A stretch of DNA of 64,000 bases from the NCBI GenBank assembly GCA_027943245.1, contig JANDJZ010000158.1, positions 1 through 64,000 of the forward strand, given 5' to 3'. Shown here one piece after another: positions 1 through 64,000 of this stretch; position 1 is the first letter of the stretch; each line of letters opens with the position of its first letter. Source of the DNA: Acanthamoeba sp. SK_2022b. Its lineage: Eukaryota; Discosea; Longamoebia; Acanthamoebidae. The translations under genes were made by a program, and so were the position numbers. Below the pieces are notes generated by a model. The model saw nothing but the letters and a program-made list of their open reading frames with translations. It was not told the origin of the DNA and did no database searches.

Positions 1-300
1 GACCACCTGCAAAGAGAGTGAAAAGCGAGAGGTTTATGGTTTTGGGGGGGGGGCGAAGAGCGAAAAAAGCGAAGATCAAAGTGAGGGGTACTGTTGCGTA
101 GTCGTCGACACGCTTGCAGTTCTCTGTGTCCAGAGCAATCTTCTCCGAGGCGAAGAGTGACAGTACTCCCTTCATGTTTTCTCACCACGCTCGGTTCTTA
201 CAAGAGACGCGCCTGGTGCGTTGCGTCAAAGTGGCGACCAAGGCAACTGGCGGAGTTATTATAATTTTTCGAGGTGAAGATCTGCTCCACGTTAAACCAA
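1..300. other. Window start, no gene seen
   Basis: I see no supported gene. A short G-run lies near 43-53. The open frame at 114-386 runs through the tRNA gene and has no recognisable protein character. Confidence 0.4.
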
Positions 301-372
301 TCCGCTGTGGTGTAGTCGGTAACATTTATGGTTCTCACCCATGCGCCCCGGGTTCGATTCCCGGCAGCGGAA
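301..372 (+). tRNA. tRNA-Glu (CUC)
   Basis: Folds as a cloverleaf. The 7-bp acceptor stem pairs tccgctg with cagcgga. The D-arm has tggtgtagtcggta. The anticodon stem atgg/ccat encloses the seven-base loop ttctcac, giving anticodon CTC. The T-arm is ccggg-ttcgatt-cccgg. Discriminator base A. There is no intron. A TTTTT run at 378-382 is a suitable RNA polymerase III terminator. It decodes GAG. A second copy with anticodon TTC lies at 37870-37941 and differs mainly in the anticodon arm. Confidence 0.93.
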
Positions 373-377
373 AAACC

Positions 378-382
378 TTTTT
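378..382 (+). terminator. Pol III T-run terminator of tRNA-Glu(CUC)
   Basis: Five T residues begin six bases after the discriminator base, the usual position for polymerase III termination. Confidence 0.6.
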
Positions 383-739
383 GTAGAGAGCAGGGGAGTG
401 GTACTTACACATGAAGTAAGGGAAGGGTGAAGACAAAAGTAATGCAGAAGGAATTTTTTTTTTTTTTTTTTTTGAGAGAGAGACCTATGTCCATCCTGTC
501 AGGTCTCACTTACTAAAGCCTGAAGTGCCTGTTTACACCCCATGTGGTGACAGGACGGACATGCAACAAGAACACTGCACCACATTCACACTGGATCTGC
601 TACCTTGACATGCCTTTATTGAACGTTCCTCCTGGCATTCTTGGCGTGTCTGGAAAAGGTGGCATTTTTTCCCTTGTTTTTGGTTTTATCGGCCGAGACA
701 CAACCTGATTCATCATCGATAACCGGCAAGCCAAACAAA
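383..739. other. Intergenic, with 20-nt poly-T tract
   Basis: A pure T-run at 454-473 is followed by GA repeats. The rest is the presumed 5' flank of the CWC25-like gene. No gene is supported. Confidence 0.4.
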
Positions 740-2759
740 ATGGATTTCTTGAACAAGAAGAGCTGGCACCCGTCCAAGTTCTCGAACATCGAGAAGGTAT
801 GGAAGGTGGAGCAAGAAGCCGAGGCCGAACGGCGCAAGATGCAGGAGCTAAAGCGAAAGCTCCAAGAGGAACGTCAGATCGAGGAACTACGAAAGGTCCA
901 GAACACTGGCAATCTTCGTAGCAAGTACGTTTCCAATCCTTTTGACAAAATTCAATTAAATAGGATTGCTCATGCCTATCGCTGCTGACCACGCATCCAT
1001 CCGTGTATTCAGGCCACGACAGGAAAGGCTTGATTGGATGTACGAGGGGGCGGCTCTTCTTACACAGACCTCGGGCGACGATTTCCTCAAGGGGAAAGCC
1101 GCCACCGATGCGCAGATCGAGCAGGCCGCCAAGCCGCAGGAGGAACAGGCCACCCCCGCCTCTACACAGGTACACCTGCGCGCCACGAGCACACCACGCG
1201 CGCTGCACGGCTTGCTGACTCTTGGCCCCCTCCCCTACATTCTCCCTCCCTCCCTCCATCCGTTGCAGTCGGCGGGGCTGGGACTCTTCGACAATGAGAA
1301 GAAGGTGAGCGCCGAGCAGGAGGCGTGGAACAGGATTCGCGAGGACCCGCTGCTCGAGATCAAGCGCAAGGAGAAGGAGGCCAAGGAGGTCGTGACCAAG
1401 AACCCGGCCAAGATGCAACGCATCAAGGACAGGCTGCTGGGCATGGAGAAGGAGCGTAAGATGGCCAAGAAGCTGCGCAAGCTCGAGAAGAGGAAGGCCA
1501 AGGAGTGGCTCGAGGGCAACCTCGACGGCGACGACGCCGACAAGGCCCGCAGGCGAAGGGAGCGCAAGGAGAAGAAGCGGGCCAAGAAGGAGGCCAAAAA
1601 GGAGGAGAAGCGGAAGCGGAAGAGGAGCGGGAGTCGAGACGAGGACGGCGACGACAACGAGAGGGGCGAGGAAAGCGACGAGCGAAAGCGGAGGCGGCTC
1701 GACGATGCCGAGCCTCGGGCCGATCACCGCAGGAGGTCTTCCGTCGAGTCGGAGCGCGACAGGGAGAGGGACAGGGACAGGGACAGGGACGGCGAGCGCA
1801 GCAGAGACGATCGCGAGAACGGCAGGGAACGCGATCGGGGCAGGGAGAGGAGCAGGGAGCGGGACAGGCACAGCCAAAGGGAGAGGAGCAGGGAGCGCGA
1901 GCACGACAGGCACAGCCACAGGGACCGCGATGGGAGACGGGACAGGGATCGCGACCACGGACGAGACAGGGAGAGGGAGAGGGACCGCCACAGGGAGAGG
2001 AGCAGGGAGAGGGAGAGGGAGAGGGATGGCCGGAGGAGGGAGCGAGACGACAGGGACGACAGGAGGGACGGCGAGGACAGGAAGCGGAACAGGAGCTCGC
2101 CGGAGCCAACCGCCGCGACCGACCACAAGGCGGCGGACGGCGGCAGCGCCGTCGCCAACAACAACAGCAACGGCGGCGTTGGCGTCAACGCGCCGAGCGA
2201 GCACCAGGAGTATGTGGAGAAGAAGGCCAGGGAGGGCTACGGGCTGGTCACCGCCGCCGGCGAGCGCGCGTCGGAGACCATCGTCGCCCCGCAAAAGGAC
2301 CTGGTGCAGGTCCAGAAGGAGGCCGCGGTCCAGCGAAAGCGCGAGCGGGAGGAGCGCGAGCGCGAGGCCAAGGCCCGGCGGCAGGAGCGCATCCAGCGCG
2401 AGCGCGAGCTGCGCGGCCTGAACGAGGAGGACCGCCGGCGGAAGCTGGCGGAGATGCAGCAGGACGCCGGGCACAACGAGGAGCGGCGCATGCGCAACCT
2501 CAAGACCTACAGCGAGACCAAGTCCCAGGAGGAGAAGGAGTACGAGGCCCGCAAGGGCGACGACCTCACCTTCCTCAAGTACGCTCTCTCCCTCTCCCTC
2601 TCCCTGGCTTGGGGGGTTGCTGACTCTGTTTTCGTTTTCAAACGTAGCAACGTGCAAAAGGAGGCGTACGGGGTGGCCAACATGGAGGACCGGCTCAAGC
2701 GTAACGCCCACTTCAGGTACCGAGGCAACCTCGACGAGGGCAACACCTTCCGAAAGTGA
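740..2759 (+). CDS. CWC25: Pre-mRNA-splicing factor CWC25-like protein
   Basis: Nuclear protein expected to join the spliceosome just before the first catalytic step, as CWC25 does in yeast and human. Four exons read cleanly: 740-924, 1013-1169, 1269-2578 and 2648-2759, with GTAC donors and AG acceptors and phases that match. The N-terminus carries the CIR/CWC25 signature (MDFLNKKSWHP, then FSNIEKVWKVEQ) followed by ERLDWMYEG and the motif LGLFDNEKK. The middle, from about 1620 to 2100, is an RD/RE/RS-like low-complexity stretch typical of splicing factors. The C-terminus ends with QKEAYG and a MEDRLKRNAHFR block also found in the family. Exon 1 starts at the first ATG in the conserved frame. 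The only ambiguity is whether the short last exon is exact. Confidence 0.9.
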
Positions 2760-2826
2760 GAGGGCACCATCGTGCCTTGCCGATTTTATCGATAAAAATT
2801 ATATAAAAAAAAGAAAAAGACGATGA

Positions 2827-2834
2827 TGACGTCA
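2827..2834. promoter_or_regulatory. CRE-like palindrome TGACGTCA
   Basis: An exact TGACGTCA palindrome lies 133 bp upstream of the PSMB4 start codon and 68 bp after the CWC25 stop. bZIP factors of the CREB/ATF type bind this sequence in many eukaryotes. Use here is inferred only from position. Confidence 0.35.
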
Positions 2835-2966
2835 GCTCCTGTCTTAAATTTCGTACGACCAACTCACGCTTTGCTGTGTTGCTGCGTGGGGCTGAGCTGG
2901 GCCAGAGAGATCGAAAAAAAGTAGCCAACCTATCAATTTACGAAAAGGATAGATAGATAAGATAAG

Positions 2967-3877
2967 ATGCAGCCCCGCTACACGCACGCCCCTTCTTATG
3001 GATTGGACTTCTCCAACTCGCTGGACCCGTGGAAGGACATGAAGTCGCTGTGGACTCAGGCCTCAGCTGAAAAGATCGCCCCCGTCACTGGCCCCAGCAC
3101 GAGGACCCTGTACGCCACCTCCCTTACAGATCGTCGTGCTACCAGTTATTGGTTGCCGCCTCTTTATCTAATTCGCCATTTGATGTGTAGGGATCCCATC
3201 ACCACTGGTACTTCGGTGCTTGCCATCCAGTATAAGGATGGTGTGATGCTCACTGCGGATACTCTTGGTACGCACCTGCTCTGCACCACTTGCTCTCGAA
3301 ATTCCCTTGCGCAAGCAGTGCGATTGACGCGTCGTGCGCATTTTGTGTTGCAGTGTCGTACGGTTCGCTGGCTCGATTCCGATCGTGCTCGCGCATCAAG
3401 AAGGTGGGCGAGTACACCCTCTTGGGTGCCTCGGGCGAGTACTCTGACTTCCAGTCCACCTCGGTCATGCTCGACGAGCTCATGTACGCCTTCCTCTCCC
3501 GCACACACGACCCACATGCCACAACACCAAGGCGACTACTCGCTACGCACTACACACAAGCGCGCAGTATGATGTTCAACATGATGTTGCAGTATGAGGG
3601 CTCTCCATGAGTACAGCATTCGCAACTGATACGCGCACCACACCGCGCCACACACCCCACACGCCCACACGCTCCCTCTGTCGGGTGTCCTGTCTGACTG
3701 TCTCCTCTCAGTGACCGAGACCACGCCTACGAGGACGGCGCCAGGCTGCACCCCCACGAGATCTTCTCCTACCTCGGGTACGCGTCTTGTCGTCTTCTTC
3801 AAGCCCTGCACCCTTATGGGGGGGGGGTAGATGCTGCTCGTATTGGTCAGTGGAAGAAGACAGAACTCTGATGATCG

Positions 3878-3928
<51 letters not shown>

Positions 3929-4556
3929 CTCTCTCTCTCTCTCTCTGCATTCTCAGCCGCGTCATGTACGGCCGACGCAACAAGTTCGACCCGCTGTGGA
4001 ACCAGTACGTCCTCGCTGGCTTCCGCGATGGCAAGAGGTACCTCGTCCCGCGCTCTCGCTCTCGCCGTGTGCGTCGGTTCGTGCGTGCGGCGCAAGGCCA
4101 CCGGGAGCTTACAACATCAAAACAACAACGTGGTGGCGGTGGTGATGGTGGTGGGGGCACGACAGCTTCCTCGGTCAGGTGGACCTCTACGGCACGGCGT
4201 TCCAGGACACCACACTCGCCACGGGCTACGGCGCACACATCGCCAGGCCGCTGCTGCGCAAGGCCTACAGGCCCGACCTCTCCGAGGAGGAGGCCCGAAA
4301 GGTGCTCGAGGACTGCATGCGCGTGATGTTCTACCGCGACGCCAGGACCATCAACAAGCTCCAGCTGGCCAAGGTTCATTTTTGGCTACCACCCAACCCA
4401 ATTAATTGCGATCGATCGGTCGATCGATTGACTGACCTGTGCCCGTCTTGCTGCGATCAGGTGTCTGCGGAGGGCGTCGTCATCTCGGAGCCCTACTCGC
4501 TCGCCACCGAGTGGACCTTCAACGAAATTGCCCTGGGCTACCCGCGGCCCGAGTAA
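2967..4556 (+). CDS. PSMB4: 20S proteasome subunit beta-7 (PSMB4 family)
   Basis: Structural beta-7 subunit of the 20S proteasome core; the family is catalytically inactive. Eight exons join in phase: 2967-3109, 3191-3267, 3354-3483, 3593-3610, 3712-3777, 3957-4037, 4166-4373, 4461-4556. Exon 4 is a micro-exon of 18 nt. The propeptide is about 50 residues. The mature part begins near ITTGTSVLAI, followed by GVMLTADTL, SYGSLARFRS, LGASGEYSDFQ, NKFDPLWNQ, LATGYGAHIARPLLR and MRVMFYRDAR, all in the order seen in PSMB4. Intron 5 holds a (CA)n(CT)n tract. It follows CWC25 on the same strand with 207 bp between them. Confidence 0.94.
3881..3946 (+). repeat. (CA)n(CT)n microsatellite in PSMB4 intron
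   Basis: About 44 nt of CA followed by about 22 nt of CT, ending ten bases before the acceptor AG at 3955-3956. The CT part probably serves as the polypyrimidine tract. Confidence 0.9.
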
Positions 4557-5340
4557 GAAGGAAATGCGCAGAATGGGAAGGCCACCATCTCTCTAAGCGG
4601 CCTTCTCGCTCTCTTGCTCTTCATCTCCGCCGGCTCCCTCTCCTTCCTCTCCTCCTGCCTGTTCGTTTGTCTGTCGCGTTTCTGTCCCATAGTCGAGTCA
4701 ACTCTTAAAAAACCCTGCACAAATCCCCCACTACCCTCCACTGCCCCCTCTCTCCTTGGGGTTAGGTGGCCACGTGGGCCCTGTGCGCGTTCTGCCGATT
4801 GGTATCTCGCTTGACCCAATCCGAGGTGGTGCGGGATCTACCGCCGTAGCTGTAGCTGCGCCCAGCTTCCCTATCCGAGGCCTTCCCGGCTCCGACACGG
4901 TTGCGGCGGTGGCGTGGTCAAGGTGAACGAATGACACCAGGTCAAGCATGAAAGACATGCGTGTATACTCAAGCTGGGGCAGGCCGCAGAAGCGCTCCCT
5001 GCGGCCCAACTGCCGCATGTTTCCTGTCGGCAACGACCGCCGCTCCTTCACTCCCCGGTTTCTCCTTTGCTTTCTCTTCAAAGCAATTTGACGACGTTTG
5101 TGCTTGTCGCCCGAGCCTCGTTCGCCTCCTGACCGCCTGCCCGCGTTCTCGCTCTCTCTCGCGAAACTGGGCTCGCGCCAGCCACATGACACTCGAGCAC
5201 AGCACAGAGCACCACGTAGAACAGTAATAACAACAGCAACAGCAACAAACACATTTGCTAGATTATTATTACTATTATTACAACTATTAGCTTCGACCCC
5301 AGCCTTAGCGGCTGTGCCACAACAAGGCCGAAAGTGAAAG
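4557..5340. other. Intergenic, CT-rich then AT trinucleotides
   Basis: Holds the PSMB4 3' flank, pyrimidine-rich sequence at about 4590-4760, and an ATT-rich stretch at 5262-5290 just ahead of the next gene. Several open frames exist but none has family character. Confidence 0.4.
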
Positions 5341-7065
5341 ATGACGACGCCTTCCCGCACCTCAACTTCCACACCCGTCCCATCTTCCTTCGCTCCGAAG
5401 ACATCTTCAGCGCCGAGTTCGTCATCTTCAACCACGGCCGGACCGGAGGACAAATCGACGTCGGGCAGCCAGCCCCCCGCCACGTCATCATCGTGGGCTG
5501 CCCTCCTCACCAGCGGGGCCACTGACGCGCGAGAGAGCGTGTTTGGTTACCTGCAGGGGCTCACGGCCAGCCCTCGCGTCACTGACGAGGAGCAGCGGGA
5601 GCGAGACAGGCTCTACCGCCGCCTGGTCAAGCGTCAGCGAAGGGCCCACCTTCGGCCAGCCGCGCTGGCTCCTCCGCAGCTCGCCCCCACCTCGCCCCGC
5701 CGCGTCCTGGAACCCGCCAGCGAAGCTAAAAACGAAAGCGGCGTGGGGCCGTGCCGTACACGCGGAGATCATCTCCGGGAGCCGAAGCGACAAAGAACGA
5801 AAACGACAAAAGAGCGAAGCGAAGGGGAAAGCGGCGAGCCGATCCTGGCCGCGTGGGCGGGCTACGCGCCACGTACGGGGACCTCATGGCCCGTCCAGTC
5901 GTCTGCGCACCCGCAGGCCACCACTACCACCACCAGGTCGAGCTCCGAGCCCACGTTCGTCTACTCTTCGCGTTCGCCGTCCCCATCGTTCCACGAGCCT
6001 GGCCACTACTCGTCGACATCTTTCCCCGCCTCGTTCGATCCGACTCGTCCAGTCCCCACCATCGCCCCTTCGTTCACGCGCCGTCGGCGCGACTACGGCC
6101 ACCACGAGCCACCACCAGCGATGGCGGCCTTGGCCCACGGCCAGCCCCAGCCAGTCTGGGCTGCCTTTCTCGACCGCACGAGCGACAGCGACATCGCTGG
6201 GCCCCACCAGCGATCGCCATCTCCACAGCAACCTCCTCGCTCTGATCGTGGCCGTTATTTGGATATTAACTTGGCGGCATCTCCTTATCCGCGCTCGGCC
6301 GACTATCACACTGGTCACCACCAACAACGGGATCACTTCTACCAGGACCACCACCACAACCAACCCCCTATCGCCGCACAAGTGTCATCCTCGTCTGCGT
6401 CTTTGTGCGTCGCCAGCGCGCCGCCAGCAGCACAGCGCGACCCCGTGGCGTGTCTCGAGTGGGACTGTCCGCTGGACGATCCGATCGAGGCCTCCGAGGG
6501 CAGCTTCGGGAGCATCTCCTCGCCGCTCCTCCCAGCTCTCGGCGCCCCACACGACCAGCAGTCGCAGCTGCAGCCGCCACAGTATCCCTACCACCGCTAC
6601 GCGTCGCCCTACTCCTCTTCCTCCTCGTCGTCGGCGCCATCGACAGCCAATGCCACCGACGCCTCGGCCGCCGGGAGCTTCTTGGGGCCGCGCGGAGGCC
6701 TCGGTGGTGGGGTCATCCCTCCAGAGGAGGGGCCAGGATCCCAGGTCGGCGAGTCGGAGGTGGACCGGCGGTGGAGGCCACCACCTGGCGGCCTCGCGGA
6801 CCTCCTGCTTCTCTATCCCGACAGCGCGCGGCGATACGGCCAGCAGCCGACGCCGCCAGCGCAACAGCCCGCCCTCGTCGCTGAACTCACATTAGGCCAA
6901 GCGCCAGTGGCCACTCCACCCACGATGTCGCTGTCACCATCACTGCCGGCGCCCCGCGACGCCACCCGACCGCCATTGCCGTCGCTTGGCGTATCAGTGC
7001 AGTCGCCTTTGTTTGCGTGGCTCGCGGGCTCTCCAGCGCTCCGGCGAGATGACCGCGCTACGTAA
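5341..7065 (+). CDS. Low-complexity protein of unknown function, paralogue A
   Basis: A 574-codon open frame with ATG at 5341, probably single-exon. I do not recognise a family. It is rich in Ser, Thr, Pro, Gln and His. A conserved block near residues 70-105 (FGYLQGLTASP followed by ERDRLYRRLVKRQRRA) aligns with FLGQLAASP and ERERRERRNVRKRKR of the next gene, so the two are paralogues. The basic stretch after an acidic/polar helix could be a nuclear signal or DNA/RNA contact (inference). Homopolymeric Ser and Pro-rich segments fill the C-terminal half. An alternative frame from 5334 also looks protein-like over its first 60 codons, but the paralogue alignment supports this frame. Confidence 0.6.
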   Translation: MTTPSRTSTSTPVPSSFAPKTSSAPSSSSSTTAGPEDKSTSGSQPPATSSSWAALLTSGATDARESVFGYLQGLTASPRVTDEEQRERDRLYRRLVKRQRRAHLRPAALAPPQLAPTSPRRVLEPASEAKNESGVGPCRTRGDHLREPKRQRTKTTKERSEGESGEPILAAWAGYAPRTGTSWPVQSSAHPQATTTTTRSSSEPTFVYSSRSPSPSFHEPGHYSSTSFPASFDPTRPVPTIAPSFTRRRRDYGHHEPPPAMAALAHGQPQPVWAAFLDRTSDSDIAGPHQRSPSPQQPPRSDRGRYLDINLAASPYPRSADYHTGHHQQRDHFYQDHHHNQPPIAAQVSSSSASLCVASAPPAAQRDPVACLEWDCPLDDPIEASEGSFGSISSPLLPALGAPHDQQSQLQPPQYPYHRYASPYSSSSSSSAPSTANATDASAAGSFLGPRGGLGGGVIPPEEGPGSQVGESEVDRRWRPPPGGLADLLLLYPDSARRYGQQPTPPAQQPALVAELTLGQAPVATPPTMSLSPSLPAPRDATRPPLPSLGVSVQSPLFAWLAGSPALRRDDRAT

Positions 7066-7691
7066 AAATCGTACCCATCTGAGAGTGGCGAGAGAGCGAC
7101 CACGAGCACCAGACGAAAAACCTTTAATGCGTCGAGTTCCACCCGTGCAACGCAGCGACCCGGCCGGATCGGCAAGTATTTATTGTTGACGCGTTAAGGA
7201 ATTAGGTTCTATCTCTCGGACATTAAAAAATAAAGAGCCAATAACATGTTTTATTTTTGCCCGGGGTTATCTGCCCATTGGTGGTGATGACGTGTGACTT
7301 GAAGCACAAGGCGCAAAGCTCCGGGGTTACTGCGGCGTTTGTTAACAAGTTGGCGCGAGTGCATGAGTAAGCCAAGAGTCATAGCGTACTCATCCAGTGC
7401 TCATGCTGACTGCTCCCCCCTCCACGCAACCGGTGAGCGATTTCGCTCGTGCCTGCTCTCCCCAGGGCCTACCCCGGCAAACTACGGCGAAACTCACAAG
7501 ACAGGAAGACCCCCTGGCTGCATCGCACCAGTACCGAGCTAGTAAGGGCGCGTGTCGGGCAAGTACTCCCCTAGTTGAACAGATAAGCAACTTCTTCCAC
7601 TTCGCGACCAGCGCGTGCCCACGACTCGTGCAACCTACAACAACAACAAGCTCTTTGTGTTTGATTTAAAGAACGAAGACGAAGACAGAGA
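7066..7691. other. Intergenic between the two paralogues
   Basis: Holds the 3' flank of the first paralogue and presumably the promoter of the second. AT-rich patches occur at 7215-7260. No gene is supported. Confidence 0.4.
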
Positions 7692-8891
7692 ATGGCGGCG
7701 ACGACTAGCGACGGCAACAACACAACACTGGCCGAGCAGCTCGCTGCGGCCGCGGCAGCGACTCGCGAACCTACCTTGGGCGAACTGTTTGTGCGAGGAA
7801 ATGGCTCGGTTCAGGTCGATATTCAGTCGTTCCTGGGCCAGCTGGCCGCCAGCCCCCAGGCCGCCTCCGAGGCCGAGAAGGAACGCGAGCGGAGGGAGAG
7901 GCGAAACGTGCGCAAGCGCAAGCGGCAGCTCATGGCAGCCGCGGTCTCAGCGTCGTTTCCACCACAAAGAACGAACGACAGCGACGCAGCTGTCGCGTCT
8001 TCCGTAAAAAGAGCGAAGAAGGCAAAGAACGAAAGCGACAAACGACGAGCCAAGACAGCGCGCAGCCCACAGCTTACGAGCGCGCCACAGCCTTCTTGGA
8101 ATGGCGCTGAGCAGTCGCCCGTTGGCACCGCCACCTCCGCCTCGTACATGTCGGCACCGACCACGCCCCAACCGCAGCCCTGCCCTCAGCCCACGCCGTC
8201 CTCGGAGCCTATGCTGGCCCCAGCCCGCCATCGGTCCCTCCCCCTTTTGTGTGGCAACGCCCAGTGCGACTGCAGAGGCGGCGTGCACGACGCCGCCTTG
8301 GCGCAGACCTTGTGGAAGCGCGAGTTCGAGCACGGCCCCTATGGAGCCCTGCCGCCCTCGACCTTCCTCGAGTCGCCCGTCTCTCCGCAGCTGTGCTCGT
8401 CCGCCTCCTCTTCCGTGCCCTCCCCGGCCTTCTCGTCAATCCCGCTGCCCACATCGACGCTGGCGTCGCCGCCGCCGGCCCTCTCATGGGTCGACAGCTT
8501 CTTCAACTCGCTGGGCGAGATGAGCGACCTTCTGGAGCCCTGTGGGGGCAACAACGACCTCGTCGGCGCCACGGCCACCTCCCCGTCTTTGTCGCGAGGC
8601 ATCGCCACTACTACCATGGCCATGTCGCTGCGCCACCTCTACCCGTCCTGCGATTGGCCAACGTCGCCTGCGACCGTCGACTCGCGTTACTCCGACCAGA
8701 GGCATCCACCACACAGCCCAATCACCGAGCTGCTCTACTCGCCTATGGCAGCAGCTTCCACCTCCTGGCCCACTCACGAAGTGCGGAGCCAGCCGCTAGC
8801 GGCACGACACCACCCCGCGGGGTGCGCTTGCTGTCAGCCGCTCGCCCCAACTGCGCCCTACCCTGGCTCGTGGCTCGGTGGTTGGGAATGA
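7692..8891 (+). CDS. Low-complexity protein of unknown function, paralogue B
   Basis: A 399-codon frame with ATG at 7692, probably single-exon. No family recognised. The N-terminal region has an Ala-rich helix, then FLGQLAASP and a strongly basic Arg/Lys block at about residues 60-80, matching the upstream paralogue in order and spacing. A second basic patch (KRAKKAKNESDKRRAK) follows. A Cys/His cluster, CGNAQCDCRGG, lies near residue 185, and CACC occurs near the C-terminus. The rest is Ser/Pro/Ala-rich. The tandem arrangement on the same strand with 626 bp between them points to local duplication followed by strong divergence. Confidence 0.6.
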   Translation: MAATTSDGNNTTLAEQLAAAAAATREPTLGELFVRGNGSVQVDIQSFLGQLAASPQAASEAEKERERRERRNVRKRKRQLMAAAVSASFPPQRTNDSDAAVASSVKRAKKAKNESDKRRAKTARSPQLTSAPQPSWNGAEQSPVGTATSASYMSAPTTPQPQPCPQPTPSSEPMLAPARHRSLPLLCGNAQCDCRGGVHDAALAQTLWKREFEHGPYGALPPSTFLESPVSPQLCSSASSSVPSPAFSSIPLPTSTLASPPPALSWVDSFFNSLGEMSDLLEPCGGNNDLVGATATSPSLSRGIATTTMAMSLRHLYPSCDWPTSPATVDSRYSDQRHPPHSPITELLYSPMAAASTSWPTHEVRSQPLAARHHPAGCACCQPLAPTAPYPGSWLGGWE

Positions 8892-9830
8892 CGTTGCATA
8901 TTATTACCACAAGCTTCGTACATAAACGCAATCCTTGTTTTGCTGACGTAGAAGTGACCGCTGCAAGGAACCACGTCAGCATAACGTAGACTTTAGAGTC
9001 TTGTTAAAGATACAACTGCGCCTCCTGTTGGGCGAATTGCCACGTCACACAATGCTCCTGGTTGCCCTTGCGCTGGGTGTAAGGCGATCCTGTGCCACCT
9101 CCAGGAGGTCCAACCCCACGCATGAGTGAATACTTACAGCAAGAATGCCTTTGGGTAGAGCACTCGCCTGACCCCTTCATTGTCTCTGTTCAAGACAAAG
9201 CCATGGACCAGGATTTTGACACTGATACAACTTGGCTTTTTTCAAGCTACTTGGATGCAGATATCTACATAGCACATTAAGAAGATTTTGTGTCAAGTTA
9301 GCATCCTCATTGTGTGTGCTATTGCACAAGAGTCAAGGTGGTTCCAGTGCTCAGTGGGCAATGGCTGCTTTGCACCAGCAGATTACCTCCTCTATTATCA
9401 AATGAGAGGTCGAAAATGACTGGCGTTTTTTTGTGCAATCATTCCTTGGAATGAAGCATGATCAGGAATTACTGAAATTAATCGCACGCAGTGATTGTAA
9501 TTTCAAGATTGCAATATTTAGGATGGGTAAAGGCATGTCAAGAGCAATAAAACAGATTTTAATTGGGTTAAATTTCAGTTTTTATAACAACAAAATCTAT
9601 TTTAGAAGGGTGAATATCATGGGCTTAATTTTTGGTGTAGCAAATGGAAGTTAAATTTATGGATGGGCTAACAAAACCAGGTGGTGTGCTGGGTGTTGTT
9701 GTTATTTAGTAGAGATTGGATGGTGGTTTAGTGTTGAGGTGTTCAACCTCTGCATAGCATGAAGTCACCAAATAGTTATGTGTAATTGTGCAAGGGTAAG
9801 AGCCCAAGGTGTGCACAGTTCAACACATGA

Positions 9831-9990
9831 AGAAAATCAGATGGAGAAATTGTTTTATTCAGATTGTGTATGCATACATGGTCCACATGTGTTTTGTCAT
9901 TGGAATTGGGGCAAGATCAAGAAAATCAGATCAGGAAATGGTTTTATTTGGATCATGTACATGTACATGGTCCCCATTGATTTTGTCTTG
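9831..9990 (+). repeat. Imperfect 89-bp direct duplication
   Basis: Two copies begin agaaaatcaga at 9831 and 9920. Both continue through a ggttttatt/tgttttatt block, a tgtatgcatacatggtcc or tgtacatgtacatggtcc block, and end ttttgtc. Divergence is considerable. Confidence 0.7.
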
Positions 9991-11383
9991 TGCCAACTGT
10001 TGCAAGTACCCAGCATGTACTTGTTCTTGTTCTCACAGCTGCAATTATCAAGCTGCAGGTATAAGGTTGTAGGCCAGATGCCTGCTGCTGGGCTTGCAAG
10101 GTGGTGAGCAAGGTGGTGGTGCAGCAAGGAGAGGGCAAAGTCTGGGCCACAGCCAAACTGACCATGATGTAAGTAAAGCAAGCGTCTCTTGAGGCCATGG
10201 TTGATGAAACCATGAAGTGATGTGATACTTCCTGTGCTGGTGCCTCTCCCATCTTCCTGGAAGGACTGATCCTGGTGGTGTCTTCTCTGTGATTATGGAT
10301 GGTTCAAACACATCTTGTGCTCCTTTTCAATCAGGTGCAAATGCTCAAACTTTTGCTTCTTCAGCTTGGCCCTCTGTGCTGTTGTCATGCGCTGATTAAT
10401 CAGTCAATCGTTAGTTGATGCACATTGCAGGACCAGAACTTGGGGAATTTGCTGTATATGTTGATGGCTTAATCAGACCATTGTTTCAGTAGCCCTGCTG
10501 CATCATTGCTCTGCAATAGAGCTAGAGGTGATCCTTGGTTACAAACATGGGCATGTATATGTTGGAATTGGGAGTGTGACAGCCAAACTGACACGCCACA
10601 CAAAAAATGGTAAGTCCACTGGCATGACAATGGTGATGACATGTAGTAGAATTTGTGCAAATTTGATTGTGTACATGGACGTGATCAAAAACCAAATGAT
10701 AGGGGATGATTATAAAAAAAGAAGGAATTGATTATAACTTGGAGAAGTACAGGATATGGCATCGTGTATGCCTACATGATGGGTTAAGGAAGAGGATACT
10801 GTACCAAATGGGCATACAACTCTATCCAAGCACAAGCACAAGTAGCTGTAGACAACCTCCCCATTCACAAGGTATCATCGTTTTGGAAATTCGCCATCTT
10901 GTTTTCTTTAATACTCTAGGCAGTCATGAATGCAACATGACACACACACTTATGGTTGACATAGTACATTCAGCTAATAAGTGGCTGGTGATCCATAACT
11001 GTCCTGTGACATCCTGTGATGCTGCCTGTGACATGCTGAGATAATGTATCCTGCAAGCTTGTAAAACAGCAGTGTCAAACATGCCCAGGCATCCTTCGCA
11101 GATCCTCAGTCCTTCCCTCAACCTTGCTGGCACCTGAAGCCTGTGTTCAGACAATATGGTTAGCACCATGTCAGTTTAATGTAGTATGGAATGTGGTGTA
11201 CCTGTAACACATACATTGGCAGTGCACTCCTCAATCCCACACTAATTATGGTTTCAGGAGTTGAAACAACGGTTGTGAGTCCTCAACTATTGACTCCTGC
11301 AAGAAATAATGGTCAGTTCTCATTGTGTACATGTATGTGATGGAATAGCAATAGAAAAAACAAAGTTAAATCATCTCATCTCG

Positions 11384-11719
11384 TTAAACAATGCAATTGT
11401 TGACAATAATATCCTTTAGCTGGTAGACAAAAATCATATTGTTGATTGATAAATAATCTGAAATCATTGTGTACAGGAACAATGAAATATTTATATATTG
11501 GTTGGATGGTTTTGCCATTGTGTATGCATACTTGCCTGGGTCCAAAATCATCTTCATGACAAAGCTGCCATCCATTGCTACAAATGGGAGGAGTTCTTCA
11601 GCATCAAGGATGCCTTGGCCAAAAAGGAATACTGGGTCATGTGGGGTGGACGCAAGCAGATCCTCTGGGACAAATTTCTGAACTCCAGAGTATGCATCCC
11701 CTCCCCTCCATTGCTTCAT
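11384..11719 (-). pseudogene. Fragment of a possible transposase
   Basis: A 111-codon minus frame with the segment PFVAMDGSFVMK. KDZ-type transposases carry a comparable V-x-MDGN motif with a catalytic Asp and following basic residues. The context is degenerate and the similarity is short, so this is a tentative label. The frame has no convincing start and no continuation. Confidence 0.2.
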
Positions 11720-12004
11720 TGCATATGTGTGATTTCAACCTCCATGCCTTACAAACATTGATTGCATATGTGTATGCAATGGCTGAAAACCTGTATTTGC
11801 CCTCAACTGCCCACCTTGATGATGTGGGTAGCCTATCAGAAATTGTGAAACTACACTGGCATCATCCAGAAACTGGAGCCAGAAGGGCAGTGGCACAGGA
11901 GCAGACAGAAGCTTGAGGACCTACATTCAGCATGAGTGCCATGCCATTCACACCACTCTACCTCCAAAATCTGGTAACGATGTACAAGGCTCTCCTTGGT
12001 ACCA

Positions 12005-12115
12005 TTACATCACCACACCACTACAACACCATAACACTACCACAACGCCACCACCACACCACCACAACACCCCCACATCATCAATACCATCACAACACCG
12101 CCACCCCAACGTGCT
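12005..12115 (+). repeat. CACCACAAC-type simple sequence
   Basis: A run built from CACCAC, CAACAC and CACAAC words. It is the reverse complement type of the much larger GTGGTGTTGTGG tract starting at about 14500, placing related simple sequence in opposite orientation on both sides of the PPR gene. Confidence 0.7.
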
Positions 12116-12645
12116 CTGGTTCAACTCGATGGTCTATGTCATCCTCATTGGCCTCCAATGGCATCTCTGATCCCACGCCCACCGCCCAAGTAAATCTATC
12201 AGAGCGACTAGGACACACGACACATCACACTACATGAATACTACATGATTGAATACTCAACCTCTCTCTATGATGACTTCAAATGAAAGTCTCCCCAACT
12301 ACCATTTGTTGTGTAGTGAGGTTGTCACTGGCTAGAGCATAGGTGCAGTGGTGAGCATAGTGTACAGGTCTTCTTGAGCTGGATGTTTCACACATTGTAG
12401 TGGGGGCCATAACCTGTTAGCAGAGGTGAATTGCAAGGATGTCACACAAGTAGTGTGAGTAGAAAGTGAACTGTAGCATTTATGAGTGTGTTTGACAGTC
12501 AGTCCATAGTAACATAGGACTTTGACAAGAACTGATTCTGCATGCACTGCAGTACAATTGGCGAGATCATGTCTTTTGCTGGCTGGCCAGCAATGAAAAA
12601 GAATCAAGTTTATCAACAAGCCTGGCTAGGGTACTTCCCGTTGGC

Positions 12646-14305
12646 CTATGTGTCATTGGTGCCTTGGTGCGCGACGGCTGGGGCAGAGAAAAAACTTGAT
12701 CGAAGGGCGGTGAAGCAGTAGGTGTCGGGCACCACACCCAGCTGGGCCATCTCGGCAAAGTAGCGCTTAGCATCCTCAGGCCGCCCTGCACTGCCCAGCG
12801 CGGCGATGATGGCGCTGAAGCAGGAGGCGCTGGGCACCATGCCCAGCTGGGCCATCTGGGCGAAGTAGCGCTCGGCATCGTCGACACGCCTGGCGGTGCC
12901 CAGCGCAGAGATGAGGGCGCTGAAGCAGTGGGTGTCGGGCACCACGCCCAGCTGTCCCATCTGGGCAAAGTAGCGCTCGGCATCGTCAGGCCGCCCTGCA
13001 CTGCCCAGCGCGGCGATGATGGCGCAGAAGCAGTAGGCGCTGGGCACCATGCCCAGCTGGGCCATCTGGGCGAAGTAGCGCTCGGCATCGTCGACACGCC
13101 TGGCGGTGCCCAGCGCAGCGATGAGGGCGCTGAAGCAGTGGGTGTTGGGCACCATGCCCAGCTGTCCCATCTGGGCAAAGTAGCGCTCGGCATCGTCAGG
13201 CCGGCCTGCACTGCCCAGCGCAGAGAGGATGGCGCTGAAGCAGTGAGCGTCGGGCACCACGCCCAGCTGGGCCATCTGGGCAAAGTAGCGCTCGGCAGCG
13301 TCGACACGCCCGGCGGTGATTAGCGCAGAGATGATGGCGCTGAAGCAGTGAGCGTCGGGCACCACGCCCAGCTGGGCCATCTGGGCGAAGTGGCGCTCGG
13401 CATCTTCGATCCGGCCTGTGGAACCCAGCGCATATATAACGGCGCTGAAGCAGTAGACATCGGGTGTGAGTCCTCTGCGCTCGATCTCGGCGAAGTAGTG
13501 GAGCGCTTTGTCCGGTTGGCGAGCCTTGCCCAGCACTGCGATCAGGGCACTAAACACGCCTGGTGCGTTGGGTGTCTGTGAGCCACCGCCACCGCCACCA
13601 CCAGGACGTCAAGGTTGAGCTGGCGCTCAGGGCAGATGAGGGGAGGCAGGAGGCGAAATCTTACGTGGCCAGCAAGCATCAGCTCGACCAGCTCAACGGC
13701 CGTCTCCCATCGGCGCGTGCGACCCAACAGAGGCACCACGGCGCTCACGGCCCACGGGTGAAGTTGGTGTGTGCGCTTGAGCGTGGCCACCAGCGAGTCC
13801 ACCTCGGCAATCGAGCCTGGTGAGCGTGGGCGTGCGCGTGCGCGTGCACGGTCATCTCGTGCCTAGAGCACGGCATGGGAGCAAACAAGCGCAGGAGGGG
13901 GGGGGGCTGGGAAGCGGAACCGGACTGCTTGATGCGCTGGGCCATCTGCTGCACCTGGCGCACTGAAGGCTTTTCCTCGGGGCTTTTCGCTGCTGCCGTC
14001 GTGGTGGCGGCGTCTGGCCGGTTGTTTGCTCGCGGAGTGGGAGAGGACCTGTTTCGGTGTTTCGGTTGCGCTGCTGGTGGTGCCGATGGCGGGGGTCTAG
14101 CCGCGCGGTTGGCAGGCGGCGCGTGGGGGGCGGTCGTGGTCGCTGTGGCAAATGGGGCGCTGAAGGGCTGGCGCACCCCAGTGTTGTTGGCCCGGTGGGA
14201 GCCGGTACCAAGGCAAGGATTATTTTGACATCGTGAGCGAAGAAGAAACGTATGCTGCAGCGTCCCTATCTGCCGCAGCGGTGCGGGCAGCACTATCCGC
14301 CTCAT
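12646..14305 (-). CDS. Pentatricopeptide repeat (PPR) protein, probably organellar
   Basis: PPR proteins bind single-stranded RNA, usually in mitochondria. Three exons join in phase: 14305-13921, 13816-13665, 13575-12646. The start is the first ATG giving an Arg-rich, acid-free N-terminus (MRRIVLPAPLRQ), consistent with a mitochondrial presequence; an upstream open stretch lacks ATG. A Pro/Ala-rich linker follows. After a helical segment (VDSLVATLKRTHQ) come eight 35-residue PPR motifs with consensus CFSAIIAALGSAGR and AERYFAQMAQLGVVPD, then a partial ninth. The repeats are nearly identical at DNA level, in 105-bp and partly 210-bp units, so they expanded recently. Positions 5 and 35 are mostly Ser/Asp. 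Its promoter side abuts the GT-rich satellite. Confidence 0.88.
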
Positions 14306-14372
14306 GTTTGTCCTCTTGGCGTGCGCAACGAAACAAAACTTTACGATGAGATAGGAAAATATCAAGGAAATT

Positions 14373-14445
14373 GTGCATAATGTGCATGGTGTGCATTATG
14401 TGCATTATGTGCGTGGTTGCATTATGTGCATAATGTGCGTGGGGT
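14373..14445 (+). repeat. TGTGCATTATG short tandem repeats
   Basis: Six or seven imperfect units of about 10-11 bp (tgtgcataa, tgtgcattatg), partly self-complementary around tgcataatgtgca. It lies directly upstream of the PPR gene and at the edge of the GT-rich satellite. Confidence 0.75.
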
Positions 14446-16262
14446 GTGTGTGTGTGCATGATGTGTGTGTGCAGGTGTGGACATTTGGGCTGGCGAGCTT
14501 TAAATGGTGGTGGTGGTTGGTCAGGTGGTGTTGTGGTGTTGTGGTGTTGTGGTGCATGTTGTGCTCTGGTGATGTGGTGCTGGTGTTGTGGTAATGGTGT
14601 TGTGGTGTTGTGGTGCAGGTGTCATGGATGTGCTGTGGTGTCATGGGGGTGTTGTGATGGTTATGATGGTGTGGTGATGTTGTGGTGGTGTTGTGGAGGT
14701 GCGGCAGTGGTTGTGGTGTGGTATTGTTGTGGTGTTGTTGTGTTGTAGTGGTGTTGTGGTGATGGTGTGGTGGTGTTGCAGTGATGTAGTGCTGTTGTGG
14801 TGTGGTTATTGTGGTGGTATTGTTGAGTTGTGGTGGTGATGGTGTGATGGTTTTGTGGTGGTGTGGTAGTGTTGTGGGTGTGGTGATGGTGTGTTGTGAT
14901 GTGGTGGTGTGTAGTGATGTGTTTTGATGGGGTGGTGATGTTGTGGTGTTGTGGTGTGAAGTTGTGGCGTTGGTGTGGTGTGATATGGTGTGGTGTGGTG
15001 TGGTGATGGTGGTGTTGTGGTGGTGGTGTGATATGGTGTGGTGTGGTGGTGGTGATGTGGTGTTGTGGTGTTGTGGTGTTGTGATGTTATGTTGTGGTGT
15101 GGTGTGGTGATGGTGGTGTTGTGGTGGTGGTGTGATATGGTGTGGTGTGGTGGTGGTGGTGTGGTGTTGTGGCATTGTTGTGGTGGTGTTGTAGTGTGGT
15201 GTAGTGGTGATGGTGTGATGTTGGTTGGTGGTGTGGTGGTGATGGGGTGATGATAAGTGCTGTTGGTGTTGTGGTGAGGTGAATGGTGTTGTGGTGATGG
15301 CGGTGTGGTGTTGTGGTGGTGGTGGTGTTGTGGTGATGGTGTAGTGTTGTTTTGGTGTTGTGGAGTTGTGGTTTTGTTGTGGATGTGTGGTGGTGTTGTG
15401 GCGTTGTGGTAGTGGTGGTGTAGTGGTGCTGTGGTGTTGTAGTGGTGTTGCGGTGTTGTGGTGTGGTTTTGTTGTGTGGTGATGGTGTGATGTTGGTTGG
15501 TGGTGTGGTGGTGATGGTGTGATGTTGTGGTGGTTTTGTAGTGGTGATGTTAGGTGTGGTGTTGTAGTGCTGTGGGCTGTGGTGGTGTGGTGTGGTCTTG
15601 TGGTTGTGTTGTGGTGTTGTTGTAGTGGTGGTTGTGGTGTTGTGGTGGTGCTGTTGTTGTGAGGTTGTGGTGGTGCAGTGGTGTTGTTGTGGTGTTGTGG
15701 TGGTGTGGGGGTGGTTGTTGTTGTGTTGTGGTAGTTGTTGTGGTCATCTTGGTTTAGTGGTTGTGGTGCTGTTGTGGTGATGTGGTGTTGTGATGGTGTT
15801 GCGGTGATTTTCTGGTGTAGTGGAAGTTGCGGTTGTGGTGTTGTTGTGCTGCTGTTTTGGTGCTGATGTGGTGTTGTGGTGATGGGTTGTGTTGGTGATA
15901 TTGTGTTGTGGTGGTGTTGTTGTGGTGATGTTGTGGTGGGTGGTGGTGCTGTTGTTGTGGTGGTTCTGTGGCGACATTGTGGTGTGGTGGTGGTGGTGTG
16001 GTGATGTGTTGGTGGTGTTGTGGTAGTGGTGCAGAGATGTAGTGGTGATGTGGTGATTTTGTGGTGATGTGGTTATGTTTGGTGGTGATGTGGTGTTGTG
16101 GTGTTGTTGTGGTGGTGTTATAGTGTTGTAGTAGTGATGGTGTGTTGTGGAAGTGTGGCGTTGGTGTTGATGTTGTAGTGATAGTGTGGTGAAGTTTAGG
16201 TAATGTTGGTGGTGTGTGATGATGGGTATGTTGTGGTGCTGGTGTGGAAGTTTAGGAGTTAT
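14446..16262 (+). repeat. GTGGTGTTGTGGTG-type satellite, about 1.8 kb
   Basis: The plus strand is almost entirely G and T with scattered A and rare C, made from GTGGTG, TTGTGG and GTGATG words. No fixed unit length is evident, though locally repeated blocks occur (for example around 14985-15060 and 15095-15170, which share gtggtgtgatatggtgtggtgtgg). Open frames here are artefacts of the simple sequence. It separates the PPR promoter from the copia remnant. Confidence 0.9.
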
Positions 16263-16374
16263 GTTGTAGCACAACTGTCTACAACAATATATTCAGCAGT
16301 AATAAAACCAGAGAGAACCCCTGTTCTCTCTCACTTCACACTTTACTCTTCACCACAAAGCATACATCACAACA
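16263..16374 (+). repeat. Possible 5' LTR end of copia remnant
   Basis: The stretch begins tgttgtag and ends catcacaaca, contains an aataaa-like signal at about 16301-16306, and directly precedes a primer-binding-like sequence. No matching 3' LTR was seen, so the left border is uncertain and may be hidden in the satellite. Confidence 0.4.
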
Positions 16375-16388
16375 GGTTATGGGCCCAC
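16375..16388 (+). other. Candidate retrotransposon primer binding site
   Basis: ggttatgggcccac follows immediately after the putative LTR end CA. Its position, one step before the gag start at 16396, is where copia-type elements place the tRNA primer site. The primer tRNA was not checked. Confidence 0.4.
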
Positions 16389-16395
16389 GCTCACA

Positions 16396-19300
16396 ATGAG
16401 TAACTACAAAGTCACCAAGAGATATGTACTCCAATTGGTCACCAAGTACAGCACCTGGTGCAAGGAGCTTGAGTTTGTCTTGCTCTCATGGAACCTGTGG
16501 GACATTGCATTCATCGACCAGCCCAGTGGCGCAGGCAAGGAGAAGGCCAACAATGGAGACAATGACAGATGAATGAGAATGCAGCAGGCAGCTGGTTTTA
16601 TCATTCTGTGTCTGGACACACAGTTAGGTCTATATGCTCACACCTCAAAGACCTGAGGGAGATGCTGAAGGCACTCAATGAGCAGCTCACACTGAAGACT
16701 ACAGGGTACTGCACACTCTACACTCAAGCGCTACTTGAGGATGCAATACAAGCCTGGAGAGACCTTGGACATGTACTTCAGGCAGCTAGACAAGGCCATG
16801 AAGGACCTGGCAGGTCAGGACTACAAGGTAGACTAGAACCTGGCACTCGTGATCATGCTCAATGGACTCCCAGAGGAGTACAAGTCTGTACAGACCATCA
16901 TCAAGAGCACAAGAGAAATGAACTATGGAGAGGCCAAGCGGCTACTATTCCAGTGCAAGGCCGCCCACATTGCAAAGACAGCAACACACAAGTCTGTTAA
17001 CATCATCTGAGCACCATGAGGACAATGGGAGTGAAACTCCAACACAAAGTCCAACAATGGCAAACCCAGAAAGTTTACTGGTAAGTGCTTCAAGTGCAGT
17101 GAGGTTGGGCATAGAAGATGTGACTGTCCCAAGCTCAAGGGCAAGAAGCCCAGAGATAGCAAGGGAAGCGGCCAGTGAAGTATCAGAGTGAGAGAAGAGA
17201 CCATTCTCACAACGACCAAGCAAGTACTAGCCATCATGGAGTCCAAAGACTACTGGTACTTGGACTCCAGAGCAACTGCACATGTTACATGCAGGAAGGA
17301 CTGGTTACATGACTATGTCAGTCTCAAGGCCAAAGGGCAGAGTCTACTGCTCAGTGACAACTTTGAGTGCAAGATTGAAGGGCTTGGAGTTGTATGTGCA
17401 AACATGTGGGTGGATGGAGTTGAAGAAATGGTGATGTTTGCAAGAGTACTGTATGCACTGGGACTCATGAAGAACCTCATCTCCATGGCCATGGTGACAG
17501 CCAGAGGGAATGAGGTATGGATCAACCACTCAGGAGGTAGTGTGTTCAACTGTGAGGGCCAAAAGGTGCTCCAGGTGATGCTACAAGGGGGCATGCTGGT
17601 GCTACTGATCAAGCCAATCTGGCTGACACAGCCTCAAGTGAATGTTGTCTGGGAAAACTACTCACTTGACCAGCTCCACCGCTGCAATGGACATGTAGGC
17701 AAGATGTGACTATGTGCCCTAATCAAGTCCCTTGGACTGGCGCACGCTGGAGGCACGCTCTCACTGTGCAATGTGTGCATTTGAGTGAAAGCAACGTGGC
17801 CAGACATCCACAATGGACTGGCCCCAAGAGCGACTAGACCCCTTGAGTGGGTCCATATGGAGGTGTGTGGACCACTACCAGTGGACACACCATCAGGAAA
17901 GTGGTACTATGTGTCATTTATCAATGACTACAGCTGGTATGCAACAATCTACCTCATCCAAGGTCAGCAAGTCAATCAGACACTTTCTTGAGTTGGCAGG
18001 CATTGACCAACAATGCAGAGTACTATGGAGCAACCAGGGAGGTGAATACACAAGTGCTGCAGTCCAACACTACCTAGTTGAGAAAAGGATCACACACAAG
18101 AGGACACCAGCACACATGCCTGAGCACAATGGAGTGGCAGAACACTTCAACCACACACTACTAGAGATGGTCAGGTGTATGCTTAGAGATGCAAACATGC
18201 CACTGAAGTACTGGGGAGAAGCCACACTAATGGCCTGCACGATCAACAACCAGCTACCAACAATGGCCAACAACTTCAACACCCCACACAGCCAGTGGTC
18301 CAACAAGAGCAAACCACACATAGACATCAGTCATCTACACAGGTTTGGTCAGCGTGTCAAGGTACTCACCAATCCAGTAGGCAGAAGCAAGCAGGCAGAT
18401 TGAACACACCTCAGAATCTACCTTGGCCTGGCACAAGCAGATGCCTTGCACCACCAAATCCTGATTGAAAATAAAGCTTTAGAGATGAGAGATGTGATAT
18501 TTAACGTTCCAGAAGGCCCCAGCAAGGAGCTTATCAATGTATGAGACCTGGACGTGGACCTAGCGCTCGCTGTACTGCCACTGTTGCTGCCCATGACCAG
18601 GGTGGAAATTTGCTGCAATGAACCCAAACTGGTCGCCCTTCATCAAGGACCCATTGAAGAGGAAGCCAGTGACCAGGAAAACGAACCGGCCAGCAAGAAG
18701 AAACCCACACCAATACCATGGCACAACAGAATGTGTTCCACACCCAAGAAACTGCCAACACACAAGGACAGCACCCAAACTCTACTCTCAAGAGTTTCAC
18801 GCCTGCATAGCAAGAGAGGACAAGCTGTACCAGGGTGAGAATAGCGTCAAGATCCCATCAATGTACATTGAAGCTGTCACCTCATCACACGCCAAAGACT
18901 GGAAAGCTGCCATGCACGATGAGTACAACGTGATAGTAACAAACAGTACATTCAAACTGGTACCCCCACCTGCCAGGAGGAAGATCATCAACACCAAGTG
19001 GCTATTCAAGGTCAAGCGTCATGCAGATGGCTTGATTGACCAGTTCAAGGCCTGTTGGATAGTGAGAGGCTTCACTCAAGTCTATGGGGTAGACTTCAAT
19101 GAGACATTTGCACTGGTAGTATGTCTCAAGCACCTATGGGTACTCATTGTGATAGCTGTACAGGTTGGCTACGCAGTCCATCAGATGGACATAACTACAG
19201 TGTTCCTCAACGCCACCCTTCCTGAAGAGAACTACATGCGCCAACCTGAGGGCTTTGTGGACAAGGGGCGACCAGATCATGTATGTCTACTATGCAAGAG

Positions 19301-20380
19301 TCTTTATGGACTCAAACAAGCACCTCTCAAGTGGAACTGGACACTTGATGTGCATCTATGTACAAGAGGATTCACGCCAACAACGTGTGCTGACCCATGC
19401 ATCTACATCAGGTATGAGGGCAAGCATGCAGTCTACATAGTGGTCTACATCAATGACTGCATGATCTACACACCAGAACGGTTTGTACCAGGCATCAAGA
19501 AGGTGCTACACAATGGATTCAAGATGATTGACCTAGGCATCACGACTTTGATCCTGTCACTTGAAGTGATACATGATGATGAAGATGGGTCAATACTACT
19601 ACATCAAGCAGGCAAGATACAAGAACTCCTACACTACTTTGGATTTGCAACTTTGAAGGCAATCAGCACGCCCATGGAGCCCAGCCTCCAGCTACCTACA
19701 CTTGAGAAGACACCACTGGAGTTCATCAGCATCCCATATCAATCAGCTGTGGGGCGGCTCAACTATATTGCCCTGGCCTCATGACCAGACATTGTGTACA
19801 TGACATGTGTTCTCAGTAGGCATCTGAACACCTATGGGGGGAACACTGGGCCATGGTGAAACATTTATTCAGGTACTTGCATGGCACACAAGAGCTGGCA
19901 ATACAATACACACCAGATGCAAGCGGCCTTACAACCAGAGGCTTCTCAGATGTGGACTGGGCTGGAGACAAGACTACACACAAGTCAACATCCAGCATCC
20001 TCTACACAATTGCAGGTGGCCCAGTCTACTGGAGAGCAAAGAACCAATCCTGCATAGCTACATCAACCACCAAGGCCAAACTCAACACACTGGCCAAAGC
20101 TATCAAGCACACAATCTTCCTTGGCCACTTCTACAATGACTTAGGACTCAATTGAGCAAGTTAAATGCCAATCTACTGTGACAACGAGAGTGCACTGACA
20201 ATTGCAACCTCCCAACCCAGCAAGTATCATCAACAATCAAAGCACTACAGCATCAAGTTGGCGCTGGTACACAAGAACCTAGCCAACAAGACAATTAGCC
20301 TCCACCACATGCCCACAGCCATCATGCCAGCCAACATACTCATGAAGGCCATATCAAATTCACTTTTTTTAAAATTTTAA
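16396..20380 (+). pseudogene. Decayed Ty1/copia retrotransposon (gag-pol)
   Basis: Domains appear in copia order. Gag (16396-17010) includes a UBN2-like block. A CCHC zinc knuckle (CFKCSEVGHRRCDC) lies near 17087-17130. The protease site near 17260 reads LDSRAT instead of LDSGAT. Integrase (about 17650-18390) has an HRCNGHVG zinc-binding start and the NQGGEYTS and EHNGVAE blocks. Reverse transcriptase (about 18840-19784) has KSLYGLKQAP and a catalytic site reading YIND instead of YVDD. RNase H (about 19850-20380) has DVDWAGD and YCDNESAL. Stops and frame changes interrupt every domain, for example at about 16570, 17010, 17708, 17784, 18403, 19784 and 20155. It is inactive. Confidence 0.9.
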
Positions 20381-20754
20381 AATTTTATTTTCTGCAAACC
20401 ATAAAATTGTTACTTCAAATATGCATATGACCTAAACTCAATTTTATCCATCCAAAATTAGAATACAAAATCAATTTTAAAATGACTGGACCCTCATTTG
20501 ATAATGGGCAAGATCAAGGATTCCATGATGAAGTGTGACCTCAACACTTGCAACTACTCTGGCCTGTTGAGAAGCCTGCAACAAGTTGTCCACAATCCCT
20601 ACTTAGCCTGGGACAATGATCACTGGGAGCATACACCAAGGCCGTGACCTCTTCGCTTTACTTAAGAAGAAAAGCAAAAAAGAAGGGCAAAGAGAAAAAA
20701 CACTTGTGCGGCCAGGAAGGCGCCACCAGCGGAAAGGCAACCGAGCCAGCAGCG
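20381..20754. other. AT-rich flank of the copia remnant
   Basis: The first 100 bp are A/T-rich (tttaaaattttaaaatttta). No second LTR or polypurine tract could be recognised. From about 20640 the sequence becomes the 5' flank of the SAYSvFN gene. Confidence 0.4.
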
Positions 20755-21402
20755 ATGGTGGCACCTGCAGACGTGTGGCGATTCGTGAGACCAGCAACAC
20801 TGGTAAAGCTAATCGTGTGGGCCATCCTGCACGTCTTGTTCTACAAGTGCCCCCCCCCTCCAAATCCTCCTCCATTTAGTTGGTCTTATTCCTGCAAAAT
20901 AACTGAAAGGTGTCCCCCTCCACCACACGAACACAGACTGGAGTTTGGGTTGGTGTTTTTCATTGCGAGCATCTTCTACTGGATGTGGGACAGCATGTCG
21001 TCCTCTTCAGCTTCGTCGGACGGGGAGCGGGTCAGCGCTTACTCTGTCTTCAACCGTGGCGTCAGCGCCCTCCCAGGCACGTTGAACGCGAACGAGTTCG
21101 ACAACATGATGCGCGGCGGCTTTGCACACCCGCCGGCCGACGAGCCGGATCAGGGTCGCATGCAGCAGAAGGTTGAAGACGAAGACGAAGACGAAGCGGC
21201 ACAGCGCGCCGCCCTGGCTAGCCTAAAGCATAGAAAGGCGGAGAAGAAGACGCCAAAGTCGCCCAAGCCTGCCTCTACCAAAACGCGCTCCTATGCCTCC
21301 TCTTCTTCATCATCATCATCCTCCTCCGCCTCAGCACCGCCTATGCCGCTGGTGTTTGATTCTGACCTGCAGACCCTCCTGCGAAGCCTGGCCAAGCCCT
21401 GA
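20755..21402 (+). CDS. SAYSvFN-domain membrane protein (SAYSD1-like)
   Basis: Two exons: 20755-20846 and 20937-21402, joined in phase so that a hydrophobic hairpin is completed (VKLIVWAILHVLFYK joined to LEFGLVFFIASIFYWMW). This is followed by GERVSAYSVFNRGV and LPGTLNANEFD, the hallmark of the SAYSvFN domain. Human SAYSD1 is an ER membrane protein linked to quality control of ribosomes stalled at the translocon; the same role here is inference. The C-terminal tail is acidic, then Lys/Ser-rich. An upstream GTG-started extension has no ATG, so ATG 20755 is taken as start. Confidence 0.85.
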   Translation: MVAPADVWRFVRPATLVKLIVWAILHVLFYKCPPPPNPPPFSWSYSCKITERCPPPPHEHRLEFGLVFFIASIFYWMWDSMSSSSASSDGERVSAYSVFNRGVSALPGTLNANEFDNMMRGGFAHPPADEPDQGRMQQKVEDEDEDEAAQRAALASLKHRKAEKKTPKSPKPASTKTRSYASSSSSSSSSSASAPPMPLVFDSDLQTLLRSLAKP

Positions 21403-21588
21403 GCAAGAAACGCGCCACAGTGTACATAGAAGATACAACCAACAACAGCCTCTGTGCGTTGTGTCCTGGAGCAAAGAGGTGGGCAAAGAAGAGGTGTGCC
21501 TGCGTAGTCATATGAGAACTGAGCTGGATTTGCCATTTGTGTCCAAAGACGTGCGCCACGGGGAAGGGAGGAGAGAGAGAGGAGGCGA

Positions 21589-23142
21589 TCACTGTCGCGC
21601 GAGGGCGAATATCTTCTGGAGGATCTCGTCGGCTCCCCGCGACTTGAGGTCCCGCGCGAGCGTGACGCCCACCGCTTCGGGGTCGCTGGAAGGGCCCTCG
21701 AAGTTGCCCTGCGCGACCACCACGACCGCAGGTGAGTGAGCCTCTCGAATCATCGTCTTCAAGAATGCTAGTAGTGGTGGGCGGTACCTCTACGCACTGG
21801 TCGCCCTCGACGCTGAGCACGGCGCCCTGGAGGAAGATGGTGCCCTTCTCCTTGTCCAACCTCGTCGCCACGCCCACGGGCACCTGGCACCCGCCCTCGA
21901 GCTCCCTCAGGAAGCTTCGCTCGGCGCGACAGCACAGGGCCGTCTCCTCGTGGTGCAGCCTGGCAGCCGGTGGTCGCGGGTTTGAGTAAGCGAGAGACGG
22001 CGCATGCGCGTGTGCGTGTGACACTTGGTGGAGGGGCGGACGCACTTGGAGAGGAGGGCGAGGATGTAGGAGTCCTCGGCTCTGCACTCGACGCCCAGGG
22101 CGCCCTGTCCCACCGCGTGCAGCGATTGCTCGGGTGTCAACACCTCCGCGATCCTTTCGCCCCACCCCAGCCTGCACAGCCCCAGCCCCAGAGCGCGGAG
22201 AGAGGGAGAGGGTCATTAGGGCGTCGACGCGCTCTCGGCTGGACCTCACGTGCGCTGGTGGTTTGGGGGGGGGAGAAAGGTGGCTGTACCGCTTCAGGCC
22301 GGCGTACGCGAGGATGAGGGCGTCATACTCGCCCGAGTCCAGCTTGCGCAGCCGCGTGTTGAGGTTGCCCCTCACGTCTGAGAAAACGAATGGAAAGGGC
22401 TCGCATCGGTCAGGGTTTGGCTGTCCTCTCTACACACGACGCACGACGCACCTTTGAAGGTGAGGTGTGGGTAGGCGCGGGTCAGCTGGGACCTTCGCCG
22501 CAGCGACGACGTGCCCACGACGGCGCCGGGCGGGAGGGTGGCCAGCGTGCTGCCGACGTGCTTGGGGTTGACCACCACCGCGTCGTTCGGTGTCTCTCGC
22601 TGTGCGCGCACGTGTGTAGGTGTGTTGTGCGTGAGAACTGCTGCCTGGGAGTGGTGAAGAGGCAAAGCGGGTGAAAAAGGTACCTCGAGGATGGCGCCGA
22701 CGACGAGGCCTTCGGGCAGGCGAGTGGGGAGGTCCTTCAGGGAATGGACGGCCAGGTCGATGTGGCCGTGCAGCATGCCCAGCTCCAGCTCCTTCGTGAA
22801 CAGACCCTTGTCGCCTGTGCAAAATAAATATAAAAATTAAAATTTATTCTATAAAATGCAAATAAATTGAAAATCCAACGAACCGATCTTGGCGAGTGCA
22901 ACATCTAGAATCTTGTCTCCCATGGTCTTCATGGTCTCCAAGGTGAAGGTTACATCTGGATGCGCTGCCGCGAGCTGAGCCTTCACATAGTTTGTCTGCG
23001 CCTCAGATTAGCAACAGAGTCATCTCTCCGGAGATGCAAACTGTCAGCTGCGGAGGCAAACCTGCACGAGGGCCAGCTGGCTGTCGCGAGTACCGATGCA
23101 CACCGCCTTGCGCGTTTCCTGCTGCTGGCTGCCTCCCTCCAT
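21589..23142 (-). CDS. HMBS: Hydroxymethylbilane synthase (porphobilinogen deaminase)
   Basis: Joins four porphobilinogen molecules into hydroxymethylbilane, the third step of tetrapyrrole synthesis. Eight exons read in phase: 23142-23062, 22995-22884, 22814-22684, 22599-22452, 22377-22290, 22171-22046, 21959-21788, 21741-21589. Signatures in order: [52 protein letters not shown], and [11 protein letters not shown], whose Cys anchors the dipyrromethane cofactor. Length, about 340 residues, is normal. No organellar presequence is evident; the protein starts [14 protein letters not shown], so a cytosolic enzyme is likely. It is head to head with the CCA-adding enzyme, with only 104 bp between start codons. 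The last acceptor is the least certain join. Confidence 0.93.
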
Positions 23143-23246
23143 CTTGTAAGACAAATATCAATTATTATTATTTTTAGGAAATACAAAAACAGATAAAATG
23201 TAAGCAAGGAAAAATAAATAAATGGAGTTTGGTCACTGTCAGTGCC
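23143..23246. promoter_or_regulatory. Shared divergent promoter, HMBS / CCA enzyme
   Basis: The 104 bp between two divergent start codons is AT-rich (attattattattttt, aaataaataaatgg) in a GC-rich neighbourhood. Both promoters must lie here or overlap upstream exons of the other gene. Confidence 0.5.
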
Positions 23247-25407
23247 ATGGACGTCCAGCCCACACCGGAGGAGGTCGACCTCTTCGGCCTGCTCATGGGC
23301 GTGGTGGACGAGGCCGACTGTGGCACGGTAGTGCGAGTGGCAGGCGGATGGGTGCGCGACAAGGTGCTTGCTGCCGCCCCTTCTCTTCGCCACCGGTTGT
23401 TGTCCAGGACTGACGCGTGTGGCAGCTGTTGGGGATCATGGACGGAGGCGGCGACATCGACCTCGTGGTGGACAACATGCCCGCCGGCGACTTTGCCGAG
23501 TTGCTCGTCCGCCATCGACCTACAGGTGAAGGCGGCCTTCCTCTTATCGTTGCTGGCCCATCTACCCATTGACCGGCCCGTTCGCCCGTTGCAGAGACGA
23601 AGGGCGGCAAGATGATCGCCAGCAGGCCAGAGCGGCACAAGCACGTGGAGGTAGTGGCGCTAAAGCTGCTCGACGGCCCGGCCATCGAGCTCTCCTCCCA
23701 CCACGGGCGCACGCCCGAAGCCGAGGCTCGCAGGCGCGACTTCACCATTAACAGCCTCCTGTACAACATCAACCGCGCCGCCGTGGAGGACCTGACAGGC
23801 ATGGTAAGTGTAGTGTGGCTGATGACGACGAAGACATTGATGAAGACGACGGAGCTGAGGATGCATGTGTTATTGCCACAGGGCCTAGCCGACCTGCGTG
23901 CGGGACTGCTGCGAACGCCACTAGCGCCTGGGGAGACACTGGGTCAGGACCCGCTGCGCATACTGCGGTGCATTCGCTTCGCCGCCCGCTTCGACTTTCG
24001 GGTCGACGCCGAGCTGGCCGCAGCGATGCGCGATCCCGCCCTTCAGGTGCGCGTCGGCCATGTCTCTTCTGTGCATGTCTGACAGCTGCTGTGCCGCGTG
24101 GTTACTGACATACCGCAGAACGAACTAAGAGCGGGCATTGGGCGACAGCGAATAGCCACGGAGGTCACCAAGATGCTCTCCGGTGCGTGTAGCATCGTCG
24201 TGTGCACTTATGAGAAGTGCGCTGACGAGTACACCGGACAGGACCACGGCCCGATGCGGCGCTCTTGGCCATGTGTCGGGCCGACCTCCACCGCGTCGTC
24301 TTCGCCCCGGCCAAGGGCACAGGTAGTCCGTGCTGCCCCCCCCCAACTCGGGGGGCCATCGTTTCATGGACGTGCCTGCAGCGCTCACACTATCTGCCAA
24401 CACCACAACGCAGATTTCTGGACCGACGAGCTCGCCCACTTGGCGAGCCTCGCCGTCCAGTTGGTCGTGGCCAACGATTCTAGCCACGCATGCGGCGGGC
24501 GCCGTGGTGACGACCCAGTAGCGGTGGTGGCGGCGGGCGGGCTTCCGCCGCTGGCGTTCTGGCTCGCGTGTCTCTTCCTGCCCCTGTCCTTCTCGTCTCA
24601 GTGCCTCAAGGATCGCGAGCGGGACACTCACCTGCCCTTCACTAAATGGGACACGCGCGAGTATTGGATGGTGCGCCGGCGTACCACCACCCCCAGCGCC
24701 GTTGCGCCACTTACGTCACTTACGCCTACAAACAAATCCCCCAATTGCGGGCCCTGCAGTTTCCTGATCAGACAGCCACCGGCATCTTCCTTCTGCTGGC
24801 GCGCGCTCACGACCTGGAAGGCATCGTGTCCGAACTCGAGCTCACCAGAGCCGCTGGCGCAGTGGACAAGCTCCGCATGGGTACCAACAAAGCACGCCCA
24901 CTAGCAAACTACGCTGGCCTTTGTCGTTCCGATGGCTCACCTCTCTCGCTCCCTTCCCATGTTGTTGAAGCGCGAATACTGCGGGAGCTTGGGCCGTCGT
25001 GGGTGCACGCCCTGCAGCTGGCGCAAGTGCTCGCCACCCTGCGGCTACGCCGCCACGGCACGGAAGCAGACGAGGCAGCGCAATCGGCGCTGGCGTTGCG
25101 TTTCCGTACGCTGGAGGAGTGGGTCACGAAGAGCAGTGGCCTATTGGCGGGCCCGCATGGGCCCGCGGTGTGGGCCGTCGCGCCGCTCGTGTCGGCCAGG
25201 GACCTGCTGGCATCCCTGCGTCAGCGGACCCACCACAACCCGGCCGGCAAGGACGTGGGCCGACTGGTCGGGTTGGCTCTCGACTGGCAGCTGGCGCGAC
25301 ACGACACGGGCGTGCCCACATCCGCCACTACCGGCCAGACGGCCGCGCGAGAGTGTGTGGTCTGGGTTGTCGACGAATGGATATCGTCAGCGACCAGTCA
25401 TCTATGA
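23247..25407 (+). CDS. TRNT1: CCA-adding tRNA nucleotidyltransferase
   Basis: Adds the 3' CCA to tRNAs. The first exons are 23247-23363, 23426-23525, 23595-23803, 23882-24046, 24119-24182 and 24242-24322; later joins up to the stop at 25405-25407 are less certain. Class II motifs are in order: GGWVRDK, DIDLVVDN carrying the metal-binding Asp pair, RRRDFTINSLLYN, GQDPLRILRCIRFAARF, and GRQRIATEVTKML. The C-terminal half has the helical tRNA-binding region and the usual end (VGRLVGLALDWQL). The start is the first ATG in frame; it lies close to HMBS, leaving little room for an organellar leader unless another start is used. Confidence 0.9.
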
Positions 25408-25679
25408 CTCACCCCGGATAAATGTTTCTCCAGCCTATCTCCGTGCCCGTCAGCCGGGTGTCGTGGGTGCCCCACCCGTGGCAACGCTTTTCAGGTTCAC
25501 CAGACCTTACAGCGCCGTACGGCTCAACTAAGGTTCGGCCCGAAGTTTCCTTCTTGCTCGGCACGTTAAGGATTGAAGGAGAGAGAGGAAGAGGGAAGTG
25601 TGAGGGACACGTATGCAAGGCGAGTGACCACGACTGAGGCTGAATCAAATCAATCGATAAAGATCGAAGAAAAATCGCC

Positions 25680-26387
25680 ATGGAAATCGATTCTGCGTTT
25701 TCCGCCACGGCGATCGTGGATGACACAAGGTCGAGCCAGCCCACCAAGTACTTCCGTGCCCTCTTTCTCGAGGGCGAGATGAGCCGTCTCATAAGGTGCC
25801 CCACTTCACTTTGCTTGACGAAAAAGGGAATGAGCGATTCTACACCGAATTCGCGACTCCGACGAGAGTGGGCCAAAGAGGAGCTGTGGAGTTATGCATG
25901 AGTGTGACGGAGGTGGTTGGTTGTCCCCTGTGTGCACAGGGAGAAGGACTGGTCGCGTACGCCGTTCGGGCCCATCGAACACTGGCCGACGTGCCTCAAG
26001 GTGGCCCTCGACATCGCCCTGCCGTCCCAGTTCCCGATCGTACCCGTTTCCTCGCTTCTTCTCAGCATATCATCTTGTCTATCGCCTGGTCTGGACTATC
26101 CAATGCCCGGCTCATCGGCGTTGTGTGGCTTCAGGTCATCTTCTGGGGACCCGAGTACCGCATGCTCTACAACGATGCCTATCGGCCCGTCTTTGGCCGG
26201 GACAAGCACCCCGGCTACATCGGTAGCTCCCACCTCGCCTGACTCCAAGACTCCGACCACTGCGTCCGTGGGCAGCTGCTGATCACACTTTGCTTGTTTG
26301 CTCGATTGTGTGCGTGTGTGCGTGTGTGCGTTGTGTTGCGTTGTGTTGTGTGTGTGGTGTGTGTGGTGTGTGGTGTGTGTGGTGTGT

Positions 26388-26434
<47 letters not shown>

Positions 26435-27588
26435 AGGTGAGTCCTATGGCGACTGCTGGCCGACGGTGTGGGACGTTGAGAAGCGCAAGATGGACGACGT
26501 GCGGCTCTCGGCCAAGGCCAACTGGTACACCGACTCGTACACGCCTGTCGTCCGGAGCGGCTACCTCGAGGTGGGTCACCCCACGTTAGCAGCCACAGCC
26601 TCAGATCGCCCCCCTAACCTCGTCTCTCCCATTCGCCTTCTCCAGGAGACCTACTTCACCTACTCGTACAGCCCGCTGTTCCTCGAGGACGGCACGGTGG
26701 GGGGCATCTACGCGACGGTGAGCGAGACCACGAGCCGCGTCATCGGCGAGCGCCAGCTGCGGGTGCTGCGCGAGCTGTCCGCACGCGTGGTCGATGCCAC
26801 GTGCGCCAACGATGCGCTCAAGAAGACCGCCAATGTGGTCAGCACATCGGGCAAGTGCGTAGCGCTCTCGCCACGCACATGTACGCATGTGCTCGTGTCT
26901 CGACTGCGATAGCTGATGCGATCTCGCGCGCGCCACCTGTTCTCTCCATCAACAAGGTGGGACGTGCCGTTCGTCAATCTGTACATGCTGGACCCGGAGT
27001 CCAAGCACGCCCTCCTGTCCACTGCGACGGGCCTCAGCAAGTGCGGGGGCATCCTCTGTCCCGAGGTGGTGACCCTCAAAGAGCCCAAGAAATCATCGTA
27101 CGCCTTTGCACGCACGCACGCAGGCTCTCGAGCTATGGGCTAACCGCCGAGCGGCAAACGAATGGCAGGAGCAGCGGGGATAGCAGCGGCAGCGACGAGG
27201 ACGAGGCCGAGGCCGAGCAGGGTGGCTTCTGGTGCGAGCTGTTCCGCGAGGTGCTGCACACCAAGGCGAGCCGCGAGTTCGACCTGACGCCGTTCGGCGA
27301 AGAGGTGCCTCTCTGCGCCGCCTGGCAGATCCGACCACGGCACGTGCTCGCCCAGCCCCACCGGTCCGCCGGCAACCGCCGCGCCCGCGCGAAACTGATC
27401 GATCGAAGCCGTGTGTGTGTGCGCGCATATCAGGATGTGCCTCGTGATGCCGATGATGTCACAGACCGCGGAGAAGGTGGTGGGCATCCTGGTCGCGGGC
27501 GTCAACCCGTGCCACGACCTCGACGAAAACTACAGGTCTCTTTCAAACCACCTCCCCTCTCAAGCATCGTTCGCCTCGCCTCACATCT

Positions 27589-27663
<75 letters not shown>

Positions 27664-29507
27664 GATATTCCTGAATCTATTTTGCAATCAAGTGTCGGCG
27701 GCGCTGGCGAGCAGCATGGCCCGCGAGGAGGAGCGCAAGCGAGCCGAGGTAGCCCCCCCCTCTCCCTGCCCCTTCCCGTGCTCTGTGACGTTCTTGTCCT
27801 TTGTGACCAAGCCCTTCTCCCGCTCCCGACCAGGCGCTTGAGGAGCTCGACAAAGCCAAGACAACATTCTTTTCGAATATTTCGCATGAATTCCGAACGC
27901 CACTCACCCTCATGCTCGGCCCCCTCGAGGTATGCGAAGACCCTCCCCTCACACCGTGTCTCTGCCCTCACTCACGCACACGCACCCGCACCCGCACATG
28001 CGTGTCGGGGTCAACAGGATTTGTTGAGCCAGGCGGAGCTGCAGATCGAGCGAGACCAACTGACGCTGATTCACCGCAACGCGCTCCGGCTGTACAAGCT
28101 GGTCAATTCGCTGCTCGACTTCTCGCGCATCGAAGCCGGCCGCGCGCGGGCGCAGTTCGAGGCCGTGGACCTGTCCGCCTTCACCGCCGACCTCGCGTCC
28201 ATCTTCCAATCCGCCACCGAACGGTTTTCTGTCCCACATTTTATTTTAATTGATATAGTGATATTTATTTTTTTGTGACGCAGAAACAAATGTTTATTTA
28301 TTGTTTTGACGCAGGTCGGGGCTTGAGCTGCGTACGGACATACAGCCTCTGCCGCAGCAGGTGTACGTGGACAGGGAGATGTGGGAGAAGATCGTGCTCA
28401 ACCTCATATCCAACGCACTCAAGTTCACCATGCACGGCCACATCGCCATTTCCCTCTCAGTCCCCTCCGCTGACTGTACGCCCCTCTCCTCCGCTTCTCT
28501 CCGCCTCCCCGCCTCCGCTTTCCCTGACACGACACGACACGACACGACACGACACGACACGACACGACACGACACGACACGACACGACACGACACAGCCA
28601 ATTGCGTTGAGCTGGCGGTGGCGGACACGGGCATCGGCATCCCGGAAGAGGAGATGGCCCACCTCGGCCGCCGCTTCCACCGCGTGCAGACCCCGGGCGG
28701 CCGCTCCTACGAAGGCACCGGCATCGGTATACGCCCCTCCCCCCCAAACGCACGCACGCGATGGCCCACTGGTCGCTCACTCCCCTCTCCCCCGTCGTGA
28801 AGGGCTGGCGCTGGTCTACGAGCTGGCGCGCATACACGGCGGCAAGGTGGAGGTGGCGAGCCAGCTGGGCAAGGGCACGACGTTCCGCGTCACGGTCCCG
28901 TTCGGGCTGAGCCACCTCCCGAGCGATCAGATCAAGCACGGCTCCCGCTTCTCGTTGCCGTCCTCCTCCTCCTCCTTCTCCTCCTCGCCCTCCTCGTCTT
29001 CGTCGTCTTTCTCGCGCCGCTCTTCGCGCGTGTCGGTCTCGCCGCCTCCTTCGTCAACTCCCTCTCCAGAACCAAGCTCACCCCTGCCATCATCGTCTCC
29101 GGCGTCGTCGTCTTCATTCTCGTCGTCGTCCTCATCGCTGCCATCGATCGCGAGCAGTCCAGAGAGCGAACAGCATGTCGCGTCGTCGACCTCGCCTCGT
29201 GGCTCGGCGCAGGAGTCCCACCACCATCATCCGGCAACGGGCGCCAAGGACTACGCCAAGATGGCGTCGTGGTGGCTGCCCTCCATCGCCGCGGTGTCGT
29301 CGCCCACGTCGGTCAACATTTCGTCATCGTCCTCGCCCTCTTCCACGTCGTCGAGCTCCTCGTCGTGTTCGTCGCCCGCCACCCTCTTCTCGTCATCGCC
29401 GACGTCCAACTCGCCCGAAATCCCCTCCTCTCCGCGGTCCCGGACCGCCGCCTCGTCCTTCTGCGTATTTATCGACAAACAGCCCCCCAAGAAGGCCCCC
29501 AAGGTAT

Positions 29508-29542
<35 letters not shown>

Positions 29543-31339
29543 ACACACCTCCACACCACACAACATGGATTGGATTGGGATTGCTTGGGTGGGCTGACTC
29601 GGAGTACCACGCATGGCGCGCAGCGTTTGCCCAAGCCCAAGGTGCTGCTGGCCGACGACAACTTTGATATGCGCGAGTATGTCGCGCGGCTGCTCGCGCC
29701 CAAGTACGAGGTCATCAGCGTGTCCAACGGTTCGTGCACGCCTCCCACAAGGCTTTTCTATTTTCTATCATCAGTTGAATAAGAGTTCAAGCTTTAATTT
29801 TATTTTATCGGCGTGCTTTGGACTGTGAAACAGGGCTCGAGGCGCTGAGCGTGCTGCGGGCGCACCCGCAGGCGGTCGACCTAGTTCTGACCGACGTCAT
29901 GATGCCATTCCTCGATGGGTTCGGCCTGCTCAAGGCGATCAGGTGCAGCACCGCGCGACGCGCACACGCGCACGCACCCACGCGCCGTGCTGTGCCGCTC
30001 ATCTCGTGTTTGGGGGGCGTCGACAACAAACGTTTACAGGGCCAACGAGCTGACGCGCACGCTGCCGGTGATCATGCTGTCTGCTCGCGCCGGGGAGGAG
30101 GCCAGCGTGGAGGGCCTGGACGAGGGTGCCGATGACTACCTCACCAAGCCCTTCACCGCCCGGGAGCTCCTCTCCCGCGTGGCCTCGCACCTCAAGATGT
30201 CCCGCCTGCGCCTCGAAGCCGCACGGATCGAGCAGGAGCTGCGCATGCAGGTTCGGTTTCTCATTCCACCTCTCGGGAGCTGTTGCTGCTGCTGCGTTGG
30301 CGGTGGTCGGGCTCACGCGAACGACGCGACGCGCAGGTCAACGAAGGCAAAGAGCGGCTGGAGCGCATCCTTGCCTCCATTCAGGACGCGTTCATTTCAC
30401 TCGACGCTCGGCTCCGCTACACGTTCGTGAACAACAACGCCGCCTTACTCCTGGGCGCCAAGAAAGAAGGTGAGGCTGGCTTATAAAATATATAAAATTT
30501 ATTTTATATTTAATTTTATTATTATTTCTCAATTTATGCTGAGCTCTGACCATACGGCGATGATTTGCAGCGATGATCGGCCAGAACGTGTGGCGCTTTA
30601 TGGTGGACAATGAAGAGGGCGTTGTGCGACGCCACTTAGAGAAGGCCGTGGCCGATCGTGTCGACGTCGACTTTCAGTTCTACTACACCGCAGTCGACAA
30701 ATGGTAACGCGCACGTGAACCGAGACACATCATCGTTGTCCCAACACTCACACACGCACACTACACACACGCACGCATCAGGTTCGAAAGCAGGATATAT
30801 CCGGGCGCTGATGGTGGCGTCACGATCTATTCGGTGGACATCACCGCCCGCAAGAAGTCGGAGGAGCGCCTGAGCCTGCTGGCCAAGGTATATCTTGGTG
30901 GCTGTCCCCCGTCGGTACTTGCCCGCCACTCCCTCTCACACGCGTGCGCGTCGGCGCCCCAGGTGGGAGAGATACTGTCGGCGAGTGTCGACAGCCGGTT
31001 GCTCACCGTCCTCTCAGCCACGGTGCAACACATCGGAGGTAACGCAACGCGCATCCCTTTTTTCCGTTCTTTGTTCTTCGCTTTTCGCTTTCTTTTTCCG
31101 CTCTTTTTACTTATAATAGGTTTTTAGTTATTATTTTTTGGATTAGTTACTAGTGTTAAATTGAAACACCGTCGGCGACGTGGGCAGAATCGGTTGTGGC
31201 CGACTGGTGCATATTGGACGTCGTCGACGAGACAGGAGCCCTCCAGCGCATCGCGTCCAGCCGTGCCTCGCCGCAGCAATGGGAACTGCACAAGCTGCTC
31301 CCCAACGGCAAACGTGCGCTCTCCGCTCACTTAATCTTG

Positions 31340-31407
<68 letters not shown>

Positions 31408-31667
31408 CGACGGCATGACTTGATTGTGCGTGCTTGGCGCGAGCAGCGGCGAAGAAATGCTATCTGGAGATGGACCTGTGCAACGGGGAGCAGGTGGGCC
31501 TGACCAGCGACCTGCGGGCCGACCTCGACTTCGTTTCCTACCTCATGCAAGGCCACGGCAAGACCTTTGGCTCGTGCCTCTTTGCCCGCCGATCCTACCC
31601 ACCACGCTCCTACCAGGCATGCGCTGTGCCACCCCCCGCCACCGCCCCTTCATCTGTGCTCACTTGC

Positions 31668-31747
<80 letters not shown>

Positions 31748-32917
31748 CAAGAGGATAAGGCAGTGTGTGAGGAGTTGGTGCGGCAAGCAGCGATGGCGAT
31801 AGACAACATGTGGCTGTACAGAGAGGCCGAAAAGGCCAACCAGGCCAAAGACCACTTCCTCGCCGCCCTCTCCCACGAACTGCGCACGCCTCTCACGCCG
31901 GCCCTGCTCCTCTCTGAGTCACTCCTCGGTGCGTTGCTCGCGCGAGGGAGAGAGAGAGCGCGTAACTGAAGAGCGTGAAAACATGTGAGCGCAGGCGAGC
32001 AGCTGCCACCGCACGTCGAAGAGAACGTACGAATGATCCGCGAGTCTGTGGAGCTCGAGGTGCAGCTGATCGATGATCTGCTCGACCTCACCAAGATCGC
32101 GCGGTAACCGACACCACAACACGCTCACACCCGCACGCGCCTGGTCAGATTCATGTCGACAGATCGCTGATTGGTTGGTGTCGGCTTGGCGGGGGGGGCG
32201 CCAGGAACAAGCTGAAGCTGACCATGTCGGCGGTCTCGGTTCACCCGCTGATCGCCCGCACACTGCAAATCGTGGAGCACGACGCCCAGGCCAAGGGCAT
32301 CTCGGTGACCCTCGACACGAGCGCCATCAACGACCGGGTCGACGGCGACCCCGCCAGGTTGCCTCTCCCTTTCTCTCCCCTCTTCAACGCTTGTACCTCC
32401 CCACCAACTCCTCCTATGAGGTGAGCTCATGCTCTTGCGTGTTCGTGTGTGCGATGGTGATCATGAGCAGGCTGCAGCAGGTGTTCTGGAATATCGTCAA
32501 GAACGCCATCAAGTTCACGCCAGAGGGCGGCTCGATCACCGTCCGCTCGTCCAACTACGTGCTGCGCGATGAGGAGGCCGAACCACCTCTGCACGGGGAG
32601 CCCGACCATCGCCACAACACCGGAGGCGGCGCAGCGCCCTCGGCGAGCGGCGGCGGCGGCAGCAGTAACGACTCGCCCGATCCGCAGCAGCAGCCCAAGG
32701 TGCTCGCGGCGGAGAAGCGCGCTCAGGTGATGTTGCGCGTTGACATCATCGACACGGGCATCGGCATCGAGGCACACGTCATCCCGCACCTCTTCCGCGC
32801 GTTCGAGCAGGGCGACGCCTCCATCACCCTCCGCTTCGGCGGCCTCGGCCTCGGCCTCGCCATTTCGCGGTACCGCCGCTATCGACCTCGCGCTCATCGC
32901 CATGTGCTCACTCACCG

Positions 32918-32978
<61 letters not shown>

Positions 32979-34041
32979 CAGGTCGTTGGTCGAGATGCAT
33001 AATGGCCACCTCTCGGCGCACAGTGAGGGCCTCACCCGCGGCGCCACCTTCAGCGTCTGCCTGCCCACCGTACGCCGTCTCCCACCCTCACCCAATCACC
33101 CGCGTGCGCTCATTGTGCTTGTGCGGTGCGTGTGCCGTGTGCGCAGTTGGAGCACAAGGCGGCGAGCCCGATGGGGGCGGAGGCTGTGGGGCGGGCGCCC
33201 GTGCTCGACCTGGACATGGACGTCGTGCCGTTGACGCTGGCGTCGGCCCCGCTGCCGTCCTCGCCGGCCACCCGATTCCCCACCGTCGTGTCGACACCCG
33301 CGGCCAGGGCGCCGCTCAAGGTGCTGCTGGTCGAGGACAACAAGAGCACGCTCCTCATCATGTCCCGCCTGCTGCGACAGAAGCTGGGCTTCGACGTCGT
33401 CGTTGCCGTCTCCGTCGCCGACGCCCTCCGGGTACGCAGCCCGTGCCACGCCCACGCGCGACGATGTCGCTCACGATCCCCCGCGCGGGAGGGAGCAGGT
33501 GGCGGAGAGGGAGAAGGGCGAGTTTGATCTGGTGATCAGCGACATCGGCCTCCCCGACGGGAACGGCAGACAGCTCATGCGCACGCTCACGAGCCTGTAC
33601 AACCTGCGCGTACAGTGGCCCCCGCCTCAGGCGCAGTCATGATTCGCTCGCTCGCTCGCTCACTGTGTGTTGATGGTGGACCAGGGCATCGCGCTGTCTG
33701 GCTACGGCATGGAGGAGGACGTGAGGCGGAGCAAGGAGGCCGGGTTCCAGCTCCACCTCACCAAGCCGGTCCACTTCTCGTCCCTCACCGAAGCCATCCA
33801 GACCCTGCTCGCCTCCGATCCGCCACCCCGGCCGTCCCTCGCGACCGACACTCCTCCCCGCATGCCGCCCTCCTCCTCCTCCTACCCGTCGTCGTCATGG
33901 ACATCGTTGTCGTCGTCCTTGGCCCCGTTGACGGTGGCGGCGGGCACGTCGTTGGCGCCGTCGCTTCTCTCCACGTCCCCGCCCGCCAGCGGAGCTGCCT
34001 CTACGCCTTCCCGCCCCTCTGGCTCCTCGTCGTCCTTGTAA
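25680..34041 (+). CDS. Double-module hybrid histidine kinase (PAS-GAF-HK-REC, twice)
   Basis: A sensor kinase of phosphorelay type, roughly 1,900 residues in more than 20 exons. Order: a PAS-like sensor ([43 protein letters not shown]; 25940-26720); GAF (about 26800-27700); HisKA with [11 protein letters not shown] (about 27872); HATPase with [18 protein letters not shown] and GTGIGLALV; a Ser-rich linker (28960-29450); REC with LLADDNF, LTDVMMP and YLTKPF (29640-30240); second PAS (30350-30880) and GAF (30960-31800); second HisKA with [10 protein letters not shown] (about 31862); second HATPase with DTGIGIEAH and [10 protein letters not shown]; second REC with [17 protein letters not shown] and LTKPV (33310-33830); Ser/Pro-rich tail. 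All phosphoacceptor His and Asp are present. No membrane segment was seen, so a soluble kinase is likely. Several introns hold long CA or TG tracts. Confidence 0.9.
26336..26432 (+). repeat. GT-rich tract abutting a 3' splice site
   Basis: Degenerate GTGTGG words lead into pure (GT)n from about 26389, ending at ccag, the acceptor of the exon encoding ESYGDCWP. Confidence 0.9.
27592..27660 (+). repeat. (TG)n microsatellite ending at acceptor CAG
   Basis: About 69 nt of uninterrupted GT repeat ends in tgcag, the acceptor for the exon that starts gatattcctg. No pyrimidine tract lies between them. Confidence 0.92.
28525..28596 (+). repeat. (GACAC)n pentanucleotide in histidine kinase intron
   Basis: About 14 copies of GACAC. 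The last unit decays to gacacag, and this AG is the acceptor for the exon encoding [11 protein letters not shown]. Confidence 0.9.
29509..29540 (+). repeat. (CA)n just after a 5' splice site
   Basis: The donor aag|gtatg runs directly into 32 nt of CA repeat, then a looser CA-rich tail. Confidence 0.88.
31341..31406 (+). repeat. (CA)n microsatellite in intron
   Basis: 66 nt of uninterrupted CA repeat between two exons of the second GAF domain. Confidence 0.92.
31669..31745 (+). repeat. (TG)n microsatellite ending at acceptor TAG
   Basis: About 77 nt of TG ends in tgtgtag, the acceptor of the exon encoding [11 protein letters not shown]. Confidence 0.92.
32921..32976 (+). repeat. (AC)n microsatellite near acceptor
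   Basis: 56 nt of AC repeat followed by gacag, the acceptor before the exon starting gtcgttggtcgag. Confidence 0.92.
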
Positions 34042-34151
34042 ACCTTTTATTTATTTTATTATTTATTTAGGGCTGGTCAGGCTGCCAACTAGTTTGACAA
34101 AAAAATACACGAAACCTTTGGCGTTGGGTTTGTTTTTGTTAAACAAGTTGG

Positions 34152-37695
<3,544 letters not shown>

Positions 37696-38259
37696 GCGGT
37701 GCAGCAAAAGCATGCCAACCTTGATGTTCCGCACAAAAACACCGACAGCCTTGCTGTGATGTGTAGTGTGTTTGTGATGGTTGGTGGCCACGGCACAGGT
37801 AAGGGGACCTGCACACAATGACCAACAGGACCAAGTTGATACTCTTACCCAGATGTATTAGAAACAAGATCCGCTGTGGTGTAGTCGGTAACATTTCTGG
37901 TTTTCACCCAGGCACCCCGGGTTCGATTCCCGGCAGCGGAGTATCTTTTTACCCTGGTAGGAAATGTTGTGTGCCATCATCGTTCTCCTTATTCGAGGGG
38001 TTGACTTTCACTGTTATATGCCCTGGCTCATGGTGACCATTGTGTGATGCACCATTGTGTCCCAGTGTGCCTTTCCCATTGTTCTCTGCATCAATGTGTG
38101 TGACAAAATCATCACATCCCAGAAAATAAACACTCAGTTGAGGGATCCCCTCACCAACAGACAATCATTGTGTGGGTAGTAGGGCTCAATCGGCCCCCAA
38201 AATTTAAGGTGGCGATCGTTAAGGCGGGAAAACGTTGTTTCGTACAAACGAAATCACCG
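37696..38259. other. Intergenic around tRNA-Glu(UUC)
   Basis: Apart from the tRNA I see no gene. The stretch holds the PNKP 3' flank and the 5' flank of the PHD-kinase gene. Confidence 0.4.
37870..37941 (+). tRNA. tRNA-Glu (UUC)
   Basis: Same backbone as the tRNA at 301-372. Anticodon stem ctgg/ccag encloses loop ttttcac, giving anticodon TTC. The acceptor stem tccgctg/cagcgga and T-arm ccggg-ttcgatt-cccgg are identical to the first copy. Discriminator base G. A TTTTT run at 37946-37950 can end transcription. It lies between PNKP and the PHD-kinase gene. Confidence 0.93.
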
Positions 38260-41200
38260 ATGGAGACACAAGACGAAGACGCCACGGGAGGTACCTTCTT
38301 CTTCAAAACCGCACCGATCCATGGAACGACGTTCTAGTTACTTACCTGGCCTTCTTGTTCTGGTTCTTGTTCTTCATGATAGCAGATATCCGTACTGAAG
38401 TTACTTCCTCGCTAGCCTCCACTATGCGGCAATACCATTCAATTGCTATCCTGCACGAGCAACGGTGGACGATGTTGGTCTCGGTCACTGTGCCGTCGTT
38501 CGCGCAATTGCGAGACACGATCATTCGCGAAGTCAGAGGTGACCTTCAGGACTATCACCTGTTTGATCTTCGTTCCGAGCAATTGCTCAATGAGCTGCCC
38601 CAGGAACCGATCCTAGTGCTACGCTTAGACCCTCCACAAGCAACAGGTATCTTCTCACGTTTATTTCCTCTTTGGCCCACCCTTTTACTCGTTTCTGAGA
38701 ATCGTGGAACTCCCTTTTCCAACAAAGCCGGCCTTGCCTTCGACGACATTGTAGCCTCTGTAAGGCCATCCCCAGAAAGCTTTATGCATTTCTGCCGCGA
38801 CCGAGCGAAGACGTACCACGAAGACCAGGCTGTCGCACTGCTGAAGGATTTGGACAGTGTTTCCAAGACCCTACACGATCTCCTTTTGGTTCGTATCTCT
38901 CACAGGCTGCTAAAGTCATGCTGATTCATATCTTACGTATGTCCTCAAAAGGTTTTGCAGTTAGACAAGGCCAAGATCAAAGAGCGGTGGGATGAGCAGT
39001 GCAAAAGGAGCCCCCACTTCAAGGCTGCTGGTGAGTATCTTCTCAGCAGCTTCCCGTACTACGAGGTCGCTCTCCGTGGCTGTGGAGAGCTGATGTGGGC
39101 GGCCCACTTCCATGGCATTCTGAGCCTCGGTGGACACTTTCCAGGCTTAGGCCCGTTCACAATGGATGGGTACAAGAACCAGTCCGCATTGCTCGCCAAC
39201 ATGTGACTAATCCCTCTTTTCTCGTTCACAGAGACGTGGCACTCCAAGGAGCGCGAGCCATCCCCCGAACGACAACCAACGACTGGGTGCGGCCACACAT
39301 GTGCATCGGCGTTCGTGCATCTGGCTCTGCATGGGATGATCTACGTGCCGGGAAGGCGATTCTCCCGCTAGACATAGTGGAGTTTAAGCAGGACAAAGCC
39401 GATCCCGAAGAAGGCTGGTGCGAACCTCTTCCTTGTTGAAGATATACCTGGAACCACGCAGTTTCTATAACACATCACCTTTTTGTCGGAGGGCGATTAT
39501 AGGTATCGTTTGCTCTACGCAGCGATCGTTTGTACTTTCCACCAGCTCGATCTCCTCGACGCCGTGCGTGAGGAATTCCCCCTTCCAACATTCTCCGCCG
39601 CCATCCCTCTCGCGCTGGCCACACGAGTGCATGGGGGCTGTTTCCGCATGGCCTGCGTATGGCACGTCCGTGGCCAAGGCCTTCACGTAGGAGTACTGTT
39701 CGACCGTCGGATCAGCAGCGCGACCGACCTGAAGCGGTGCTTTCTGCTTCGCCACGAGGCTATCAACGTCGCCATCAGGTTCGGCACAATGGTTCACGGC
39801 TTCGATCTCCGCAATCGGCGAGGTCCACGTGCCGACGCCTGGTGGAGTAAGTACTGCGTCTGCCAAAAAGCTGATGACGGCGAACGCTACGTGCTCTGTT
39901 CGGAATGCCAGAATTGGTTTCATCCCAAGTGCGTTGGTCTCGACACCAACAGCATTCCTCGTGGTAGCACTCGCTGGTATTGCCGGAAGCATAGGCGCTC
40001 CGGCAAGCTCGAGCTCCTGAAAGCTGAAGCCGAGCCTAAGGAAGATCGTGGACCGCGAGACGGAGCCTGTGGGCAAACAATCACGGCGGGGTCTGCCTCG
40101 TCGACGCTGAAGCCTGTCCATCGGCTGTTCAAGGTTCATCAGCGGCATCACAACTTTGCTTTTGTCTTACACGCCTGCTGGGATCTCTCTCTCTCTCTAT
40201 CTCTCTTTCGCTGGCGCGTGCACGCAGAACTCCAAGAGCGAGATCTGGCTGTGCCATAGAGCAGCCACGACCATGAGCGAGCACGAAGAGGTCGTTGTGA
40301 AGATGGTCGAGTCGTGGAAACACGCCAGTGAGGAAGCGCGTATGCTCAGAAAACTTCGCCACGTGCCGCACGTGGCGCAGCTTCTGGAGGTGATCGACTG
40401 CACCTTACCCGACAGCACGATATGTTCGGGCCTCGTGATGCCCTACTACCCCCTTTCTGCCGCCGACGATCGTGATCATGGTATGCGACGGTGACGTTCA
40501 TGTGCACAATTTGTCATTTAAGATTATGCATGTGAATGGGGTGCACCGTACAGGCATCAGTTCAGCGCAGCTGGGGTCAGATCTTACATTTTCACGATAC
40601 GCACGGCAACTACTCGAGGCACGCGAACACACATCCTCCGTGCCTCAAAGAAGAGAAGCATCAGGATTGGCAACACCTTATTAACTCCACCACGGTTGGC
40701 GACACTAACCCAGGCACTGCGTGGTGTACACGAGCGCGGGATCGTTCACCGGGACATCTCTCATGCCAATGTGGTGTTCACCGCCGGCACCCGAGAGGCT
40801 GGAGGAGGAGGAGTGCACGGCACGACCATTCTGCTAGACTTTGACCTGGCGACGGACGAAGGCGCGGTGCGTGGGACTAGGCAAGATCCCTGGGGAACGA
40901 GGGGCTATGTTGCGCCCGAGACGCTCCAGTTCGGCCAGGTCAGCCACAAGAGTGACATGTGGAGCGCTGGCGCTCTTCTCGCATTTCAGGTACGGTTAAA
41001 ATGCCGCTCTCCTACGCTCCCCGCGCCTGCGCGGTGCGTTTGAGTGCACGACAGTTCTGCACTTATCACTCACCACCACCACCACCACCACCACCACCAC
41101 CACCACCACCACCACCACCACCACCACCACCACCACCACCACCACCATTGTGTCGGTCATCATCGCTGATTGCCACTCCAGATGCTTGGGGTGTGGCCCA

Positions 41201-41510
41201 AGAGCGATGTGGAGACCCAGACAGTGGCGCGAATGAGCCTCGCCGAAGTCACAGCGTGGGTGCAGCAGCTGGACCCGACCAGGAGGTACGTGCCTTTGTC
41301 GTGTGTTGACGATATATCGACTCTGAGCACCGCCCACCACAAACAAGGTGGTGGAAATCGGTTCCGACGCCCTACCTGTCGGAGGGGCGCTGGACGTTGG
41401 TGCGAGGCATGCTGAACTTTGATCCGGAGGCTCGCCTCGACGCGACATCTGCTCTCCGCCAGTTTAACGCCTGCTGGTCTCGTGCCACCACACCCACGCC
41501 CCAGCAGTAA
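38260..41510 (+). CDS. PHD finger / protein kinase fusion, with unknown N-terminal region
   Basis: Exon 1 is probably 38260-38290 (ATG), joining in phase at 38386. The N-terminal 400 or so residues are not recognised; the segment MLVSVTVPSFAQLRDTI through LRLDPP could be a ubiquitin-like fold (weak). A PHD finger follows at about 39846-40000: CVCQKADDGERYVLC, C-x2-C-x4-H-x2-C, then YCRKH. An intron at about 40135-40227, phase 0, joins it to a kinase domain: VVVKM lysine, HRDISHAN catalytic loop, DFDLA in place of DFG, and GTRGYVAPE. The Gly-rich loop is not visible. The kinase ends DPEARLDATSAL. PHD fingers usually read histone H3 tails, so a chromatin-directed kinase is a possibility (inference). 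Middle exons are uncertain. Confidence 0.72.
41069..41147 (+). repeat. (CCA)n microsatellite in kinase intron
   Basis: About 26 uninterrupted CAC/CCA triplets in an intron of the PHD-kinase gene, 30-odd bases before the acceptor at 41181-41182. Confidence 0.9.
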
Positions 41511-42009
41511 CGCGGAGACTGTTGCTCGCCTGCGTTGATTTGGGCTGGCAACATCCCCATAACCCAATGCCCCTTTGCCCACCAGTGGCGCCCTCCTCAC
41601 TGCCACCGAGAAGGGTCTCTCTTTGGATACCGTCGTCCCTCTGGGCGGTGATAGCCCCGACTGGTAGGTAATGATGTGAAACGACACCCGCATCAAGGAT
41701 CTGAATAGCGCCATCGCCCAACAAGCTCCCTGCCACATGGCCTACAATGAGGGCAACAACGTCTCGCTGGCCGAATTCATGTACAACCAAGCAAACAAAC
41801 TGGTACATGGCCAGATCACGATCATGACGGCGATTCACCAACGGCACCGATTTGGATTCAGACCAACAACGTGTGCATTCACCACGCCCTCGCCCCACTC
41901 TTCCGCTTACCGAGCCTTGCAGGCGGCAGATAGCGTGTACTTTGTGCCGTTGGACGTGCACAAGTCCTACAACCAACACTCCAAGAAGACTTAACAGTCA
42001 ATGGTACGG
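41511..42009. other. Convergent intergenic stretch with gene-like fragments
   Basis: Lies between two convergent genes. An open frame at 41737-41994 (MAYNEGNNVSLAEFMYNQ) looks protein-like and may continue upstream through a short splice to a segment reading LLTATEKGLSLDTVV, but I cannot join them convincingly or name a family. It may be a gene remnant. Confidence 0.25.
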
Positions 42010-42939
42010 CTAATGCCTCTCCTTCTGCTTGTCCTTGACCTGCTCCTCCTCTTGTTGAGTCTCAGTTTGGCCTTGGTGAGCACCTTGTGCCAGCTGCTCA
42101 TCATTTGCGAGCTCTGTGGTGGTCACCTGCAATATCACCCAGTTAGCAAGCAAGAGTTGTTACCACCTCTCAGAAGCTTGTGGCATCCATGGTGGGGCTT
42201 TGGAGAGCAAGGATACCTTGACAATGAGCTGTGCAAGGGAGCACAGCTTGGTAAAGGCTAGAACAGTCAACTTGATTGCCTTGTGAGCGTTAGACATCAC
42301 CAGCACTCCCATTTGCGCCTCTGTGAGCATGATAACACGGTATATGATAAGCCTACTGCAGGTGTTGTGGGAAGGGAGCTCGTACGTCCGACCAATGTTG
42401 AGGTGGCAGCCACAACGGTCTGCAGCTGCACCTTGATGTCTTCATTGAGGGGGAGGAGCGGAATCACCTGCCCCAGCATGTGGCACAGAGTATTCTTCCC
42501 TCCGAGCACCCAACCAGCAGTCAACTCATGAGACCACTCGGATGGTTACCATCACGATTATTGAGCAGGAGAGAACAAATACCAAGTGGCTCACCGCCCT
42601 TGTGATCGCTGGCAACCACGCGTTGGGCACAGCATCAAGTCCTTTCTTCAGCGCTTGCACAGCAGGCAGGATGTCAAGAAGCACTGAACTCAGCTTTGAG
42701 GCCAATCCCTAAATGTGACGAAGAGCAAAGAAAGCGGTCGTGAAAGAACGAAATGAGTTGTGCGAGGGGGGGGGACAAACGTTGAGTTTGCATTGGACGC
42801 TTGGTGGCAGAAGTGGGAGGAGCCGTTCCAAACTGTTGGCGAGGGAGATCAAGTGTGGATCGTCCCTGGGGTTTTGCAGTGCTGCCAAGCGGTCAATAGC
42901 TTGTTCAACTTGCACCTCGTGTTCCTGTGGCTGCTCCAT
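42010..42939 (-). CDS. Small five-exon protein of unknown function
   Basis: Not recognised. Five exons, 42939-42781, 42708-42595, 42524-42393, 42318-42217 and 42126-42010, are each a multiple of three and join in phase 0 at GT-AG sites, giving 207 residues. That regularity is the main reason to call it a gene. It starts with ATG (MEQPQEHEVQVEQ). The sequence is helical and Leu/Val-rich (LANSLERLLPLLPPS, AVQALKKGLDAVPN, LGQVIPLLPLNED, VLAFTKLCSLAQLIVK) and ends in a Gln/Glu/Lys tail. It could be an alpha-helical bundle or bind a membrane; no clear transmembrane segment. It is divergent from the LRR-AAA gene, 109 bp between start codons. Confidence 0.55.
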
Positions 42940-43048
42940 CGCTTGATTTTGCACTTCGCAGCTACGCAAGGCAAGCTAGGTGCATTTCTTTCTTTCTGCT
43001 GGCTAATTAATTTCCCCTCCGTCAAAACCTCAGCCCTCATTCCCGCGG
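42940..43048. promoter_or_regulatory. Short divergent promoter region
   Basis: 109 bp between the divergent ATGs of the small unknown gene and the LRR-AAA gene. Contains a TTTCTTTCTTTCT tract and taattaatt. No motif can be named with confidence. Confidence 0.4.
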
Positions 43049-46000
43049 ATGCAAGCTGATGAAGTTAGTATTGATTCAAAGGAGCGCCCAATGTACGATT
43101 TGGCTTATTTCTTTGGCTCCGTGTTTGGAACGGTACTAACGACGGGAAGCTTTTTTATGCAGTCCAACGGCGAGGGACGCCCAGCAAGCTTATCTAACCC
43201 CCCAAGAGGTCATAGTCTCATTGCCCAGTGATAACGCGCAATCAACGGACGTTTTTGCAAGCCTGCTCGCTGCCTTACCGACGTCCCTAACCGCCCTATC
43301 CCTTGCCGGCGTACCTACCCCTTCTCAACCTATTTACGCCTCTGGAAGTACAAACAATGCAGGGTCGTTTTGTTGTGTGTTGGCAGAATGGACTGGATCA
43401 CTCCATGTTCGATCCTCTCAGCTCTTTCCTTCAAACACGACCGGCACTCACCGCACTCGACCTCAGCGGAAACCACTACTGCTTCCTGACCAAGGTCATT
43501 GGGATGACGAGAATTAAAGCCACCCTTCAGAAACTTTGCTTGCGTGAGGTACCATAACCCTTCCTATCCGCCGGGCATGGATATGCAGGCAGAACTTACA
43601 GCTGGGGTTCGCACCTTGTGTTGCTGCAGATCCGTCCTCAACTGCATGTGTCGGATATTGTCCGTGCATTGGCAAGAGCACGGAAGAGTTCGTCTCTCAC
43701 ACACCTCGACCTTCGCGAAAACGAGATTACAGGAGACACCCTTTTTTGCTTGGCAAGCCTGCTTAAGCGGTGCTCCAAACTCCAAGTGCTGCAGCTGAGC
43801 GGTCTAGCTGTCTCAAACGAAGTGGCTCCTTTGATGGCCCTCATTCTGAAGACGACCTCTTTAACGTCCCTTTGTGTCACGGTACCTTTCTCTCTTGTGC
43901 ACAGTCTCGCCTGCCTTTGCTGACGAATTACACTGGACAGACTGTATCGAGAGAGGACGCAACGCGTATAGTGGAGCAAGCAACGACGCTCAAATCACTG
44001 GAACTGCGCGGCGAGTGGATAGGATGCGGAGACGCTACATTGCTGGAATGCTTTAGCACTGCCCTTTCGGTATGTATCCATTTCTGTATCAGGCACCAGT
44101 GACCATCCGCTCATTCGTTTATGTCATTCAGCATCACCAAGTGGCGAAGGTGCAAGAGGTACTGAAGTTGGGGCTTGCTCTGCAGTTAAACACCTCGCTC
44201 ACCACCTTAGCCTTGAATGACTCCAAAGTTGAGCGCAAAATTAATCTGGTTCGTTTTGTCAGTCCTACTGATCAGCACTCAATCACAACACAGCGTAATT
44301 AACCAGTGCCCCTCTTTTGTACAGCTGGGATGCAGAGATGGCCTTGTGGCTTCTTTCCTGACCGTACCCTTGCCAAAAGCTAGATTTATTGACGCTCTCG
44401 GTAAGCACCGTATGTTTTTTAATCCGGTTGAGAGTGTTGCTGATCAGTCAGTATAACAAGGTTTGTCATCAAGTCAGCTCAGCCACATTGTTGATCAATG
44501 CAACACCAGATCAGAGTTGGTCATTCAGGCTGAGAGGCTCCCCGATCTGTGGAGCACATTCCGGATGATTAACCGCTTTGCGCATCAAGTCACTAAGGTG
44601 ATGGTGATCACTGGCAACACATTCAACAAATCCTCCGAGGTTTACAACCAAGCCATCTGTATGTCATCCACCCTCTTATCCTTGTTGGTATACTCACCTC
44701 ACTCATAAATTATCAAGGGAGGGGGTCGATTATGAAGCCACGGGGTTTGATGGTGTGGCAGACCCTCGAGAAGCTCAGCATCACAAACAATGCTGGGCTC
44801 GCTGCACCTCTTCTTGGCATCATATCACACATGCCCAACCTACAATATCTTGACCTCAGCAATAATGCTCTGGCAGATGTGAGCTATTTCTACCTGCCAA
44901 AGCTCACTCACCTTTGTCTGTCAGGCAACCAAATCCGGCAGCTGCCAGCAAACAATAACACAAAATACTCCTACATGTTGCCTGCCCTGACAACCCTTGA
45001 CCTGAGCAACAACATGATCACATATGTGAGTCCAGCAGCTCTCGAAGGTACCATCTTCTTTGTGATAGTCAAGGAGAATGTTTTCACTCCCCCAATCCCA
45101 GTGGTTACTGACCCACTGGCCTCAGGACTAGAACTTGTTACACTGCACCTTAACAACAATCTCATCCAAACTCTGTCAGCTGAGCCATGGTCTAATGGCC
45201 TCAGGCATAGTCTCACCCAACTGGATCTTTCATGCAATCTGGTACATTTCTCCCTTCCTGTTGTGCAAGCCTCACCACTCATAAAAACTTGGTCACGCAG
45301 TTCATGTTGGCAAAGGGGAAAGGCCTCCAGCCTGACTGTTTCCGCCCTTTGATCTCTCTCAAGAGGCTTCTCCTTTGGTACACCACCATATTTGCAATTC
45401 TCTTTGAGTCAAGAGCTGTGCCATTAACTGTCTCTTCCCATTCAGCACACATGGAAAGAAACTCGATAACTTGGGAATTAGTCCCCATTGTACCTATGGC
45501 TGTGTGTGCGTTCCCCAATGCAGCCGCACCCCCGTGAGATACCCTCAAGCGAATATCAAGTACACTGCATCCAACCCTCCCTCAAGATTTGAACTATGCT
45601 GACGTTTGTTGGTAATGCACTTATTGGCCAGTCTGTGTGGGCAGCCAGTGCATTATATGCCGCCGGGAGAAGAACTCGCAGTCGAGTTAGACATATCCTT
45701 AACGCGGATTCGTCTGCAAGCGCTGCGGCGCTGTGGAAGACTGGAGATATTGCACGCAAGCTATCTCCAACTCCATCAAGTCCAGATTCCCGAAGCAGTG
45801 CGCCCTTCTCACCGCCATTTGTGAATCAAGTACATCGCATGTTCTCATGAGATGCTTAACACTTTTTTGGGGCCTCGCGTATAGGTGGGGCGAATGCTCC
45901 GTGTCCTCGACCTCAGCTACAACCAACTCACCAAGATTACAGGCCGGTGGGATCTTCCTGTCCTGGAGATCCTCAACCTGAGCCACAACGGCCTCAAGGC

Positions 46001-49000
46001 GATCTACCCCGGCGCCTTCTCCTGTCTCGTTCGACTGCACCGACTCTTGCTCAGCCATAACGCCATTGGCGACAGCGAGGCCAGGGGATTCCGCCAGCTC
46101 TTCGCCACATGCACTGCCCTACAGGAGCTCGACCTCTCGCACAACCGGTTTTCATGGGTGGGCCGAAAAGTGATGGGCGAAGGACCGGTCAAGTCGCTGC
46201 GGAAGCTGGTGCTGGCCAACAACAGGATTACGGCGATTGAGGCCCACATGTGCGAAGGGCTTGAGCAGCTCACCGATCTCGATCTGAGCAATAACGGCCT
46301 TCTGTCGATCGACGCCAGCGCTCTGTTCCAGGTGGAAAGCTCTCTGGAGCGGCTCGATCTATCGTTCAACCTACTTGAAGAGCTTCCCGTTGGTAACCCC
46401 CCTGCGCACGTGCCCTCGTTGCCACCGTGCACATTCCTCACCTTGATCCTCGCGTGTTGTTATGCGGGGAATTGTGCAGGCTGGTCCAACATGATGACCA
46501 GTCTAAAAACGCTGGACCTGAGCTGGAATCGGTTTGATCGATTTCCTTTTGATGTGCTAGGAATGGTACGCTAAGTCACGCACCGCACGCGTTTGTGTGC
46601 GTTTCGCTTTTGCTGCCCATTGGCTCACAAAGAACAACACGTTGCAGTCAATCTTGACGAGACTCCGACTCGAGGGCAACCGTATTCCAACCTCACATAT
46701 TGGCCTAGCCTTAAGCAGCTGGCGGCATGCGGCAGATTACACGTTCAGCCTCACACCCCAGCTGGTCCAAGGGAAGCAGATTCACAAAGGCCTTATTGCG
46801 TTGTGTCGAGGCAAGACCGAGTACTTGAAGACTTCGGGAGCACTTCAAATGCCTTGTGAGGTCGCTGTGCCCTTGCCTCATATCTCATCGCGTGCGTGTG
46901 GTGTCTTGCCACTGACGGTACCTCCTGAGCCTTGATTATCCTTTGATGCGCAGCTTCTGACGCCCTTCATCTTTATTCACGTGGGTCCAGGACCAACCGA
47001 ACAGCAGCATAGAGGACGCAGTCTTCGACATTTGGAAAGCATCCTGCTACTTGACCTTCTCGCGCACAATCACATATGTCCTTACCAACAGTAACGGTCG
47101 CTTCAACCGCAATGCTAAAGAGTACTTCATCCGCTCGCCATGGGAGAAACATCTCACAGCAGGCCAGGACACAGCTGGTACCCCTTGCTACGTGTGTGCA
47201 TGCTCCCTTGCGCATTCCGTAGCTATTTTGCGAACTGGTCCCCTCCTGCTCACCCTTTCCGTATGTCTTTGAAATGGCCACCATGGCATGGTGGCTGATG
47301 CCAGATCCGCTGTGGAAGATGCTCGATGCTGAACTCGCGGACATTGTTGGAATGGACAAGATCAAGGAGAAGCTCAGGGCTATCGCCTGCGTTCTCAGCG
47401 TGCACTACGATCAGCGAACCTCCTCAGGCGATACCCAGCAAGCTCGCAACCCGCCGCACAAGATGCATATCCTGCTGCAGGGCAACCCCGGCACCGGCAA
47501 GACCACAATTGCGCGCCTGATGGGCAAGATCTTCTTTCACCTGAATATCACCCGTATGCGCCCGCCCACCCTCTGTGTGCATCACCACTCTCCTGTTGTG
47601 TGACTGATTATAAACCGATTGCATGCTGGTGAAGAGCGCGAGAATGTGGTGGAGGTGCAGGCGCCGCAGCTTGTATCCAGCTATGTGAACGGTACTGCCG
47701 AGAAGACCAAGAAGGAGATCGATGCAGCACGCGGCGGAGTGCTCTTCATCGACGAAGCCTACCGTCTATCGCCAACTGCCGGATCCCAACACGACCACGG
47801 CAGAGAGTGTGCCCCCCGCTAGACCGAGTGCTTCCCTTCGTGAACAAACTAAGTCTGCTTTTTTTGTACCGTGACATACAATCTCCTCATGGCGGTCAGG
47901 GCCATTGACACGATCATGGAGCACATGAGCGGCGACAACAGCAACGCGGAAAGCGCGGCCAACGTGACGTTCATCTTTGCTGGCTACAAATCAGAAATGG
48001 CCAAGTTCAAGGTTTCCGCCACCTCTTGCCTTCTGCTCCTGTCGCCGCGGCCCATTGAAGGTCATGCCGGCACCAAAACGTTTGCATCAGAAAACGAACC
48101 CAGGAATGTTCAGCCGCATCGCCTACACCTTTGATCTGCCGGACTACAGCCCCTTGGAGCTGGCCCTCATCTTCGAAAATTACCTCGATCGGCACGGTTG
48201 GTCGATGAGCAAGCCGTCGAGCCGTGCAGAGGAGGATGCGCAAAATGCGAATATTGCCGAGGTATTCGCGCAGGTGCCCCTTACCATGCGCAAGCATATC
48301 AACGGTGCTCCCTCTCTACTTTCTGAACCTTTGTGGTAGCAAGTGTAGGCAGCAAGTGCTGACTCTCGCTCTCTGTGACGACGCAGGGCGGCTCGTTGGT
48401 CATCTCTTTCGTGTGGCGCAAGAATGGCAAGCCCACCGCTGGACAGAGGAAAGGTCCATACGCCTTTCTTTGTTCTTACTTCTTACAAAAGCGATACGGA
48501 CGTGGAGGTGCTAATGTGTAACTATCGACTAGGGCCTGGCATCAGAGAGAGTGCAAAGGAAAAGGGATGTGTCAGAAATGCGAAAGCGTCACGGATGGTC
48601 GGCGGGCGTTTACGCTGGAAGATCTGCAGCAGGGCATGAATGAATGGCTCGAGATGAACGAGGCAGACATCGCCGGCGACAGCAAGGAGATAGAAGAGGA
48701 TGCGCGAGAAGAAAAGGAACGAATGAGAAAAGAAGAGAAGGGCAAGGAGAAGGCATCGCCGGTGTCCCGCGGCAACACACCGCCCGGCCAATTATTGCGG
48801 CGCAAGCGTACCCGAGGCGATGAGCCAGTGTCCCAGCCCTCTTCCTCTTCATCATCGGTGCTGCACGCTGGCCCTGCCAAGCGACAGAGGGTGGAGGACC
48901 AACATGAGGTCCATGGCTTGGGTGACAACCTCGAGCAAAGCAGCACCGAGCAGAGCGAAGAGGTATCGACCTCGAAGCAGGGGTGGTGGCGGCGCTTCTT

Positions 49001-49013
49001 ACCCTTTTCGTAG
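43049..49013 (+). CDS. Leucine-rich-repeat protein with CbbX/SpoVK-type AAA ATPase
   Basis: Start ATG 43049; exon 1 (43049-43092) joins in phase to a frame leading into repeats. The N-terminal LRRs are ribonuclease-inhibitor-like (SSLTHLDLRENEITGD; 43620-44050). Canonical LRRs follow at 44760-45240 and 45890-46690 (LQYLDLSNNAL, LRVLDLSYNQL, LTDLDLSNNGL). An unknown spacer (VFDIWKASCYLTFSRTI) leads by a phase-1 intron into the AAA domain from 47304: DIVGMDKIKEKL, Walker A GNPGTGKTT, Walker B GGVLFIDEAYRL, FIFAGYKSEM, and NPGMFSRI with the putative Arg finger. After the lid comes a charged Lys/Glu-rich tail ending GWWRRFLPFS. Best reading is one gene of about 1,400-1,500 residues; the LRR-AAA join near 46860-46992 is the weakest point. 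Confidence 0.75.
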
Positions 49014-49176
49014 GATGGCGGATGTCATCATCCTTCATAAACATAATGTTGCAGTAGCATAATCTGTTCAGTTGGCCCACTGCAGCCAACGTCTTCTCCA
49101 TGGTGTCTTCTCAACTATGTCAGAAATCTCCTCCGTTCGCTTTAAGGCTGACATGGCATTTAAAAAACCAACACGG

Positions 49177-50677
49177 CTACCTCCTGTGGAGGATAAGGTT
49201 GGCGTTGGGAACGAGGTCGAGCTCCGCCAGGGTGCGATCGAGGTCAGCAGCGCCATAGGTCTTGCGCGGGTAGGGCGTCATCAGCTCGAAGCCCGCGTGC
49301 CTGGAAGTTTAGGCGCGCCACACAGCATGAGTCGTGTCAACGCCCCCCACGCAAATGTAATTCGCCAACGCACGTGCGGAGGAAGACAACTACTTACCCG
49401 TCAGTCCTATTTCTAGTGATGAAGTCGTGCACCGTCCTCAGGCTGTCGCCACCGGCGAAGTCGTGCTTGAGCGTGGAACCGTCGGTGAGCCTGCGAGCGC
49501 AAAGGGGTCAACCACAGCGCCGATGTGGGGGGATGGCTGCCATCCTGCGTGCGTACCTGATGGCCAGCGTGGTCTTGGGACCGCCGCCAGCGCCGGGAGC
49601 CTGCGAAGGCGTGGCGGTGGAGGTGGTGGTCGACTCTTCCTCATCGCCGAGCGACGGGTTCTGGAACACCCAGTCCACGACGCTCTCGAGGTCGGTCGTC
49701 CCGGTGGCCTCGATGCCCGCAAGGGCGACCCTGCGCGAGAAGCCCATTTCCATCACCGACTGCACCACGGCCTCCACGTCCTTGCCGCTCGCCACTGGAG
49801 CCGCTGCCGCCGGCGTCGCAGCGGCCGAGGCACCATCGCCGCCGCCCAGTCGATAGCCCGAGCCGCCAAAGCTCCCGCCAGATGCGCCGTCGGCACTCGA
49901 CAGGGTGGAGGTGGCGCCGTGGCGCTTGATGAGCTCCTGCAGCCGGTTGGGATCTGCGCCGCGGAGCTCGTCCACCTTGCGCCCGCCCACGTAGAAGTGG
50001 AACGTGGGCATGGCGCTCACCCCGCACTCCTGCGCCACGTCGGGCACCTGGTCCACGTCCACCTGCCGACGGACGCCAATCCAACTCGGTCAGTCTACAT
50101 CGAATCACGCAACAAAATAGAGAGAGAGAGAGAGAGAAAAGGCGAGAACGCTATCATCGTGTAGTGGTTACCTCCAGGAAGCGAACGTTGGGATAGCTGG
50201 TGCTGAGCTCGGCATAGATTGGGGCCATCCTCTGCAGCACGCAGGGATTGTGTGAGGCAGGCCAAGAGGATGAGGAGGCGGGGGAGGAGATACCTGGCAC
50301 GGTCCGCACCACGTAGCGGAGAAGTCGACGACGACGAGACCGCGTGGGTGGGCGCTGAGCTCGGCCTTGAACTCCTGCTGGCTTCCTATCGTCTTGACCC
50401 GGCCGTGGCCGCCCCCGCTCCGACCGCGTCCGCCGCCAAGACCACCTAGCAGAGCCCCTAGGTCGAAGGGAAAGCCTCCTCCACCGCCACCACCTCCAGG
50501 AGGCCCTCCCGGAGGAGGCCCGTGGCTGCCGCCGCCAGGGGGTCCACCGCCACCTGTAGATTGCACGCGCCATCAAAGATTAGGAATTCACGAGAGCGCT
50601 GATGGGTTTGATTTGTGCTTTTAAATCCATTGCAAATCCACACCTTTCAGATCGTTCAGACTGCGCACGTTAGACAT
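49177..50677 (-). CDS. Thioredoxin-UBA-UBX protein
   Basis: Domains in order. A short N-terminus (MSNVRSLNDLK) is followed by a Gly/Pro-rich segment. A thioredoxin fold has the active site ATWCGPC, cis-Pro in SAMPTFHFY, and length near 105 residues. A flexible Gly/Ala linker leads to a UBA domain (VEAVVQSVMEMGFSRRVAL, VVDWVFQNP) and a C-terminal UBX domain (TTLAIRLTDGSTL, FELMTPYPRKTYG, LVPNANLIL). UBX domains dock on p97/Cdc48 and UBA domains bind ubiquitin, so a redox-active Cdc48 cofactor is a fair inference. Both active-site Cys are present. Last exon starts with HAGFELM and stops at 49177. Head to head with the lipase gene, 375 bp between start codons. Confidence 0.88.
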
Positions 50678-51052
50678 CGCTGCGTGTAAGTTGTGGAAAA
50701 CTGAAAAAGATCAAAACAAACAAACCACAACTTAGCGAAGCGCCACGTCAGCCTGCGCTTTTCCGTGATGGGCACCGTTTGCCCGAAGCGCGGACAAGCC
50801 TGACGGGCTGATGTGCCACGGCGTGATTAAGCCAGAATTACCGCGTTCAGAACACCCTTCTCGACCAAGATCAGCTAACGTCCTCGTAAGATGTGGTTGC
50901 AGTACGGCGCCTGTGACGCTCTGCGACCTCCACTTCATGTTGAGACAAGGAGGGATCAAGCGGAATTTCGGCAGAAGGGGCAAGCTTTTAATGTCGACAC
51001 AAGAGCAAGGTCTGCCGAAGACCGGCAGGAGGAAGGCAGGAGAAGTTTGAAG
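50678..51052. other. Divergent intergenic region
   Basis: Holds the promoters of the thioredoxin-UBX gene (minus) and lipase gene (plus). CACGTCAGC occurs at about 50742-50750. No RNA gene or coding frame is supported. Confidence 0.4.
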
Positions 51053-52932
51053 ATGAACCAACAAGAAGACGACGTACAGCGACTACGAAAAAGAAATGCC
51101 GTTGGGACCGGCACACACCAGACTCGACCTCCCTCCAGACCCGTCGCCGGACTTGAAGAAAATCTACCTAAAGATTTCGTGACGAACGGGCCTGCAGATG
51201 GCCAACGGCAACTGATGGATCAAATCGAACAGTACCACGCCAAAGAGGCTCATAAGGTCGTTGCCCGCCAGCGTCGTCGCGTGCGGTGGTGGGCTCTCGG
51301 CCTGGGTCTTGGGCTGGCGCTCGCCCTCGTTGTCGCTGCGGCGGTGGCCGAGGACGGCTGGTGGTGGTCATGGGGCTGGGGCGGCGAGTGGTGGTGGGTC
51401 TGGGTGGTGGCGGCTGCGGTCCTAGTGGTCGTGGCCGCGGCCGGCGTGGCTGCCGTGGCCGCCTTTGCCGGAGTGGCCGTGGGCGTGACCCTGGGCAAGC
51501 GCCTGCTGTCATGGTGGCTCTACTTTGTCACGGCACACGTGTTGGCCCCCATCCTGCGTGGGCTACGACATGTCCCTGGTCTCGAGCGCTCCCTCAACAA
51601 CCTTCTACGCGCCACGTTCCTCGTCTGGTTCTATGGTACGCCAGCACACGTCCGTGTGTGGAAGAGAGTGTAGCTGTGCTGACGTGTGCGGTGGGTCTCA
51701 TGGGTGTAGCGTTGGTGCTGTTCGAGCGTAACCTGCGATGGTTCTTGCAGCACTTCGTGGGCCGACACAAGGAGACTGGCCGCCCCTACTCGCTGGTCAA
51801 CTGTCTGGACACCCGCTTCGACGGCGCCTTCACGGTCTGGCCCACCAGCGACGTCATGGAGCGCCAGGTACACATGTCGTGTAGCGCCATGTAGCGGCTC
51901 CGCATATCGCTCACACCACCAAACCGTGGGGCGTACACAGAGCGAAGCGGAGGCGCATCAGCAGCGCAAGGCGATGCAGGAGAACGCACGCTACGAGTTC
52001 GGGGACGAGGAGTACTCGCACGCCAAGGCCTACTCGCTGGCCCTCGCCGCCAAGCTGGCCTACGAGAACACGGACATCATCCGCTGCGAGGTGGCCAAGT
52101 GGGGCTTCCCCGACTTCCAAGTCTATCGGTACGGACATCCGCCCGTGGCCTCCTCCTCATCCTCTTCAGCTCTCTCCTTCTGCTAACGTCATGCCTATCG
52201 ACTCTACAGGTACCACTACACCAAGGCCTACCTGGCGAGCAACGACAACATGGCCCTGCTCGTGTTTTGCGGCACCCAGCCGCTCAACCTCAAGAACCTC
52301 ATCACCGACCTCCAAGCCAGCCTCATCCCCGCCGGCGAGCTCGGTCCATTCCGCCCCCCCAAGCTGCTTCTCCTGTCGCGCTCGTCTCTCACTTTTCTGG
52401 GCCATCATCACCGCCTCTCCCTCCCTCCCCTCTCCTTTGTCTTCAGGCCACGTGCACGCCGGCTTCCTGAGCGCTCTCGGGATCAACCCGATAGAGAGGG
52501 CGAGCGCGGCCAACGCACAGCAAATGGCACAAGAACTGGGTGAGCTCGCAATCAACCACCCCTCCCGCCCCTCTCTTCTGCCTCACCAACCCACCACCTC
52601 CACCATCATACAGATGAGGAGATAGTGCACGTGCTGCCGGCGCGGCCCTCGGGATTCTACCGGCTCAAGACTTACGTGATCGGCACGGCCCTGCGGTGGG
52701 CCGCGGCGGTGTTCTCGTGGAACCGCCGGCTGGCGCTGCGCATCACGGGGCTCGACGCCTACCACAAGAAGGTCACGGCCAGCTCGCTCAAGGAGCCCGC
52801 GTACGACCAGATCATCGCCCGCCTGCGCGAGCTGGGCCTGCTCGAATGCCCCCATCGCTCCTACGCGTCTTGCTGCGCCAATCGGTATGGGACACGTGAC
52901 GACACCATGCGCGCGCGTGCATGCGCAAGTGT

Positions 52933-52994
<62 letters not shown>

Positions 52995-53534
52995 CGCGCG
53001 CCTTCATGTATCACCGCTCATCAGCACGCTGTCTCCCACTATCGGCGCAGGCACAACGGTAAACGACGGAGGAAGCTGTGGGTGACAGGACACAGCCTGG
53101 GCGGGGCGCTGGCCTCCTTGTTTGTGGGCCAGATGATGCATGCACGTGTCCCCGCTTCAAAGAGGGGAGACGCCTGGCTCGCTTCGCTTACATTCAAGTT
53201 CGATGGACGTGCAGGACTACCCGGACAGCGAGGACAATATCGGTGGCGTCTACACCTTCGGCCAGCCACGACTGGGCGACTTGTACGCTACCATGATGCG
53301 AGTCGCTGCTGTTGGCACGCGCGCGAGTGTGCGACTGATCCTCCCCAACGCGCAACTCGCGTGGAATGGCAGGCATTTTGCGCAGTTCATGATGGACAGG
53401 ATCGGGGATCGGCTGTTCCGGTTCGTGAACAGGAACGACGTGATCCCGCGCCTGCCGCTGGGCATCCCCTACTGGCTGGTCAAGCGCCTCCTCAAGAAGA
53501 CCCTCAAAGAGTCCCAGGAGGTAACGTGTCGGTG

Positions 53535-53574
<40 letters not shown>

Positions 53575-54267
53575 TCTGGCGGTCCAGCTAAGCGAGCAAG
53601 GCACGTGGCGCGCAGATGCCGGACGTCAACTCTGTTCGCAACAATTTGCTGTGCTTCGTGACGGGCGTGGCAGCACAGGGGACCTCCTACAAGCACGCGG
53701 GCATACTCAAGTATGTCAATTATAATACTAAATAAATTGATAATAATTGATAATAATTAAACGCCTAATTGTTTATATATAATCAATTTTTAATTTTGGA
53801 AATAGGTATATTGATCCTTCAGGCCGCGTCGTCGATTCTGCGCAGCTCTACCACATTATCTATCTGCAGCTGGTCGGCCTCACCAGCATCAACGTACGCG
53901 TCCAGTCTTCACATATACACGTTTCGATGCGTTCCACTCACCCCCATGTCTCACCCCCACCATGACCCGCGATACTACGCACGCCAACACACAACAACCT
54001 GCCCTCGACACGCAGGTGATCCACAACCTGCACAAGGAAAGCTGGCTACGCATCCTGATACGATTCGTGCTGCCCTTCTTCATGAACGACCACCTCATCT
54101 GTACGGACACCCCCACCACAAAGGCACTACGCCACGCACTCACGCCACCGAGTGTATCACCAATGGAATGGTGATGGTGTTACTCCTCCCCTGGCTCGAG
54201 AACAGGCGACTACGTAACCTCCATCGCCGACGCGCGGGATAAGGAGAAGCGGTTGGGCCGTTCATGA
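51053..54267 (+). CDS. Membrane-anchored class 3 lipase
   Basis: Alpha/beta-hydrolase of the class 3 (fungal-lipase-like) family, likely acting on membrane or neutral lipids. The N-terminal cytosolic segment is followed by at least two strongly hydrophobic stretches (WALGLGLGLALALVVAAAV; VWVVAAAVLVVVAAAGV). The catalytic domain has the nucleophile elbow GHSLGGAL (about 53090), the acidic residue in NRNDVIPRLPLG (about 53430), and His in SYKHAGILKY (about 53690). A VFCGTQPLN block fits the oxyanion strand. Start ATG 51053; end at tga 54265-54267, with KEKRLGRS. There are ten or so exons; those near 52860-53220 and 53290-53350 are uncertain. Sn-1 acyl specificity, as in diacylglycerol lipases, is possible. 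Confidence 0.85.
52935..53001 (+). repeat. (TG)n(CG)n microsatellite in lipase intron
   Basis: TG repeat passing into alternating GC; about 50 nt before the acceptor at 53049-53050. Confidence 0.9.
53533..53574 (+). repeat. (GTGC)n tetranucleotide in lipase intron
   Basis: About ten units of TGCG/GTGC shortly after the donor ggag|gtaacg. Confidence 0.9.
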
Positions 54268-54411
54268 GGTGGTCAACACCCCTCTTTGGCGTACAGTCCT
54301 TCATTGGTTGGCAGCTTTAGAGCAAAACAAGCAGTATTGTAGTTGTTGTTGTCGTCATCGGCAACACTCGCACCACGACTGGTGTGGTCAAGCGTGGGCG
54401 TCAGTGTTGAT

Positions 54412-54736
54412 TTATTTGTCGGGCATCAAAGTGTCACCGTCGGAGATGGCCGCCTGATATCGCTGTTTCTCGTCTTCAGCCATGCTAACGTACACCTGAG
54501 GGACACCGGCAAGGAAAAGGTGAGCAGCCCAAGGGAGTGGAGTGAAAGGGAAGAGGGGGGGGGGGTTGAGGTGGTACCTCCTTCTGCTCGGACGAGAGTT
54601 CGCGCCAGTTGGTTGCCATTATTCGCGTAAGCTCGGCGAAGCCTGCGTCGGGGTGCTGCGCCCTGAGCTGCTCCCGCACGGCGGCTGCGTAAATTAGGTA
54701 CGCGCTTCGGGGCTTCTTCAGCTTTGTGGTGGACAT
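54412..54736 (-). CDS. Single HMG-box protein
   Basis: Two exons, 54736-54578 and 54495-54412, join in phase 0 to give 80 residues that are almost entirely one HMG box: KKPRSAYLIYAAAVREQL, then MATNWRELSSEQKE joined to VYVSMAEDEKQRYQ. HMG boxes bend DNA in the minor groove; the sequence fits the chromatin HMGB/Nhp6 type rather than a sequence-specific factor. The N-terminus is a short basic lead, MSTTKLKK. It is convergent with the lipase gene (144 bp) and follows the MYND gene on the same strand. Confidence 0.9.
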
Positions 54737-54964
54737 GTTGTAGTATTAACGGTGTAGTAAAATATAGGCGCTTGTCCCCTCGCTTTCGCTCTTTTGCCGC
54801 TTCCAAATTGCTGCTTCTAGGAAGAAATATTAGATTAAGCGTAAAGGGCCAATCCCTGGCGAGTTGAACACCCCCACAAGGGACAATCTGACCATTCCAA
54901 ATTGGGATCTGTGTGAGATGTATTCGGTGCTAGACGCAGCACTTCGCCCCGCAGCGCTTGGTGC

Positions 54965-57094
54965 TCACGCTGGGCTGCTTTCGCCTGACATGGTCATGAA
55001 GAGTAGGCCCTCGGGGTGGTCGTCGGAGGCGGGCAGCCACAGGGCGTTGCCGAACCTCGTCGGCACGGTGCGCACGCCCGGCAACTTCTTGAGCCGCGCC
55101 ACCTTGTCGTGGTGCTTGATCTCGCGCATGCGCTCGAGGAACGGCCGATGGCCTTCCACCTCCACCCGCATGCGGGTCACGACCTCTGTGGGAATGGGCG
55201 CCAGCTGCTGGATGTTGTTTTCGTGCTGCATCACGGCCTGCTCGAGCATCGTCCTGAGGTCCACCTCCTTACGCTCGGTCGCGCTCGCAAGCGCGTCCCG
55301 CTCGTTCTTGCACAGGTCGCGCACTTGCTCGTCGAAGATGCCTGTGACAAATCACACGTTACGTGCTCATGAGAGCGGTTCTGCGCCGACGTGGCCAAGC
55401 TCCGTTCCCACATACTACGCGTATTTGAGAGGAAAGGTGCGCACCTTCGTTGACCAGCGTGATGGCGGAGAAATTGCACGTCTGCATGAGGAGCTGGGCG
55501 GCCACGGGGTTGGTGGCCCGGCGGGCCTGGTCGTCCAGCTGGAGGCACTCCCTGATGAGCTTCCGCGGGAACTCCACGTCGCCCGTGGCGTAGTAGTTGG
55601 CCCACATGTGGTCCACTCCCTCCGCTGTGCACGGCATTAGCTGTGTGCCGCTGCACGAGAGAGCGAGAGTGCGAGAGAGCGAGTGACTGAGCGTACGGGA
55701 TTCGATGGGCTCGTGAAGGGGGCGGGACACCAATTCGGGGATGGGCTTGGCCAGTATGGCCTGGGCTTCGAGGTTGACGATGCCGGGCAGGACCGCGAGG
55801 AGGTGCTGGCCGCAGGCCCTGCACGCCGGCGAGTCCCCGTGGTGCAGGAACAACAGGAAGGCCGAGCGGAACCAGCCGTCCTGGGTCAGCTCCGACATGC
55901 ACTGGTCGATCCACGATCGCAGCGTCTCCTCCGATTGCTGAGCAAACACCCGCGAGAAAAACGCCAGCTGCCATCCCCGCATCATCATCAAGTCAATAAA
56001 TAAAGGTGGTCAATGAATCAAGTAAAAAATTCAATAATAATAATAAATAAATAAATAAATCAATAATAAAGAATGGGAAAGGCTTAGGCACCGTGGGAGG
56101 CGAGCTGGCCCAGAATTGCACGGAAGCCAGACGACGCAGCAGAGATAGGATGTGTGACGTGTCCTGCGTCTTGTAGAAGGTCTTGTACCTGCTCGGGCGC
56201 GAAAAAGGCGGAGGCGGTGGTCGTCGTCAGGCCTGCGCCCCCTTATCGTCCATGCGAAATGAGTTGCACCGGTGCGGGTGTGATACCAGATGGTGTCCTC
56301 GATGAGCTGGCTCGCTTCTTCGGGCGTCAGCCCTTCCCAGGCGTCGTCCACAGAGTCTGGCTTCGGACCGCCGTGCAACAGTTGCCTGGCGAACGACATC
56401 ATCCACAGAAGACGGTGATAGCATGACAATGGGGAGGCCATGCGATTAGAAACAAGAGTGGAAAGAGCGAGGGAGAGGTCAGCCACACCGCTCAAACTGC
56501 TCGTCGTTCTTCTTGATCAAGGCCTTGACTTGGGCGTATTCGGCATGTGTCAGGCGCAAGCTCTGCGCCCAGTCTGAGACGCCCATGTGGTGTCAAGTGA
56601 GTAAACAAAGGAGAAAGAGGGAGAGAGGGGAGGTACTGGGCAGAGGCTCTGGCGGCGGTGTTGGGTTTGGCTTGGCAGCGCCAGCGGGAGAGCTGCACTC
56701 GGCCTTGTGGCGCCCCCAATCCTGCCGCTGGCAGTCGCGAGAGCAGTAGTACACCTTATGACATCGTCCACATCTAGAGAGTCCTGAGTGAGCATCTTGA
56801 AATCAGAGGAATTGAAGGAGAGATTATAAGATACCGGACAAGAGTGCGATCGGCCGATTCAGTCTTGCCACAGGTTTGGCACACCTTGAGCTTCTTGGGT
56901 GCTGACGTCGAGGATGCTTCGACCACTGCTGATTTTGTGGAAATCGCGGCAGCAGGTATCGGTGAGCGAGCGGGCGATCGCTTGCGTGTAATCCACCAAG
57001 TGTAGCCCATGGCAGCGACCGCTATGCCCGCCACAAGGGCCACTCCCTCGGTTACTGACATCCCAGTTGCCCCACCGCCCTTTGCCTGCGCCAT
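54965..57094 (-). CDS. Membrane-anchored MYND zinc-finger protein
   Basis: Starts at ATG 57094. The N-terminus has one hydrophobic span ([19 protein letters not shown]) followed by Lys/Arg, typical of a signal anchor. A MYND finger is assembled across an intron: CQTCGK, then [19 protein letters not shown] and HKAEC, with all seven Cys and one His. The remaining 400 or so residues are mostly helical and unrecognised: [63 protein letters not shown], ending near residues [14 protein letters not shown] fingers bind proline-rich peptides; no SET domain is present, so it is not a SMYD methyltransferase. Some middle exons are uncertain; one intron (about 55990-56090) is extremely AT-rich. Confidence 0.78.
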
Positions 57095-59231
57095 GTTCGT
57101 ATTAGAATTGTCATTTTGTCGTTATTTCTTGCTGTTTTGTTATTGTTGAAGGAAGAACCGGTCTGTCCTGAAGAAACTACCCTGAGGAGTTAGGCGTGTT
57201 GGAGCAGGTATCAGCATGGCTATGTACATGCAAAAGGATGTGTTGACTTTACACAACATCTAGTGGGTGGCTAAGTATGATTTGGCATGGTGCCTCTTAT
57301 AACCCTTGATGATGGTACAATGCTGATGGCTGCTGTCATGAATGGATGAAGTACCCAAGAACACCACATGTGCATACAGGACCAGATGGCAGGTTACATG
57401 TGTGGCACAATGGTGGCAAGCAAGCATGTGTACTTAACCAAAACTTGCCTTGGGTAACCTTATTGCCATTTGATTCATATGTGTGGAATGAGGATGCAGC
57501 CCTCAAAAAAATCAATGCACAACCTGCATCAGCAAGCCAGGTTATACACCAACAACCAACTGCTTTTCTGTCAATAAAAAATCATGCAATTATCCCTTGC
57601 ACAATCATCCTGCAAGCACAGCAAAGCTGTGAACAACTGGATAACAGGACATTGGGTGGCTGAGGAGAATGGGGTTTTTCCTCATGAGCTGACATTGTGC
57701 CACCAGCTGAATGTCAACACTTTGGACATACAATAGCTTGATATTGGCACCAGAACAAAGGAAATGAGCAGGTAAAGGAGCACTTTAGGACCCCGTATGT
57801 GTATGCACTGAAACAACAACTTAAAAATGGAAGACATTGAGTTATGTGTCTGTGTTTCTCATTGTACTTACCCAGATGATGAATTAGATGCACTGTCATC
57901 TATGTGTGCAGAGGTGTATTAGGACTATGTATGAGCAGGATGACATCATGCCAAGGCTATGCAGGTGGTGCCTGGACAGTGGTCTCAGGCAACAGCCTTG
58001 GGAGTAAAGCTTGAATTGGCAAGGCTGTGTTGTCACCCAGTGCCCATGGATGGGATTACAACATTCAGGCAATGCTGGTGAACATGGCTCAAAGCAATGA
58101 GCATGTGCATACTTTTGTGGTGGTATTGCACGCAAAAATGGCACCATGATCACCCACAACTGCCCAAACATGACAACATAGAGGGTGTAATTGTGGGAAA
58201 GAAGGTGCATGAGCATCACATACGCAATGGTATAGCAAGCATAAATGTCATAAAGACCTCCAACATCACATGCCCACACATGACCAAATTGCAGGCTTTT
58301 TTGTGGTGAAGCAGAACAGAGAGAAATGCCAAGAAGACTATCAACATCACATGCTCACACTTGACCAGATGGCAACAAATTTGTGGTGAAGCAGGTGCAT
58401 GAGCATTGGGATGCATTGGGCATTGTTGTGGTGATGAAGTGAGCGTTGCATTCATCATGTACAGGATGGCAGAGAGATGCCAAGAAGAGCTCCAACATCA
58501 CATGCTCCTACATGACCACAAAGCAAGCATTTTGATCTGCAAACTGCGACATTTGGATGATCAATATTGGTGGTGAGAGTGAGGAAGAGCTTCATTGTGA
58601 ACAAAAACAGTGGGGTATCAGCTTACCTGCAATCAAAAGGCTATTATGAAGCTACTGGGCCTGTACAATGTGTTCCACCCCAAGTCAGAGTCAAAGTGCC
58701 CATTTTGCGCCTGCTCTTTTGGGCATGGCATGCAAACCAAGTGAGTGTTCAAGCCTGCTAACACACTCTTTGTGTTAGTGAAAATGGTGACTTTACAAAG
58801 GAAGCCTGGCCATTTCACAAAGAGGAAAGTACTGAAAGCTGTTGGTGGAAGTTCAGCAATGACAGGGAAGTGGAAAATGAGCCTACGCAGGCTCATTGTG
58901 GGGTCATTGCTGGGCCAATTTTCAACCTGCCACTAGATCATCCCATGGGATACCATGAACTTGCACGCCTTAATGGCGGTCATGAAAAAAACTGATGCAT
59001 TACCCGACATGGTGGGGGATCAGTGCCAGACTCATATTCTTTGTGTCGTTCAACCTCCTCATCAACGCTCCGTACAACCCACACTCCATCTGCCTTAAGG
59101 TTGCCCTTAACCTCCTTCACTACAAAAGTACGCAGCACCCCATACCTTGAACGAGTGTTCGTTCTTTTCTGTTTTAGGGCCATTCTTTGTACAGAATATG
59201 AGAGAGAAACGTGAGAGCAAGAGTAACCAGG
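57095..59231. other. AT-rich degenerate region, no intact gene
   Basis: Composition and short words (tgtgcatac, acatgcaaaagg) resemble 8892-12645. Open frames at 57346-57663 and 58567-58761 are protein-like in places (GPDGRLHVWHNGGKQACV; SGVSAYLQSKGYYEATGP) but match no family I know and are isolated. It holds diverged tandem repeats at 58258-58535. Probably worn mobile-element sequence. The 3' flank of the HA-domain gene starts at about 59150. Confidence 0.45.
58258..58535 (+). repeat. Diverged tandem repeats
   Basis: ctccaacatcacatgc-cacacatgaccaa, then gcattttttgtggtgaagcag, then gagaaatgccaagaaga recur at about 58258, 58339 and 58488, the third copy truncated. Copy 2 carries an insertion of about 70 bp. 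Confidence 0.65.
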
Positions 59232-60776
59232 TCAGCACTGGTTGGGCTGGACTGCTCGTTCGGGCAGCGCGGCGTCGCTGTTGCCGTGAAGGCTCGTCCC
59301 ACCGCCAGTGTTGCCCCGTCGCTTCTTCCTTCGCGTCGAGCTGATGGAGGTGGCCGCCGGCGTCGCGCCGTTCGTAGCCGATGTCGGCTTGCCCATCGTT
59401 GCCGTTGTTAATGGTAGCGCTGTGGAGGCCGCTGCCTTCCCCAGGCCAGAGCTGCCGTTGCTGCCGTTGGCCGACCCAGTCGCGGGGCTCGGGAGGCTGT
59501 GGGAGTCGCCCTTCTCCTTCTTGCCGCCGCCGCTTGCAGCCGCCGCGGGTCCCGACGGCGCAGCGGTCGCTGTTGCTGTCTTCTTCGGTCGTTTCGATCG
59601 ACCGCCGCCGCCACTTGGTTGGGTCTCCGTTGCCGCCGCCGCCGCCGCTGAGGCGGGCGTGGCCGAGAGGCCGCCTGCTGCTGCTGTGAATGTCTCTGCC
59701 TGCGCCGCGGCGTCGTCTGTCGTCTTGGACGCGTCGGGCTCTCTCTCGGCCCGCTTTCGCTTCCTCGTGTAGTGGTGGTGGTGATGATGGTGGTGGTGAC
59801 CGGCAGCGGCCTCCCCCCTCTCGTCTCCCCCCGCGCTCGACGACGACGTCGTCGCAGTCGCCGCCGTTTCCGTCGCCGCCGAGCCCTCGTGCTTGACGTG
59901 GCCAGCGCCGCCGTCACTCGAACCGCCTCCGCCCTCCGCGCCTCCGCTGCCGGCGTTCGGGCTCGCGGCCGTCGCGGTCTCCGCACTCGCGGCCGTCTCC
60001 TTGAGGGCCAGCCGCGCGCCGAGCTCGCGCACGTCGTGCTCCAGGCGCTCGCGCGTCGCGTGCCACTGTTCGCGCTCGCGCTGCATGCGTCGCTGCTCCT
60101 CGCGTTCCTCGGCCGCCATCCGTCGTCGCTGCTCGCTAAGCTCGGCCCGGTCGGCGTCGAGCCGCTGGTGCAGGGCCTCGCTCTTCTCCAGCAGCTCCCG
60201 CACGCGCGACTCGGCCTCCCGCACCGCGCGCTTCTTCTCGCTGATCTTGCGCCGCTTGCGGTCCATCGCCAGCTCCTCGCAGTCGAGCTTGCGCCGCTCC
60301 CGCTCGATCTCCTGCCACTCGCCCTGGATGGCCGTCCACTCGCTCTCGATCCGCTGCCGCTCGTCGTCGCGCTTGCGCCGCTCCTCCTCCTCGCGCTCCC
60401 ACTCCCTGCGCTTCTCCTCGTTCTTCTTCCCGATCTCGTCCACGTGTCTGATGATGAGCGCCACCATCTCGTCCTCCTCCTCCAGGCGCTCCTGCCCCGC
60501 CGCCTCCTCCTCGTCCATGCTCATCATCGCCAGCTCCTCCTGCTCGTCGATCCACTCCTCGTCCTCGTCCAGCCAGTCCTCCCCGTCCTCGCTCCCCTCG
60601 GCCCCGTCGCCTCCTCCTCCCCCTCCCCCGCCTTTTCGCAGCTTGGCCTTGCCCCCGCTCCTCCGCCGCCGCTCCTTCTTGCCCTTCTCCGGCTCCCAGT
60701 CGAACCCGGCCTTGTTGAGCATGTGGTAGCGCTCCTTGCTCAGCTTCCCGTTGCGCCACAGATACCTGTGCCACCC

Positions 60777-60823
<47 letters not shown>

Positions 60824-63241
60824 GGGGGGGGAGAGAGAGAGAGAGAGAAAGGGGGAAGAGGGAGAGCAAACCTCTGTTGACGAACCCACGCACGCAGCTG
60901 CACGTTGTCCTTCCACGAGAAGTCGCCCCGCAGGTTCTTGTTGCGGAACTCCTCGTACTTCCGCATCCACGCGTCGGTGCGCCCCTTGGTCATGTAGTTC
61001 TTGACCCGGCGCCGCTTGCTGCTCGCCCGGTCGGCGGCCCCGCCGACGACGGCAGCAGCGTCGTCGTCGTCGTAGTCTTCGCCGCCGCCCGAGCCCGAGC
61101 CGTCGGCGTCTCCCCGGCCCTTGCCGCCGCCGGCGGCGGACAGGCTCTCCCGACGCTTCTTGATGTAGCGGTCGAGGCCGAGCTTCTCGCGGTCGGCCCC
61201 CTCGAGCGCCGCCGCCGCCGTGCCCTCCCGACGTCGCAGCGCTGCCGCTGCGGCGTCGGCGTCGGCGTCGGTCATACGCTCCGCGCCGGCCAGCGACGCT
61301 CCCTCGTCGCTGTCGTCCGAGTAGCCGCCGCCGCCGTCTTGCGAGGACGACGGGTCCATCGACGCGGCGGCCGAGCCGCGGCCGCCCCTCTTGCCGAGCT
61401 TCTTGGCCGCGCTGCTGCTGCCGCTCCCGCTGCCGCGCTGCGCCCACACGAACCCGATGCCCTCCAACAAAACTTTCCTCTCCTCTGAGAGCTTGCCGTT
61501 GCGCCACAGGTACCTGCGCGCATCATTCGGATCGCAGGTGAGCGCACGCGAACGTATGCGGAGAGGAGGGGAGAGATGGGAGGGAGGCGCACCGCTGTCT
61601 TCGTATCCACGCCGACAGGGCCTTGTTCTTGCGCCCCTTGACCTGAGCAGGTGCGCGCCGAGTCATGAACGACGTGTCCCATCCCCCTTCGAAGAGCAAG
61701 TGCAGAGACAAGACAGGGGAGAGGAAGGATACCTCGCAATGGCCATTCTGGTCGTGGAACTGCTTCAGTTGGTCAAACTTGGCCTTCCACATCTGGTCCC
61801 GGTCGCCCTCCTTGTCCGCCTTCTCGCGGTGGCGGCTCCCGAAGCTGTCCTGGACCAGGCCGTCGCCGGCGTTCATCGACTCCGAGTGCGAGAACGGACG
61901 GCCGCCGTCGCTGCCGGCGCCAAAGCCGTGGAGGTCGGCCGCGGGCGCGCCTCTCTCGTCTTCGTCGTCGCGGCTGTCGTCGAGCCCGCCGCCGGCCTCC
62001 ATCTCCTCCTCCCACTCGTCGCCGATCTCCTCCTCGGCGTAGATGCCGATGTCGTCGTCGGCCTCCCGCGCGACTCCCCCGTGCTCCTCCGCCAGGCCGC
62101 CGGCAGAGCGGTCGCTCGCGCCCGCCGCCACGCCGGCCGAGGCCGCGGCTGCCATCGCGTCGTCGACGCCGGCGGCGCGCCCGCTATCGGTGAACCCGTC
62201 TTCGTCGACGTCACCGCCGCCGTTGCCAAAGTCCATCGCCTCAGCGCCGGGCGGGCGCCGGTGGAGCTCCTCCTCCGCCTCGTCCTTGCTGGTGTCGATC
62301 TCCTCCGAGTTGCCCTCGTTGAAGCAAAACAGGTCGAAGCTGCTGCTGGCCTCCCCCGCTCCGGCGATCGGCCGGCGGTTGTCGTCGGCGTCGGCCTCCG
62401 GCGCCGATGGCGGTGGCGGCGATGGCGGTCGAATGCCCGCGCCCTCGCTCGGCGAGGAGGCGGAGGCGGCGGCGTCGAGCGCCGGCGCGTCCATGCGCAG
62501 CTCCTCGTCGGCGCGCAGCAGGCTCTCCTGCACCCGAGAGAGGTCGGTCGCGGTCGTCAGCAGCGGCGACGGGTCGAGTTTGCGCTGCATGGCGATCGAG
62601 GCAGCCGACGTCGATCGGCGGATGATCGATGGAACCGAAAAACTTGGCGCCGGCGACGGGGCCGACGGCGTCGTTGTCGTGGTGGTGGAAGTAGTGGTGG
62701 TGGTGATGGTAGTTGTGGTGGTGAACTCCCCCGTCGTCAGACATGTGGCAGTGGCGAGGGCGGTCGGTTGTGTTGTGGCGTCGGGGTGGATGGTGCACAT
62801 GAGCCTGAGCCGCTCGCCCTCCTCGCTGTTGGCGACGTAGGGCACGAGCAGCGAGAACCGCGCGTGCGACCGGCGCACGCCGTCGCCGTTGTGATTGTCG
62901 TTGTCGTCATCATCGTTTTCGTCGGTGGCCACTCGCTCGAGGGCGGTGGCACCACCGGGCAGCTTGAAGTGCCTGTCCTGCCGACGGCAGAAGAGCTCGA
63001 CCTCGACCCGAGCGCCGTCGGGGGATCCGTTGGCACCGCTCCCCGCGGCCGGCCGGGCCTGGCTGAGCGACTCGCCGAGCGCGGCCAGAGGCACGAGCAG
63101 GTGGACGCGCTCTGTGGCCGACGCCACGACCGAGCCGACCTGGTGGTAGTGGCCGCTCGGCACTATGCGGACCTGCTCGAGCAAAGGATCTCGCAGTAAT
63201 CTGTCTGTTCGCTCATCGACCTGCGTTGGAGATTCGCGCAT
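59232..63241 (-). CDS. Large protein with two helicase-associated (HA) domains
   Basis: Four exons join in phase: 63241-61733, 61642-61593, 61513-60872, 60765-59232, giving about 1,200 residues. Two HA-type modules are visible, each ended by the same splice-spanning motif. The first: WKAKFDQLKQFHDQNGHCE, ALSAWIRRQR, YLWRNGKLSEERK, GIGFVW. The second: WMRKYEEFRNKN, QLRAWVRQQR, YLWRNGKLSKERYHML, AGFDW. HA domains bind nucleic acid and are usually attached to helicases; no helicase is present here. The N-terminal 500 residues are low-complexity with acidic runs. The C-terminal region has a long Glu/Arg-rich coiled coil (about 60050-60480), then Ala/Ser-rich sequence with basic clusters and a His run. 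Probably nuclear. Confidence 0.8.
60779..60818 (+). repeat. (GT)n microsatellite in HA-gene intron
   Basis: 40 nt of GT on the plus strand, thus CA in the transcript, 13 bases from the acceptor, followed by a GA-rich tract. Confidence 0.9.
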
Positions 63242-64000
63242 GCGTTGTGTGAGGTAAGCGAGTGCGATGAGCTAAGCGAGCAGTGGCGACGGAGTGATTT
63301 TGTGTTGTCAAACAAAACAAACAAAAATTGGCCGTTTCCTAATTCAGAACGAGATGAGATTTTTGAGTCCGTTGGGATTCGAGAAGAAGCGATTAACGGC
63401 CCTCGTGGTGTGGGACTGCGGCCGTTAACGATCAATGCAATTAAAAAACGCCCATAAAGCTTGCTGGATGAGGCACCTACTGCCAATAAGTCGATATAAT
63501 CTTCAACTCAGTGGTGTAGCAAGATGCGCCGCTAAACAATTTTCCCTTCCCTGATTCTGATGATTCAACCGCTGCTGATGACCTCCATCAGCGCAGCAGA
63601 ATTGTGCCAGCAACAGTAACGGGTAATGGAAGGGAATAGGGAGAGCTGAAACAACGAGGCGACGAAACGCGCAACAATTGGGTTGGTACCGCGCTACCAA
63701 CAGATGGAACAGGGAAAGAATAATTGCAGGGAGATTAAGCCAACAAACAAACGAACTAAGGGTAAGGATGGGAGAGAGGACGGATGAATAGGGCGGGTAC
63801 CTCGCATGGTGACGTGACCACCGAATGTGGATCGTTCGCTACCACCAGCGCCACAGCATGCGGCGTTTCCATCTCCATCTCTTGTCCTCTTCTTCTCCTT
63901 TGTGTGCCACACTGCGGGCCACTCTCCTCTTCCTCTTTCGTACGCAGCAGAGATGACGATTTTTGCAGATCGTGCGCACGCAAACAACAAAATCGGAGAA
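63242..64000. other. 5' flank of the HA-domain gene; possible further minus exon
   Basis: Mostly intergenic. A minus-strand frame from an ATG at about 63878 (METPHAVALVVANDPHS) runs to a GTACC donor near 63800 and could be the first exon of another transcript or an upstream exon of the HA gene. I could not find a convincing continuation. Confidence 0.3.

What the first reader, a model, noticed from the sequence alone, without database searches (positions are those of the whole stretch)
43049..49013. LRR protein ending in a CbbX-type AAA ATPase: an NLR-like layout with a different motor
Leucine-rich repeats of two kinds precede an AAA domain with the CbbX/SpoVK signatures GNPGTGKTT, GGVLFIDEAYRL, FAGYKSEM and NPGMFSRI. 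NLR immune sensors pair LRRs with NACHT or NB-ARC; here the ATPase is of a bacterial/plastid-type AAA family and sits C-terminal. The spacer and charged tail are unknown. If the join is right, this is a plausible intracellular sensor or remodelling machine not described in standard lists.
Basis: partly seen in the sequence, partly recalled or inferred. Interest (0 to 1): 0.78.

Follow-up and report, generated by a model that had tools for sequence, protein, structure and literature searches.

The report
Leucine-rich repeats fused to CbbX-type motor
An amoeba gene appears to encode one large protein that joins a recognition module (leucine-rich repeats) to a ring-forming ATP-driven remodelling motor of a kind best known from bacteria, more likely a chaperone for a chosen partner than an immune receptor of the NLR type.

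Summary
A 21-exon model, ATG 43049 to TAG 49013, reads through without a stop (1356 aa): leucine-rich repeats (15 strict matches against 0.42 in shuffles), a spacer, one AAA domain, a tail with NLS-like motifs. The LRR-AAA join needs introns 46918-46990 and 47178-47304. A home-made gene finder with both held out recovered both in 12 of 12 runs; in another set, 2 of 6 runs (trained on the AAA half only) split the gene. Acceptor 47304 is poor. There is no RNA, so the fusion is predicted (about 85%), not proven. The AAA domain is of the SpoVK-CbbX-EccA clade with its main ATPase residues kept; it is not NACHT or NB-ARC, and the order is the reverse of an NLR. A preprint describes this clade as dedicated chaperones with varied client-recruiting N-terminal domains; LRR is not named in the passages read. 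Best reading: an LRR-targeted AAA+ chaperone, possibly nuclear, single copy in an Acanthamoeba-like genome. No orthologue was found, but the collections may lack amoebae. New variant of a known kind.

The parts
43049..49013 (+). Whole predicted gene, 21 exons, 1356 aa: LRR - spacer - CbbX-type AAA - charged tail
   Evidence: open, phase-consistent, introns GT-AG
43049..44400 (+). Exons 1-7: N-terminal part with isolated LRR matches. Exon 1 = 43049-43092
44461..46565 (+). Exons 8-13: LRR ladder. Boundaries around 44400-45650 uncertain; 45242-45644 may be one 403-bp intron or hold an extra exon 45301-45489
   Evidence: Pfam LRR_8/LRR_4; spacing; alternative introns
46648..46917 (+). Exon 14: last LRR and first part of the spacer; holds an in-frame ATG at 46849
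   Evidence: open in model frame only; frame score -4.6 against -43.4 and -23.2; 1.25% of 2000 shuffles as good
46918..46990 (+). Join intron 1 (73 bp, GTACCT..GTCCAG)
   Evidence: held-out donor 9.9 bits (top 0.05% of 4173 GT), acceptor 7.2 (top 2.5% of 3770 AG)
46991..47177 (+). Exon 15: spacer, no recognised domain, no ATG in its frame
   Evidence: frame open 46961-47272 without Met; frame score 5.1 against -22.5 and -15.3; 1.95% of 2000 shuffles as good; 0 Pfam families
47178..47304 (+). Join intron 2 (127 bp, GTACCC..TGCCAG); weakest acceptor of the model
   Evidence: donor 7.5 bits (top 1.05% of GT), acceptor -1.0 (72% of window AGs do as well); recovered when held out
47305..48668 (+). 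Exons 16-20 and start of 21: AAA domain, residues 926-1242. Walker A, pore-loop Tyr1025, Walker B, GY 1094-1095, Asn1106, Arg1112, NGR 1174-1176
   Evidence: PDB CbbX 3zuh 3.3e-32, 3syk 3.9e-32, EccA1 9lur 1.9e-26; NCBIfam TIGR02881/02880/03922; residue counts
48669..49013 (+). C-terminal tail, 114 aa, with NLS-like RRKR (1286) and PAKRQRVE (1311)
   Evidence: motif scan; 3 weak Pfam matches, none over its cut-off
47274..47285 (+). Rival start codons (ATG 47274, ATG 47283, the latter in GCCACCATGG) for a separate AAA gene
   Evidence: context printed

Best explanation
One gene encodes an LRR-targeted AAA+ remodelling chaperone. Shown here: the sequence can encode an LRR array, a spacer without known relatives, an AAA domain of the SpoVK-CbbX-EccA clade with its main ATPase residues kept, and a charged tail with NLS-like motifs. 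Inferred: the AAA domains assemble into a hexameric ring that hydrolyses ATP; the LRRs, displayed around the ring, bind one dedicated client; the pore-loop tyrosine pulls a tail of that client, as CbbX does with the Rubisco large subunit, to remodel or activate it rather than degrade it; the tail sends the protein to the nucleus.
For: Join: both introns found in 12 of 12 runs with the joins held out, and in 4 of 6 runs (2 of those 4 had the joins in the training set). Donor 46918 is the best GT and acceptor 46990 the best AG of 46600-47640. Exon 15's frame has no ATG and it looks coding. Fusion 26.4 against 9.3 bits for stop 46933 plus ATG 47274. AAA: over 367 non-redundant domains cut from the 240 listed homologues, D1048 and E1049 367, G1094 and Y1095 367, N1106 362, R1112 367, R1176 327, Y1025 285 (Walker A is invariant there by construction, because the cut used it). 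The clade's defining signatures, its description as dedicated chaperones and its substrate-recruiting N-terminal domains come from PMC10659427 (abstract and passages). In 6 of 7 relatives scanned, another domain precedes the AAA: TPR (P0165), Sel1 (P0185), beta-helix (P0181, P0240), FHA (P0153), BspA-type LRR (P0219); in the seventh, P0132, a trypsin-like domain follows it.
Against: No RNA or protein evidence. Acceptor 47304 is poor: -1.0 bits, as good as 72% of all AGs in the window. Training on the AAA half only splits the gene, AAA starting at ATG 47274 (2 of 6 runs). With an independent codon table the LRR and spacer exons score no better per codon than the best frames of introns; only the contrast with their own other frames is clear, in 20 of 21 exons. 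Exon 14's own score is negative. No relative of the spacer was found. PF17866 (AAA_lid_6) was not among the 25 of 31 Pfam families shown. Some usually conserved positions differ: N1027 (G in 347 of 367), I1173 (G in 308), G1179 (R in 270), H1180 (N in 211). Hexamer, client and localisation are inferred; the NLS patterns are recalled.
Confidence: 0.62

Rival explanations
1. Two adjacent genes: an LRR protein ending at TGA 46933 and a stand-alone CbbX-like AAA protein starting at ATG 47274 or 47283.
For: ATGs open into the AAA, one in a GCCACCATGG context; weak acceptor 47304; AAA-half training gives this start (2 of 6 runs).
Against: 17 bits worse than the fusion. It ignores the strong intron 46918-46990 and leaves exon 46991-47177 unexplained. 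The better-scoring two-gene parses end the LRR gene less than 50 bases before ATG 47274 and still score 5 to 9 bits below the fusion in 5 of 5 settings.
Confidence: 0.14
2. The fusion is real and is an intracellular immune sensor: LRRs detect microbial or viral ligands and the AAA ring is the signalling platform, a functional analogue of an NLR with a different motor.
For: LRR plus nucleotide-driven ring; amoebae meet many microbes. The A. castellanii genome paper names an NB-ARC-TPR homologue and an LRR-ROCO GTPase in its section on microbial recognition (PMC4053784, passages). In the genome searched here NB-ARC gave 0 matches and NACHT 3, one over its cut-off, none at this locus.
Against: No effector domain seen; reversed order; not a STAND ATPase; single copy, whereas sensor families often expand (recalled). 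NLS-like tail. PADLOC matches of the AAA part are weak (9 families, best 1.9e-7, IetA).
Confidence: 0.13
3. The fusion is transcribed but is a recent, lineage-private join without a joint function.
For: No relative of the spacer found; single copy.
Against: The model stays open over 21 exons and the main ATPase residues are kept.
Confidence: 0.1

Closest known systems
CbbX, red-type Rubisco activase (PDB 3zuh, 3syk/3syl)
   Same: Walker A/B, pore-loop Tyr, GY, NPG..SR (alignment)
   Different: No LRR in the solved chains (289 and 309 residues); 150.8 bits on TIGR02880 against a cut-off of 459.25
SpoVK, sporulation chaperone
   Same: Best NCBIfam match (177.4 bits); dedicated chaperone whose N-terminal domain binds the client (PMC10659427, passages)
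   Different: Below the SpoVK cut-off of 422.95; SpoVK's N-terminal domain is short (PMC10659427)
EccA of type VII secretion (9lur)
   Same: Same AAA clade; TPR and beta-helix parts at the N-terminus (PMC10659427)
   Different: LRR here; eukaryotic gene with introns; 140.5 bits against a cut-off of 466.65
Bacterial repeat + CbbX-like proteins, e.g. P0165 (TPR), P0185 (Sel1), P0240 (beta-helix), P0219 (BspA-type LRR)
   Same: Repeat or ligand-binding part before the AAA
   Different: These four have two AAA stretches each. None of the 240 listed homologues has more than 2 strict LRR matches, against 15 here
Plant ankyrin-repeat + CbbX-like ATPases (recalled, from no call)
   Same: Eukaryotic repeat-AAA fusion
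   Different: Ankyrin instead of LRR; not checked here
NLR receptors
   Same: LRR plus ATPase in one chain
   Different: ATPase is classical AAA, not NACHT/NB-ARC; order reversed; no effector domain seen

Membership tests
SpoVK-CbbX-EccA clade of AAA (as defined in PMC10659427) | GY signature in sensor-1 | tested here: met
   G1094 Y1095; 367 of 367 domains each
[quoted passage not shown]
   N1106 (362 of 367), 6 residues before R1112 (367 of 367). The paper says 4 residues; the residue at +4 (F1110) is variable in the set, so I take R1112 as the finger
SpoVK-CbbX-EccA clade of AAA (as defined in PMC10659427) | second arginine finger (sensor-2) | tested here: met
   R1176 in NGR; R in 327 of 367. 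That this R is sensor-2 is my assignment
SpoVK / CbbX / EccA proper | score over the NCBIfam equivalog cut-off | tested here: not met
   177.4 vs 422.95; 150.8 vs 459.25; 140.5 vs 466.65 bits
SpoVK-CbbX-EccA clade of AAA (as defined in PMC10659427) | AAA_lid_6 (PF17866), found in all 7 relatives scanned; not one of the paper's criteria | tested here: inconclusive
   not among the 25 of 31 families shown; but TIGR02881 aligns over 2-246 of 261
NLR | NACHT or NB-ARC ATPase | tested here: not met
   absent from the families shown (25 of 26; 25 of 31)
NLR | ATPase N-terminal to the LRRs | tested here: not met
   last LRR match at residue 776, AAA from 926
NLR | ligand-triggered oligomerisation and effector output | not testable with these tools
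   needs biochemistry; no effector domain seen
AAA+ remodelling ATPase | ATP hydrolysis by a hexamer | not testable with these tools

The most novel reading that the evidence does not exclude
A eukaryotic LRR-guided AAA+ remodeller, built by capturing a bacterial-type CbbX/SpoVK motor and giving it LRRs as the client- or ligand-recognising part, acts in the nucleus as a ligand-gated machine. It would be a sensor-ATPase class parallel to NLRs but working by threading clients, not by scaffolding.
Probability: 0.12. Interest if true: 0.8.

Novelty: new variant of a known kind. Interest (0 to 1): 0.45.

Why it matters
The SpoVK-CbbX-EccA clade is described as poorly defined and understudied until lately, its N-terminal domains as likely client recruiters, and its eukaryotic members as poorly characterized (PMC10659427, passages). 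An LRR array is a versatile binding module, so an LRR-CbbX protein in a culturable amoeba would give a testable eukaryotic case: pull down the client with the LRR part and a Walker-B trap. It would also show that LRR plus nucleotide motor can be assembled without STAND ATPases.

Tried and rejected
Rejected: NLR membership (wrong ATPase, wrong order). Rejected as likely, not excluded: two genes. An arginine-finger defect was suspected because NPGMFSRI lacks the Arg at +4 of CbbX; dropped because that column is variable while Arg at +6 is invariant. Viral relatives: viral-contig scan, 36 pattern stretches, 0 relatives. Prokaryote contigs: 98 stretches, 1 distant relative (23% identity). Poly(A)-like motifs: none of 5 in 46900-47300, but also none in 49014-49200 just after the gene, so uninformative. 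Paper searches, of which I saw listings and abstract starts only: LRR + CbbX + AAA (1 paper), Acanthamoeba + LRR + AAA ATPase, CbxX + AAA + eukaryot, CbbX + ankyrin + AAA, AAA-type ATPase / ankyrin repeat / CbbX-like, any two (none with CbbX-like), LRR + AAA ATPase + domain architecture + amoeba: no such fusion apparent; open-licence papers only. Protein searches returned many multi-AAA proteins, with bacterial names where names were given (120 shown of 4796 and of 5254); these outrank single-AAA proteins, so eukaryotic relatives may be hidden or absent from the collection.

Not done: structure prediction.
Full report
What is there. The region 43049-49013 on the + strand holds a 21-exon model without internal stops: 1356 residues, introns GT-AG, phases matched. 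Pfam, run on a first model that differs only in exon 1, finds LRRs (LRR_8 3.2e-48 and others) and one AAA domain (8.3e-17). A strict LRR pattern matches 15 times in residues 1-863; 2000 residue shuffles gave a mean of 0.42 and a maximum of 4. Two matches are early (57, 141); 13 lie at 417-776 with spacings of 21-28 and one gap of 91.

Is it one gene? Evidence for. (a) With the join introns held out of training, donor 46918 scores 9.9 bits (top 0.05% of 4173 GT), acceptor 46990 7.2 (top 2.5% of 3770 AG) and donor 47178 7.5 (top 1.05% of GT). (b) Exon 15 is open from 46961 to 47272 without a Met, so if it is coding it must be joined upstream. Exons 14 and 15 are open only in the model frame, and 1.25% and 1.95% of 2000 dinucleotide shuffles do as well. 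(c) A small gene finder recovered both join introns in 12 of 12 runs with the joins held out: four training sets (codons from independent loci, from the gene without the spacer, or mixed) times three minimum gaps. (d) Scored directly, the fusion has 26.4 bits and the two-gene reading with stop 46933 and ATG 47274 has 9.3.

Evidence against. Acceptor 47304 scores -1.0 bits, the lowest of the 20, and 72% of the window's AGs do as well; another held-out acceptor, 46647, has 0.3. In an earlier set of 6 runs the 2 trained on the AAA half only broke the gene and began the AAA at ATG 47274; the 2 trained on the LRR half and the 2 trained on everything (joins included) kept it whole across the join. 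Exon 14's score is negative (-4.6 bits), though far above its other frames. Priors are mine and the training introns few (5 to 20). Exons at 44400-45650 and near 48305-48386 differ between runs. A different second junction, 47261-47318, is also in phase by hand count (sites listed, donor 7.0 bits) and would keep the fusion; it was not scored as a whole. An AAA-only product from ATG 46849 in exon 14 is possible and was not tested.

What the motor is. PDB relatives are CbbX (3.3e-32) and EccA1 (1.9e-26), then Cdc48/AFG2-like ATPases from 1.3e-10. NCBIfam gives SpoVK 177.4, CbbX 150.8, EccA 140.5 bits, all far below the equivalog cut-offs. I cut 575 domains from the 240 listed homologues at the P-loop pattern (so Walker A is invariant by construction) and kept 367 after a redundancy filter. 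Asp-Glu of Walker B, GY and Arg1112 are invariant; Asn1106 362, Arg1176 327; the pore-loop Tyr is Y in 285 and F in 40. Less usual here: N1027 (G in 347), I1173 (G in 308), G1179 (R in 270), H1180 (N in 211). So the domain is probably an active ATPase, with drift in the pore loop and the lid. A His/Cys stretch (HQRECKGKGMCQKC, about residue 1200) follows the lid and has no explanation.

What it is known as. A preprint on SpoVK (PMC10659427; abstract, outline and passages seen) unites SpoVK, CbbX, EccA and some eukaryotic proteins in one clade. It describes characterised members as chaperones for a dedicated target, says the N-terminal domains vary (TPR, beta-helix, beta-prism, SF-1 RNA helicase in eukaryotes) and may recruit the substrate, and reports no peptidase associations. 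LRR is not in the passages seen; its Figure 3A could not be seen. I scanned 7 of the 240 homologues with Pfam, picked for their precomputed domains: in six another domain precedes the AAA (TPR, Sel1, beta-helix twice, FHA, BspA-type LRR), in one a trypsin-like domain follows it. So a recognition part before this motor is a known theme. A long canonical LRR array was not seen in the 240: two proteins have 2 strict matches, the rest fewer.

Where it lives. The host genome G000 has 44.9 Mb in 1129 contigs. With the introns, an Acanthamoeba or close kin is likely; the species is not settled. The gene is single copy as far as the search sees: of 9 matches to the AAA part 7 are this locus, the other 2 weak (E 0.0016 and 0.0045); of 48 matches to the LRR part (661 residues given) 10 are this locus, the other 38 score at most 38.2 bits. 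TIGR02881 gave 4 matches, 2 here and 2 weaker elsewhere (7.5e-5, 1.0e-4), none over its cut-off. NB-ARC gave 0 matches, NACHT 3, one over its cut-off, none here. The A. castellanii genome paper reports compact intron-rich genes, 6.2 introns per gene on average, and laterally acquired genes with introns (PMC4053784, passages). A bacterial origin of the AAA part is plausible but untested: no tree was made and no eukaryotic relatives were at hand.

How it likely works. Ring ATPase (inferred from residues), LRR client binding (inferred from the fold family and the clade's habit), threading by the pore Tyr (inferred from CbbX), nuclear location (inferred from RRKR and PAKRQRVE, recalled NLS patterns). 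An NLR-like immune sensor is possible but has no direct support.

Noticed in passing
window 14372-16150: A G+T-rich, strand-asymmetric tandem array of about 1.6 kb (units such as TGTGGTGGTGT and GTGGTGTT); at 14001-16000 GC skew is 0.74 and AT skew -0.62.
   Followed up: partly
window 12704-13464: Tandem array of a 105/210-bp unit, 7.2 copies of 105 bp at 82% matches; the unit length suggests a 35-residue (PPR-like) coding repeat, not checked.
   Followed up: no
window 49508-50572, minus strand: Downstream neighbour: two open frames with parts of a thioredoxin domain, one of them followed by a UBA-like domain.
   Followed up: partly
window 301-372 and 37870-37941, plus strand: Two tRNA-Glu genes (anticodons CTC and TTC) in one window.
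   Followed up: no
window 48533-48600, residues 1198-1215: His/Cys cluster HQRECKGKGMCQKC after the AAA lid, a possible small metal site or insertion.
   Followed up: no
P0219 (673 aa): BspA-type LRR stretch at the start (residues 2-51) before two CbbX-type AAA stretches; may be truncated at its start.
   Followed up: partly
G000:C409:141476-141970: A NACHT match over its cut-off (40.8 bits) in a 2086-codon open frame: a candidate NACHT protein in this genome.
   Followed up: no
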